Of a DNA stretch of 46,897 bases, positions 1 to 46,897 are shown piece by piece. The DNA is taken from the NCBI GenBank assembly GCA_025465535.1, contig JAODMY010000017.1:1-46897 (forward strand), read 5' to 3'. A model generated the notes under the pieces. That model was not told the DNA's origin, did not search any database, and saw only the letters and a program-made list of their open reading frames with translations. Origin of the DNA: Glaciihabitans sp. (GTDB lineage: Bacteria; Actinomycetota; Actinomycetes; Actinomycetales; Microbacteriaceae). Position 1 is the stretch's first letter. Every line of letters starts with the position of its first letter. Made by a program: the position numbers and the translations under genes.

Positions 1-375
1 GGGATCGGCGTCCTGCTCGTGCTCGTCGCGATCGTGCTCGGCATCGAGACCAAGAGCCTGCTCGTCGGCGAGGGCGCGAGCCCGACCGACCTCACGGCCA
101 TCCGCGACGCGATCAACGCGAATCCGGAGGTCGAGGCCCTCATCCACATCAAGACGCTCTACCTCGGCCCGGACGAACTCCTCGTCGGCGCAAAGGTCGC
201 GTTCGCACGCACGAAGAAGCTGGCGGATGTCGCCTCCGCGATCGACGCGGTCGAGGCCGGCATCCGCGCGGTCGTACCCATCGCGCGGATCATCTACATC
301 GAACCCGACATCTTCCTTCCGAAGGGCGACGGCAGCACTGCCACGGAGTCGATCATCATCAAGGCCGCCGACTAG
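1..375 (+). CDS. Cation diffusion facilitator transporter, C-terminal part (5' end outside window)
   Basis: The reading frame is open from base 1 to a TAG at 373-375, so only the last 124 residues are visible. The first residues are hydrophobic and fit the end of a final membrane helix. The rest looks like the cytoplasmic ferredoxin-like domain of cation diffusion facilitator (CDF) exporters: an EGASPTD linker, a helix (LTAIRDAINANPEVEAL), strands with the typical 'TLYLGPDELLVGAKV', and a C-terminal 'RIIYIEPDI'. In this family the domain dimerises and binds Zn, Mn or Fe ions that the membrane part exports in exchange for protons. The metal-binding Asp/His residues of the membrane part lie outside the window, so the substrate cannot be judged. 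Confidence 0.85.
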   Translation, partial: GIGVLLVLVAIVLGIETKSLLVGEGASPTDLTAIRDAINANPEVEALIHIKTLYLGPDELLVGAKVAFARTKKLADVASAIDAVEAGIRAVVPIARIIYIEPDIFLPKGDGSTATESIIIKAAD

Positions 376-397
376 CTGTACCGCGGGGGCGTGCGGG

Positions 398-850
398 CTA
401 GCGGCGGGATTCGAAGAATTCGAACAGCAGGGCGGCGCACGCTTCGGCCTCGACCCCGGCGATGACCTCGACGCGGTGGTTGAGCCGACGATCGCGCAAC
501 AGGTCGTGCACGCTGCCGGCCGCACCGGCCTTCTCGTCCCATGCGCCGAAGACGACTCGCGGAATCCGCGCGTTCAGGATCGCCCCCGCACACATGACGC
601 ACGGCTCGAGGGTGACGACCAGCGTCGTATCGGTCAGGTGCCAGTCCCCCGCAGCTTCGGCTGCGGCACGAATGGCGACCACTTCCGCGTGCGCGGTCGG
701 GTCCTGGAGTTTCTCGCGCTCGTTGCGACCGACCGCCAGCGGTCGACCAGCAGAGTCGAACAGGATTGCCGCGACCGGGACGTCACCGGTCTCGAGAGAG
801 CGACGAGCCTCGCCCACGGCTTCGCGCATCCACTCTGCGTAGCTATCCAT
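398..850 (-). CDS. tadA: tRNA-specific adenosine deaminase TadA
   Basis: This 150-residue protein should convert A34 to inosine in the anticodon of tRNA-Arg(ACG), which lets it read several CGN codons. It shows the cytidine/deoxycytidylate-deaminase zinc site: HAE at residues 54-56 (zinc ligand and proton-shuttling Glu) and PCVMC at 83-87 (two zinc Cys). Length is normal for bacterial TadA. The C-terminal 'LLFEFFESRR' is typical of TadA rather than of guanine deaminases. It is divergent from upp with only 26 bp between the start codons, so the two promoters must overlap or lie inside each other's genes. It ends 22 bp from the end of the CDF gene, which converges on it. Confidence 0.93.
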   Translation of the reverse strand: MDSYAEWMREAVGEARRSLETGDVPVAAILFDSAGRPLAVGRNEREKLQDPTAHAEVVAIRAAAEAAGDWHLTDTTLVVTLEPCVMCAGAILNARIPRVVFGAWDEKAGAAGSVHDLLRDRRLNHRVEVIAGVEAEACAALLFEFFESRR

Positions 851-876
851 GGCACTCCGTTCGCTAGATTGAGCCT

Positions 877-1509
877 ATGCGAGTGCACGTAGCCGACCAC
901 CCACTGATCACCCACAAGCTCACCGTGCTCCGCGACAAGAACACCTCGTCGCCGACGTTCCGCGCGCTGACCGAGGAGCTTGTCACGCTGCTCGCCTACG
1001 AGGCGACGCGCGGCGTGCGCGTCGAGGAGGTCATTGTGCAGACCCCCGTCGCGGAGGCCAGGGGACTCGCGATCAGCCAGCCGCGTCCACTCGTAGTCCC
1101 AATCCTGCGCGCCGGACTCGGGATGCTCGAGGGCATGGTCAAGCTCGTCCCGACCGCCGAGGTCGGCTTCCTCGGGATGGTGCGCAACGAAGAGACGCTG
1201 CAGCCCGACATCTACGCAGAACGACTTCCGGACGACCTGTCCAACCGCCAGTGTTTCGTGCTCGACCCGATGCTCGCGACCGGCGGATCCCTTATCGCCG
1301 CCATCAACTATCTCTTCGACCGAGGCGCGGTGGATGTGACCTGCATCTGCCTGCTCGCGGCGCCAGAGGGTCTCGCCGCGGTCGAGGCCGCGACCGAGGG
1401 TCGCGAGGTGACGATCGTGGTCGGCTCCAGGGACGAGAAATTGAACGAGGTCGGGTACATCATCCCGGGCCTGGGCGATGCCGGCGACCGCCTCTACGGC
1501 ACTGTCTAA
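877..1509 (+). CDS. upp: Uracil phosphoribosyltransferase
   Basis: This 210-residue enzyme makes UMP from uracil and PRPP in pyrimidine salvage. The PRPP-binding loop [11 protein letters not shown] lies at about residues 128-138, and the C-terminal [16 protein letters not shown] is the conserved uracil-binding end of the family. Length matches the usual 208-210 residues. TAGATT at 865-870 sits about 7 bp before the ATG and could be a -10 box giving a leaderless mRNA, but no good -35 is visible at the right distance, so this is tentative. The stop codon is followed directly by the CCCATC repeat tract and the long hairpin at 1599-1662, which may mark the transcript end. Confidence 0.95.
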
Positions 1510-1533
1510 CCGCCCGCTCCTCCCGCTCCTCCG

Positions 1534-1602
1534 CATCCCATCCCCATCCCCATCCCCATCCCCGTCGCCATCGCCGTCCCCATCCCCATCCCCATCCCCA
1601 TC
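1534..1602. repeat. Imperfect CCCATC hexamer tandem repeat
   Basis: About eleven hexamers on the CCCATC theme follow upp. They form two clean blocks (about 1534-1561 and 1578-1602) separated by variants with G for C or A (CCCGTCGCCATCGCCGTC). The last unit runs into the left arm of the hairpin at 1599. Such low-complexity runs arise by slippage; on the minus strand they read as Gly-Asp or Met-Gly repeats in spurious reading frames. Confidence 0.9.
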
Positions 1603-1662
1603 GAATGCCCTGTAACTGCGGGTGTGGATGCGACGACACCCGCAGTTACAGGGCATTCGATG
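1599..1662. repeat. Long perfect inverted repeat (27-bp arms, 10-nt loop)
   Basis: Bases 1599-1625 and 1636-1662 are exact reverse complements around the loop GGATGCGACG (1626-1635). The core of the arm is TGCCCTGTAACTGCGGGTGT. No T-run follows on either strand, so it is not a standard Rho-independent terminator, although it could stop or stabilise the upp transcript. Perfect arms this long suggest a recent or constrained element, such as a REP-like palindrome or a miniature mobile element. Confidence 0.85.
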
Positions 1663-1730
1663 AAAGATTGCGGCGGGATGCCGGTTGCCGGTTGCCGGAC
1701 GCTCGGCACGGCGGCAGGCGCCCCGAGGAG

Positions 1731-1760
1731 TTGACAATCCGTGCGTGCGTGAAAGATAGT
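1731..1760 (+). promoter_or_regulatory. Sigma70-type promoter for the cysteine-rich leader peptide
   Basis: A perfect -35 box TTGACA (1731-1736) is followed after 18 bp by GATAGT (1755-1760) as -10 (4 of 6 matches). Transcription would start about 7 bp further on, at or next to the A of the ATG at 1767, so the leader peptide would be translated from a leaderless mRNA. Confidence 0.65.
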
Positions 1761-1766
1761 TACAAC

Positions 1767-1868
1767 ATGACTCTGAACGCGCACGCCCTGATCGCCCTCG
1801 AGGCCTCTGGGACTGCCGGCATGATGATGCCGAGCAGCGCTGTCATGTGTTGTCGAATGTGTGCCTAA
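1767..1868 (+). CDS. Cysteine-rich leader peptide, 33 residues (putative uORF)
   Basis: A short frame starts at ATG 1767 and ends at TAA 1866-1868. The peptide ends in VMCCRMCA: three cysteines within four codons just before the stop. It is predicted to be leaderless, because the promoter at 1731-1760 puts the transcript start at its ATG. The next gene, a winged-helix regulator, starts 193 bp downstream. Short leaderless uORFs with Cys tracts are known in mycobacteria, where ribosome stalling at Cys codons links cysteine supply to expression of the next gene. That role here is inference from position and composition. No attenuator hairpin was established by eye in the 193-bp gap. Confidence 0.5.
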   Translation: MTLNAHALIALEASGTAGMMMPSSAVMCCRMCA

Positions 1869-2061
1869 CCAGGCCGAACCTCGCCGAGTCGGGCCCGAAA
1901 GTTCTGAGTGGAAAATGACTTCCTCGGATTCTTCGTTGCCACCGCTCCCGGATGCCTCCTCCCCCGCGAAGGACGCATCCAGTTCCGCAACCTTCGACAC
2001 AACTTCAGAAGGATCTTCCCTCGATCACGAGGCCCTTCGCCGCACCAAAGGAATTGACCCC

Positions 2062-2763
2062 ATGTCTCTCGCAACCCTCGACGTCGCATCCAACCGCCGC
2101 ACGCTCGGCGCAGTCCCCGGTGGAAATCCGGATACCTCCCCTCGTCTTCGCGCCGTTCCCAACGGCACGGAGGCCCGCGGTTTCGTTCTCTACGTCGGCC
2201 TCGACGAACTCAAGGCGGCCGAGGCCGGCACCGATCTCGGCGCGATCGTCGAGCAGCTCAAGCAGCTGGCCGCATCCCTCGCCCCGAGTTCTGAAACCTA
2301 CGCGGCCGTCGCCCTCGCTCCCCGCGGTGCGGGCGGACGAGACGTGGATGTGGTGCGCCTCGCCCTTCAGGATCCCGCCGCACTGGCCAAGCACCGCCAG
2401 GTCGACGAGCCCGCGGCCAAGGTGCGCGGAGGCGTAGTCGTCGACATCTCGCGCAAGCGCCTCGTGCTCGATGGCGAGTCGGCCCCTCTCACCTACAAGG
2501 AGTTCGAGCTGCTCCAGTACCTCGTGCTTCGCGAGGGGCGCACGATCGAGCGCACCGAACTCATCAGCTCGCTGTGGGCGGACGGCGACGACGAAGACAT
2601 CCCGAACGAGCGAACGATTGACGTGCACGTCCGCCGCCTGCGTTCAAAGCTCGGCGCCTACGAGGACATCGTCCGCACGGTGCGCGGTGTTGGTTACCGT
2701 TTCGACCGGCACGCGGATGTCTCCATTCGCCAGGCGTCCACCCCGAGTCCCGATTTCTTCTAG
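2062..2763 (+). CDS. Winged-helix transcriptional regulator (OmpR/PhoB-type DNA-binding domain, no receiver)
   Basis: This 233-residue protein has a C-terminal OmpR/PhoB-type winged helix at about 120-215: 'PLTYKEFELLQYLVLREGRTIERTELISSLW' as the first helices, 'RTIDVHVRRLRSKLG' as recognition helix, and the wing 'VRTVRGVGYRF'. The N-terminal 115 residues, including 'RGFVLYVGLDEL', are not a phosphoacceptor receiver: no acidic pocket or switch Lys is recognisable. It therefore probably senses something other than a kinase signal. ATG 2062 is chosen because AAAGGA lies 9 bp upstream. The frame stays open upstream to 1861, with another ATG at 1915 that has a weaker site. A cysteine-rich leader frame precedes it, which may couple its expression to cysteine supply. 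Confidence 0.75.
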   Translation: MSLATLDVASNRRTLGAVPGGNPDTSPRLRAVPNGTEARGFVLYVGLDELKAAEAGTDLGAIVEQLKQLAASLAPSSETYAAVALAPRGAGGRDVDVVRLALQDPAALAKHRQVDEPAAKVRGGVVVDISRKRLVLDGESAPLTYKEFELLQYLVLREGRTIERTELISSLWADGDDEDIPNERTIDVHVRRLRSKLGAYEDIVRTVRGVGYRFDRHADVSIRQASTPSPDFF

Positions 2764-2789
2764 CGCAACGAGTCACGAAGGGCCCGACG

Positions 2790-3173
2790 ATGGCGACGAG
2801 CTACGACCTGTTCTTTGCAGGCGATCACGATGCCGCGAAGGGAAAGTTCGGCGCCGCATTCGAGAAGGACGGCTTCACGGTCCAGTCGCGCCCGGACAAC
2901 AACTGGGTTGTATCCCGAGGAAGTTCCGCCAAGACACTGTTTCTGGGCGGACTCGCTGGCAAGGCGTTCTTCATTAGCTTCGAGATCACGTTCTACATCG
3001 ATTCCGCCGGTGCGCTCGTCGCCCGGTTCAATCGCAATCTCACCGGTGGAGCTCTCCGCGGAGGCGCGATCGGTGCGGGCAAGGCCAGCGCGGCTTTCAC
3101 GAACACGTACAACTCGCTCGTGCAGACGCTGAGGGTCGACGGGACCCTCGCGCGCTCGATCGCCAACAACTAG
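2790..3173 (+). CDS. Hypothetical protein, 127 residues
   Basis: I do not recognise this protein. It starts 26 bp after the winged-helix regulator on the same strand, with AAGGGC 8 bp before the ATG, so the two are probably co-transcribed. The N-terminus (YDLFFAGDHDAAKGKFGAAFEKDGF) looks like a small soluble alpha/beta fold. Residues about 50-67 (TLFLGGLAGKAFFISFEI) are hydrophobic but interrupted and may be a buried strand-helix rather than a membrane segment. A Gly/Ala-rich stretch (LTGGALRGGAIGAGKASAAF) follows. Codon use and GC match the neighbours, so it appears to be a native gene. Confidence 0.7.
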   Translation: MATSYDLFFAGDHDAAKGKFGAAFEKDGFTVQSRPDNNWVVSRGSSAKTLFLGGLAGKAFFISFEITFYIDSAGALVARFNRNLTGGALRGGAIGAGKASAAFTNTYNSLVQTLRVDGTLARSIANN

Positions 3174-3268
3174 GAATTGCTCGGTCAGCCCAGCTCGACG
3201 CGATGTCCGTTTCTCGCCAACCCGAGCGGGATACGAGCGGGATAATAGCTGTCGGAGGGACAACGGAC

Positions 3269-3781
3269 ATGTTCACGCGTCACGCCGTCATTGACACAAC
3301 ACTCGGCGACATCACCCTCGTCGCAACAGACGATGCGCTCGTCGGGATCTACTTTCCGCAGCACTGGGTGGGGGCCGAGAGGGCTGCGCTCGGCGAGGAG
3401 GCGCGGGTCAGTGAGGATCCGCTGCTCACAGAGTCCGCGACCCAGCTCCGGGAATACCTGGCTGGCGAAAGGCGCTCGTTCGACGTCGTCACTTCGGCGA
3501 AGGGCGACGAATTCCAGCAGCGCGTCTGGGCGCTGCTGAAGGAGATCCCGTTCGGCGAGACCACGACGTACGGCGACCTGGCCGAGGAGCTCGGAAGCAG
3601 GTTGTTGGCTCGGAAGGTCGGCCAGGCGGTCGGCTACAACCCGCTGTCGATTATCATCCCGTGCCACCGCGTGGTCGGCAAGGACGGCAAGCTGACCGGG
3701 TATGCCGGAGGACTCACGCGCAAGCAGTTCCTCCTGGATCTCGAGGAGCCCGAGACGATAAGAGCCTGCAGACTGTTCTAA
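3269..3781 (+). CDS. ogt: Methylated-DNA--protein-cysteine S-methyltransferase
   Basis: This 170-residue suicide repair enzyme transfers alkyl groups from O6-alkylguanine (and O4-alkylthymine) onto its own cysteine. The active-site motif PCHRV is at 131-135, so Cys132 is the acceptor. The helix-turn-helix part (VWALLKEIPFGETTTYGDLAEELGS) and the following 'ARKVGQAVGYNP' are typical. I chose ATG 3269 because GGAGGGA lies about 9 bp upstream; the frame is open further upstream but that part looks non-coding. Ogt fits better than Ada because there is no N-terminal zinc/phosphotriester domain. The stop overlaps the end of a convergent small membrane protein gene by 4 bp. Confidence 0.92.
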   Translation: MFTRHAVIDTTLGDITLVATDDALVGIYFPQHWVGAERAALGEEARVSEDPLLTESATQLREYLAGERRSFDVVTSAKGDEFQQRVWALLKEIPFGETTTYGDLAEELGSRLLARKVGQAVGYNPLSIIIPCHRVVGKDGKLTGYAGGLTRKQFLLDLEEPETIRACRLF

Positions 3782-3993
3782 CCGAAGACCACGGTCGACA
3801 GGTAATACCAGAGCACAACAATGCCCGCGAGAATCACAACAATGCCCGCGCCGAGAATGTACCTCGCGATCTTGCCGGCGCGAAGAATACGAGCTTGCTC
3901 GTGATCACCAGCCCGGCGGGCAGCCTTTTCGGCGCGACCCAGGTCCCAGGCCTTCCCGAACCATTCGATTACTTCCAACACCAAGTCGCCCAT
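3778..3993 (-). CDS. Small single-pass membrane protein, 71 residues
   Basis: A 71-residue protein with an N-terminal amphipathic, charged region (EKAARRAGDHEQARILRAGKIARY) and one membrane helix at about 46-65 (ILGAGIVVILAGIVVLWYYL). A ribosome site AAAGG lies about 10 bp upstream of the ATG. Positive residues before the helix predict a cytoplasmic N-terminus. The helix contains a short internal duplication (GIVVI-LA-GIVVL), visible in the DNA as a near-tandem repeat at about 3815-3858. Function unknown. It ends convergently with the ogt gene, overlapping it by 4 bp. Confidence 0.6.
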   Translation of the reverse strand: MGDLVLEVIEWFGKAWDLGRAEKAARRAGDHEQARILRAGKIARYILGAGIVVILAGIVVLWYYLSTVVFG

Positions 3994-4366
3994 AATTCTT
4001 GCCTTTGTGTATACCGGAATTGGCTACGACAGCCCCGGGGTTGAAACGAGAACCAGTTGGAGCACTGGAGTAAGGAATGTCACCGCGATAAGTTTGGCTG
4101 TGGGCCGTCATCGCAGTGAAACCATATCGTTCGATGACACTCGGCAGAATTCGCACTTCTGATGATTCCGAACCGTTCGCGATGAGCTGACCGCGTCAGC
4201 TCATCGCGCACCCGCTCACCGCCTACTAAATACGACGATTTTCTGAGTTCGAATGCTGCGCTATACACTCAGTGGCCGGAAGTGCGAGAGCCCGATCACG
4301 AGCGTCTTGTCCATTGATGCGACGCTGGCCCACCGGTTGACTCTGTTGTGAAGGACGGGATCTGGC
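3994..4366. other. Intergenic region between two divergent genes
   Basis: About 370 bp without a convincing gene. It must hold the promoters for the small membrane protein (leftward) and the mannosyltransferase (rightward), but I could not assign -35/-10 boxes with confidence. Its clearest element is the perfect hairpin at 4178-4208. A weaker 7-bp inverted pair (GTCATCG 4107-4113, CGATGAC 4132-4138) lies nearby. Base composition is more AT-rich than in the flanking genes. Confidence 0.6.
4178..4208. repeat. Perfect hairpin (14-bp arms, 3-nt loop)
   Basis: CGCGATGAGCTGAC (4178-4191) pairs exactly with 4195-4208 around the loop CGC. It lies between divergent genes, where a terminator is not expected, and has no T-run on either side. 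It could be an operator for a dimeric regulator, a structured 5' leader of the mannosyltransferase mRNA (start 160 bp downstream), or a repeated palindrome. Confidence 0.8.
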
Positions 4367-5146
4367 GTGAACCTGAACACCCTTGTCGTCGTTCCCACGT
4401 ACAACGAACGAGAGAACCTAGTGTCGATAGTCGGCCGCACGCTTGGCGTCGCGAACGGGGTGAACGTACTCATCGTCGACGATAATTCCCCCGATGGCAC
4501 CGGGGAAATCGCCGATCGGTTGTCGCTCGAGGACGGCCGCGTTTTCGTTCTTCACCGCGACAGGAAGTCGGGAATCGGATCCGCTTATCGCGCCGGGTTC
4601 GAGTGGGCACTCAGTCACGGGTATGCCGTGGTGGTGGAAATGGATGCCGATGGGTCGCATCGACCAGAGCAGCTCCCCCGATTTCTTGAGGCGTTGGACT
4701 CGGCGAACGTCGTTCTCGGTTCGCGCTGGATCCCCGGCGGGAGCGCCCCCGACTGGTCGAAGCGCAGGAAACTTCTTTCTCGGGCGGGAAGCCTCTACGC
4801 ACGAGTTGCACTCGGGCTTCCGTTCAGGGATCTCACCGGCGGCTACCGCGCATACCGGTCCGGTGCGCTCGAGGGGCTCGGGTACGCCGGCCTTCGCAGC
4901 CAGGGCTATTGCTTCCAGATCGAGATGGTGTTCCGTGCTGCCAACGAGGGCCTGCGCATCGTGGAAGTCCCGATCGACTTCGACGAGCGAGAGACCGGAA
5001 CGTCCAAAATGACCGGCGGGATAATCGTCGAAGCGCTACTCAGAGTGACCTGGTGGGGGCTGACCGGATTGCGAGTACGGCGGCGACGTGCCGCGAAGGC
5101 CAGCAGGGCAATCGCTCCCGGTGAAGCGGCCGCACCAACGGAGTAG
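4367..5146 (+). CDS. Polyprenol monophosphomannose synthase (GT2, dolichol-phosphate mannosyltransferase type)
   Basis: This 259-residue GT2 enzyme should transfer mannose from GDP-mannose to polyprenyl phosphate, giving the lipid-linked donor for protein O-mannosylation and cell-envelope mannans. The N-terminus has the nucleotide-binding pattern VVVPTYNERENL, VDDNSPDGT at 37-45, and the metal-binding DAD at 93-95 within 'EMDADGSHRPEQLP'. 'LTGGYRAYR' and 'GYCFQIEM' are characteristic of the DPM1/Ppm1 group. There is no C-terminal membrane domain, as is common for the actinobacterial catalytic subunit. The start is GTG 4367 with AAGGACGGGA upstream. The C-terminus is basic (LRVRRRRAAKASRA), which may help membrane contact. 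Confidence 0.85.
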   Translation: MNLNTLVVVPTYNERENLVSIVGRTLGVANGVNVLIVDDNSPDGTGEIADRLSLEDGRVFVLHRDRKSGIGSAYRAGFEWALSHGYAVVVEMDADGSHRPEQLPRFLEALDSANVVLGSRWIPGGSAPDWSKRRKLLSRAGSLYARVALGLPFRDLTGGYRAYRSGALEGLGYAGLRSQGYCFQIEMVFRAANEGLRIVEVPIDFDERETGTSKMTGGIIVEALLRVTWWGLTGLRVRRRRAAKASRAIAPGEAAAPTE

Positions 5147-5414
5147 GAAGGCCCTCACGCGGTCGGAATCGGTGAAATTGTTTCCGCCTTCGCGGCAATG
5201 TGGCGTCATCAGTTTCGCGGGGTTGGTGGCGAGATTGCAGTCCGCCGATCCAAACGTCAGCAGTCACAATCTCACACATATGAAACTGTCAGAAAAATAA
5301 CGTTCCGATAACTAGACGCCGTTATCGGACCGTTATATATTCATAACAAGCAGAAGTTGTTTGCTGTGGCAGCCTCTGCGGAATGTGATTGCAGGACACT
5401 CTTGGTGCAAGGGA

Positions 5415-5448
5415 GAGGGTCGGTTTCTAGCCTCTGAAACCGACCCTC
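5415..5448 (+). terminator. Terminator-like hairpin
   Basis: GAGGGTCGGTTTC (5415-5427) and its exact reverse complement (5436-5448) form 13-bp arms around an 8-nt loop (TAGCCTCT). The sequence AATCCTGTTTAA follows, giving only a short T-run. It may end a transcript arising in the AT-rich segment around 5300, or read-through from the mannosyltransferase. Confidence 0.5.
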
Positions 5449-5519
5449 AATCCTGTTTAAGGCGCCTTTCGGCTGTCTGCATCCTCGATTCCGCACATCC
5501 GTCAGTCCACTCGGACAGT

Positions 5520-5534
5520 TCACTCATAGAGTGA
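5520..5534. promoter_or_regulatory. Palindromic operator candidate before MarR gene
   Basis: TCACTC-ATA-GAGTGA (5520-5534) has 6-bp arms and ends 4 bp before the GTG start of the MarR-family gene. Its position suits autorepression by a dimeric MarR protein. Confidence 0.35.
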
Positions 5535-5538
5535 GTGC

Positions 5539-5994
5539 GTGAATGACCGTTCGACCGCAGCGATCAACGCCTGGGAGTCCCTCTTCCGCGCCCAGGTGAC
5601 GATCCTGCGCGAACTCAATCGCGAGTTTCCGACCGACGAGCTCTCTTTCAACGAGTACGACGTCCTCTTCAACCTCACGAAGCACGAGGGTCGGCGGCTG
5701 CGCATTCGGGATCTCAATCGCCACCTCCTGCTCACCCAGCCGAGCGTCAGCCGGATGGTCGATCGCCTCGTCACGCGCGGTCTCGTCCGCAAAGAGAGCG
5801 ATCCAGGAGACGGTCGAGGCACCTTCGTCTGCCTCACCGAGGATGGCTATTCGCTGTTCCGCAAAGTCGCCGTGGTGCACGCGGAATCGATCAGGCGCCA
5901 CGTTGGCACGACACTGACGCCCGAGCAGCTTCGCACCATGACCGCGTTGACCGACGCACTGCGCGCCGGCGTCACCAGCGAACGTCGCGACTAG
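5539..5994 (+). CDS. MarR-family transcriptional regulator
   Basis: This 151-residue protein has the MarR winged-helix core. Helices 'LSFNEYDVLFNLTKHEGRRLRIRDLNRHLLLTQ' lead into the recognition helix 'PSVSRMVDRLVTRGLVRKES'; then comes the wing 'DPGDGRGTFVCLTEDG'. The N- and C-terminal helices would form the dimer interface. MarR proteins usually repress a nearby gene and release DNA on binding a small phenolic or lipophilic ligand. No obvious target adjoins it: the next gene is convergent. The start GTG 5539 is preceded by a short palindrome at 5520-5534 that may be its own operator. The ligand cannot be inferred. Confidence 0.88.
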   Translation: MNDRSTAAINAWESLFRAQVTILRELNREFPTDELSFNEYDVLFNLTKHEGRRLRIRDLNRHLLLTQPSVSRMVDRLVTRGLVRKESDPGDGRGTFVCLTEDGYSLFRKVAVVHAESIRRHVGTTLTPEQLRTMTALTDALRAGVTSERRD

Positions 5995-6006
5995 CGAACC
6001 AGCGAG

Positions 6007-6861
6007 CTAAGCGACCACCTCGCGCAGGGAATCCGCCCAGCGCCGCCGGGCACCGAAGATGGCGTTGATCGTCGCGGGTAGCGACGTCGCCGAGGTCCAC
6101 ACGTCGCCGAGCGAACGCAGCCGACCGGTCTTGCTTCGATACATCATCTGACGTCCGTGCGGTGCGAGTTCGAGAAAGGCGAGCGCCCTGCGCGTCTGGT
6201 CGGAAACCTCGGTCACCTGCAGCCGCCACTGCACGTACGGGATGGATGGCAGGCTGAACGGGCACGGTTCGACGCCAAGTGCCTCCAGCATTGCGCTCAT
6301 CTCTGCGCATCCGCCCATGTTGCGAATGAGATCGACGACAACGAGGCGCTCGCTCCCGGTCAACAGCAGTTGAAATTGCCGCACGAAGTAGTTGAAATTA
6401 CTCCGCTGGCGGGATGCTCGACCGTCGAGCCCATCATGGCTGGCGAGCACGGCAGACGCCACACGGCCCACCGCACGAACCGTCACTCCCCGCAGCGGGA
6501 TCTCCTTCTGCCGCTCCCAAATGAGGTCGAACGTGGCCTCGGGGTCGGCGAAGAATCCCGGGATCACCGAGTACAGCATGAGGCCGGACAGCTTGTCGTC
6601 GTGCGCGAGCCTGAGGCGAGCGGGTGGCAGAATCTGCCCGCCCTGTCCCGCCTTGACATCGCGCCATCCACGCTCTCGAAGCACCGAATGAAGGTGACGG
6701 ATGGATGCGGGATCGACCACGATGGAAGCGTTGTGGGAAATCGACGGCGACATCAGCCCGTGCGCGGTGAGTACCGGACCACCACCGACCATGGCGCGGA
6801 TGTGCAGGTCACGACACAGCGCAAGCGTCTCGATCGCGACGTGATCTTTGCTTTCACGCAC
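6007..6861 (-). CDS. Possible nucleotidyltransferase-like protein, 284 residues
   Basis: Only weakly recognisable. The arrangement 'RAMVGGGPVLTAHGL...SISHNASIVVDPASIRHLHSVLRERGW' resembles the minimal nucleotidyltransferase fold (a GG motif, then an acidic strand followed by a helix), as in uncharacterised NTP_transf_5-type proteins. The canonical catalytic D-x-D is not clear: only VVDP is seen, so activity is uncertain. The remainder is largely helical ('SNFNYFVRQFQLLLTGSERLVVVDLIRNMGG'). The start is GTG with AGGAG 8 bp upstream. It lies 96 bp downstream of psuK on the same strand and could be the last gene of that operon. It converges on the MarR gene. Confidence 0.45.
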   Translation of the reverse strand: MRESKDHVAIETLALCRDLHIRAMVGGGPVLTAHGLMSPSISHNASIVVDPASIRHLHSVLRERGWRDVKAGQGGQILPPARLRLAHDDKLSGLMLYSVIPGFFADPEATFDLIWERQKEIPLRGVTVRAVGRVASAVLASHDGLDGRASRQRSNFNYFVRQFQLLLTGSERLVVVDLIRNMGGCAEMSAMLEALGVEPCPFSLPSIPYVQWRLQVTEVSDQTRRALAFLELAPHGRQMMYRSKTGRLRSLGDVWTSATSLPATINAIFGARRRWADSLREVVA

Positions 6862-6957
6862 GGCCCTCTCCTTCGCCTACGCTGACGCGGTGCTGGTGGA
6901 ACCCCTGATCACTCCTCGGCGTCAACCATACTCACGCCACCGAAATCGGCAATGAAA

Positions 6958-7848
6958 TCAGGGGGTCGGGCGCCCGCCGACGACCTCGACCGCGGTTGCC
7001 GCCAGACGCGATCCGGCCTCTGCTGCGGCGCGACGATCGCCGGACTCGATCCATTCCCGCAGGAAACCGGCGCAGAATGCATCGCCGGCGCCCGTCGGGT
7101 CGACCATGGTCGTGGGCACGACGCCGACCGAGACGGCTTCGCCGCCGCCCGCCACGATCGTGCCGGCCGCACCGAGGGTGAGCACGACGGTGGGAAACCT
7201 GGCCGAAAGCGCAACGGCGACCTCGAGTGGATCAACCAGGCCGGTCAGTGCCCTGCCCTCCTCGAGATTCGGGAACAGGATGGATGCCCCAGCAATGGCG
7301 TCGAGGAACCGGGCCGCACCGAAGTCCGCGAGGAAGCCGGCCGAGCCAGCATCCACCGAGACCTGAACGCCGAGCGCCTTCGCCCTCTTGATGAGACGCC
7401 GGAATCCCACGGTGTCGTCGCGACCGAACAGGCTGTAGCCGGTGAAGTGAACGACGCTTGCTCCGCTCAGGACGGCGTCGGACACCGCATCCGGATCGAG
7501 CGCGGCGTTCGCCCCTCGCTCCGTCAGCATGGTGCGGCTGTTCCCGTCGATGAGGATCACGATGGTGCCGGTCGGGAGTACGTGGTCGGCCGCGAGCATC
7601 GGTCTGACACCCGCATCGCGCAGGATTTTGCTGTGGCGCTCCAGATCCATGACTCCGACCCGGCCAACGAAATCGACCGCGCCGCCGACGTGTGCGAACC
7701 AGCTCGCGGTGTTGGCCGCTGACCCGCCCGCGCGACGCTCGATACTCGAAGGCGTGTCGGTATCCTGGCGGATCGGGCCGGACGGCGTCGCGATGACGTC
7801 ATCGATCACGTCGCCGAAGACGACAATCCTGCCCGCCTCGTCAGCCAT
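6958..7848 (-). CDS. psuK: Pseudouridine kinase (PfkB family)
   Basis: This 296-residue PfkB/ribokinase-fold enzyme is assigned as pseudouridine kinase from its tight coupling to psuG. It would phosphorylate pseudouridine to pseudouridine 5'-phosphate, which PsuG then splits. Visible motifs are RRAGGSAANTA (38-48), the substrate-lid region of the family, and the C-terminal DPTGAGDAF (250-258), where Asp256 is the catalytic base. The frame is open upstream, but ATG 7848 is preferred because it aligns with the family N-terminus (RIVVFGDVIDDV) and overlaps the end of psuG by 8 bp (ATGGCTGA), a layout for translational coupling. By sequence alone another nucleoside or sugar specificity remains possible. 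Confidence 0.85.
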   Translation of the reverse strand: MADEAGRIVVFGDVIDDVIATPSGPIRQDTDTPSSIERRAGGSAANTASWFAHVGGAVDFVGRVGVMDLERHSKILRDAGVRPMLAADHVLPTGTIVILIDGNSRTMLTERGANAALDPDAVSDAVLSGASVVHFTGYSLFGRDDTVGFRRLIKRAKALGVQVSVDAGSAGFLADFGAARFLDAIAGASILFPNLEEGRALTGLVDPLEVAVALSARFPTVVLTLGAAGTIVAGGGEAVSVGVVPTTMVDPTGAGDAFCAGFLREWIESGDRRAAAEAGSRLAATAVEVVGGRPTP

Positions 7849-8773
7849 GCAGAGGAGCCACCTCCCGCAATTGGGCCCACTCGATGGCGATTTGTGCGGC
7901 GACTCGAACGTTGTTGCGCGCGAGGTCGAGGTTGACCTCGAGGCTTCGCCCACCGGACGCCTCGACGATGTAGCTGAGCAGGAATGGCGTGACGGCCTTG
8001 CCGCGAACACCGGCCTTCGCCGCCGCATCCAGAGCCTCGGCCAGCACGCGATCGTGCTCGACCGGATCCCACTGCTGCTCGAGCGGAATCGGGTTGGCCA
8101 CCACGATGCCCTGCCCGTGCCCGAGTTGATCCTGCGCTCGCATGATGGCTGCGACCTCCGCGGCAGAGTCGACCGACCAGTCGAGCGTGTGCGCCGACTC
8201 CCGTAGCCAGAAGCTTGGAAAAATCCTGGTACCGAATCCGATGACCGGCACGCTCAGCGTCTCGAGCCGTTCGAGCGTCGCTGCGATGTCGAGCACCGAC
8301 TTCACCCCGGCGCTGACCACGGCGATCGGCGTGACGCCAAGGGTCGAGAGATCCGCCGATTCGTCGAAGGTGTCCGAAGCGCCGCGGTGTACGCCACCCA
8401 GGCCGCCGGTGGCGAACACGCGGATGCCGGCAAGCGCGGCAAGGTGCGCCGTCGCGGCAACCGTCGTCGCTCCGCTTGCTCCCCGTGCACTCAGGATCGG
8501 CAGGTCGCGGACGCTCGCCTTGGCGAGATCCTCCTCGGCGATGCGACGAACGCCGGCGGCATCCAATCCGATCTGGGGGACCCCGTCCAGCACCGCGATG
8601 GTCGCCGGCGTGACCCCCGCATCGGTCAGGATCTGCTCGAATTCGACCGCGGCGGCGAAATTGCGCGGGCGGGGCAGACCGTGGCTGATGATCGTGGACT
8701 CGAGGGCGACGATCGGGCGGTTTTCGGCGAGCGCGGTGGCGACTGCCGACGAGAGCTGGAATGGGGTACTCAT
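7841..8773 (-). CDS. psuG: Pseudouridine-5'-phosphate glycosidase
   Basis: This 310-residue enzyme cleaves the C-C glycosidic bond of pseudouridine 5'-phosphate to uracil and ribose 5-phosphate, in the salvage of modified RNA nucleosides. Family hallmarks are 'VALESTIISHGLPRP' near the N-terminus (Glu25), 'LAKASVRDLP' (Lys85, the position of the Schiff-base lysine), 'FATGGLGGVHRGA', 'DESADLSTL', 'VVSAGVKSVLD' (Lys158), 'GFGTRIFPSF' and 'VANPIP'. Length is standard. It is the first gene of a psuG-psuK operon, overlapping psuK by 8 bp. The uracil released could feed the upp gene product encoded 7 kb away in the window. Confidence 0.93.
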   Translation of the reverse strand: MSTPFQLSSAVATALAENRPIVALESTIISHGLPRPRNFAAAVEFEQILTDAGVTPATIAVLDGVPQIGLDAAGVRRIAEEDLAKASVRDLPILSARGASGATTVAATAHLAALAGIRVFATGGLGGVHRGASDTFDESADLSTLGVTPIAVVSAGVKSVLDIAATLERLETLSVPVIGFGTRIFPSFWLRESAHTLDWSVDSAAEVAAIMRAQDQLGHGQGIVVANPIPLEQQWDPVEHDRVLAEALDAAAKAGVRGKAVTPFLLSYIVEASGGRSLEVNLDLARNNVRVAAQIAIEWAQLREVAPLHG

Positions 8774-8878
8774 ACTTCGCCTAACCTATCGGCAGCAACC
8801 TTCGCCGATGTCTCGCGACTCGGCCGAAGGATGGTACCGGCACTCAGACGACGCCGATTTCAAATGCCGCCGCCCGTT

Positions 8879-9349
8879 TCACTTCCCATTCGGATTGCCG
8901 GCGAGGGCCGCGGCGGCGGTACCACCCGCGAGGGTGGATCGTTGCAGGAAGTCCGCAATGAGTTCGAGTTGGTCCTCGGAGTAGTTCGCGAGCACGTCAT
9001 CCATCGAGCCATCCATGCCGGAATAGAGCTCGAAGAGTTCACCGACCCGATCGGGACGGGCGCTGACGAGCACCGCCCTGCGATCGGTGGCGGCGCGATC
9101 GCGGGAGACCCATCCGTTGGATTCGAGCCGATCGAGGATGCCCGTCATGGTCGCCGGATGAAGCCCCGCACGCTGCGCGATCGCACTCGGAGTCAGCGGG
9201 CCGTGTTGGGCGATCAGGTCAAGGCAGTCGAGGTCGACATCTTTGAGCCGCACCTTCGCGCTGACCTGGTGATTGAGTAGCGCGATTTGATTGCTGAGGT
9301 CACGGAGCGCGCGCTTGATGCCTGTGGACAGCCGTCGACGTTCACGCAT
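8879..9349 (-). CDS. MarR-family transcriptional regulator
   Basis: A 156-residue MarR protein. The winged helix is visible as 'VDLDCLDLIAQHGPLTPSAIAQRAGLHPATMTGILDRLESNGWVSR' followed by the wing 'DRAATDRRAVLVS'. ATG 9349 has GAGG 6 bp upstream. It is divergent from an NAD(P)-binding reductase gene (start 9436), and the 86 bp between them carries an inverted repeat system at 9373-9411. It is therefore likely to repress itself and the reductase/aldo-keto reductase genes and to be relieved by a reactive electrophile or similar ligand. That regulatory role is inferred from layout. Confidence 0.88.
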   Translation of the reverse strand: MRERRRLSTGIKRALRDLSNQIALLNHQVSAKVRLKDVDLDCLDLIAQHGPLTPSAIAQRAGLHPATMTGILDRLESNGWVSRDRAATDRRAVLVSARPDRVGELFELYSGMDGSMDDVLANYSEDQLELIADFLQRSTLAGGTAAAALAGNPNGK

Positions 9350-9372
9350 TTCAGCCTCGCCTAGTCAATGCT

Positions 9373-9411
9373 CTCGTTAATACGAGTTTCATATGGTATG
9401 TTCCTCGTATT
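9373..9411. promoter_or_regulatory. Operator region between divergent MarR and reductase genes
   Basis: CTCGT-TAAT-ACGAG (9373-9386) is an inverted repeat with 5-bp arms. Its right part AATACGAG (9379-9386) is also mirrored exactly by CTCGTATT at 9404-9411, 17 bp away. Three copies of the same half-site in the short divergent region suit binding of one or two MarR dimers. Confidence 0.5.
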
Positions 9412-9435
9412 CTACGGTTTTCAACGAGGTGTGAA

Positions 9436-10143
9436 ATGAATATTGTCATATTCGGTGCGAACGGGCCCACGGGGCGCCTGCTCACGGCGGCTGCCCTTGG
9501 CAGAGGCCACGTGGTCACTGCCGTCACGCGTCATCCGGGCGAGTTTCCGATCCGCGATCCGCGACTCACCGTCGCCGCGGGCGACGTCATGGATGCGCCG
9601 TCGATCGACGCCGCCATCGCCGGGAAGGATGCCGTGCTGTCGACCCTCGGCGTTCCCTACGGTCGCAAGCCGATCTCGCTGTACTCGGTGGGGGTCGGCA
9701 ACATCGTCGACGCGATGCATCGGCACGGCGTGAACCGCCTGGTCTGCGTGAGCTCGAGCGCGACGGATCCGCGCGAGCGATTCCGGGATACCGGCGGCGG
9801 CTTCTTCTTCGAAAAGATCCTGAAGCCCGCGCTCACTCTCACCCTCGGCCGACAGCTCTACGCCGACATGTTGCGGATGGAAACGCGGTTGCGAGCGAGC
9901 GACCTCGACTGGACGGTCGTTCGGCCCTCCGGCCTGTTCGCGACTGCGCAGGTCACGGACTACCGAGTGGCCGAAGACTTCATCGCGGGTCGATTCACGT
10001 CGCGGGCGGACCTGGCCGACTGCATCCTGAGGCAGCTCGACGATTCGCTCTTTGTGCGGAAGGTCATCGCGGTCGCCACGTTCGCGTCGCAGCCGACCGT
10101 TCTGCAACTCATTCGCCAGGAGGCACTGCAGCCAAGCAAATAG
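9436..10143 (+). CDS. NAD(P)-binding NmrA/SDR-like reductase
   Basis: A 235-residue Rossmann-fold protein of the atypical short-chain dehydrogenase group. The glycine motif GANGPTG (7-13) binds NAD(P). 'VTRHPGEFPIRDPRLTVAAGDVMDAPSIDAAIAGKDAVLSTLG' is the typical second half-motif, with DVMD as adenine-contacting strand. 'RLVCVSSSAT' and 'WTVVRPSGLF' are conserved in NmrA-like and flavin-reductase-like members. The classical Tyr-x3-Lys catalytic pair is not evident, as in other proteins of this group, so it may sense or bind cofactor rather than reduce a fixed substrate. It is divergent from the MarR gene and 58 bp ahead of an aldo/keto reductase. Confidence 0.8.
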   Translation: MNIVIFGANGPTGRLLTAAALGRGHVVTAVTRHPGEFPIRDPRLTVAAGDVMDAPSIDAAIAGKDAVLSTLGVPYGRKPISLYSVGVGNIVDAMHRHGVNRLVCVSSSATDPRERFRDTGGGFFFEKILKPALTLTLGRQLYADMLRMETRLRASDLDWTVVRPSGLFATAQVTDYRVAEDFIAGRFTSRADLADCILRQLDDSLFVRKVIAVATFASQPTVLQLIRQEALQPSK

Positions 10144-10201
10144 TGCGAGCCGTTGTCTTTTATCTCTACGGGAATATCGCTCATTCCTATAGGATTTGAC
10201 C

Positions 10202-11257
10202 ATGGAATATCGTCATCTCGGAAAGACCGGCCTTCGCGTTTCGACCGTCAGCCTGGGCACCATGGGCTTCGCGGGAACCGGATGGGCCAGCCCCGTCGGC
10301 CACATCGATGTGGATGGCGCCAAGCGCCAGATCGCAGTCGCGAAGGATGCCGGCATCAACCTCATCGACACGGCGGATGTCTACTCGGACGGCGCCTCTG
10401 AGGAGATCCTCGGCAAGGCGCTCGGCAACAAGCGCGACGAAATGCTCATCGCCACCAAGGTGCGCGGAGGAATGGGCGAAGGCCCGAACGACGGTGGACT
10501 CTCCCGTCAACACATCATCCGTGGAGCTGAGGACAGCCTGCGCCGCCTCGGCACCGACTACATCGACCTGTACCAGCTGCACGGCTGGGACGGATCGACC
10601 CCGCTCGAGGAGACGCTGGCCGCACTCGACGACCTGGTCCGCTCGGGCAAGGTCCGCTACATCGGCGCATCCAACTTCTCCGGCTGGCACCTGATGAAGG
10701 CGCTCTGGGCTTCGGATAAGAACGCGTTCGAGCGATTCGCCAGCCAGCAGATCTATTACTCCCTGCAGTCCCGCGACGCCGAGAATGAACTCGTGCCGAT
10801 TTCGCTCGACCAGGGCGTTGGCATCCTCGTCTGGAGCCCGCTCGCCGGCGGGCTGCTCACCGGTAAGTACCGCCGTGGGGTCGACGCTCCAGAGGGCACG
10901 CGTCGTTTCGAGGGTTGGACCGAACCGCCCATCTACGACGAGGACCGCCTCTACAACACGGTCGAGGAACTGGTCGCGATCGCCAAAGACCACGACGCGT
11001 CACCGACCCAGATCGGCCTCGCCTACACACTGGCGAAGCCGGGAGTCACCTCCGTCATCGTGGGTGCGCGCACCGAGGAGCAGCTCAGCGACAGCCTGAA
11101 GTCGGCCGACCTTAAGCTGAGCGACGCCGAGATCAAACGACTCGATGACGCGAGCGCGACGCCGCTGCAGTATCCGTACTGGCACCAGGCGAACACCTCG
11201 GACGGTCGTGCCAGCACGGCAGACCTGAGCCTGATCGGCCGTCACGTGCGGAATTAG
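10202..11257 (+). CDS. Aldo/keto reductase
   Basis: This 351-residue NADPH-dependent oxidoreductase has a TIM-barrel fold. The catalytic tetrad is complete: Asp57 and Tyr61 in 'LIDTADVYSDG', Lys86 in 'IATKVRG' and His127 in 'YQLHGWDG'. 'GVTSVIVGARTEEQLSDSLKS' near the C-terminus is the cofactor phosphate-binding part. The insert 'GEGPNDGGLSRQHI' resembles the YajO/YhdN-type group that handles small aldehydes and ketones. ATG 10202 (AGGA 8 bp upstream) is preferred over an in-frame TTG two codons earlier. Its place after the reductase gene and the MarR operator suggests a shared detoxification role. Confidence 0.9.
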   Translation: MEYRHLGKTGLRVSTVSLGTMGFAGTGWASPVGHIDVDGAKRQIAVAKDAGINLIDTADVYSDGASEEILGKALGNKRDEMLIATKVRGGMGEGPNDGGLSRQHIIRGAEDSLRRLGTDYIDLYQLHGWDGSTPLEETLAALDDLVRSGKVRYIGASNFSGWHLMKALWASDKNAFERFASQQIYYSLQSRDAENELVPISLDQGVGILVWSPLAGGLLTGKYRRGVDAPEGTRRFEGWTEPPIYDEDRLYNTVEELVAIAKDHDASPTQIGLAYTLAKPGVTSVIVGARTEEQLSDSLKSADLKLSDAEIKRLDDASATPLQYPYWHQANTSDGRASTADLSLIGRHVRN

Positions 11258-11356
11258 CCAGAGGACTCGCCAACCGAATCTCTCCTCGTTGCGCTCTGGC
11301 GCGCCGACCCAACCCGGGCAAGAATGAAAGTCCAGCCCGGTGACAAGGAGAACTCA

Positions 11357-11782
11357 ATGACGATTCGACTCAACCCGTACCTCGGTTTTCGCAACAACGC
11401 CCGCGAGGCGATCGAGTTTTATCATTCCGTGTTCGGCGGTGACCTGACGGTGAGTTCCTTTGCCGACTTTCACGCAAGCACCGACCCGGCAGAGGACAAC
11501 CTCGTGATGCACTCGCAGCTGACAACCAACAACGGCCTGACCCTCATGGCTTCGGACACGCCATCGAGCATGAGCTACAACCCGGGCGACAACATCAGCG
11601 TCTCGTTGAGTGGCGAGGTCGAAGACGATGCCACTCTCAGGGGGTACTGGCAGAAGCTCAGCGAAGGCGGCACCGTGACCGCGCCTCTCGAGAAGGCTGC
11701 GTGGGGCGACTGGTTCGGAATGTGTGTCGATCGGTTCGGGATCACCTGGCTTGTCAACATCGCGGGCACGCCCGCTACTTAA
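11357..11782 (+). CDS. VOC-family protein (PhnB/glyoxalase-like)
   Basis: This 141-residue protein belongs to the vicinal oxygen chelate superfamily, PhnB-like branch. The N-terminus 'LNPYLGFRNNAREAIEFYHSVFGGDL' and the C-terminal 'AAWGDWFGMCVDRFGITWLVNI' are typical of the group. PhnB-like proteins often lack a full metal site, and their substrates are mostly unknown. ATG 11357 has a strong AAGGAG 7 bp upstream. It ends convergently with the DNA glycosylase gene, overlapping it by 8 bp. Confidence 0.85.
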   Translation: MTIRLNPYLGFRNNAREAIEFYHSVFGGDLTVSSFADFHASTDPAEDNLVMHSQLTTNNGLTLMASDTPSSMSYNPGDNISVSLSGEVEDDATLRGYWQKLSEGGTVTAPLEKAAWGDWFGMCVDRFGITWLVNIAGTPAT

Positions 11783-12635
11783 GCAGTCGCGACAACACCC
11801 GATCTGCCAGTGGCTTTCCGCCCGTCTGGCAGGTCGGGCAGTACTGCAGTGTCGAGTCGGCGAAGATCACCTGCCGAACGGTGTCGCCGCACACCGGGCA
11901 CGGCTCACCCGTGCGCCCGTGCACGCGAAGTCCGAGCTTCTTCTCTTTCTTGAGCTCCGAGGCCGCGAGCCCGTCGGCTCTGGCGATTGCTCCGCGCAGG
12001 GTGGACTGGATGGCGTCGTACAGCACCGCAACATCGTCGGGTGGCATGCTCGCGGGCTTGAACGGCGACATCCGCGCCACGTGCAGGATCTCATCGGAGT
12101 ACGCGTTGCCGATGCCCGCGATGATCGACTGGTTGCGCAGCACGCCCTTGACCTGCGAGCGGCCGGCGGCTTTCAAGATGTCGGCGAAGACGTCGAGTGT
12201 GAAGGACTCGTCGAGAGGATCTGGCCCGAGTCGCGCGACACCCGGCACCTCCCGCGGGTCGGCGACGAGGTAGAGAGCGAGGCTCTTCTTGGTGCCGGCC
12301 TCGGTGACGTCGAGGCCCGATCCGTCGTCCAAAACGAGTCGCGCGGCGACGGCGCTCTTGCCGAGGCCCGACGGCGGTGGCGGCGGCCCCTCGCGCCAGC
12401 GGATCCAGCCCGCCCTGGCCAGATGCATGACCAGATGATTGTCGCCGATGCTCAGATCGAGGAACTTACCGTAACGCGCGACGCCGCGAACGACGTCACA
12501 GGAGAGTGCCGTCGGCGAGATCTGGAACGTCTTCAGCACAGCGAACGAAAGCACGTCGAGCCGATCGACCGTGCGCCCGGTCAGCCGGGAACCGAGATCG
12601 GTCACGAGCGCGTGCACTTCGGGGAGTTCTGGCAC
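11775..12635 (-). CDS. Fpg/Nei-family DNA glycosylase
   Basis: A 286-residue base-excision-repair glycosylase/AP lyase. The N-terminal MPELPEV provides the catalytic Pro2 and Glu3 once Met is removed, and Lys57 in 'GVARYGKFLDL' is at the Fpg phosphate-contacting position. The helix-two-turn-helix is 'GVLRNQSIIAGIGNAYSDEIL'. The C-terminal zinc finger has Cys246, 249, 266 and 269 (CPVC...CPTC). It could act on 8-oxoguanine/formamidopyrimidine (Fpg) or oxidised pyrimidines (Nei); the sequence alone does not settle this for actinobacterial paralogs. It lies 16 bp after the Gfo/Idh gene on the same strand and may be read from the end of the sugar operon. Confidence 0.9.
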   Translation of the reverse strand: MPELPEVHALVTDLGSRLTGRTVDRLDVLSFAVLKTFQISPTALSCDVVRGVARYGKFLDLSIGDNHLVMHLARAGWIRWREGPPPPPSGLGKSAVAARLVLDDGSGLDVTEAGTKKSLALYLVADPREVPGVARLGPDPLDESFTLDVFADILKAAGRSQVKGVLRNQSIIAGIGNAYSDEILHVARMSPFKPASMPPDDVAVLYDAIQSTLRGAIARADGLAASELKKEKKLGLRVHGRTGEPCPVCGDTVRQVIFADSTLQYCPTCQTGGKPLADRVLSRLLK

Positions 12636-12651
12636 TCGTCAAGTGTGCACC

Positions 12652-13776
12652 TCAGTGAGCTCGACTGTCGTAGACAGAAACCGAATTCATCCAGGGCCGC
12701 TCTCGCGATGATGCCGCGCGACCGGAGGCTGCGGCCTCGGCGATGAGGAGACTCAGGTATTGATCCTCACTCGCGTCCGCCAGACCGTAGAAGGCTTCGC
12801 CGCTCCTGGTGTATTTGGCCATGCGGAGCAGGACCTGGGCGATCGCCAGCTCGTCGTCGGAGAGCCGGGCTGGGAAGAGCTCATTCCTGTAGACGATCTC
12901 CGTCCCCGCGAAGATCGCGTTCAGCGAGTGCCCGCGAAGATCGCCGTCCTGCCCGGCATCGTCACGAACAATCTGAGTTCGCACGAGCTCGCCACCGTCG
13001 TCGAGATAGCGCACCTGATCGCCGGCAATCTCCCCGCGTTCACCCCACACATCCAAGCGCCGGGAGCGCAGCGGCGAGAAATACTGCTCATTGCTGAAGA
13101 CGTAGGTCGCGACCTGGTCGGATTCGAGAAAGCGCAGGACCGCGGTCACTCTCGGCGACGGCATCACTTCGTGATCATTCGTCCAGCCGTCGCGATCTAC
13201 GGTTGCGACCACGCGATCGGTGAACGACGACGCTGACACCTCAACCGCCGTGAATCCAAGACCAAGGATGCCCCTCGTCAGACTCATCGCGTGATACTCG
13301 TGAGCGACCGACACGTGAGCATTCGTGATCGGGCCGAGCACCCCGGAACCCGCGACAGCCATCCGAGCCGCGTGCATGGGCTGGAACCGGTACTGCTCAG
13401 CGACCTGCAGTCGCAGGTCGGGGGTCCGTGCCGCCAGGTCGTGCATCTCCACGAGGCCATCGAAGGTTCTCGCCGCCGGCGTCTCGAGGAGGACGGGAAT
13501 TCCGCGTTCACCCAATTTCCTGACCCACGGTTCGACTGCCGCCGCCGGGACAGCGAGCAAAACAAATTCGACGTCCAGGCCCTCGAAGAAGTCGGCCTCG
13601 GATGTGTGCACGGGCACCTTCCAGGCCGCGCCGAACTGTGCGGCCGTCTGTGCCGATCGTGCGAAGCCGCGCACGCACTGAAACAGATCGGGCAGCTGGG
13701 TGGCCGCGTGCAGGTAGAAGGAGGCGCGCCATCCCGTACCAACGATCGCAAATCTTGCCGGTTGAGTCACAGTCAA
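12652..13776 (-). CDS. Gfo/Idh/MocA-family oxidoreductase
   Basis: This 374-residue NAD(P)-dependent dehydrogenase probably acts on a sugar or derivative taken up by the adjacent importer. 'RFAIVGTGWRASFYLHAA' is the N-terminal Rossmann glycine motif, followed by 'FEGLDVEFVLLAVPAAAVEPWVRKLGERGIPVLLETPAA', the standard second half with the ETP variant of the usual EKP. In many members that Lys helps catalysis, so its replacement by Thr (LLETP) is notable. The start is given as a TTG; a GTG two codons further in is equally possible. It lies 34 bp after the second permease gene, as the last sugar gene of the operon. Confidence 0.85.
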   Translation of the reverse strand: MTVTQPARFAIVGTGWRASFYLHAATQLPDLFQCVRGFARSAQTAAQFGAAWKVPVHTSEADFFEGLDVEFVLLAVPAAAVEPWVRKLGERGIPVLLETPAARTFDGLVEMHDLAARTPDLRLQVAEQYRFQPMHAARMAVAGSGVLGPITNAHVSVAHEYHAMSLTRGILGLGFTAVEVSASSFTDRVVATVDRDGWTNDHEVMPSPRVTAVLRFLESDQVATYVFSNEQYFSPLRSRRLDVWGERGEIAGDQVRYLDDGGELVRTQIVRDDAGQDGDLRGHSLNAIFAGTEIVYRNELFPARLSDDELAIAQVLLRMAKYTRSGEAFYGLADASEDQYLSLLIAEAAASGRAASSRERPWMNSVSVYDSRAH

Positions 13777-13810
13777 AATACTCTTACGCTCCCTTGTCCA
13801 GCCAAGACGA

Positions 13811-14737
13811 TCAGCCCTTCACGCCACCCGTTGCGAGGCCCGTCTGCCAGTAGCGCTGCAGGTACAGGAATGCGATCACCAACGGAATGACGGAGATGAA
13901 CGACCCCGTAATGACGATCGCGAACAATGGCTGCGCACTGCCTCCCGCGCCGGCCGCCTGCTGCTCCTGCGCGAGGCCAACGGTCAGCGGGTACAGGTTG
14001 GAGGTGCTCAGCATGATCAGTGGAAGAAAGTAGTTGTTCCAGGTCGCGACGAGCGCGAACAGGAACACCGTAACGATTCCGGGCGCCATCAGCCGCAGGC
14101 CGACCGAGCGGAAAATGCGGAACTCGCTTGCACCGTCGATCCGAGCGGCTTCGATGAGGCTGTCCGGGATCGCGCTGGCCGCGTAGACCCGCATCAGGTA
14201 CACACCAAACGGACTCACCAATGACGGCAGGATCACCGCCAGCGGAGTGTTCGTGAGGTGCGCGGAGGCGAACAGGAGATAGGTGGGGATCGCCAGCGCC
14301 GTCGTCGGAACCATGATGGCGCCGAGGATGCCGCTGAAGATCGCGGTGCCGCCAGGGAACTTGTACTTCGCAAACGCGTATCCCGCTGCCGCGGCAAGCG
14401 CTGCGGCTCCGACGGCGCTCACCCCCGCGTAAAACACGGTGTTGAGCAGCCACTGCCAGAACACCCCGCCCTGGTAGCTGAACACGTCGGCAATGTTATT
14501 GAACAGGTTGAAATCGTGCGCGAACCAATATCCGAAGGTCGAGAACAGGTCGGTGTTCGACTTCGTGGATGAGATCACGAGCCAGACGAGCGGCAGCAGG
14601 AAATACAGTGCGCACGCGAACATCGCGATGGTCAGGATGTTGCTGCGCTCCTTTCCCGGGCGCAGTCGCCGCCTGTGATTCCTCTCGCGTTCCACGGTCT
14701 GCCCCTGGACGGGGGAAGCGATCTCCGAGGTGGTCAT
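13811..14737 (-). CDS. Carbohydrate ABC transporter permease (MalG type)
   Basis: A 308-residue inner-membrane permease with about six membrane helices. The EAA loop for the ATPase is seen in 'IPDSLIEAARIDGASEFRIFRSVGLRLMAPG'. The N-terminus is basic and cytoplasmic, then 'IAMFACALYFLLPLVWLVISS' forms the first helix, as in MalG-type (CUT1) subunits. ATG 14737 overlaps the stop of the preceding permease gene (ATGA), which indicates translational coupling. The frame is open far upstream, but that part duplicates the other permease gene in another frame and is not coding. Its partner is the MalF-type subunit encoded just before. Confidence 0.9.
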   Translation of the reverse strand: MTTSEIASPVQGQTVERERNHRRRLRPGKERSNILTIAMFACALYFLLPLVWLVISSTKSNTDLFSTFGYWFAHDFNLFNNIADVFSYQGGVFWQWLLNTVFYAGVSAVGAAALAAAAGYAFAKYKFPGGTAIFSGILGAIMVPTTALAIPTYLLFASAHLTNTPLAVILPSLVSPFGVYLMRVYAASAIPDSLIEAARIDGASEFRIFRSVGLRLMAPGIVTVFLFALVATWNNYFLPLIMLSTSNLYPLTVGLAQEQQAAGAGGSAQPLFAIVITGSFISVIPLVIAFLYLQRYWQTGLATGGVKG

Positions 14738-15687
14738 GCCGCACCCTGCTCTCGTTCGCGACGCTGCGCGGTCAACTGGACGATGTAGGAGACGATCATG
14801 ATCACGAGCCCGAGGAGGAACGCGATCGCCGCCGCGTAGTTGATGTTCTGGTTGATGAACGCCAGGTTGTAGGCGTACAGGTTGGGCGAGAAGGCGGTGC
14901 CGATCGCGTTTGGTGCGAGGTTGTAGAGCAGCTGCGGTTCGCTGAACAGTTGGAAGCTGCCGATAATCGAGAAGATCACGGTGAGCAGGATTGCCGGACG
15001 AATGGCCGGGATCTTGACGCTCCAGGCGATTCGCCACTGGCCGGCGCCATCGACCTGCGCCGCATCGTAGAGCTCGGTCGGGATCGACCTGAGCGCCGAA
15101 AACAGGATGATCATGTTGTAACCGACGAACTCCCACGTGACGATATTCATGATCGACCCGAGCACCAGGTTGCTCGAAAGCAGATTCGGCGCCTGTAGCC
15201 CGAGGGCCGAGATCACCTGCGTGATGGGGCCGAAGTTGCTCCCGTAGATATATCCCCACAAGAGTGTGGCCACCACCGCCGGCACCGCGTACGGGACGAA
15301 GATCGCCAGCCTGATGAACTTCGCCGCACGCACCCGCCCACTGTCGAGAGCCAGCGCAAAGAACAGCGCAAAGATCAGCATGATCGGCACCTGGATGACG
15401 AGGAACAGTCCCATCCGGCCGACGCCGCCGAGGAACAGTGGATCCGTGACGGCCTGCACGTAGTTCGAGAGGCCAACGAAGACGGTGCCTCCGACGATCT
15501 GCGTTCTAAAGAAACTGAGAACACCCGAATAGACCAGTGGAACAACGAGCATCGCGAGGAAGACGATGACGAACGGGAGTATCAGCGCATAGGCGGCAAC
15601 CGTTTGATTTCTCCTCGACTCGTTGCGCCTTCGAGGCGGATGACCGCTGGCCGCTGCTGCGGTTTTCGATGCGACGGCAGAACTCAT
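14734..15687 (-). CDS. Carbohydrate ABC transporter permease (MalF type)
   Basis: A 317-residue permease with about six membrane helices. 'TVAAYALILPFVIVFLAMLVVPLVYSGVLSFF' is the first helix, and 'IPTELYDAAQVDGAGQWRIAWSVKIPAIRP' is the EAA loop that contacts the ATP-binding subunit. ATG 15687 is chosen because GGGAG lies 8 bp upstream; upstream in-frame codons lack a site. It belongs to the CUT1 oligosaccharide importers and would form a heterodimer with the next permease. No ATPase gene is present in the locus, so it probably uses a shared MsmK/UgpC-type ATPase encoded elsewhere. Confidence 0.9.
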   Translation of the reverse strand: MSSAVASKTAAAASGHPPRRRNESRRNQTVAAYALILPFVIVFLAMLVVPLVYSGVLSFFRTQIVGGTVFVGLSNYVQAVTDPLFLGGVGRMGLFLVIQVPIMLIFALFFALALDSGRVRAAKFIRLAIFVPYAVPAVVATLLWGYIYGSNFGPITQVISALGLQAPNLLSSNLVLGSIMNIVTWEFVGYNMIILFSALRSIPTELYDAAQVDGAGQWRIAWSVKIPAIRPAILLTVIFSIIGSFQLFSEPQLLYNLAPNAIGTAFSPNLYAYNLAFINQNINYAAAIAFLLGLVIMIVSYIVQLTAQRREREQGAA

Positions 15688-15760
15688 GACAAACTCCCTT
15701 GTTCGAATGAGGTGAGGTGGGCGGCCAGACATCCTCCGACCGCCCACCCGATGCACCTGG

Positions 15761-17110
15761 CTAGTTGGTCTTCACAGTGAAGCCCTGCTGTTTTCCGTAG
15801 GCAACGACCTGCGCCTGCCACGCCTTCAGCCCCGCCAGAAGGTCTGTCTTGTCGGCGATCGCCTTACCCAGGGTGTTGTTGAAGCTCGAGTACGCGTAAT
15901 CCATGTACGGGAGCCACTGGAAGTTCGGATCCACCGTGCCCGAGATCGTGTTGTAGAGAGCATTGACCGTTTGTCCACCGAAGAAATCCGACTTCTGTCC
16001 GGAGAAAGCGGGAGAGGCAAGAGTCGCCTTGAGCGGTGGGAACAGCGACTGCTTCGTCGCAAGGGTCAACGACGATGTGGAGTCGTGGTTGACGAACTTG
16101 GTGAACTCGGCTGCGGCAATCTTGTTTTTGCTGCTGTTAAGCACGGAGTCAGCGGAACCGCCCCAGAAGCTCGAAGTCTGGGCTCCGGTCGCCGAGTACT
16201 GCGGTAGAGGAGACGCCGTCCAGAGTCCGCTCGTTTTCGCCACGGTCCCCTGCAGGAACACCGGGCCCCACGCTGCGCCGAGCCAGCCCGCGTATTTGCC
16301 GGACGCGAGCCCCTGGTACCAGTCGTTGTCGAAGTCGGGGTCGACGGCGACGAGACCCTTCTGGATCAGCGTGTTCCAGTAGGTCGCAACCTTTTGGTCA
16401 ACGGCGCTGTCGATGTTGACCGTGACCGTCTTCTTTCCGTCGTAACCGAAGGGACGGCCTCCGGCCTGCCACAGCAATCCGACAAACTGGCCGGGGTCAT
16501 TACCCGGCATGTCAGAAATGTACGAGCCCGTCTTGTCTTTGATCGTCTGCGCGGCGGTCGCGTATTCGGCCCAGGTGGCCGGTGGCGTGACGCCGGCCTT
16601 TTTCAGGATGTCGCTGCGGTACAGGTTGCCCATGGGCCCGAAGTCCTGCGGGATGCCGTAGACGGCACCATTCTTGGAGACCTGGCCCCAGATCGACGAC
16701 ACGTAGTCCGCCTTGATCTTGTCTGCGCCGTAGGGCACGAGATTCTGGAGGTCGCTCTGGAACGAGGGAATGTACTGGTACTCGATCTGCGCGACATCCG
16801 GGCCCTGTCCGGCCTTGATGGCGGTACGCAGCTTCGTGTATTCGGGCAAACCCTGGCCAACATTGGAGAGCTTCACCGTGATCTTGGGGTACTTGGCCTC
16901 AAACTGTTTGACCTCGGTGCTGAAGTTTGGCACCCATGACCAAACCGTGATGGTTGTCGGCGTATTCATCGCCTTGGTGATTTCTGCCTGGGTGACGGGA
17001 GTGTCACTCGAGCTGGACGCGCTCGGTGCCGTGCATCCGGTCAGTAGCAAGGTGGAAATCGCTGCAATGGATCCCAGCGTCACTGCTGTTCGTGTTGCTT
17101 TGCTTCGCAT
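15761..17110 (-). CDS. Sugar ABC transporter substrate-binding lipoprotein
   Basis: A 449-residue extracellular solute-binding protein (family 1). The signal peptide is clear: a basic start (MRSKATR), a hydrophobic core and the lipobox LLTGC, with Cys26 as lipid anchor. 'TITVWSWVPNFSTEVKQFEAKYPKI' starts the first lobe. 'YGIPQDFGPMGNLYRSDILKKAGV' is the hinge region typical of oligosaccharide binders. Many aromatic residues (e.g. GPMGNLY, FWGGSADS) suit stacking on sugar rings. AGGAA lies 6 bp before the ATG. Between galactosidase and permease genes, the likely ligand is a galactoside or arabinoside oligosaccharide. Confidence 0.92.
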   Translation of the reverse strand: MRSKATRTAVTLGSIAAISTLLLTGCTAPSASSSSDTPVTQAEITKAMNTPTTITVWSWVPNFSTEVKQFEAKYPKITVKLSNVGQGLPEYTKLRTAIKAGQGPDVAQIEYQYIPSFQSDLQNLVPYGADKIKADYVSSIWGQVSKNGAVYGIPQDFGPMGNLYRSDILKKAGVTPPATWAEYATAAQTIKDKTGSYISDMPGNDPGQFVGLLWQAGGRPFGYDGKKTVTVNIDSAVDQKVATYWNTLIQKGLVAVDPDFDNDWYQGLASGKYAGWLGAAWGPVFLQGTVAKTSGLWTASPLPQYSATGAQTSSFWGGSADSVLNSSKNKIAAAEFTKFVNHDSTSSLTLATKQSLFPPLKATLASPAFSGQKSDFFGGQTVNALYNTISGTVDPNFQWLPYMDYAYSSFNNTLGKAIADKTDLLAGLKAWQAQVVAYGKQQGFTVKTN

Positions 17111-17159
17111 GTCTTCCTATTCCTTTGTTCGGTCCGGGTGTCGGCTGTGACGACCGGAG

Positions 17160-19274
17160 TTATCTCTCGATCAGGATCCGCACGGACCATGGCCCGAGCG
17201 AAAGGGCGGTTCCTGTCAGCGCGTGACCTGTGTCCAGGTCGACGAGCTCGGTCGTTGACGAGGGAAGCGGGAGCGACGACTCGACACTGCTCCAGTTGTG
17301 GATGAACCACACTCGCGACCCGTTCTCGACGACGCCGGAACTGACGATCACCCCGGGGGCATTTGAGCTGTCCCACTCGGACGCGATCGGGGAGGCGACC
17401 ATCCACTCCGCGAGCGCCCTGCCGAATGCCGGGTTGGGAACGGTGCCAACCGTGGTGATCCGACCCTGGCCGGCCGATGCAGTCGTGACCGCCGGGAATC
17501 GTCCGAGCTCCGGATGCTCGTATCGCGCGATCACCTCCGCGCCGTCGACGATCAGTCCGTCGGCCCAGGCGGTGGCCGCGGCGGCAGCGGGCCACTCAAC
17601 GTCGCCGGCCCCAACGACCGGAAGACTGCCGTGCAGGTTCGAGAACTCTTCGTACCAAACCTGTGCCGCGTCGGAGAGTCCTGCCGGCGCGACGGCGAGG
17701 CGAGCCCGCCCCTCGACGTCGGCGTATCCCGTGCGGGGCCCGAGAACGAGGTGGCCGCCGGCTTCGGCGTAGGCGCGCAGGGCGTCGAGTTCGGAGTCGG
17801 TCGAGATGTAGAAGCCGGGCACCACGAGGACGGGCAGCGTGCGCGCGAGTTCGCCTGCATCGAGAGCGACGAATTGATCGACATGCAGGACGCGGGCCTG
17901 GCGGCCCGACTCGATGACTCCCCGGTAGAAGCTGTCGAAGATGCGATCGTACGAACTCGGGTCCCCCGCGCCATCCGGTGTCGTCAGAGGCGGAAAGAAC
18001 TGAAACGCGAACCTGCTGTCGGTCGAAAAGAGAAAGCCGATATCGGCATCCGGCGTGTAGCCCTCGATCACAGGGCCGAGCTTCTTGAGCGTCGCTCCGA
18101 GCGCCGCGACCTCTCGGTAGATTCGACCCGGCTTCTGGCTGTGCGGCAGGACGCCACCCCAGTAGGTCTCTGTGCCGAAGTGCAGGGTGTGCCAGTGCCA
18201 GTACTCGATCATCGCGGCGCCACGGGAGATCAGGGCGAGTGCGGCCTGGGCGAGCTGCCCGGGATAGGGCGGGTAGTTGATCGACGGGCCACCGATCGAT
18301 GCGGCGTCGGTTTCCGTAACCAGGAAGCGCTCCTGTTTTGTCGAATAGAGCCGGTCTGCCTGCTTGATGAGGCCCCACACGCCCGTGCTTGTGAAGTGCG
18401 CGACGGACGGCGCCTCCTTCGTCGCGTCGAGGCCGTCCTGCATCGCGTAGTAGGGGTTGCCGGCGGTGACGTCGAGATCGGCCGCGAGCTTCAGGTCGTT
18501 CAACGCCGGCCGGCCATACGCGATACAAGTGGTCACGAACTGGTCAGCGCTGGCGTACTGCCGCACGATGTCGGCCTGCCACGCGATGTACTCGGTCGTG
18601 ACATCCGCCTGGTAACGCCGCCAGGCCAGGTCGTACTGCGGTTGCCAATTGCCGTCCGGCACCCACAGCTCGTTCCACTCGGCGATGCGGTGGGACCAGT
18701 AAACGAGACCCCACTCTTCGTTGAGGCGCTCGGGCGTTCCATACTTCTGACGCAGTCGGTTGACGAATTCCGCGAAGGTACCCGCGTTGTGCAGGAGCAG
18801 CAGGCCGGGCTCGTTGTCCACCTGGAATCCGATGATGGCCGGGTGGTCGGCGTAGCGCTGCGTGATCTTGCGGATGACCCGCTCGGCATAGTGACGGAAA
18901 ACGGGACTCGAGTAGTCGGCCTCCTGGCGGCCACCCCACGGCATCGGCTTGCCCGATTCGGTCTCCCCCGCGAGCTCCGGATGCTTCTTCTGGAGCCACG
19001 GCGGAATCGCGTACGTCGGGGTGCCAAGGATGACGGAGATTCCGCGCTTGTGCGCGCCGTCGAGAACCGGCTGGAGCCAGTCCAGATCGAAGTCCCCGTC
19101 CCGGGGCTCCCAGGTGGACCAGACCGACTCGCCCACCCTGATCACGGTGAAGCCGGCCTCTTGCATCAGATCGAGGTCTTCGTCGAGGCGATCCGTCGTC
19201 TGGTATTCGGTGTAGTAGGCGGCACCGAAGAGGATGCCAGAGATGCGGGATTCTTCAGGACGGAACCGTGCCAT
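17160..19274 (-). CDS. Beta-galactosidase, glycoside hydrolase family 42
   Basis: A 704-residue GH42 enzyme that releases terminal beta-D-galactose; some members also take alpha-L-arabinopyranosides. The (beta/alpha)8 barrel has the acid/base Glu155 after Asn154 in 'QVDNEPG' and the nucleophile Glu321 in 'FLVTETDAAS'. Middle and C-terminal parts match the trimerisation domain (from about 'PDADIGFLFSTDSRFAF') and a small beta domain. It lacks a signal peptide, so it acts in the cytoplasm on imported oligosaccharides. It is the first gene after the LacI-controlled promoter and precedes the binding protein gene by 49 bp. Confidence 0.93.
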   Translation of the reverse strand: MARFRPEESRISGILFGAAYYTEYQTTDRLDEDLDLMQEAGFTVIRVGESVWSTWEPRDGDFDLDWLQPVLDGAHKRGISVILGTPTYAIPPWLQKKHPELAGETESGKPMPWGGRQEADYSSPVFRHYAERVIRKITQRYADHPAIIGFQVDNEPGLLLLHNAGTFAEFVNRLRQKYGTPERLNEEWGLVYWSHRIAEWNELWVPDGNWQPQYDLAWRRYQADVTTEYIAWQADIVRQYASADQFVTTCIAYGRPALNDLKLAADLDVTAGNPYYAMQDGLDATKEAPSVAHFTSTGVWGLIKQADRLYSTKQERFLVTETDAASIGGPSINYPPYPGQLAQAALALISRGAAMIEYWHWHTLHFGTETYWGGVLPHSQKPGRIYREVAALGATLKKLGPVIEGYTPDADIGFLFSTDSRFAFQFFPPLTTPDGAGDPSSYDRIFDSFYRGVIESGRQARVLHVDQFVALDAGELARTLPVLVVPGFYISTDSELDALRAYAEAGGHLVLGPRTGYADVEGRARLAVAPAGLSDAAQVWYEEFSNLHGSLPVVGAGDVEWPAAAAATAWADGLIVDGAEVIARYEHPELGRFPAVTTASAGQGRITTVGTVPNPAFGRALAEWMVASPIASEWDSSNAPGVIVSSGVVENGSRVWFIHNWSSVESSLPLPSSTTELVDLDTGHALTGTALSLGPWSVRILIER

Positions 19275-19344
19275 ATTTCAAAACCTCATTGTTTTATCGA
19301 ATCGCCTACGGCACCACGGTCGCCCCAGCGCCCGCAGTGGTGAG

Positions 19345-19363
19345 AAAATTTCCGAAAACATCG
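19345..19363 (-). promoter_or_regulatory. Second, imperfect LacI-type operator
   Basis: AAAATTTCCGAAAACATC resembles the perfect operator at 19376-19397 and has the same central CG. The two centres are 33 bp apart, about three helical turns, so two LacI dimers could bind the same face of the DNA. Confidence 0.5.
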
Positions 19364-19375
19364 TGGTTCGACGGT

Positions 19376-19397
19376 AAAATGTTTTCGAAAACATTTT
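19376..19397 (-). promoter_or_regulatory. LacI-family operator (22-bp perfect palindrome)
   Basis: The half-site AAAATGTTTTC (19376-19386) is followed directly by its reverse complement (19387-19397), with the CG centre typical of LacI/GalR operators. It lies just downstream of the predicted transcription start of the galactosidase operon and 70 bp after the end of the lacI-type gene, so bound repressor would block initiation or early elongation. Confidence 0.85.
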
Positions 19398-19409
19398 GTG
19401 CTGCATCCG

Positions 19410-19438
19410 AATATACGACCGTTCCGGTCGAGCGCCAA
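19410..19438 (-). promoter_or_regulatory. Promoter of the galactosidase operon
   Basis: Read leftwards, TTGGCG (19438-19433) is the -35 and TATATT (19415-19410) the -10, with a 17-bp spacer (4/6 and 5/6 matches to consensus). Transcription would start near 19403, just ahead of the operator palindrome, leaving a leader of about 130 nt before the GH42 start codon. Confidence 0.7.
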
Positions 19439-19466
19439 CAAAAACTTTTTGGACGTTACCGATTCG

Positions 19467-20522
19467 TCATGACCGCGGCGTTGCCGGCGGTGGACCGGAT
19501 GAGGCGCGAACGACCAGGGAAACCGCGGTGGTGTTTGAGTCGAGCGCTTCGGTGGCAGCACCGAACATGCCAAGCAACGACTGCACGGCTCGACGCCCGA
19601 TCTTTTCGTAGTCCTGTCGAATCGTTGTCAGGGGAGGAATAAAGAATTCAGCTTCGGGAATATCATCGAACCCCACGACACTCACGTCAGCCGGGACGCG
19701 AACACCCCGTTCGGAAAGCGATCGCAGCACACCCAATGCGAGCTGGTCGTTGTCGGCGACGATCGCCGTGATCCCTGGATCGAGGTCGAATGCCTGCATC
19801 GCCCGAAAACCCTCCGCGGCCGACCAGCTGGTGCCAACCAACTCCTCCGCGACCAGCTTGTGGCTCTGCATGCAACTCCGGTACGCCCAGCCTCGATTCC
19901 GCGCGACCACCCACTGCAGCGGCCCGGTGAGGTGCAGGATGCGACGATGTCCGAGGGAGACCAGATGCTCGACGATCATCCGAGTGCCGGTCGCGGATGA
20001 GCCCTCGATCCCGCTCTCGTTCTCGAACTCCTCCGGCTCATTGTCCAGAAACAGCGGGACCGAGAATTGCGTCTGCTCAAGGACTCTCCGGAGTTGGTCC
20101 GTCGGCGCGTTCGCCAGGATCCCTGCGAAGTCGTTCTGATCGAGCAGATCGATGGCGGCGGCGAACTCATCCTCTTTGAACGGGTCGAGACTCACGATGT
20201 CGAGCACATAGCCGGCATCGCGCGCGGCCTGGCTTTCCGCCTGGACGATCTTGTTCGGTCCGACCTCGTAGAGGTCGTAGGCGAGTGCACCGAGTCGATG
20301 TGACGTACTCGCCTTGAGCGACCGCGCCGTCATGTTCGGTCGGTAGTTGAGTTCGCTCAACGCCCGTTCAACGCGCATCCGAGTCTCCGGACGGATGCCA
20401 GCGAACCCACTCAGGAATCGCGAGACCGTCTGGTGCGAGACCTCCGCGGCACGCGCTACGTCGTAAATCGTCGCGCGCTTGATGGTGGCAGGCGCCCGCC
20501 AAGCTTTCGGCGACTCATCCAC
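19467..20522 (-). CDS. LacI-family transcriptional regulator
   Basis: A 351-residue repressor. The N-terminal helix-turn-helix spans about 18-39 (TIYDVARAAEVSHQTVSRFLSG), followed by the hinge helix 'YRPNMTARSLKAS'. The periplasmic-binding-protein-like effector domain ends with 'DVSVVGFDDIPEAEFFIPPLTTIRQD'. It starts at GTG with GAGGAGG 4 bp upstream. It lies directly upstream of the galactosidase gene on the same strand, and its presumed operators are at 19345-19397. The inducer is probably the imported sugar or a cleavage product. Confidence 0.93.
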   Translation of the reverse strand: MDESPKAWRAPATIKRATIYDVARAAEVSHQTVSRFLSGFAGIRPETRMRVERALSELNYRPNMTARSLKASTSHRLGALAYDLYEVGPNKIVQAESQAARDAGYVLDIVSLDPFKEDEFAAAIDLLDQNDFAGILANAPTDQLRRVLEQTQFSVPLFLDNEPEEFENESGIEGSSATGTRMIVEHLVSLGHRRILHLTGPLQWVVARNRGWAYRSCMQSHKLVAEELVGTSWSAAEGFRAMQAFDLDPGITAIVADNDQLALGVLRSLSERGVRVPADVSVVGFDDIPEAEFFIPPLTTIRQDYEKIGRRAVQSLLGMFGAATEALDSNTTAVSLVVRASSGPPPATPRS

Positions 20523-20564
20523 CGATCCTCCTCAGACGGGTCCGACAATACTCCTTGGCATCTA

Positions 20565-20999
20565 TCAGGCGATGGCGAAATCGAACACCTGGACGCCGGC
20601 GAGCAACGGACCGGCAAACGCCTTGAATGCGGCGTGCTCGTGGTCGAAGTGCGCGGGATCCGCGACGATCGGTTCGCCGACATAGAAATTCCGGTCACCC
20701 TGGGAGGCGAAGGTGACGACGAAGCCGACCTCGTATCCGTCCGGCGCGACCTCGCCGCTGATCTGGTCACCGCTCTCGATCGAAACGATGTATCGCTCGC
20801 CGGCCCGTTCGGTGGCGGCGAGCGCGTGAAACCTGCGTGACAGTTCGCTCCGGTCGGCCTCGGATGCGGTGTCGGCAAACTTGAACAGCACGATGTGCCG
20901 GACCGTGCCGCTGCGATAGTCGCGAGCGGTGAATTGTTCTGTGCCGACCTCCGCAAGTTCGGTCGCGAGGAGTGCTGCGGGATTCGTCATGCTTGTCAT
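20565..20999 (-). CDS. Dabb-family (stress-responsive alpha/beta barrel) protein
   Basis: A 144-residue protein whose residues from about 33 on form a ferredoxin-like alpha/beta barrel of the Dabb family: 'VRHIVLFKFADTASEADRSELSRRFHAL', then 'YEVGFVVTFASQGDRNFYVGEPIVADPAHFDHEHAAFKAF'. Such proteins dimerise; many are of unknown function, and some occur in sugar-catabolic loci. The first 30 residues are outside the domain. Two starts are possible (ATG 20999 or 20990), the second with GAAAG at a better distance. It sits between the dehydratase and the lacI-type gene on the same strand, suggesting a role with the sugar pathway. Confidence 0.8.
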   Translation of the reverse strand: MTSMTNPAALLATELAEVGTEQFTARDYRSGTVRHIVLFKFADTASEADRSELSRRFHALAATERAGERYIVSIESGDQISGEVAPDGYEVGFVVTFASQGDRNFYVGEPIVADPAHFDHEHAAFKAFAGPLLAGVQVFDFAIA

Positions 21000-21118
21000 C
21001 TTTCGTGGTGCTCGGTCGAAGCGCTCGACGACTCTACTCTCGGAGCCTCGCGGTGGGGTCCCTCCATCGGGCGGGCGGCGGGGGCCCCGCCGAGACCACC
21101 CGTGACAACAGCCCGCTT

Positions 21119-22852
21119 TCAGTGCGACTCACGCGACACCGCGTCGCCGCTCGAGCCGACCAGGAAGTCCAGGTCCGCGCCGGTGTCGGCCTGCATCACG
21201 TGGTCGACATAGAGCCTGGTCCAGCCTCGCGTCGGCGCCGCGTAGGCCGCCACGCTTGTGGCGCTCTCAACTCGTGCCGCAAGTTCCTCCGGGCTGACGT
21301 CGACATTCAGCGACCTCGACTCCACGTCGAGGGTCACGATGTCGCCTGTCCGGATGTACGCCAGCGGTCCGCCGGCGGCCGCCTCGGGAGCGACGTGCAG
21401 GATGACGGTGCCGTACGCCGTCCCACTCATCCGGGCGTCACTGATTCGCACCATGTCGCGTACCCCCTGCTCGAGGAGTTTGCGCGGGAGTGGCATGTTC
21501 CCGACCTCGGGCATGCCGGGGTAGCCGCGCGGTCCGCATCCGCGGAGCACGAGCACGGAGTCTTTGGTCACGTCGAGGTCAGGGTCATCGAGCCGGTCGC
21601 GCATGTCCTCGATGCTGTCGAAGACGACCGCGGGACCCGTGTGGCTCAACAGCTCGGCGGTCGCAGCGGCCGGCTTGATGATTGCGCCACTGGGCGCGAG
21701 GTTTCCGCGGAGTACCGCGATGCCCGCATCCGGAAGCAGCGGAGCCTCCCGCGGATAGATGACTGTTGGGTCAAACACCGGCTGGTCGTCGAGGTAGTGC
21801 ACGAGGGGAACGCCGGTAACCGTGATGGGCTCCGGCCGGAGGAAATCCTTCACCTCGGCGAGCGCCGCGAGGACTCCCCCGGCACGGAATAGATCATCCA
21901 TCAGGAACTCGCCGGATGGCTGCAGATTGACCAGCAGCGGGACATCCTTGCCCGCGGCATCGAAGTCGTCGAGGGTCAGCTCGATCCCGAGTCGACCCGC
22001 GATGGCCAGCAGGTGGACGACCGAGTTGGTCGAACCTCCGACGGCGGCAACCGCGACGATCGCGTTCAGGAACGACTCCCGCGTCATGATGTCGCTCGGC
22101 CTGCGGTCCTCCCTGATCATGTTCACGATCAGGCGGCCGGTCTCGTGCGACATGGCCTGCAGCCGCGCGTCCGGTGCCGGCGTTCCCGCGAAGCCGGGGA
22201 TCGTCATCCCGAGCGCCTCGGCGACGACCGCCATCGTCGATGCCGTCCCCATCGTGTTGCAATGGCCCTTGCTACGGATCATGGACGACTCGGACTTCAG
22301 GAACTCGCCGTTCGTGATCTGGCCGCCGCGAACCTCTTCGCTCAGTCGCCAGACATCCGTTCCGCAGCCCAGCGCTTCACCGCGAAAATGACCGGTCAGC
22401 ATCGGCCCGCCGGGGACCACGATGGCCGGGATGTTGACGGATGCCGCGGCCATCAGCAGGGCAGGAATCGTCTTGTCACACCCGCCAAGCAGCACGACGC
22501 CGTCGATCGGGTTCGCCCGCAGCATCTCCTCGATGGCCATCGCGGCCATGTTGCGCCAGAGCATGGCGGTCGGCTTCAGGACGGTCTCGCCAAGGGAGAC
22601 GACGGGCAGGTTATAGGGAACGCCGCCCGCCTCCCAGATGCCTTTCTGCACACTCGCCGAGACCTCGTCGAGGTGCATGTTGCACGGTGTCAGATCGGAT
22701 GCGGTGTTCGCGATCGCGATCTGGGGCTTCGTGCCGTCCAGCGCGTTTTCGGGGAGCCCCCGTCGCATCCACGCTCGGTGAATATAGGCGTTGCGATCCT
22801 GGCCGACGTACCATTGCGCGCTTCGAAGATCATCCACGGTGCTTCCTTGCAT
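21119..22852 (-). CDS. Dehydratase of the IlvD/Edd family, probably aldonate dehydratase
   Basis: This 577-residue iron-sulfur enzyme should remove water from a sugar acid to give a 2-keto-3-deoxy acid. The three cluster cysteines typical of the family are Cys57 (LTPCNMHL), Cys125 (LLGGCDKTIPA) and Cys198 (KGHCNTMGTAS). The context and the 'PCNMHLDEVSASVQKGIWEAGGVPYNLPVVSLGE' start resemble L-arabonate/D-xylonate/D-galactonate dehydratases more than IlvD of branched-chain synthesis. ATG 22852 lacks a good site; GTG 22837 has AAGGAAG about 5 bp upstream and may be the true start. It is divergent from a zinc dehydrogenase that could make its aldonate substrate. Confidence 0.85.
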   Translation of the reverse strand: MQGSTVDDLRSAQWYVGQDRNAYIHRAWMRRGLPENALDGTKPQIAIANTASDLTPCNMHLDEVSASVQKGIWEAGGVPYNLPVVSLGETVLKPTAMLWRNMAAMAIEEMLRANPIDGVVLLGGCDKTIPALLMAAASVNIPAIVVPGGPMLTGHFRGEALGCGTDVWRLSEEVRGGQITNGEFLKSESSMIRSKGHCNTMGTASTMAVVAEALGMTIPGFAGTPAPDARLQAMSHETGRLIVNMIREDRRPSDIMTRESFLNAIVAVAAVGGSTNSVVHLLAIAGRLGIELTLDDFDAAGKDVPLLVNLQPSGEFLMDDLFRAGGVLAALAEVKDFLRPEPITVTGVPLVHYLDDQPVFDPTVIYPREAPLLPDAGIAVLRGNLAPSGAIIKPAAATAELLSHTGPAVVFDSIEDMRDRLDDPDLDVTKDSVLVLRGCGPRGYPGMPEVGNMPLPRKLLEQGVRDMVRISDARMSGTAYGTVILHVAPEAAAGGPLAYIRTGDIVTLDVESRSLNVDVSPEELAARVESATSVAAYAAPTRGWTRLYVDHVMQADTGADLDFLVGSSGDAVSRESH

Positions 22853-22917
22853 TCCGTCAATTAGTGCGGCGTATTACGCTTCCAAATAATGGCACACGTG
22901 TTGATCGTCCTGGGCTG

Positions 22918-23937
22918 ATGCGCGCGTTCGTGGTCACCGCCCCGCGGCGGGGCGAGGTGCGGGATGTCGACGACCTCGTTCCCTCGGCCGGAGAGTTGCT
23001 GCTCGAGGTCGAGCGGGTCGGAATCTGTGGAACCGACATCGAGCTGTACACCGGCGAGATGGCCTACTTCGCCCAGGGGAAGACGCACTTCCCACTGCGA
23101 CTCGGCCACGAATGGGTCGGTCGGGTCACCGCGGTTGGCCCGGACACGGACGAGTCGTGGATCGGAAAGCGGATCACCGGCGACACAATGCTGGGCTGCG
23201 GCGTCTGCCGGTTCTGCCGCGCAGGCCGGCACTACCTCTGCCCGTTCCGCGAAGAGGTCGGGATCACGGATGGCTGGCCGGGCGCCCTCGCCGAGCAACT
23301 GCTTATCCCTGCACGATTCGCGCACGTCATCCCCGACCGGGTGAGCGTGACGAGCGGAGCCATGGTCGAGCCCGGTGGCAACTCCCTTCGAGCGGCCGAG
23401 GCGACTTTGGCTGGACCGAATAGTCGAGTGCTCATCCTCGGCTCGGGGACGATCGGACTCCTCGCCGCGCAGTTCGTGCTCGCCAGGGGCGCAGAGGTCC
23501 ACCTCGCTGGCAAGCGTGCGGGATCCCTGCGGCTCGGTCGGGAGCTGGGCGTCCAGTTCGCCCATGACCTCGACGAGATCGCCGCATCCGACGAACGCTT
23601 CGACGCCGTGATCGACGCGACAAGCCTGGCCGGCAGCCCGGCCCTCGCGGCACGACTCGTGGATCCCGGCGGCCGCATCGTCCTCATCGGGCTCTCCGGA
23701 AAGCCAAGCCTGATCGACTCTCGCGACCTCGTACTGAACGACGTGACAGCCATCGGCATCCTGTCTGCCTCGCCCGGTCTCCGCGGCGCAATCGACCTGT
23801 TCGCCTCGGGAGCCGTCGATCCCGACGCGATCGTGAGCGAGGTTATCGGTCTCGACGAGGTGGGCAGCCGCCTCGACGGCAACCGTGGCCCGAACGCCGG
23901 GCCCGGCCCAAAGGTTCACGTCGATCCTCGACTCTGA
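22918..23937 (+). CDS. Zinc-dependent alcohol/sugar dehydrogenase (MDR family)
   Basis: A 339-residue medium-chain dehydrogenase. Catalytic zinc ligands are Cys37 (GICGTD) and His64-Glu65 (GHEW). The structural zinc lobe has Cys94, 97, 100 and 108 (GCGVCRFCRAGRHYLC). The NAD-binding motif is 'VLILGSGTIGLLAAQF', and 'MVEPGGNSLRAAE' is the usual EP motif. The likely substrates are sugars or polyols, in line with the divergent aldonate dehydratase. ATG 22918 begins the conserved fold; the frame is open far upstream, but that part lies antisense to the dehydratase. No strong ribosome site is seen, and an AAATAAT box at 22884-22890 could give a short leader. Confidence 0.88.
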   Translation: MRAFVVTAPRRGEVRDVDDLVPSAGELLLEVERVGICGTDIELYTGEMAYFAQGKTHFPLRLGHEWVGRVTAVGPDTDESWIGKRITGDTMLGCGVCRFCRAGRHYLCPFREEVGITDGWPGALAEQLLIPARFAHVIPDRVSVTSGAMVEPGGNSLRAAEATLAGPNSRVLILGSGTIGLLAAQFVLARGAEVHLAGKRAGSLRLGRELGVQFAHDLDEIAASDERFDAVIDATSLAGSPALAARLVDPGGRIVLIGLSGKPSLIDSRDLVLNDVTAIGILSASPGLRGAIDLFASGAVDPDAIVSEVIGLDEVGSRLDGNRGPNAGPGPKVHVDPRL

Positions 23938-24040
23938 AGCGTCCCGGGCGATCGGCTTGCCAAGAAATGAGTGACGAGAGCGGGTGCTGCCGCGTACCAT
24001 GAGCACACGCCGCGGCGATCGCGACAGTGCGGGGGTGCAC

Positions 24041-26317
24041 ATGACTGAACCGGCGTTCTGGCCATGGTCGGCAATCTACGGGGCGGTCGTTCTTGTACTC
24101 GTGGGGATCGCATGGGTAGTCGAGCGACGGCAACCCGGCACTGCCCGTCGGTTCGCCCTTGTCGTCGCGCTCGGGTCTGCCGTCGTCTACCTCACCTGGC
24201 GTCTCATCTTCACGATCCCGTCGGACAATTGGGTATCCCTGGTCGCGGGCATAATCCTCGTCACGGCGGAGTTCGCGGGGCTATTGCAGATGGTGGCCTC
24301 CACGGTGATCGGGTGGCAGGTCGACCGACGCACGCCCCTTCCGGTGCACGATCTGGCGCACATCCCGTCGGTTGACATCTACATCGCGACCTACAGCGAA
24401 TCGATCGCGGTGCTCGAACCCACTCTCGCCGGGGCGATGGGCATCCGATATCCCGGGAAGATCACCGTGTACGTGTGCGACGACGGGAGCCGGCCGCAAG
24501 TGCGCGAGCTCACCAGACGATACGACGCCGAGTACCTCGAACGCGAGGAGCACGAGCACGCGAAGGCAGGCAATCTCAACAATGCTCTTGTGCACAGCGC
24601 CGGGGAACTCGTTGTCACTCTCGATGCCGACATGATCCCGACCGTCGATTTCCTGGAGAAGACCGTCGGCTACTTCATCGATGAGAACCTTGCGTTCGTG
24701 CAGGCACCACAGGCTTTCCACAACCAGGATGCGTTCCAGTACAACCTGTTTTCCGGCGACGTTCTGCCGAACGAGCAGGACTACTTCATGAGAACCCTTC
24801 AGCCCCCCAAGGAGCGCTTCAACGCGGTGATGTACGTCGGAAGCAACACGGTGTTCCGGCGTTCGACGCTCGACGCCATCGGCGGCTTTGCCACGGGAGT
24901 CATCACCGAAGACATGGCCACCGGGATGCTCCTCCAGGCAGCCGGCTACCGGTCGGCCTTCGCGCCTGACATCATCGCCGCCGGGCTCGCACCGGAAAAC
25001 TTCGCCGACCTGCTCACCCAGCGCACGCGCTGGGCGCGCGGCAACATCCAGACCGCGCGCAAGTGGAACCCCTTCACCCTCCCCGGCCTGACCTGGATGC
25101 AGCGCTGGATCTATGCCGACGGCATCGTGTACTGGCATTTCGGAATCTTCAAGATGGTGTTCATCCTTGCCCCGCTGGTGTACCTGATCGGTGGCGATCC
25201 CGTGCTGCACGCCGCGGTGTCCTCCTTCCTTGCAATCTGGCTTCCCTACTTCGTTGCATCGTTCGTGCGCATGAAATTGTTGTCAGCAGGCCGGCGAAGC
25301 TTCACTTGGACACACGTGTACGAGATCGCCATGGCACCGACGATCGCGATTGCGATCATCGGCGAATGGCTTGGATTCAGCACGAAGGTGTTTGCCGTGA
25401 CGCCCAAGGGCGTCTCGACGGAGAAACTCAACTTCCGCTGGTTGATCGCGTTGCCCCACGTCATACTTCTTGGCCTGTCGCTGTTCGCCCTGCTCAACGC
25501 CTTTGTGCTCTCGGCGGGACGGTTCACTTTTGATTCCCTGGTGATCACATCCTTCTGGACCCTCTACAACATCGTCGGCCTGGTCATGGCGATATTGGTC
25601 TGTCTCGAGCGGCCCCGCCAGCGACGCACCGAACGCACGGAGGTCGACCTGCCGATCGGGGCGCAGCTGTGGGAGGGCGCGCCTGTCGAGGGTCGGATTC
25701 TCGACTTGAGCTTCAACGGTGTGCGACTCGCCCTCCCATGGTCGAACACCTTCGGTCCAGCGGATGCCGCCCACCAGCTGGTGCGCAAGGGGAAGCTCGA
25801 AATTGACCGAATCGGCACGATCTCCGGGAACAGCCGGTGGATCAGCGAGAGCGCCGATGGCATGCTCGTCGGATTCGAATTCGACGAACTCGCCCCCGAC
25901 CAGGCCGTGAGGCTGGTCGGCGCGATCTCCGGCTCGCCCCACTGGGTGAGACATGACCGAGAAGACAAGGCACGGCTCGCCGGCGCGGCCGCACGTACGG
26001 TGATCGGCGCTGCGCGGCGCGTCAATCCGAGCCTGAGATCAGAATTCCGGGCGAAGGGTCGACGTATCGCCCAACTGCATCCGTCGGGGACGAAAATTGC
26101 GACGCCGTTTGCCGTGCATCTCGATGACCTCAGTTTCGGGGGATGCCGCGTCCGCTCGCGCCACCGAATCAACTTCGGCGATGAGTACGGGGTAGAGCTC
26201 CATGGGCACCACAGCTTCAGTTCGCCCGCCGAGGTGCGATGGGTGCACCGACGTGGCGGGCTGTATGTCGCAGGACTGAAATTCAAACGGCACGGCGAAC
26301 TGAAAGTGCCGGCATGA
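24041..26317 (+). CDS. Cellulose-synthase-like glycosyltransferase with two PilZ domains
   Basis: A 758-residue membrane GT2 processive glycosyltransferase. Two N-terminal helices pairs precede the catalytic domain, which has all polymerase motifs: DDG (147-149), DAD (195-197), TED (289-291) and QRTRW (327-331). About five helices follow (360-520). Then come two PilZ-like c-di-GMP receptor modules: RxxxR at 528-532 with DLSFNG at 555-560, and RxxxR at 666-670 with DLSFGG at 696-701. BcsA normally has one. No BcsB or cellulase gene is nearby, so the product may be cellulose or another beta-glucan. ATG 24041 follows GGGGG. Its stop overlaps the start of the LOV-GGDEF-EAL gene. Confidence 0.85.
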   Translation: MTEPAFWPWSAIYGAVVLVLVGIAWVVERRQPGTARRFALVVALGSAVVYLTWRLIFTIPSDNWVSLVAGIILVTAEFAGLLQMVASTVIGWQVDRRTPLPVHDLAHIPSVDIYIATYSESIAVLEPTLAGAMGIRYPGKITVYVCDDGSRPQVRELTRRYDAEYLEREEHEHAKAGNLNNALVHSAGELVVTLDADMIPTVDFLEKTVGYFIDENLAFVQAPQAFHNQDAFQYNLFSGDVLPNEQDYFMRTLQPPKERFNAVMYVGSNTVFRRSTLDAIGGFATGVITEDMATGMLLQAAGYRSAFAPDIIAAGLAPENFADLLTQRTRWARGNIQTARKWNPFTLPGLTWMQRWIYADGIVYWHFGIFKMVFILAPLVYLIGGDPVLHAAVSSFLAIWLPYFVASFVRMKLLSAGRRSFTWTHVYEIAMAPTIAIAIIGEWLGFSTKVFAVTPKGVSTEKLNFRWLIALPHVILLGLSLFALLNAFVLSAGRFTFDSLVITSFWTLYNIVGLVMAILVCLERPRQRRTERTEVDLPIGAQLWEGAPVEGRILDLSFNGVRLALPWSNTFGPADAAHQLVRKGKLEIDRIGTISGNSRWISESADGMLVGFEFDELAPDQAVRLVGAISGSPHWVRHDREDKARLAGAAARTVIGAARRVNPSLRSEFRAKGRRIAQLHPSGTKIATPFAVHLDDLSFGGCRVRSRHRINFGDEYGVELHGHHSFSSPAEVRWVHRRGGLYVAGLKFKRHGELKVPA

Positions 26318-28242
26318 CAGGAACCGAGGTGACCGAATCACTGCTCGCTCTCGCCCTCGAGACCGTGTCCGAGGGGTCGCTCATCACCGACTCGGACCGC
26401 AACACGATTTATGCCAACGCCGCGTTCACCCAGATCACGGGATACACGCAATCCGAGATCCTGGGCTCGAACTGCAGAATCCTGCAGGGGGCGGACACGT
26501 CTCGCGAAGAGGAGCAACGGATGCGCGCGGCGCTTGACGCCGGGGAAACATTCGAGGGCACGGTACTCAACTACCGCAAGGATGGAACATCCTTCTGGAA
26601 CCATTTGACGATCACACCGTTGAAGGACGCCGCAGGCGCGATCACCAACTTCGTCAGCGTTCAACGCGATGTCACCAACATCGTGCAGGAAGGCCAATCA
26701 CTGTCGCACGAGGCCAGCCACGATCTGCTCACCGGCCTGCCCAATCGCGAGGGATTGCGTCGATACCTTCGCACGGAATTCGCCGCCGCCGCCCAGAGCG
26801 GCAATCTCGTGGCGGTGGGCATCATCGATCTCGACGACTTCAAGGTCGTCAATGACGTGCACGGACATCTCTCCGGGGATTCCGTGCTCACACAATTTGC
26901 CGACCGCGTGCGCACGATGGTGCGGCGGGGAGACTTCGTGGCGCGGCTCGGCGGGGACGAGTTCGTCGTTGTCATCTCCGGCCTTCCGCCCGAAGCGCCG
27001 ACGGCCGAACTCGCAAGCATTCTCGAGCGGATCCACGCCGCAGTCGAGTCGCCGTTCGAAGTCGACGATGGCGCGTCGGTATCGGTGGGCATGAGCATGG
27101 GGGTGGCGTTTTTCCCGAGCGACGGCGTTACCGGACCCGACCTGCTGCGCACCGCCGATGCCTCCCTGTATCGGGTGAAGCGCGCGGAGGGGCGCACTCA
27201 CTGGTGGGAGAGCGCACGTCCGCAGGATGTCGTGGGTTCCGACGGCAGCACGGAGTCGACCGAGACCGACGGCCCGCTTGGCGAGCTGGTGATGTTCATG
27301 CAGCCCATCGTCGACCTGCAGACCGGGCGGGTCACCAACGTGGAGGCGCTCGCCAGGATTCGCCGTCCCGACGGTGTCATCGAAACGCCGGACTCGTTCC
27401 TGCCCTACTACACGCGAAAACAGTTGGTGCAGGTATTCAAGGATGGTCTCGACCAGGCGCTGATGTGGGCATCCAAGTGGGACAGCGACGGCGTTGAACT
27501 GAACGTCTCGGTGAACATATCGCCCGAGCTGCTGGCCGAGCCCGAAAGCGCCTCCTGGGTTCAGCAGGCTCTCGCACGCCACCGGATGGATGCACACCGC
27601 CTCAGCCTCGAACTTCTTGAAACCCAGGAACTTGACATCGCGGCAAGCGAGCAAACGGTGGCGGAACTCGTCCGCCTCGGGGTGAAAATCCATCTGGATG
27701 ACCTGAGCTCTGGGTTCGGCGCTCTGAAGCGAATCACCGACATCCCATTTGATGTGATCAAGATCGACCGTCGAATCTTCGAGTCGTCGCACACTCGCCC
27801 GCTGCAGGTCCTCACCGTCTTAGCGGCCATCACCAAGCTGGGATCCGACGGCGGCTATGGCGTTGTGGTCGAGGGAATTGAGGATCGCGAACGCCTCGAG
27901 GTGAGCTCAGTGCTCGGTGCCGGTTCGGGCCAGGGATACCTGTTCGCGCGCCCGATGGCCCCCGAGGATCTGACGGACTGGGTGGCGCACTTCACGATGC
28001 CGTATCGGGATGGCGAGTTGAAGACCGCGCTCGGCGCGCTCGCGTACCACTGGTTGCACAGCGGCACCAGCGGCGTCATTCACCCCACACGCGACGCGTG
28101 TCCCCTCACCGGCTACTTCTCCGACTCAGGGCCGGAGATCAGGGAACTGCACGATTGCCTGCACTCGGCCGATGGGACGGGGAACCCGGCGAGCGCCGCC
28201 ATCACATCCTGGCTGGTCGAGCAAATCCAGCGCGGCGACTAG
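26314..28242 (+). CDS. LOV-GGDEF-EAL protein (blue-light-responsive c-di-GMP enzyme)
   Basis: A soluble 642-residue protein. Residues 10-123 form a LOV domain: GSNCRILQ places the photo-adduct Cys54, with Asn86, Asn96 and Gln117 as flavin contacts. The spacing from Cys (32, 42, 63) equals that of oat phototropin LOV2 (C450, N482, N492, Q513). GGDEF is intact at 213-217 with an inhibitory RxxD site at 204-207. The EAL domain keeps E344-A-L, Asn401, D462-D463, Lys483, Glu520 and Gln540, though loop 6 is divergent (DDLSSGFG instead of DFGTGYSS). About 90 C-terminal residues are unassigned. ATG 26314 overlaps the glycosyltransferase stop (ATGA), so the two are translationally coupled. Confidence 0.9.
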   Translation: MTGTEVTESLLALALETVSEGSLITDSDRNTIYANAAFTQITGYTQSEILGSNCRILQGADTSREEEQRMRAALDAGETFEGTVLNYRKDGTSFWNHLTITPLKDAAGAITNFVSVQRDVTNIVQEGQSLSHEASHDLLTGLPNREGLRRYLRTEFAAAAQSGNLVAVGIIDLDDFKVVNDVHGHLSGDSVLTQFADRVRTMVRRGDFVARLGGDEFVVVISGLPPEAPTAELASILERIHAAVESPFEVDDGASVSVGMSMGVAFFPSDGVTGPDLLRTADASLYRVKRAEGRTHWWESARPQDVVGSDGSTESTETDGPLGELVMFMQPIVDLQTGRVTNVEALARIRRPDGVIETPDSFLPYYTRKQLVQVFKDGLDQALMWASKWDSDGVELNVSVNISPELLAEPESASWVQQALARHRMDAHRLSLELLETQELDIAASEQTVAELVRLGVKIHLDDLSSGFGALKRITDIPFDVIKIDRRIFESSHTRPLQVLTVLAAITKLGSDGGYGVVVEGIEDRERLEVSSVLGAGSGQGYLFARPMAPEDLTDWVAHFTMPYRDGELKTALGALAYHWLHSGTSGVIHPTRDACPLTGYFSDSGPEIRELHDCLHSADGTGNPASAAITSWLVEQIQRGD

Positions 28243-28269
28243 CCGGGGGCCCTGCCGTCCGATTGCGGG

Positions 28270-30315
28270 TCAGGAACGCGCCGCCTCCACGATCCCCGCG
28301 ATCGCGGCGGGGACGGATTCGTCCTGCAACGAGGTGACATCCCCCAGCTCCCGCCCGTCGAAGATGTCGCCGAGAAGCCGTCTCATGATCTTCCCCGAGC
28401 GGGTCTTCGGCAGGTCCGGAACAATGATGATGTCCCGCGGTCTCGCAATGGCTCCGATTTCGCGGGTCACGTGAGCCTTCAGGATGGCGCCGAGCTCAGC
28501 CTCGAGTGAACCCCAGACCAGCGGGTCCGCCGCTTCTTCCGCCGACAGCTGGCGCGAGGGAATCACAAACGCGGCGACGGCCTGGCCGGTGCGCGCATCC
28601 GATACCCCGACGACGCCGGCTTCACCGACTTCGGGATGCGAGACGAGGGCCGACTCGATTTCAATGGTCGACAGTCGGTGGCCGGAGACGTTGACGACAT
28701 CGTCGATTCGCCCGAGCAGCCAGATGTATCCCTCGTCGTCGTACTTCGCTCCATCCCCAGCGAAGAAGTAGCCGCGGTCGGCGTATTTGCTCCAGTACGA
28801 ATCCCGGTACCGCTCCGGATTGCCCCACACCGTTCGAGCCATGGCCGGCCAGGTCCCGTCGATCACGATGTAGCCACCCGAGCCGAACGGAACCTGCTCG
28901 CCTTCCTCGTCCACAATTCGAACCGTGAGCCCCGGGAGCGCCCGCGTCGCGGATCCGGGCTTGAGCGGGGTGATGCCCGGAAGGGGCGCAACGATCGCCG
29001 ACCCGGTCTCGGACTGCCACCACGTGTCGACGACGGGTGCGCTCCGCGCGCCGATGTTGTCCCGGAACCACATCCACGCCTCTGGATTGATCGCCTCGCC
29101 CACCGAGCCGAGCAGGCGGATGCTCGAGAGGTCCCAGGTTGGCGGCAAGCCATCCGGAAACCAGGTCATCAGGGTACGGATGAGCGTGGGCGCCGTGTAA
29201 TAGGTCGTCACCCCGTACCGCTCGATGATCTCGAAGTGTCGCCCGGGATGCGGGGTGTCCGGCGTGCCCTCGTAGATCACGGAGGTCGCGCCGTTCGAGA
29301 ACGGACCGTAGAGAACGTAGGTGTGCGCGGTCACCCAGGCGAGATCCGCGGTGCACCAGTAGACGTCATCCGGCTTCGCATCGAAGACGGCCCAATGGCT
29401 CCAGGATGCCTGGGTCAGGTAGCCGCCGGAGGTGTGCAGCACGCCCTTCGGCTTACCGGTCGTTCCCGACGTGTAGATGATGAACAGCGGTGTCTCGGCG
29501 TCGAAGTATTCCGCCTCGTGCGAATCGGGCGCGGCGTCCACCACATCGTGCCACCACACGTCGCGCCCCTCCGTCCACGGAAGATCCGGCGTCAGGTCGC
29601 CGGTGCGCCTGACCACGAGCACGTGCTCGATGTCGTCGTTGCCGGCGACCGCGTCATCCGCGTTTCCCTTGACGGGAACGGCCGTACCGCGACGGAATTG
29701 CCCGTCGGAGGTGACCAGCAATTTTGCACCGGTGTCCTCGATGCGAAAGCGCAGCGCCTCGGCCGAGAAGCCGCCGAAAACCAGGGAGTGGATCGCGCCC
29801 AACCTCGCGATGGCGAGCGTGATGACGACGGTCTCCGGGATGACGGGCAGGTAGACGACGACGCGATCCCCCTTGCCGATCCCCAGGGCGGTCAAGGCGT
29901 TCGCGGCCTTGGCAACTCTGCGTTGCAACTCCGCATACGTGACGCTGAGGCGGTCCCCCGGTTCACCCTCGAAATGAAACGCGACCCGGTCGCCAAGGCC
30001 GGCATCCACATGGCGGTCCACGCAGTTGACCGCGACGTTCAGGGTGCCACCGACAAACCACTCCGCCTTCGGTACCGAGAGTGTCGGCCGGCCGTTCTCG
30101 TCGAGCTCTCCGGTGGGAACGGAGGGGTTCCAGGTGTGGGCGGTGCGCCAGGGGCTGTGCCAGGCCAGGCGTTGCGCCTGCTCCTCCCAGAAGCCGACCG
30201 GATCGAGCGCGGCCCGCGACCATTCGTCGTTCTGGATGTTCGCCCGTGCGGCGAAGTCGGCGGCGGGCACGAACGATCGGGTCTCGTTTGACAGGTTTTC
30301 GATGGTTGCTGGCAC
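28270..30315 (-). CDS. acs: Acetyl-CoA synthetase
   Basis: A 681-residue AMP-forming ligase that makes acetyl-CoA from acetate, ATP and CoA. Visible are the P-loop-like YTSGTTGKPKG, the acetate-pocket region 'VDTWWQSETGSAIVAPLPG', 'DRGYFFAGDGAKYDDEGYIWLLGRIDDVVNVSGHRL' and the C-terminal PKTRSGKIMRR. Lys642 in that motif is the residue that is reversibly acetylated to switch the enzyme off. Start is GTG. It converges on the LOV-GGDEF-EAL gene (27 bp apart) and is divergent from the flavin reductase gene, with 134 bp between for both promoters. Confidence 0.96.
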   Translation of the reverse strand: MPATIENLSNETRSFVPAADFAARANIQNDEWSRAALDPVGFWEEQAQRLAWHSPWRTAHTWNPSVPTGELDENGRPTLSVPKAEWFVGGTLNVAVNCVDRHVDAGLGDRVAFHFEGEPGDRLSVTYAELQRRVAKAANALTALGIGKGDRVVVYLPVIPETVVITLAIARLGAIHSLVFGGFSAEALRFRIEDTGAKLLVTSDGQFRRGTAVPVKGNADDAVAGNDDIEHVLVVRRTGDLTPDLPWTEGRDVWWHDVVDAAPDSHEAEYFDAETPLFIIYTSGTTGKPKGVLHTSGGYLTQASWSHWAVFDAKPDDVYWCTADLAWVTAHTYVLYGPFSNGATSVIYEGTPDTPHPGRHFEIIERYGVTTYYTAPTLIRTLMTWFPDGLPPTWDLSSIRLLGSVGEAINPEAWMWFRDNIGARSAPVVDTWWQSETGSAIVAPLPGITPLKPGSATRALPGLTVRIVDEEGEQVPFGSGGYIVIDGTWPAMARTVWGNPERYRDSYWSKYADRGYFFAGDGAKYDDEGYIWLLGRIDDVVNVSGHRLSTIEIESALVSHPEVGEAGVVGVSDARTGQAVAAFVIPSRQLSAEEAADPLVWGSLEAELGAILKAHVTREIGAIARPRDIIIVPDLPKTRSGKIMRRLLGDIFDGRELGDVTSLQDESVPAAIAGIVEAARS

Positions 30316-30449
30316 GGATCGACGCTACCTTTTGCGGCCAGCGCGAACGCGGCTCACAGTAAGACGCCGTAACGTCATCCAACGCAACACGATTTGTTCC
30401 AGAGGCGTCCCCAGACGACGCTCGACATAGGGAACGGAGAGCAACCACC

Positions 30450-31037
30450 ATGACATCAGCGCAATCAGCAGCCGACTCGGCATCGAACGCGGCCTTCAAC
30501 ACGGCACTAAATTCGGCCGCGGAGCCCGACCGCTGGGTCAGTCTCAGCGCCGACGAATTCAAGCTGGCTTTCCGGAATCATCCGGCCGGAGTCGCGGTAA
30601 TCACGGCCGATGCCGGCGACGGACCCGTCGGACTGACGGCAACCTCCGTCTTCTCCGTCAGCGCCGAACCGCCGCTGCTGGTGTTCTCCATTTCGTCCCT
30701 GTCCTCCAGCGCGCCAACGCTGAGCCGCGCCGACACCGTCGTCGTGCACCTGTTGAGCGCGGACCAGTTGGCGGTCGCGAAGCTCTTCGCGACCAGCGGA
30801 GTCGATCGCTTCGCCGACACCGAGTCATGGGCACGCCTCGAGACGGGCGAGCCCTACCTGCCGGGCACGCCATCGTGGATCCGCGGCCGCATCATCAATC
30901 GGATGCAGGCCGGCGGTTCCACCGTCATCGCCGTGCACGCCCTCGAGGCCAAGACCGGCGACAATACTTCGGCCCCGCTCGTTTACCACAACCGCACCTG
31001 GCACGGCATCGGCGAGCACTCCCGCCTCGATTCCTAA
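30450..31037 (+). CDS. Flavin reductase family protein
   Basis: A 195-residue protein of the flavin reductase/HpaC-like split-barrel family, which binds FMN or FAD and uses NAD(P)H to supply reduced flavin to a monooxygenase. The domain begins at about 38 with 'FKLAFRNHPAGVAVITADAGDGPVGLTATSVFSVSAEPPLLVFSI', the conserved FMN-binding stretch; 'GTPSWIRGRI' and 'PLVYHNRTWHGI' close it. The first 30 residues are a low-complexity Ala/Asn/Ser tail. GGAGAG lies about 9 bp before the ATG. No monooxygenase gene is adjacent, so the partner is unknown. It converges on the carbonic anhydrase gene. Confidence 0.85.
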   Translation: MTSAQSAADSASNAAFNTALNSAAEPDRWVSLSADEFKLAFRNHPAGVAVITADAGDGPVGLTATSVFSVSAEPPLLVFSISSLSSSAPTLSRADTVVVHLLSADQLAVAKLFATSGVDRFADTESWARLETGEPYLPGTPSWIRGRIINRMQAGGSTVIAVHALEAKTGDNTSAPLVYHNRTWHGIGEHSRLDS

Positions 31038-31057
31038 GGGGTTTCAACGGTAGGGCT

Positions 31058-31549
31058 CTAGGCGTCAACCTCGTTCAGCTTGCCCGTCGCGACGTCGAAC
31101 ACGAAGCCGCGAACCTGGTCGGCCAGGGGAATGAACGGGCTGGCCTTGATCCGGTGGATGGACTGCTTCACGTCCTCCCTCTCATCGGGGAACGCCTCGG
31201 CGGCCCACGGCGGACGGATCCCGGTCTCGTCTTCGATCGACTTCTTGAACGCGTCGTCGGTGAAGGTCAGCATGCCGCAGTCGGTGTGGTGGATGAGGAT
31301 GATTTCCGTGGTTCCGAGCAGCCGCTGGCTGATGGCGAGCGAGCGAATCTCGTCCTCGGTGATAACGCCGCCCGCGTTGCGGATGACGTGCGCCTCGCCC
31401 TCGCCTAGGCCCAAAACCGCATAGACGTTGATCCGCGCATCCATGCACGCGACGACCGCGACATGCTTCGATGGCGGCAGGGGCAGCGGTCCGGAGAACT
31501 GGGCCGCGTAGCGTTCGTTGTTCTTCAGGAGTTCGTCGGTGACAGTCAT
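31058..31549 (-). CDS. Beta-class carbonic anhydrase
   Basis: A 163-residue zinc enzyme interconverting CO2 and bicarbonate. Zinc ligands are Cys35 (in CMDAR, with the Asp37-Arg39 dyad), His88 and Cys91 (HHTDCG). Length and 'VIRNAGGVITEDEIRSLAISQRLLGTTEI' fit the short Rv1284-like subgroup of actinobacteria. ATG 31549 is chosen because GAGGA lies 5 bp upstream; the frame is open for 18 more codons, without a site. It would supply bicarbonate for carboxylations. Confidence 0.92.
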   Translation of the reverse strand: MTVTDELLKNNERYAAQFSGPLPLPPSKHVAVVACMDARINVYAVLGLGEGEAHVIRNAGGVITEDEIRSLAISQRLLGTTEIILIHHTDCGMLTFTDDAFKKSIEDETGIRPPWAAEAFPDEREDVKQSIHRIKASPFIPLADQVRGFVFDVATGKLNEVDA

Positions 31550-31790
31550 GTGCTTCCTCACAATCGGGGCCCGATTCGGCCCCCAACTAAGTCTTAACCC
31601 CATCGCGCCGACACCGCCAGCGCTTTACGCCGTATTGCGAGCCGCGACGAACCGGGCGGGCGATCCGAACGCGGCCACGAGGGGAGCTGGGCGAGGGAGA
31701 GTAATATGAGCGCACGGCGCGATGAGGCGCTCGGATCCGCCGATCTTGCCCGGTTTTGCTCAACAACAATTGTTCGTTGAAAGCCCCATC

Positions 31791-32480
31791 ATGGTTGCAG
31801 GTCTCCCGCCCTCACTCCCCTCACTCGATATGGATGACCCTGCACGTCTTTGTGGGGCGTTCGTCGACGCTCTCTTTGTGACCGGCGCCTCGATCTCGGT
31901 CTTCGGACATGACGGACACCAGTCCACAATTTGCGCCACCGACGCGGTTGCCGCACGAGGCGACACGCTTCAGTTCGAACTGGGCGAAGGGCCCCACTGG
32001 GAGGCTCTCGCAACCGGTTCCCCGGTGTTGGCACCGGATATCTCGAACCAGGGACGTTCGCAATGGCCCATGTTCTCGGTCGCTGCCCAGGAGATCGGCA
32101 TGGCGGCCGTTTTTGCCTTCCCCATGACGATCGGAGCCGTCACGATCGGTGTGGTCGATCTCTACTGCGATGCCCCGAGGCGTTTGGATGCTCACCAGGT
32201 CGCGATCGCCGCGTCCATGGCGGGACGCACTGCCGCGCCCGCGGTTCGTCTGGCCATGCGCTCGGCCGAGGATCCCTTTTCCGAGGAGCATGAAAGGGCT
32301 CCAGCGCTTCGTCGCGAGGTACACCAGGCGACCGGGATGATCCAGGCCCAGCTGGACATCAACGCGACCGAGGCATTCACCCGTTTGCGGGCGTACTCCT
32401 TCACCTCCGGCCGCACGGTCGTAGACATTGCCCATGACGTCGTCACCCGGGGGATGAATTTCAATGCGCTACGCGAATAA
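31791..32480 (+). CDS. GAF and ANTAR domain protein
   Basis: A 229-residue putative transcription antiterminator. Residues about 10-150 form a GAF sensor ('LEFGEGPHWEAL'-like region ELGEGPHWEALATGSPVLAPDI, 'VFAFPMTIGAVTIGVVDLY'). Residues about 170-225 form an ANTAR RNA-binding domain (RREVHQATGMIQAQLDINATEAFTRLRAYSF, then 'VVDIAHDVV'). ANTAR proteins bind paired hairpins in mRNA leaders and prevent termination. ATG 31791 has only a weak GAAAG; an in-frame ATG at 31722 is an alternative. It is followed 28 bp later by a second GAF-ANTAR gene, so the two are probably co-expressed. Confidence 0.85.
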   Translation: MVAGLPPSLPSLDMDDPARLCGAFVDALFVTGASISVFGHDGHQSTICATDAVAARGDTLQFELGEGPHWEALATGSPVLAPDISNQGRSQWPMFSVAAQEIGMAAVFAFPMTIGAVTIGVVDLYCDAPRRLDAHQVAIAASMAGRTAAPAVRLAMRSAEDPFSEEHERAPALRREVHQATGMIQAQLDINATEAFTRLRAYSFTSGRTVVDIAHDVVTRGMNFNALRE

Positions 32481-32508
32481 CCGAGAACACCGAGGAGTAT
32501 TAAGGAAT

Positions 32509-33261
32509 ATGGACGGAACATCGCGCGAAGCACGGGTCAACACAGCATTCGTTGCGGTTGCAGACACGCTCACGACAGATTTCGATGTAGTCGACCTCCT
32601 TCACACGCTGGTCGAACAGTGCACGGAAATCCTGGATACCGACGCGGGGGGCCTGATGCTTGTCGACGGCGACGGTCAGCTGCAGCTGATGACGTCCACC
32701 AGTGAGGGCGCCGACCTGGTGGAAATCATGCAGATCGACGCGGCGAGCGGCCCGTGCATCGAGTGCTTCACCACGGGCACCGCCATATCCGTTCCTGATA
32801 TCCAGGAAACCGGAGGTCGGTGGCCTGCGTTCCAGAAGGCCGCACTCCAACAGGGGTTTTATTCGGCCCATGCGACGCCACTCAAGCTGCGCGGCCAGGT
32901 CATCGGAACGATGAATCTTTTCAGCACCAAGCGCGCAGCCCTCAGCGAGCGAGACGCGGCCCTCGGCCAGGCACTGGCGGATGTCGCAACCATCGGCATC
33001 CTGCAGGAGCGACTGGTCAAGGAGGGAAACATCATCATCGAGCAGCTTCACTTCGCCCTCGATAGCCGAATCCTCATCGAACAAGCTAAGGGAATGATCG
33101 CCCACTCCCTGTCCATCGACGTGGGCGAAGCCTTCTCGGTTCTCCGCAGCCATGCCAGAACCAATAACCTGACCATCCGATACGTCGCGGAAGAAATCAG
33201 CAACAGAAGGTTGAGCGTCCGCAGGATTGCGGACGAGATTGCCATCGTCCCAACCGTGTAA
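32509..33261 (+). CDS. GAF and ANTAR domain protein
   Basis: A 250-residue paralog of the upstream gene product. The GAF domain spans about 10-165 ('VDLLHTLVEQCTEILDTDAGGLMLVDGDGQLQLMTSTSEGADLVEIMQIDAASGPCIECFTTG', with two cysteines in GPCIEC that could sense redox or bind a ligand). A linking helix 165-185 leads to an ANTAR domain (LDSRILIEQAKGMIAHSLSIDVGEAFSVLRSHARTNN, 'IRYVAEEI'). It differs from the first by longer N- and C-terminal parts. GAGGA lies 12 bp before the ATG. A strong terminator directly follows at 33273, so the pair forms a complete transcription unit. Confidence 0.87.
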   Translation: MDGTSREARVNTAFVAVADTLTTDFDVVDLLHTLVEQCTEILDTDAGGLMLVDGDGQLQLMTSTSEGADLVEIMQIDAASGPCIECFTTGTAISVPDIQETGGRWPAFQKAALQQGFYSAHATPLKLRGQVIGTMNLFSTKRAALSERDAALGQALADVATIGILQERLVKEGNIIIEQLHFALDSRILIEQAKGMIAHSLSIDVGEAFSVLRSHARTNNLTIRYVAEEISNRRLSVRRIADEIAIVPTV

Positions 33262-33272
33262 GAAACGACGGA

Positions 33273-33310
33273 GGAGACCCGGCGTGATGCCGGGTCTCCC
33301 CTGGTTTTCT
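33273..33310 (+). terminator. Rho-independent terminator after the GAF-ANTAR pair
   Basis: GGAGACCCGGC (33273-33283) pairs exactly with 33289-33299 around the loop GTGAT, and CCTGGTTTTCT follows. It lies 12 bp after the stop codon. The convergent hxlA gene ends 19 bp further on, so it may serve both directions. Confidence 0.8.
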
Positions 33311-33328
33311 GCTAGGTGACGATCAAAC

Positions 33329-33952
33329 TCAGACGATCGCGGCGCGCAGTGCTGCGGCGGCGGCTCCGACATCCGGGGCACCGTAGATCGCGCCACCGGC
33401 GACGGCAACCTGGGCACCGGACTGCTGCACGGCGGCGATGGTGGAGACGTTGATGCCACCGGCGACCGAGAACGGTACGCCCGAAGCCTCACCGTCGGTG
33501 AGCAGGGTCGCGAAGGTGAAGCCCTCCTCTGCCTGCTCGTCGAGTCCGGCGTGCATCTCGACGAACTGAACGCCGAGGGCAACGACCTCCTTGGCGCGGG
33601 TGACCTTGTCGGCGACTCCGATGAGGTCGGCGACAACGCCCTTGCCGTGCTTGGTCGCGGCCTTGACGGCTCCGACGATGGTGCTATCCCCTGCCGTGCC
33701 GAGCACGGTCACGAGGTCGGCACCGGCGGCAAACGCGATGTCGGCTTCGAGCTCTCCGGCATCCATGGTCTTCAGGTCAGCGAACACGATCTTGTCCGGG
33801 TGGGCGGCCTTGACCGCGGTGATGGCGGACAGCCCGGCGCTCTTGATCAGCGGGGTTCCGAGCTCGAGGATGTCCACGTGGGGCGCCGCGGCGGCGGCGA
33901 GTTCGAGGGCGGCCTCGGTGGTGAGGGTGTCCATGGCAAACTGCAGTTTCAT
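33329..33952 (-). CDS. hxlA: 3-hexulose-6-phosphate synthase
   Basis: A 207-residue TIM-barrel enzyme of the OMP-decarboxylase superfamily. It condenses formaldehyde with ribulose 5-phosphate to give D-arabino-3-hexulose 6-phosphate, the first step of the RuMP cycle. The hallmark DxKxxD motif is Asp59-Leu-Lys61-Thr-Met-Asp64 (ADLKTMDAG). 'MKLQFAMDTLT', 'VDILELGTPLIKSAG', 'VEMHAGLDEQ' and 'FSVAGGINVSTI' are all typical. AAAGGA lies 5 bp before the ATG. It follows hxlB by 56 bp, a gap that contains a perfect tandem 13-bp duplication. In non-methylotrophs the pair detoxifies formaldehyde. Confidence 0.94.
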   Translation of the reverse strand: MKLQFAMDTLTTEAALELAAAAAPHVDILELGTPLIKSAGLSAITAVKAAHPDKIVFADLKTMDAGELEADIAFAAGADLVTVLGTAGDSTIVGAVKAATKHGKGVVADLIGVADKVTRAKEVVALGVQFVEMHAGLDEQAEEGFTFATLLTDGEASGVPFSVAGGINVSTIAAVQQSGAQVAVAGGAIYGAPDVGAAAAALRAAIV

Positions 33953-33960
33953 TTTTGTTC

Positions 33961-33986
33961 CTTTGTTGAGGGTCTTTGTTGAGGGT
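33961..33986. repeat. Tandem 13-bp duplication in the hxlB-hxlA gap
   Basis: CTTTGTTGAGGGT occurs twice head-to-tail (33961-33973 and 33974-33986). On the coding strand the copies end in CAACAAAG, and the one nearer hxlA supplies its ribosome-binding site AAAGGA; the other may be a spare copy. Confidence 0.9.
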
Positions 33987-34008
33987 TGAGGGACCGGGGA
34001 CGATCAGG

Positions 34009-34587
34009 TCATTCGATGTTGGCGTGGCGCGGCCAGAGCTCGTCGGCGCTCTGTCCGGAGCGCTGCCACAGCGCGTGGAACAGGGCATCACCGATCAGAA
34101 CCACGGCCTGTTCGAAGAGGCCACCGGCGTATTGGGCAGACGCGGTACCCGACCTGTCGAGTTTTCCGGCGGCGGGAATGATGATCGCGACGTCCGCGAG
34201 CTTTGCCAGTGACGACTCGGGATCAGTCGTCATCGCCGCGACCCTGGCACCGACGGATGCGGCAGTCTGCGCGGCACGGACGATGCCGCCCGTGGTTCCA
34301 GAGCCACTGGCGGTAAGCAGCAGGTCGCCCGCTGCGATTGCCGGTGCCGTCACCTCACCGACGACGTGCACGTCCTGCCCGAGGTGCATGAGGCGCATGG
34401 CCGTCATGCGCAGGGCGAGTCCAGAACGGCCGGCACCGAGCACGAAGACTCGGGGGGCCTTCTCGATCAGCTCGGCAAAGGCTGCCAGCCCCTTCGGGTC
34501 ATTGCGCACGACCCGTTCGATGACGGAATCGAGTTCGCTGCCGATGAGGGCGAGCGAGTCGCCGACGCCGGTATCCAGTTGATCCAT
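34009..34587 (-). CDS. hxlB: 6-phospho-3-hexuloisomerase
   Basis: A 192-residue SIS-domain isomerase that converts 3-hexulose 6-phosphate to fructose 6-phosphate, the second RuMP step. The SIS fold is visible as 'RVFVLGAGRSGLALRMTAMRLMHLGQDVHVVGEVTAPAI' and 'DLLLTASGSGTTGGIVRAAQTA', with Ser/Thr-rich loops that hold the phosphate; 'QYAGGLFEQAVVLIGDAL' closes the domain. AAGGA lies about 8 bp before ATG 34587. The order hxlB-hxlA is the reverse of Bacillus subtilis hxlAB. It is divergent from a regulator with an ATPase-LuxR fusion. Confidence 0.93.
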   Translation of the reverse strand: MDQLDTGVGDSLALIGSELDSVIERVVRNDPKGLAAFAELIEKAPRVFVLGAGRSGLALRMTAMRLMHLGQDVHVVGEVTAPAIAAGDLLLTASGSGTTGGIVRAAQTAASVGARVAAMTTDPESSLAKLADVAIIIPAAGKLDRSGTASAQYAGGLFEQAVVLIGDALFHALWQRSGQSADELWPRHANIE

Positions 34588-34643
34588 GACTCAATCCTTC
34601 GCGCTCGCACCCGGGACTGCCCCCACCCAGCAGTCCAGTTCGC

Positions 34644-34679
34644 CCTACCCGAAGGTATAGGTCAGGCGGGACGGGTAGG
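34644..34679. promoter_or_regulatory. Inverted repeat between hxlB and its divergent regulator
   Basis: CCTACCCG (34644-34651) and its exact reverse complement CGGGTAGG (34672-34679) are separated by 20 bp. The spacing places the half-sites about 2.7 turns apart, in the only space where the divergent promoters can be. It is a candidate binding site for the LuxR-type regulator. Confidence 0.5.
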
Positions 34680-34687
34680 TTGGAGGG

Positions 34688-35527
34688 ATGAGCACTGGGA
34701 TCAGCACCGACACCGAAGTTCCTTCTCCCGCATCTCGACGGCTCGCGGTGGAGCACGCTCGCGAGGTCTCCGAGCAGGCCGACCGGCACGCCGTGACCCT
34801 TGAGTCGATCCTGGCGATCCTGCGATCGTCACGATTGGATGATCGAGCGGCACGCAACCTGGCGATCGACATTGCTTCGACCTCACTCGTCGGCCTGCGA
34901 ATGGCAACCGACCAACAGCAGACCAGCATGCTCGAGCCTGTCGTCGGCGCGTTTGCCCGGTTGCGCAACGACCTGCGTCCGCTGGTTCGATTCGGCGACC
35001 TCGAGGTGCAATTCGTTGAGCCGCCGGCTACGGGCCGCGCCCTCCCCGGTGCTGTCGCGCACGCCGCACGGGCGATCGTGAGAAATGCGGTGCTCGCGTC
35101 AGTGGACAAGGGCGAGACCAGTCGGGTGCGCATCCAGTGGGACTGCGACGGACTCAACCTCCTCATTGGCATCCGCGATGACGGCAACGGCGATCTGACC
35201 GCTCACGACGACTCGCTTCGGCCCATTGCGGAACGCGTCACCGCGCTCGACGGCACTCTCGCCGTGTCCGCGACGCCGGGCTGGGGCTCATCCCTCGACA
35301 TCCGACTGCCGCTGGATCCGCCGGCCGAGCCCGAGGCGCTGGTGGACTCGGTTCCGCTCTCCGCCCGCGAGCGGGAGGTGCTTCGCCTGGTTGCTACGGG
35401 CGCCCGCAACACGGCGATTGCGAAACAGCTCGGCATCAGCGGCAACACCGTGAAATTCCACGTGTCGAACCTGCTTCGCAAAGCGGGGGTGAGCAGCCGC
35501 GCGGAACTCGCGGCCCTCACCCGCTGA
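34688..35527 (+). CDS. Regulator fusing a histidine-kinase-type ATPase domain to a LuxR HTH
   Basis: A 279-residue protein. Residues about 15-110 are helical and may dimerise. Residues about 120-210 resemble the HATPase domain of NarL-type kinases: N-box region 'AARAIVRNAVLAS', G1 box DDGNG (164-168) and G2-like PGWGSSL (197-203). No phosphoacceptor His region is recognisable. Residues 221-279 are a LuxR/NarL HTH (LSAREREVLRLVATGARNTAIAKQLGISGNTVKFHVSNLLRKAG). An ATPase fold joined directly to the DNA-binding domain suggests nucleotide-controlled, one-component regulation. It is divergent from hxlB-hxlA and probably controls formaldehyde fixation. GGAGGG precedes the ATG. Confidence 0.8.
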   Translation: MSTGISTDTEVPSPASRRLAVEHAREVSEQADRHAVTLESILAILRSSRLDDRAARNLAIDIASTSLVGLRMATDQQQTSMLEPVVGAFARLRNDLRPLVRFGDLEVQFVEPPATGRALPGAVAHAARAIVRNAVLASVDKGETSRVRIQWDCDGLNLLIGIRDDGNGDLTAHDDSLRPIAERVTALDGTLAVSATPGWGSSLDIRLPLDPPAEPEALVDSVPLSAREREVLRLVATGARNTAIAKQLGISGNTVKFHVSNLLRKAGVSSRAELAALTR

Positions 35528-35689
35528 GAATAGGAATCATCACTCGTCGATCTGCCCCACGGTCACCGAGTTTTCCCTTGACGCTCTCTCTGGTTGGAAT
35601 TAGACAGGACGCATGACGGCGTCGCTGTGTGAGCCTTGCCATCGCGCAGTTCACGGTCCTGCCCTCGTGAACGTCACGCCAGAGTGCTA

Positions 35690-35717
35690 TTGACGCATGA
35701 ACCGTTGTAATTAGACT
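35690..35717 (+). promoter_or_regulatory. Promoter for a leaderless transcript
   Basis: TTGACG (35690-35695) and TAGACT (35712-35717) are 16 bp apart. The ATG at 35724 lies 7 bp past the -10, exactly where transcription should begin, and no ribosome-binding site precedes it. Confidence 0.6.
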
Positions 35718-35723
35718 CGTAGT

Positions 35724-36116
35724 ATGCCTTTTGAAGTGTTCGAACCCGCGCGATCCAGCGCTGAGGGCCGCGGCATCCCCACCCTGCGCGTGCTCAGTGG
35801 CGGGCGTCTCGTGTTGAACGCCGCAGCCCTCCGAATGATCGGCGACGTCCGTTTCGTGCAACTCCTCTGGGACGAGGGCACGAAGAGAATCGGCATCAAG
35901 TCGACCAGCGCGACGGATCCCTCCGCGTTCAAAGTCACGCGGGCGCCCAGCCAGGCCATCATCACGTCGGCGGCGTTCGTCGCCGAGAACAAGCTGCCCC
36001 ATTCACTCAAGATGAGGCTTGCCTCGGATGGACGGATGTGGATCGCATCCACAACCACTCCCGACGAACCGCTCCGCAATAGAGAGGGCACGGGAGCGCC
36101 GGAACAAATCCGATAG
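35724..36116 (+). CDS. Hypothetical protein, 130 residues
   Basis: I do not recognise a family with certainty. The protein is soluble and begins 'MPFEVFEPARSSAEGRGIPTLRVLSGGRLVLNAAALRMIG'. It then has 'VQLLWDEGTKRIGIKSTSATDPSAFKV', a pattern of short strands. 'GGRLVLNAAALRMIG' recalls the swapped-hairpin AbrB/SpoVT-like DNA-binding fold, but this is a loose resemblance. It is predicted to be translated from a leaderless mRNA (promoter 35690-35717). It stands alone between the LuxR-type gene and the convergent sigma-factor locus. Codon use is like the neighbours. Confidence 0.65.
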   Translation: MPFEVFEPARSSAEGRGIPTLRVLSGGRLVLNAAALRMIGDVRFVQLLWDEGTKRIGIKSTSATDPSAFKVTRAPSQAIITSAAFVAENKLPHSLKMRLASDGRMWIASTTTPDEPLRNREGTGAPEQIR

Positions 36117-36189
36117 CAACACCATGGCCGCCGCTCTCGCTCGACGAGGCGCGCAGATCTGTGAGGTCTAAGTTCTCAACCAAACCTCG

Positions 36190-36777
36190 TCATGGATGGA
36201 CGGAACGAGTTCCGCTCGACCCACCACCATCTGTTCTGCCCGGGTCAGTGGGGCGACCCGGGTCAGCGGGCTTGTGCGACGGGGCCGATGTCGGTTTGCC
36301 AGCGCCCACACCACCGGGCGTCGCGGGGACTGCTGGGTGGGTGGGATGAGTCGTGGCAGGCGCCGGCACCGCGGGAGAGTTGGGGATCGGGGTTTGGCCC
36401 GGCTGCTTGGGGACCGGAGAAGGTGAATCGGTGGGCGCTTTGATGCTGCCCGGCGCAACGATCTCCGCCAGCGTTTGGATGACGCGCCCTGTGCTGGTCC
36501 GGAACTCCGGGCTCACCGCCGCCGCCGCGGAGACACCAAGGCCGAGGGTCGCGCCTGCGCTGATAAGGATGACGAGTGCTGGCCGCGCACGACGCGCACG
36601 ACGCGCGGGGGCGGCCATGAGCGACTCCAGGGATGGCGAGGGAGCCGGCGCCTCGCTCAGAGCGAGTGTCTGCAGTTCCGCGAGGGACTCGGCAAGGCGG
36701 GCCTCCTCCGCCATCCCCTCCGACCGGAGGAGCGTGACTATTCCATGATCGTCTCGCATGCCCGAGTCAGTGCTCAT
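36190..36777 (-). CDS. Probable anti-sigma-like membrane protein
   Basis: A 195-residue protein whose start overlaps the sigma factor stop (ATGA), so it is translationally coupled. Residues 1-65 are cytoplasmic and partly acidic (MRDDHGIVTLLRSEGMAEEARLAESLAEL). A basic patch (RRARRAR) precedes one membrane helix at about 65-88 (PALVILISAGATLGLGVSAAAAV). The outside part is Pro/Thr/Gly-rich. The layout (cytoplasmic domain, one helix, extracytoplasmic tail, cognate ECF sigma upstream) is that of an anti-sigma factor, but the common zinc motif HxxxCxxC is absent. If it binds sigma, it does so by another fold; the assignment is from context. Confidence 0.6.
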   Translation of the reverse strand: MSTDSGMRDDHGIVTLLRSEGMAEEARLAESLAELQTLALSEAPAPSPSLESLMAAPARRARRARPALVILISAGATLGLGVSAAAAVSPEFRTSTGRVIQTLAEIVAPGSIKAPTDSPSPVPKQPGQTPIPNSPAVPAPATTHPTHPAVPATPGGVGAGKPTSAPSHKPADPGRPTDPGRTDGGGSSGTRSVHP

Positions 36778-37319
36778 GTTCTCTCCCACGCTTTCTGCTC
36801 CAGCTGATCGCGGAGGTTCAACAACGCTCGGCGCTGAAGCTGCTTCACTGCACCGGTCGATTTCTTCATCACAATCGCGGTCTGTTCGAGCGACAAATCG
36901 GCGATCACCCGCAGGCTCACTACCTCACGCTGATCGGCAGCCAGCGTTTCGAGGAGCGCAAGTGCCCCGGCACGGCCAGTACTCCGCAACAGTTCGTCCT
37001 CGGCAGACGCCACTGTCCGTTCATCCCGCGTGGGGTCGTACTCAACGAGTTGGGGTGTCCGCGCACGCCGTCGATGGTGGTCGACAGCGCGCGCGTGGGC
37101 TATTGAGAAGATCAGCATTCGCAATCCGTTCACCCCGCCCTTGACTTTCGTTAGCCGCGGGTAGACCGCGATGAAGACGTCCTGCATGACAGCCTCTGGA
37201 TCGTCGACTCCGAGTGAACGGAGGTAGCCGAGGACCGCGGGTGCGAAGTCGCCGTAAGCCATCCGCAGTAAGCGGTGCGGTTCGGCTCGGCCATCGGCCA
37301 GCGATTCATCAGTTATCAC
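36774..37319 (-). CDS. ECF-type RNA polymerase sigma factor
   Basis: A 181-residue extracytoplasmic-function sigma factor. Region 2 is about 18-85 ('FAPAVLGYLRSLGVDDPEAVMQDVFIAVYPRL' then 'LRMLIFSIAHARAVDHHRRRAR', with the -10-recognising basic helix). Region 4 is about 120-172 ('LETLAADQREVVSLRVIADLSLEQTAIVMKKSTGAVKQLQRRALLNLRDQL', the -35-recognising HTH). The start is ATG 37319. It is followed without a gap by the membrane partner gene. The signal and regulon cannot be read from sequence. Confidence 0.92.
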   Translation of the reverse strand: MITDESLADGRAEPHRLLRMAYGDFAPAVLGYLRSLGVDDPEAVMQDVFIAVYPRLTKVKGGVNGLRMLIFSIAHARAVDHHRRRARTPQLVEYDPTRDERTVASAEDELLRSTGRAGALALLETLAADQREVVSLRVIADLSLEQTAIVMKKSTGAVKQLQRRALLNLRDQLEQKAWERT

Positions 37320-37354
37320 GTGCTTCGGTCACCCTTGGAGAATTAGCCGGGCAA

Positions 37355-37387
37355 CGGGGTGCGGGGCCAATATTGGACGGCACCCCG
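37355..37387 (-). terminator. Hairpin downstream of the Thr/Pro-rich protein gene
   Basis: CGGGGTGC (37355-37362) pairs with GCACCCCG (37380-37387), and the loop contains the perfect palindrome CCAATATTGG (37367-37376). It lies 55 bp past the stop of the leftward gene at 37442, so it may end that transcript; being upstream of the sigma gene it could also be regulatory. Confidence 0.4.
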
Positions 37388-37441
37388 CTGCACAGATCTT
37401 CCTCACTGTAGGGCGGATCGCCTGTACAGCCGATCAAACCT

Positions 37442-37966
37442 TTACGGGTTAACCGGAGCGATCGGCTTGTGCGTCGAAGGTGCGTGTGGCGTCGGCGCGA
37501 TGGTCGGCTTACCCGTCGGCAATGTCGGCACGGTGATCGGCGTACTGGTCACTTTCGTATTGTGCGCAACGACGACAGTTGCGCAGTATGTCGAGATACC
37601 GTCAGCGCTACCAGCCGCTTTCACTAGCGACGTATACGCCGTCGACGTGATGCTCAGACCGCCATGCGTGAAGGCGGTACACAGGCCGAAGGCAGCGGGA
37701 CCCGTCGCATCGGGGCCCACTGGGGTCGGTGTCGAAGTGGGTATTCCGGTCGGCGTTGCCCCGCTTGTTTGCGTTGCCCCGTCGGTCGGTGTCGACGTAC
37801 TATCGGGCGCATCCGTCGGGGACGACGTGCCGTGCGCGGCGACGACAACCGACGCTGCGTGAGACGACCCGTATGCCGCGACAGCCGTGCCCCCTGCGGC
37901 TACAGTGCCGACCGCCAAAGCAGCGATGGCGATCTTGCTGGTGACCAATGTGGTGATGAATGACAA
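37442..37966 (-). CDS. Exported or membrane-anchored Thr/Pro-rich protein
   Basis: A 174-residue protein, assuming the TTG start at 37966 with GGGGA 6 bp upstream. The start 'SFITTLVTSKIAIAALAVGTVAAGGTAVAAYG' is a signal peptide or N-terminal anchor. A Thr/Ser/Pro-rich spacer follows. A small Cys-containing segment (FGLCTAFTHGGLSITSTAYTSLVKAAGSADGISTYCATVV) has two cysteines that could form a disulfide outside the cell. The tail is again Pro-rich, much like the tail of the anti-sigma-like protein encoded 700 bp away. It reads towards the sigma gene on the same strand and may be a target or sensor partner of that sigma system. Confidence 0.6.
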   Translation of the reverse strand: MSFITTLVTSKIAIAALAVGTVAAGGTAVAAYGSSHAASVVVAAHGTSSPTDAPDSTSTPTDGATQTSGATPTGIPTSTPTPVGPDATGPAAFGLCTAFTHGGLSITSTAYTSLVKAAGSADGISTYCATVVVAHNTKVTSTPITVPTLPTGKPTIAPTPHAPSTHKPIAPVNP

Positions 37967-38000
37967 GTGTTGTCCCCTATCTCGTAAGAACACTGGATTC

Positions 38001-38016
38001 GTGGGCCTGGGCCCAC
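38001..38016. repeat. Short GC palindrome upstream of the Thr/Pro-rich protein gene
   Basis: GTGGGCC-TG-GGCCCAC has 7-bp perfect arms. It lies 35 bp upstream of the TTG start and may be an operator or part of the 5' leader. Confidence 0.4.
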
Positions 38017-38129
38017 AAAGCAGTAATCGACGAGAGGGCCAAAAAAGTTACGCGTTCCGAATACGGCCGAAGCTTTAGCAACGGTCAAACCGACCGCTCG
38101 TCCAACACGAGTCGAAAGAGGGAACTTGT

Positions 38130-38570
38130 TCAGCCGATCCGCTCGGCCAGGGCCACGATGATGCCCGCGGGACCGCGGAGGTAGCAGAGCCGGAAGCTGC
38201 TCTCGTACTGCGCCACCTCGCCTAGGAGCTCGGCGCCGTGGGAGCGTAGGCGAGCGATGGTGTCGTCGATGTCGTCAACAGTGAACATGACGCGATGCAG
38301 GCCAAGCGTGTTGGGCGGCGGGTTCTGCGGCTGCGCGTACGCCGCCGCAGGGGTGTGGTACCTGGTCAGCTCCAGCTTGCTGTGCCCATCAGGGGTCCGC
38401 ATCGTCGCAATGTCGCTCCGGACGCCGGCGAGTCCGACGGTTCGGTCCGCCCAGATGCCCTCGATCTGCGCCGTGCCTTCCAGCTCCATGCCGAGCGCGG
38501 CAAAGAACGCGACGGCCGCGTCCAGGTCGTCGACGACGATGGCGACGTTGTCCATACGTTGAATGGTCAT
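38130..38570 (-). CDS. VOC-family protein (glyoxalase/bleomycin-resistance type)
   Basis: A 146-residue protein with the two beta-alpha-beta-beta-beta modules of the vicinal oxygen chelate fold. 'MDNVAIVVDDLDAAVAFFAALGMEL' starts module 1 and 'LGLHRVMFTVDDIDDTIARLRSHGAEL' starts module 2. Probable metal ligands are the Glu in 'KLELTRY' and the His in 'LHRVMF', with 'YLRGPAGIIVALAERIG' at the end, where the family often has a Glu (here Ala). That difference suggests an altered metal site. It may act in glyoxal-type detoxification or antibiotic binding; the substrate is unknown. It is divergent from the PadR gene. Confidence 0.85.
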   Translation of the reverse strand: MTIQRMDNVAIVVDDLDAAVAFFAALGMELEGTAQIEGIWADRTVGLAGVRSDIATMRTPDGHSKLELTRYHTPAAAYAQPQNPPPNTLGLHRVMFTVDDIDDTIARLRSHGAELLGEVAQYESSFRLCYLRGPAGIIVALAERIG

Positions 38571-38684
38571 GGCGTCAAGCCTAAGGAAATCCCGTGAGGT
38601 ATGACAGAAACCGAACGCTGATCGGCTTAAAGATATATCGTTGGGTATCGTCGAGCATGGTGGCTCGGCGCTCAGGAGGACATC

Positions 38685-39254
38685 ATGAGTGGGTCATTTA
38701 CGGGCAGCGGTTTCGGTGGACGCCGTGGCGGCCCTGGTGGGAACTGGTCAGGCACCAGCGCGTGGGAAGCGATGGAGCAGTTGCGCGGACAATTCGAGCG
38801 CAAGGTCGGCGCGAGGATGGGGCGAGGCGACGTACGCGCGGCGGTGCTTGTGCTCCTCGCGGAGAAGCCGATGCACGGCTATCAGCTCATCCAGGAGATC
38901 GAAGAACGAAGCGGCGGCGCCTGGAAGCCGAGTCCCGGTTCGGTATATCCGACGCTTCAGCTGCTTGCGGACGAGGGTTTGATCATCGCCACGGAGTCCA
39001 ACGGTCGTAAGACCTACTCGCTCACCGAAGAGGGACAACAGGCAGCGGATGCCGCGGCAGGTCAGCCCGCACCGTGGGAAGCATCGAGTACTCGGGATGG
39101 CGGGCGGGCCAGTGCGCTGCCCAAGGCCGGCATCGAACTGGCTCACGCGGCGGCGCAGGTCGGACGCTCCGGCAATCCGGAGCAGGTGAAGCAGGCCGTG
39201 GCCGTGCTCGACGAGGCGCGTCGTAAGCTCTACTCCATCCTCGCCCAGGACTGA
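38685..39254 (+). CDS. PadR-family transcriptional regulator
   Basis: A 189-residue regulator. The N-terminus is Gly-rich (about 25 residues). The PadR winged helix is at about 50-112: 'DVRAAVLVLLAEKPMHGYQLIQEIEERSGGAWKPSPGSVYPTLQLLADEGLIIATESNGRKTYSLTEEG'. A helical dimerisation tail follows. AGGAGG lies 7 bp before the ATG. Upstream, TATCG occurs at 38636-38640 and again 10 bp later, beside GATATATC (38633 region), which could be its operator. The next gene is an AarF/UbiB kinase 51 bp downstream, in the same transcription unit and the likely target. Confidence 0.9.
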   Translation: MSGSFTGSGFGGRRGGPGGNWSGTSAWEAMEQLRGQFERKVGARMGRGDVRAAVLVLLAEKPMHGYQLIQEIEERSGGAWKPSPGSVYPTLQLLADEGLIIATESNGRKTYSLTEEGQQAADAAAGQPAPWEASSTRDGGRASALPKAGIELAHAAAQVGRSGNPEQVKQAVAVLDEARRKLYSILAQD

Positions 39255-39305
39255 CCGAGTGCCACCAGCACGTCGGCGTCGGCGAGATGAGAAGACCGAG
39301 ACTAG

Positions 39306-41018
39306 ATGACCGACGTCGGAAACATGCGCGCTCGCTACCGCAGGATCCTGCGGTTCGCCGCCCGCTATCTGCTGCAGACGTGGTGGTACGAGTTGTTTCT
39401 CCCTCGGGTCGGACTCGGACGGCTCGCGGCGCGTGACAGGTCCGCGCGCCTGCGACGCATTGCGCAGCACTTCCACGTGCTCGCGGTCGACCTTGGGGGC
39501 CTCATGATCAAGGTCGGCCAGTTCATGTCGTCCCGGCTCGACGTACTGCCGCCGGAGATCACCAAGGAGCTCGAGGGCCTGCAGGACGAGGTTCCGCCCG
39601 TGCCGTTTCCCGCGATCCGGGCGCTAGCCGAAGCCGAGTTGGGAGTGACGCTCGAGCGCGCGTACTCGTTCGTCGATCCCACTCCCGTGGCGGCGGCATC
39701 CCTCGGTCAGGTCCACCGTGCACGGCTCTCGGAACAGGATGCCGCCGAAACTGGACTGCTCAACGTCGTCGTGAAGATCCAGCGACCCGGCATCGAGAAG
39801 ATCATCGACGTCGACCTCCGCGCCCTGCGCCGTGTCGGCGGCTGGCTCAGCCGCGTGCGCCTCGTCTCGGATCGGGTCGACATGCCCGCCCTCGTAGAGG
39901 AATTTGCGTTCACGAGCCTCGAGGAGATCGACTACCTGCACGAGGCGGCCGGCGCCGAGCGTTTCGCCGAGGACTTCGCGGACGACGCGCGGGTGAGCGT
40001 TCCCGACCTGGTGTGGGAGCGCACGACGCGACGGGTGCTGACCATGCAGGACGTGACAGCCATCAAGATCAACGATGTCGAAGAGCTGCGCGCCGCAGGC
40101 ATCGATCCGTCCGAAGTCGCCAATGATTTCGCGGCCGTGATGTTCGATCAGCTCTTCGAGCATGGCTATTTCCACGCCGACCCGCACCCCGGCAATATCT
40201 TCGTCACCCCGCTCGATGGGACTGGTGGTCCTGAGGCGGATGAGGGCAGCAGGGCCTGGAAGTTCACTTTCGTCGATTTCGGGATGATGGGCGACGTGCC
40301 CGACACCCTGCGCCAGGGGCTCCGGAAGGTTCTCATCGCCGCCGCGTCACGCGACGGCAAAGGGATGGTGGACGGCATCCGTGACGTGGGCGTGCTCCTG
40401 CCATCCGCCGATACAGTCCAGCTCGAGCGAGCGATGACCAAGCTGTTCGCTCGCTTCGGCGGGATGGGTTTCGCCGAGTTGCAGAAGGTCGATCCGCGCG
40501 AGTTCCGCGCGTTCGCCGTCGAGTTCGGTGATGTCGTGCGCTCGCTGCCGTTCCAGCTGCCGGAGAACTTTCTTCTCATCGTTCGCGCGATGTCGCTGAC
40601 CTCCGGGATGTGCAGCTCGCTCGACCCCGCCTTCAACATCTGGAATGCCGTCGAGCCCTACTCCGCCCAGCTGATCCGAGCCGAGGGCGGAAACCTCGTG
40701 CAGGATGTGGCGAAGCGGGCGCTGTCGACCCTCGGCCTCGTGGCTCGGCTGCCGCAGCGGCTCGACAACCTCACCACCCGGCTCGACGAGGGTACGCTCT
40801 CGGTGCAGACCCCCCGGCTCGAGCGCCGCCTCAGCAGCATCGACCGAACAGTGCGACGGGTCATCTCGGCGATCATCTTCGCCGCCCTGTTGATCGGCGG
40901 CATCCTACTTCGTGTCGAGGATGTCGCGTTCGGAACGGTGCTGATGGCCGTGTCTGCGCTCCCGCTGCTGCACGCGGTGTTCGCGGGGGTTGTCGCGCGA
41001 CGCGGTCCCCTGCCCTAG
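39306..41018 (+). CDS. ABC1/AarF/UbiB-family atypical kinase
   Basis: A 570-residue protein of the UbiB/ADCK/AarF family. The family-specific KxGQ motif is Lys69-Val-Gly-Gln72 (GGLMIKVGQ), the Ala-rich nucleotide loop is 'PVAAASLGQVHRA', the invariant Lys is in 'VVVKIQRPG', the catalytic loop is 'HADPHPGN', and the metal-binding motif is 'VDFGMMG'. Two membrane helices form the C-terminus (AIIFAALLIGGILL; FGTVLMAVSALPLLHAVFAGVV). Members bind ATP and are tied to isoprenoid quinone synthesis or lipid handling at the membrane. ATG 39306 has only a weak site. It follows the PadR gene, suggesting co-regulation. Confidence 0.92.
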   Translation: MTDVGNMRARYRRILRFAARYLLQTWWYELFLPRVGLGRLAARDRSARLRRIAQHFHVLAVDLGGLMIKVGQFMSSRLDVLPPEITKELEGLQDEVPPVPFPAIRALAEAELGVTLERAYSFVDPTPVAAASLGQVHRARLSEQDAAETGLLNVVVKIQRPGIEKIIDVDLRALRRVGGWLSRVRLVSDRVDMPALVEEFAFTSLEEIDYLHEAAGAERFAEDFADDARVSVPDLVWERTTRRVLTMQDVTAIKINDVEELRAAGIDPSEVANDFAAVMFDQLFEHGYFHADPHPGNIFVTPLDGTGGPEADEGSRAWKFTFVDFGMMGDVPDTLRQGLRKVLIAAASRDGKGMVDGIRDVGVLLPSADTVQLERAMTKLFARFGGMGFAELQKVDPREFRAFAVEFGDVVRSLPFQLPENFLLIVRAMSLTSGMCSSLDPAFNIWNAVEPYSAQLIRAEGGNLVQDVAKRALSTLGLVARLPQRLDNLTTRLDEGTLSVQTPRLERRLSSIDRTVRRVISAIIFAALLIGGILLRVEDVAFGTVLMAVSALPLLHAVFAGVVARRGPLP

Positions 41019-41052
41019 GCCCGAACCACGCATCGGCTCAACAGTGCGCCCC

Positions 41053-41096
41053 CTTGTTATCCACGCCGTGGCTACAGCAGCCGCACCGATAACAAG
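41053..41096. terminator. Inverted repeat between convergent genes
   Basis: CTTGTTATC (41053-41061) and GATAACAAG (41088-41096) are exact complements 26 bp apart. They lie between the ends of the AarF gene and the convergent membrane-protein gene, so a bidirectional terminator is likely; no T-run is present. Confidence 0.4.
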
Positions 41097-41125
41097 ACGG
41101 CGCATCGACGAACCGAGAAGCGAGA

Positions 41126-41932
41126 TCAGGATGTGGCAGTCGGTGGGTTGGCTCCCACCTTCTGATCCACGCTGTGATCCTGCACGTCGACCCGCGATAC
41201 GGACAGGTACCCGACGAACACAGCGATCAGCAAGGTCAATACCAACGCGACGATCCCGCTTCCGATACCCAGCCCTCCAACGGATGACGGCTTGCCGAAC
41301 CAGTCGGCGATCGACGCACCAAGCGGACGGGTGAGCACGTAGGCAAACCAGAACGCGAACACCGCGTTGAATCGTCTGGACGCAAAGCCGATCACAGGAA
41401 TCAGCATGACGATAGCGAACGCGATCGCCGACCCGAGATAGCCAAGCTGAAATACCGTCGCCGTGAGGTCACCGGCCGCGGTGCCGAGCGCGAAAGTCGA
41501 GACGACCGCGAGCCAGTAGAACACTTCGCGGCGGGTGGTGTTCACCTCGTGGATGGACAACGTGCCCTCGACCCGGCGCCAGACGATGAACACCGCGGCA
41601 AGGACCAGCGCGAACAGCGGTGCGGAGATCACGTACGCAATGCCGAAGCCGACATGCAGCACATCGGCCACCATCGTTCCGAATACTCCAACCATGACCA
41701 CCGCGAGCCAATACGCCCACGGTATGTAGCGCATGCGCGTGAACTGGATCGCCATCGCGATCAGGAACGCCACGAAGCCGATGAGCACGGCGACCACCGG
41801 CGAGATCGCCGTTACGAAGTAGTCACTCGTTGCCTCCCCCATCGCAGTCGACAACCCTTTAATAATCCAGAAGAGGATCGTGATCTGGGGCACACGCAGC
41901 GCACCTGGGGTGGTGAAACGACTCATGCTCAT
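41126..41932 (-). CDS. COG4705-like multi-pass membrane protein with four W-x9-G-x4-D repeats
   Basis: A 268-residue protein with about eight membrane helices, resembling the uncharacterised COG4705 group. It contains the motif [FY]-W-x9-G-x4-D four times: W22/G32/D37, W75/G85/D90, W140/G150/D155 and W195/G205/D210. This implies a fourfold internal repeat with an acidic residue at an equivalent place in each unit, as in a transporter path. ATG 41932 is chosen because AGGAGG lies 6 bp upstream. A paralog with the same four motifs is at 44747, on the far side of a two-component system. The function is unknown; the C-terminal tail is charged and cytoplasmic. Confidence 0.8.
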   Translation of the reverse strand: MSMSRFTTPGALRVPQITILFWIIKGLSTAMGEATSDYFVTAISPVVAVLIGFVAFLIAMAIQFTRMRYIPWAYWLAVVMVGVFGTMVADVLHVGFGIAYVISAPLFALVLAAVFIVWRRVEGTLSIHEVNTTRREVFYWLAVVSTFALGTAAGDLTATVFQLGYLGSAIAFAIVMLIPVIGFASRRFNAVFAFWFAYVLTRPLGASIADWFGKPSSVGGLGIGSGIVALVLTLLIAVFVGYLSVSRVDVQDHSVDQKVGANPPTATS

Positions 41933-42178
41933 GCGGCTCCTCCTATATTGCGCCCCACTATCTAAGCGCCTCATTCAGGCGCCGACTGCCAGCCTGTAAA
42001 CGTACTCAGGCGCTTCCGGCGTATTGTCAGGCGTCCGCGCAACCCACGCTTGGCAGAGGCAAGCCTCGATTTGCGGTGACCTGACAGCCGCCGCTGTCAG
42101 CATTAAACGATTGCATGCTGCCGACCTCATTTCGGGAGCGGTCCAACTTTCTCGTGCGTTGACAAACAAGGAGAAAAC
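41933..42178. other. Divergent intergenic region with hairpins
   Basis: This region separates the leftward membrane-protein gene from the iron-permease-like gene. It holds several short inverted repeats: GCGCCT/AGGCGC (about 41967-41984) and CTGACAGC/GCTGTCAG (42081-42088, 42093-42100; loop CGCC). These may be operators for the nearby response regulator or structured leaders. No gene is apparent. Confidence 0.5.
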
Positions 42179-42643
42179 GTGAGCACCACGAAGAACCCCC
42201 AGTTGCCGGCTCGATCTCGGTTCAGCCGCGCACTCTCCGCATTGGATCGCGCCACGTCGCGACCCCGGGTCGGCATCGTCGTGATCTGTATTGATGCTGC
42301 ATGGATTATCACGAGTGCCCTGGTGGGATTCCCATCTGCGTTAGAAACGGCGTTCCAGACTCTGATAGCTGGGCTGACGTTCGCCATGCTGTTTGTTCTT
42401 CAACACACCCAAGCCCGGCATCAAGCTGCGACGCAGCGCAAATTGGATGAAATTCTTTTGGCGCTGCCCGGCGCTGACAACACTGTTCTCAGCATCGAAA
42501 ACGCAGCCGATGAAGAATTGCGCACCATCGGTGAGTCTCACACCGCACTTCGCGAGGAAGCGATCCGCGACAGCCACATTGACGAGGGCAGGGATTCAAG
42601 CCCACGCGCGACACGGCCGGAGTCGACCGTCGACATTGAGTAA
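42179..42643 (+). CDS. Low-affinity iron permease family membrane protein
   Basis: A 154-residue protein of the low-affinity iron permease (Fet4-like) family. Two membrane helices are visible (VGIVVICIDAAWIITSALVGF, about 32-52; ALETAFQTLIAGLTFAMLFVL, about 54-74), followed by the family signature 'QHTQARHQAATQRKLDEILLALPGADN'. The C-terminal 55 residues are hydrophilic and acidic. Despite the name, bacterial members are far shorter than the yeast transporter and their transport role is not established. The start is GTG with AAGGAG 6 bp upstream. It sits between a membrane paralog and the two-component genes. Confidence 0.8.
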   Translation: MSTTKNPQLPARSRFSRALSALDRATSRPRVGIVVICIDAAWIITSALVGFPSALETAFQTLIAGLTFAMLFVLQHTQARHQAATQRKLDEILLALPGADNTVLSIENAADEELRTIGESHTALREEAIRDSHIDEGRDSSPRATRPESTVDIE

Positions 42644-42978
42644 GGCATCCGTCCCGCCCCAGTCCTCGGGTGCCTTATCGGCGATGGATTCAGTGAAGGT
42701 CCAGTGAACGGGCATCCTCGACTCGGACTGTGACCGATCCGCTCCAGGAGGCCTCCGACCATGACTGCCCTCGGCAAGGATCACCGCGCCGTCACCGTAG
42801 GTGAGCACGGGAATGACTGTGCTGGACGATGACTCGCCTTGACGCCACCGGAGTCAAGGGCGGTCGGGGCGCCCGTGGTCGGTCAAGATTTCTTAGTAAC
42901 TTCTGAGTCGGCAAGGTTGATGATGCGACGGCGGATGCCTCAGGCTGCAGGCAGGAAATCAAATTGGGGGATCCACGC
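42644..42978. other. Gene-poor gap with possible coding remnant
   Basis: About 335 bp separate the iron-permease-like gene from the response regulator. CCTTGAC/GTCAAGG (42837-42843, 42853-42859) is a weak hairpin. On the minus strand, bases about 42745-42830 read as a peptide-like stretch (IPVLTYGDGAVILAEG) that loses sense further on, so it may be a decayed gene end. GGGGGA before 42979 is the ribosome site of the next gene. Confidence 0.4.
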
Positions 42979-43644
42979 ATGAGCGATATCCGACCGCGCT
43001 TGCTTCTGATCGAAGACGATCCTGAACTTGGCCCACTCATGGCACAGGTGCTCGACGAGGTGTACTCCGTTGCCCTTGTTCGCGATGGTTCCGAAGCCAT
43101 CCGAACGGCCCTGGAACGTGAATTCGAGGTCATCATCGTCGACCGACGCATCCCGACGATCGATGGGATCGGAGTCATCGAAACACTCAGGCAGAAACGA
43201 GTGTCGACGCCGATGCTGATCCTGACCGCGCTGGGAACCGTGCAGGACAAAGTTCGTGGCCTGGACGCCGGCGCAAACGACTACCTGGTGAAGCCGTTTG
43301 AATTCGATGAACTGTTCGCCAGGTTGCGAGCCATCCGTCGAGTTCTCACCGGTGAGGGACCCTTCGTCCGGGTCGGTTTGTGGGAGATCTACCCCGACAG
43401 CCGGACGGTTTACTCACCCTACGATGGGCGGATAATTCTCACCGACCGAGAAAATGACCTGTTGCGGCTGCTTGCCGAACATCCCCACACGACCTATTCG
43501 CGCGAACAAATCCTGCGCGAAATCTTCGAGACCAGTGAGCAATCAGGCACCGTCGACACCTACGTTCACTACCTACGGCGCAAAACCGACCCTCGCATGA
43601 TCACCACAGTGCGTGGTCGCGGGTATCGGCTTGGGCAACCATGA
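42979..43644 (+). CDS. OmpR-family response regulator
   Basis: A 221-residue response regulator. The receiver domain (1-120) has the acidic pair in 'LLLIEDDPEL', the phosphoacceptor Asp55 in 'VIIVDRRIPTIDG', the switch Thr in 'MLILTALG' and Lys in 'DYLVKPFEF'. The C-terminal winged helix (about 128-221) is of OmpR type: 'LTDRENDLLRLLAEHPHTTYSREQIL', 'TVDTYVHYLRRKTD', 'VRGRGYRLG'. GGGGGA lies about 9 bp before ATG 42979. The stop overlaps the kinase start (ATGA), so the pair is translationally coupled. Confidence 0.95.
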   Translation: MSDIRPRLLLIEDDPELGPLMAQVLDEVYSVALVRDGSEAIRTALEREFEVIIVDRRIPTIDGIGVIETLRQKRVSTPMLILTALGTVQDKVRGLDAGANDYLVKPFEFDELFARLRAIRRVLTGEGPFVRVGLWEIYPDSRTVYSPYDGRIILTDRENDLLRLLAEHPHTTYSREQILREIFETSEQSGTVDTYVHYLRRKTDPRMITTVRGRGYRLGQP

Positions 43645-44657
43645 TGCGAAATAATACCGGTGGCCCCCAACTGACCGACAACGACGCGGGCGTCGTTCGC
43701 AGCGCCGCGCGGGCCGTCGGCGTTCAGATCACAGTGTGCTCGAGCATCCTCGTTCTCGCCGTGCTCGTGGCGGCATTCGCGTTCGTTTTCGCAAACGTGA
43801 GCCCGTCGTTCTGGTCCGCCTTCGGGCATCACCACGAAACCACGATCGACGTCGGCGCATCCGACATCCTTTTCGGGGGCACCCTGATTGGAATCATCGC
43901 CATCGCTCTGGCCGGCACGATCAGTGCAATGGCGACACACCGGGCGGTGCGACCGCTGGCACTGGCCTTACGTGCGCAGCGGGCGTTTGTCTCGGATGCG
44001 AGCCACGAACTTCGGACACCGCTGACCGTGTTGGATGCTCGCCTCCAGCTGCTGCAGCGGGGGCTGGCTGAGGATGATCCCTCGGTGCCGATCGTCGCGA
44101 GCCTCCGACGCGATACCAAAGGCCTGATCGCCATCGTCAATGACCTGCTCGCGGCAGCAGAGTTGAATGGAACGTCGCCGGCTGCCAGGAATCCGGTGCC
44201 CGTCAATCCTGTAGTCGAGTTGGCTGTCGACTCGATGCGGCTCATTGCAGAAGCAAAATCAGTGACGCTCACGGTCTTCGCGCCCGAGAACCTTGCCACG
44301 TATCTTCCCGCCGGCCCGATGAGCCGCTGCCTCGTGGCGCTGCTCGATAACGCACTCAACTTCTCGCCGCACGACGGCACCATCTCGGTGTCGCTCCGTG
44401 CCGACCGTGGCACCGTCGTGCTCGCCGTTCGAGACCAGGGGCCCGGTATTCAAGGAGTCGACCCAGGTCGAATCTTCGATCGGTTTGTGCGATCCAGCAC
44501 CAGCATCGAGGGCGGGGGCGCAACCGGAATCGGGTTCGGGATTGGGCTGTCACTTGTTCGTGACTCAGTGGAGAGCATCGGCGGCCGCGCCTTCGTCTCC
44601 GACACGTCAGCCAATGGAACCGAGATCACTCTTTTTTTGCCCAAGGCATACGCGTGA
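43641..44657 (+). CDS. Sensor histidine kinase
   Basis: A 338-residue kinase with two membrane helices (about 29-51 and 77-97) enclosing a short outer loop of about 25 residues with GHHHE (62-66), which could bind a metal ion. The phosphoacceptor is His122 in 'FVSDASHELRTPL', almost directly after the second helix; a full HAMP domain is lacking. The ATPase domain has the N box 'LVALLDNALNFSP', G1 'VRDQGPGI', F box 'FDRFVR' and G2 'GIGFGIGLSLV'. It should phosphorylate the response regulator encoded just upstream. The next gene is a COG4705-like membrane protein, 89 bp on, which may be its target. Confidence 0.94.
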   Translation: MMRNNTGGPQLTDNDAGVVRSAARAVGVQITVCSSILVLAVLVAAFAFVFANVSPSFWSAFGHHHETTIDVGASDILFGGTLIGIIAIALAGTISAMATHRAVRPLALALRAQRAFVSDASHELRTPLTVLDARLQLLQRGLAEDDPSVPIVASLRRDTKGLIAIVNDLLAAAELNGTSPAARNPVPVNPVVELAVDSMRLIAEAKSVTLTVFAPENLATYLPAGPMSRCLVALLDNALNFSPHDGTISVSLRADRGTVVLAVRDQGPGIQGVDPGRIFDRFVRSSTSIEGGGATGIGFGIGLSLVRDSVESIGGRAFVSDTSANGTEITLFLPKAYA

Positions 44658-44746
44658 GCGCAGGCGGTGTCGATTCTTCGAGCTCTCTTAGTGCGGCACT
44701 GTTGGGATAAGCGGCGTTCCGATTCACTGATCCAGGAGTGCTCACA

Positions 44747-45571
44747 ATGACCGCAAGCGTAACAACACCCACCTCGAGAATTCTGCTCAGCAAGGTGCCC
44801 GAAATCACAGCAATCTTTTGGATTGTCAAGGTGCTTGCGACGACGGTCGGAGAGACCGCGGCCGACTTTCTTGGCATAAACCTCAACCTGGGTGAGGCGT
44901 GGACCGCGCTGATCATGGCCGCCGTACTCGCCGTTGTACTTGTTGTTCAGTTCAGGCTCAACCGCTATGTCCCTGCCGTTTATTGGCTCGCCATCGTACT
45001 GATCAGCATCGTCGGGACGCTGGTGAGCGACAACCTGGTCGACAATCTCGGAGTACCGCTTTGGGTCACCACTGTCCTGTTTGGCGCCGTGCTCGCTGGC
45101 GTGTTCGCTGCGTGGTTCAAGGTAGAGCGCACCCTCTCGATCCACTCGATCTTCACGGTTCGCCGCGAGGGCTTCTACTGGCTCGCAGTGCTGTTCACTT
45201 TCGCGCTGGGAACATCGGCTGGCGACCTGGTGGCTGAGCAACTCAACCTTGGCTATGTGCTGTCCCTTGTGATCTTTGCAGTGGCGATCGGTGCGGTAGC
45301 AGTCGCGTACTTCGTGTTCCGCCTGAACGCGGTTCTCGCCTTTTGGATCGCGTATGTACTCTCCCGTCCCCTCGGTGCATCGACCGGCGACTTGCTTTCG
45401 CAGAGCACGAAAGACGGTGGGTTGGGGCTCGGCACGACAAGCACGAGCGTCCTGTTCCTCGTGTTGATTCTTGTCCTGGTTGTCGTGCTGTCCGTGCGTG
45501 CCGGTGCGCGACGCCCAAGCGAACGTCGAGGCGAAGGATTGATCATCGAGGCCAACGACAATCTCGCCTGA
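44747..45571 (+). CDS. COG4705-like multi-pass membrane protein, second paralog
   Basis: A 274-residue paralog of the protein at 41126-41932. It has the same four [FY]-W-x9-G-x4-D units: W25/G35/D40, W80/G90/D95, W145/G155/D160 and W200/G210/D215. 'RTLSIHSIFTVRREGFYWLAVLFTFALGTSAGDL' aligns closely with the other copy, while the termini differ. AGGAG lies about 9 bp before ATG 44747. It is read in the same direction as the two-component genes, 89 bp after the kinase, so it may belong to their operon or regulon. The function is unknown; transport or ion handling is suggested by the repeated membrane Asp. Confidence 0.8.
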   Translation: MTASVTTPTSRILLSKVPEITAIFWIVKVLATTVGETAADFLGINLNLGEAWTALIMAAVLAVVLVVQFRLNRYVPAVYWLAIVLISIVGTLVSDNLVDNLGVPLWVTTVLFGAVLAGVFAAWFKVERTLSIHSIFTVRREGFYWLAVLFTFALGTSAGDLVAEQLNLGYVLSLVIFAVAIGAVAVAYFVFRLNAVLAFWIAYVLSRPLGASTGDLLSQSTKDGGLGLGTTSTSVLFLVLILVLVVVLSVRAGARRPSERRGEGLIIEANDNLA

Positions 45572-45647
45572 GACGGCGTAATCCGTCATCGGGATCGCGA
45601 AGGCGGACGTCTATTCGGAGGACTTTCGAGTCGGGGCGTCGGCGTAG

Positions 45648-46010
45648 CTAAAGCGGGAGCAGCCCGAATCGTGCCACCGCCACGACCACGGTGAGGGCCA
45701 GTAGGACGGCATTGATCACCGCAGACTTGCCTTCGTGTCGGCGCGCGTGGGTGACGACTGCGCCGATCATGATGATCGCGAGCCCGGTAGCCGCAATCGG
45801 CGTGAGGGCAGTGGCAACCTGGGTGACGCCAGGCAGGATGAGGCCGAGCGCGCCCAGTATTTCGGCCACCGCAACAAGCCGGATCACGCTCGGGTGAAAC
45901 TCGGGCAATCCGGCTCTTAGCTTTTCGCTGGGCCGAATGGCCTTGGTGATTCCACTCACGAGGAAGGCAAGTGCGAGCAATATCTGTATTACCCAGAGTG
46001 TGACATTCAT
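45648..46010 (-). CDS. DoxX-family membrane protein
   Basis: A 120-residue DoxX-like protein with four membrane helices. 'MNVTLWVIQILLALAFLVSGITKAIRPSEKL' and 'VIRLVAVAEILGALGLILPGVTQVATALTPIAATGLAIIMIGAVVTHARRHEG' carry the usual family features: a short basic loop, a Glu in the AEILGA helix and an HARR segment. Its biochemical role is unclear; related proteins take part in redox or sulfur metabolism at the membrane. ATG 46010 is chosen from alignment with the family; the frame extends upstream into the regulator's promoter region. It is divergent from an HxlR-type regulator, a common pairing. Confidence 0.85.
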   Translation of the reverse strand: MNVTLWVIQILLALAFLVSGITKAIRPSEKLRAGLPEFHPSVIRLVAVAEILGALGLILPGVTQVATALTPIAATGLAIIMIGAVVTHARRHEGKSAVINAVLLALTVVVAVARFGLLPL

Positions 46011-46098
46011 TGAGGAGATCCTTTGGAGTCGCTTATAGTTACTGATGGTGCGTTGCTTATCATGGGTTAGATTTGCAGCGCTTACAAAAGGCACAATC

Positions 46099-46115
46099 CT
46101 GTTCCTTAGGAACAG
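46099..46115. promoter_or_regulatory. Palindromic operator candidate for the HxlR-type regulator
   Basis: CTGTTCCT-T-AGGAACAG is a 17-bp palindrome with 8-bp arms around one base. It lies between the divergent DoxX and HxlR-type genes, directly before the AGAAAGG site, so a bound dimer would cover the initiation region. Confidence 0.6.
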
Positions 46116-46156
46116 AAAGGTCATCATGGCGCCCCACTCATCGCCCCCTCGCGGAG

Positions 46157-46573
46157 ATGTCCGACTACGAGAGTGCGTGCATGGCGGGCGGTCGGGGTGA
46201 GGCGATCCGTGATGTGCTCAACCACATCGGCGACAAATGGACGCTTCTGATCGTTGGCGCGCTTTCCGTGGGGCATCGCCTGCGGTTCACCGAGCTCCAC
46301 CGGCACATCCCCGGCATCTCGCAACGCATGCTCACAGTGACCCTCCGCCATTTGGAACGTGACGGCCTGGTAAGTCGCACCACGCACGCCGAAGTCCCGC
46401 CCCGCGTCGAATACGAACTCACCGACATCGGCTCGACACTCATCGAGCCAGCACGCGCTCTGGGGCGCTGGGCGACCGACAGCTATCTCACTTTGCTCGA
46501 CAGCCGTGAACTCTTCGATACCGCCAACTCAGGTTCCAAGAAATCGAAACATCGACAACCGCGACGAAGTTAA
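46157..46573 (+). CDS. HxlR-family transcriptional regulator
   Basis: A winged-helix regulator of HxlR type, 138 residues from ATG 46157. The domain is clear: 'VLNHIGDKWTLLIVGALSVGHRLRFTELHRHIPGISQRMLTVTLRHLERDGLVSRTTHAEVPPRVEYELTDIG'. Cys8 lies at the place where HxlR sensors often have a reactive Cys. The start is uncertain: ATG 46157 has no usable ribosome site, whereas the well-placed AGAAAGG lies before ATG 46126, which is in another frame and stops at 46198. It is divergent from the doxX gene, its probable target. Confidence 0.85.
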   Translation: MSDYESACMAGGRGEAIRDVLNHIGDKWTLLIVGALSVGHRLRFTELHRHIPGISQRMLTVTLRHLERDGLVSRTTHAEVPPRVEYELTDIGSTLIEPARALGRWATDSYLTLLDSRELFDTANSGSKKSKHRQPRRS

Positions 46574-46682
46574 TCACGAGAGCGATTCCGCCACCAGAGA
46601 GGCAACTCCCTCGCAGGGTCTACCTCGAACCGCCCGATGAAGGTTCGGCGGTTTCAAACGGACACCGGCCGACTCGCAGCGG

Positions 46683-46897
46683 TCAAGGAGAGTTGGTGGC
46701 GAATGCCTCGATGAGTATGTCCGCGAGCGGCTGCGGAGCCTCTTGCGCGACATAGTGGCCGACACCGTCTAGCTGGATCGAGTTCGCTTCCTGCGCAGTG
46801 ACGCCGCGGAATGCTGCGTGGGTGAACCCACCGCCGCGGGAGCCGACGGTTGTCACGGGCACCTGCAGCGGCATGTCCTGTGCCAGGTCGCGCAGCT
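46683..46897 (-). CDS. Alpha/beta-hydrolase, C-terminal part (5' end outside window)
   Basis: The frame enters from the window's right edge and ends at 46683, giving the last 71 codons. 'LRDLAQDMPLQVPVTTVGSRGGGF' fits the strand before the acidic catalytic residue, and 'SIQLDGVGHYVAQEAPQPLADILIEAF' is the usual C-terminal end with the catalytic His (GVGHYVAQE) and the helix after it. Alpha/beta-hydrolase fold enzymes of this kind include epoxide hydrolases, haloalkane dehalogenases and esterases. The nucleophile is not in the window, so the activity cannot be named. Confidence 0.75.
   Translation of the reverse strand, partial: LRDLAQDMPLQVPVTTVGSRGGGFTHAAFRGVTAQEANSIQLDGVGHYVAQEAPQPLADILIEAFATNSP

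Follow-up and report, generated by a model that had tools for sequence, protein, structure and literature searches.

The window, meaning the whole stretch of 46,897 nucleotides of Glaciihabitans DNA analyzed here, carries two overlapping genes on the forward strand. The first encodes a polysaccharide synthase with PilZ domains and the second encodes a LOV-GGDEF-EAL protein. The features of these genes, with the evidence for each in brackets, are as follows:

24041..26317, + strand: BcsA-like processive GT2 polysaccharide synthase, 758 aa, with two C-terminal PilZ domains (Pfam, TIGR03030, BcsA alignment)
24350..25228, + strand: GT2 catalytic core, with DDG147-149, HAKAGN, DAD195-197, TED289-291 and QxxRW327-331 (invariant in 6 orthologues)
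25391..25411, + strand: gating-loop motif FAVTPKG (aa 451-457), aligning with FxVTxKG of BcsA (BcsA and orthologue alignment)
25613..25918, + strand: PilZ domain 1, with RxxxR 528-532 and DLSxxG 555-560 (Pfam, alignment, predicted beta barrel)
26033..26287, + strand: PilZ domain 2, with RxxxR 666-670 at its N-terminal edge and DxSxxG 696-701 (Pfam, alignment, predicted barrel)
26314..26317, + strand: ATGA start/stop overlap of the two genes (sequence)
26314..28242, + strand: LOV-GGDEF-EAL protein plus a C-terminal domain, 642 aa (Pfam PAS_9, GGDEF and EAL; alignment; structure model)
26347..26679, + strand: LOV domain, with C54, N86, N96 and Q117 (PAS_9 79.9 bits; phototropin LOV 97 bits; invariance)
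26713..27189, + strand: GGDEF domain with GGDEF motif and RxxD I-site, preceded by a 21-residue LOV-GGDEF linker (profile match, alignment)
27280..27954, + strand: EAL domain with a complete set of catalytic residues (profile match, alignment, structure search)
28006..28239, + strand: helical C-terminal domain, residues 565-642, with H579-W, C596-P-L-T and H613-xxx-H617 (alignment, structure prediction)

Pfam matches in the synthase were to GT2 families, to Cellulose_synt and, twice, to PilZ. When six synthases were aligned, the motifs of a BcsA-like processive GT2 enzyme (DDG, HAKAGN, DAD for the DxD motif, TED, QxxRW and the FAVTPKG gating loop) were all invariant. Both PilZ domains have the RxxxR and [DN]xSxxG motifs of c-di-GMP receptors in 6/6 orthologues. 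The original prediction had placed processive GT2 and c-di-GMP-binding motifs in this gene, and all of them are present. The synthase aligned with the E. coli BcsA at 305 bits and with the R. sphaeroides BcsA at 262 bits. Against TIGR03030, the BcsA equivalog model, it scored 465.1 bits over residues 17-660, which is under the curated cut-off of 699.1. Because this cut-off was not reached, the enzyme is BcsA-like while lying outside the BcsA cellulose synthase equivalog, and its polymer may differ from cellulose. The AlphaFold model of the synthase was poor (pLDDT 62) and was drawn on only for the two PilZ barrels.

The residues of the LOV-GGDEF-EAL protein were checked in an alignment containing the window protein, its four pair orthologues described below, and a stand-alone LOV-GGDEF protein and a stand-alone EAL protein from other family members. 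The LOV domain has the PAS fold, the adduct Cys in NCRxLQ and the flavin-contacting Asn, Asn and Gln expected of a photoactive LOV domain. Cys54, Asn86, Asn96 and Gln117 are separated by 32, 10 and 21 residues, exactly the oat phototropin LOV2 spacing that had been claimed, and are invariant in the five pair proteins and in the stand-alone LOV-GGDEF protein. We take their counterparts in oat phot1 LOV2 to be C450, N482, N492 and Q513. As predicted, the GGDEF domain is intact and has its RxxD inhibitory site: the GGDEF motif, the Mg/GTP residues (D172, N180 and D189) and I-site residues R204 and D207 are invariant wherever the domain occurs in the alignment. The EAL domain had been credited with most catalytic residues, which was too cautious, since all ten that were checked (E344, N401, E433, E436, D462, D463, K483, D485, E520 and Q540) are present and are invariant wherever the domain occurs. 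Its loop 6 reads DDLSSGF, not DDFGTGY. Every aligned protein that carries both domains has 21 residues in its LOV-GGDEF linker, the count starting at the Asp of D(I/V)(T/S) and ending at the Leu position of DxLT. This length is that of the short-linker class of LOV cyclases and of previously studied LOV-GGDEF-EAL proteins (PMC10396304).

The C-terminal domain of this protein went unmentioned in the original prediction. Residues 565-642 were predicted as a helical bundle in the structure model, and H579-W, C596-P-[LI]-T and H613-xxx-H617 are kept in 6/6 proteins, including a stand-alone EAL protein (G037, L052 1501-2520). Among 300 family genomes, clear matches to the domain were confined to proteins with this type of EAL domain. 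By our reading, its H..C..HxxxH pattern resembles that of the CZB zinc-binding domain. Assignment to CZB was rejected, as residues 565-642 matched nothing by sequence in Pfam or the PDB, even with the E threshold raised to 10. Foldseek matches with the whole LOV-GGDEF-EAL model were dominated by GGDEF-EAL. That the His and Cys residues form a metal site is a guess.

A search of actinomycete genomes found the gene pair in four other actinobacteria at 53-74% identity, the named ones being Microbacteriaceae. In 300 genomes of the same family, synthase orthologues close to that of the window were found in G145, G074 (Yonghaparkia sp. Root332) and G006, and named records added Salinibacterium soli WY-16 and the MAG F1-120 (Actinomycetota) as pair carriers. 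The LOV-GGDEF-EAL gene directly follows the synthase gene in the window, G145, S. soli, the MAG and Root332. The genes share ATGA in the window, where the predicted overlap of 4 bp has the correct coordinates, and also in S. soli and the MAG; in Root332 the junction reads GTGA, and in G145 a gap of 61 bp separates the genes. Flanking genes vary between the pair loci, with some neighbours common to Root332 and the MAG. Its occurrence in differing gene contexts shows that the pair is not a chance arrangement, and the two genes are a conserved unit, a point the original prediction had not made. In G006, the synthase gene is followed, at an ATGA overlap of 4 bp, by a PAS-PAS-PAS-GGDEF-EAL gene (L040 8573-13446) whose PAS domains are without the LOV Cys motif. 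In the synthase tree, the LOV-paired synthases form one clade (SH-aLRT 99) and the G006 locus is sister to it. At this sister locus the sensor is swapped and the c-di-GMP enzyme is kept.

The pair is rare. Full-length LOV-GGDEF-EAL orthologues were found in three of the 300 family genomes (the window's own, G145 and G074), and all three adjoin the synthase. Five sibling species from the same genus as the window were without the two-gene unit, three of these genomes being only 84-88% complete. Across the order (396 genomes), only a 41% relative was found outside the family, and matches across the phylum (34-39%) had no LOV neighbour in the stretches examined. Among the plasmid matches listed, there were only bcsA-type genes at ~32% identity. 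The G+C content of the pair (0.630, compared with 0.636 for the window) gave no sign of recent foreign origin, and an empty-site comparison in a sibling species using the downstream acetyl-CoA synthetase gene found no shared flank. Within the family, more distantly related BcsA-like genes lie near GGDEF or EAL genes in G190, G092, G013 and G124, suggesting that a synthase kept with c-di-GMP enzymes is a theme and LOV input one version of it. In G124, two EAL-type genes in a row precede the BcsA-like gene, all on one strand (L042 3114-6704).

The host genome (90% complete) contains two GGDEF, two EAL, no HD-GYP and two PilZ proteins, and both PilZ proteins are synthases. With so few c-di-GMP proteins in the host, the LOV protein is a large part of the recognizable c-di-GMP machinery. 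No promoter or terminator consensus was found. Upstream in the window lies a sugar-use block (14734-23937) with transport-type genes, a GH42 beta-galactosidase, a LacI regulator, an IlvD/Edd-type dehydratase and a zinc dehydrogenase, the gene for which ends ~100 bp before the synthase. At 31722-33261, two consecutive GAF-ANTAR genes overlap by 17 bp and encode probable RNA-binding antiterminators.

Blue light forms a flavin-cysteine adduct in LOV domains, GGDEF domains synthesize and EAL domains hydrolyze c-di-GMP, and c-di-GMP bound by PilZ opens the BcsA gating loop. The best explanation of the locus, to which we give a probability of roughly 70%, is a two-gene operon in which blue-light and c-di-GMP control would be dedicated to a beta-glucan-type polymer. 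In such an operon, the LOV domain would bind flavin and absorb blue light, and the excited domain would shift the balance between c-di-GMP synthesis by GGDEF and breakdown by EAL within one soluble enzyme. The co-expressed membrane synthase would sense c-di-GMP via its PilZ domains, relieving gating-loop inhibition as in BcsA, and extrusion of a cellulose-like beta-glucan would then track the light condition. We infer the flavin photochemistry, the catalysis and the PilZ activation of the synthase from knowledge of these families. Because of the conserved pair, the monophyletic synthase clade and the sensor-swapped sister locus, a dedicated sensor-to-synthase circuit is likely. Polymer synthesis at the membrane may be light-gated. 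Points against this explanation are the rarity of the pair, the TIGR03030 score, the 61-bp gap in G145 and the failure to find a promoter or terminator consensus. We argue that c-di-GMP synthesis and hydrolysis probably both matter, since both active sites are invariant and each half of the enzyme exists as a separate protein in relatives. A more elaborate version is doubtful. In it, one protein held beside the synthase would make and destroy c-di-GMP according to blue light, the C-terminal domain would add a second input (metal or redox), and the two PilZ domains would give a graded read-out.

In another possible explanation, the LOV protein would work chiefly as a phosphodiesterase that is activated by blue light and acts on the c-di-GMP pool of the whole cell. 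The adjacent synthase would be one target among several, and the role of GGDEF would be limited to GTP sensing or dimerization. SL2 of Synechococcus elongatus, the studied LOV-GGDEF-EAL protein of the same architecture, is a light-activated phosphodiesterase without light-regulated cyclase activity (Cao et al. 2010, as described in PMC8846402 and PMC10396304). The best NCBIfam model for the window protein is the phosphodiesterase DibA, although the score is under the cut-off, and the host has a second PilZ synthase. However, invariant GGDEF, GTP-site and I-site residues in all relatives, together with the stand-alone LOV-GGDEF protein with the same 21-residue linker (L050), suggest that cyclase activity is probably under selection, and a sensor swapped while the pairing was kept favours a dedicated link. 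We regard a whole-cell phosphodiesterase as rather unlikely. As to direction, the chance is about even that phosphodiesterase activity goes up in the light, as in SL2, and polymer goes down; a light-raised cyclase activity would be a less probable outcome, at around one chance in three, and a mixed or dark-only role takes the rest.

LOV and other PAS flavoproteins can also serve as redox sensors. The flavin might sense redox state or oxygen in vivo instead of light, so that the circuit would couple metabolism to polymer synthesis, and both the non-LOV PAS domains of G006 and a C-terminal domain that could bind metal fit this idea. It is improbable, because six proteins strictly keep the adduct Cys, both Asn and the Gln, residues that redox sensing alone would not require. 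That the genes are mere neighbours, co-transferred by chance with no functional link, is very improbable: the pair is accessory and patchily distributed, but across five loci whose flanks mostly differ it keeps the same order and, in most, the overlap of 4 bp; its synthase clade is monophyletic; and the divergence of its two proteins is correlated (r 0.95, ten pairs), although common ancestry by itself would produce such a correlation too.

That c-di-GMP acts locally, beside its own effector, is plausible, though a global pool could do the same in a genome that encodes so few c-di-GMP proteins. Local c-di-GMP signalling is recognized by direct enzyme-effector contact and a gene-specific phenotype (PMC8669469). 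In E. coli, DgcC/PdeK-BcsA and DgcJ-NfrB likewise dedicate a c-di-GMP enzyme to one polysaccharide synthase (PMC8669469); physical contact was shown there and no light sensor is involved. For the window pair, the analysis covered gene linkage.

SL2 shares with the window protein its domain order, 21-residue linker class and canonical LOV domain. The window protein differs in its extra C-terminal domain, its actinobacterial host and its gene overlap with its own PilZ synthase. The short-linker LadC diguanylate cyclases (AoLadC and DpLadC) have the same LOV-GGDEF module and 21-residue linker, but they are without EAL, and a synthase partner is not among their described features (PMC10396304). 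Short-linker LOV cyclases are activated ~15-fold by light (PMC10396304), and PDB 8c05 is the long-linker MsLadC. Among bacterial LOV proteins, approximately 18% have GGDEF, with or without EAL (PMC4844311). The synthase resembles the BcsA cellulose synthase (PDB 4hg6, 4p00, 7lby) in its GT2 motifs, gating loop and PilZ domain after the last membrane helices; it differs in its ~30% identity, its TIGR03030 score, its second PilZ domain and the absence of a BcsB gene adjoining it. In Thermosynechococcus, blue light is coupled to c-di-GMP, which acts via the PilZ cellulose synthase Tll0007 (PMC5871770). That system uses three cyanobacteriochrome photoreceptors (SesA/B/C), in contrast to a LOV domain in one GGDEF-EAL protein and a unit of two genes. 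A search of open-licence papers turned up no description of a PilZ synthase gene that overlaps one for LOV-GGDEF-EAL. The component parts all have precedents, and the conserved pairing appears to be undescribed. If true, actinobacteria would have a minimal connection of only two genes between blue light and extracellular polymer; it would be transplantable and a candidate for optogenetic control of polysaccharide production. Hosts with so few c-di-GMP proteins allow clean testing of c-di-GMP signalling specificity, and the sensor-swapped sister locus is a natural experiment on modular input.
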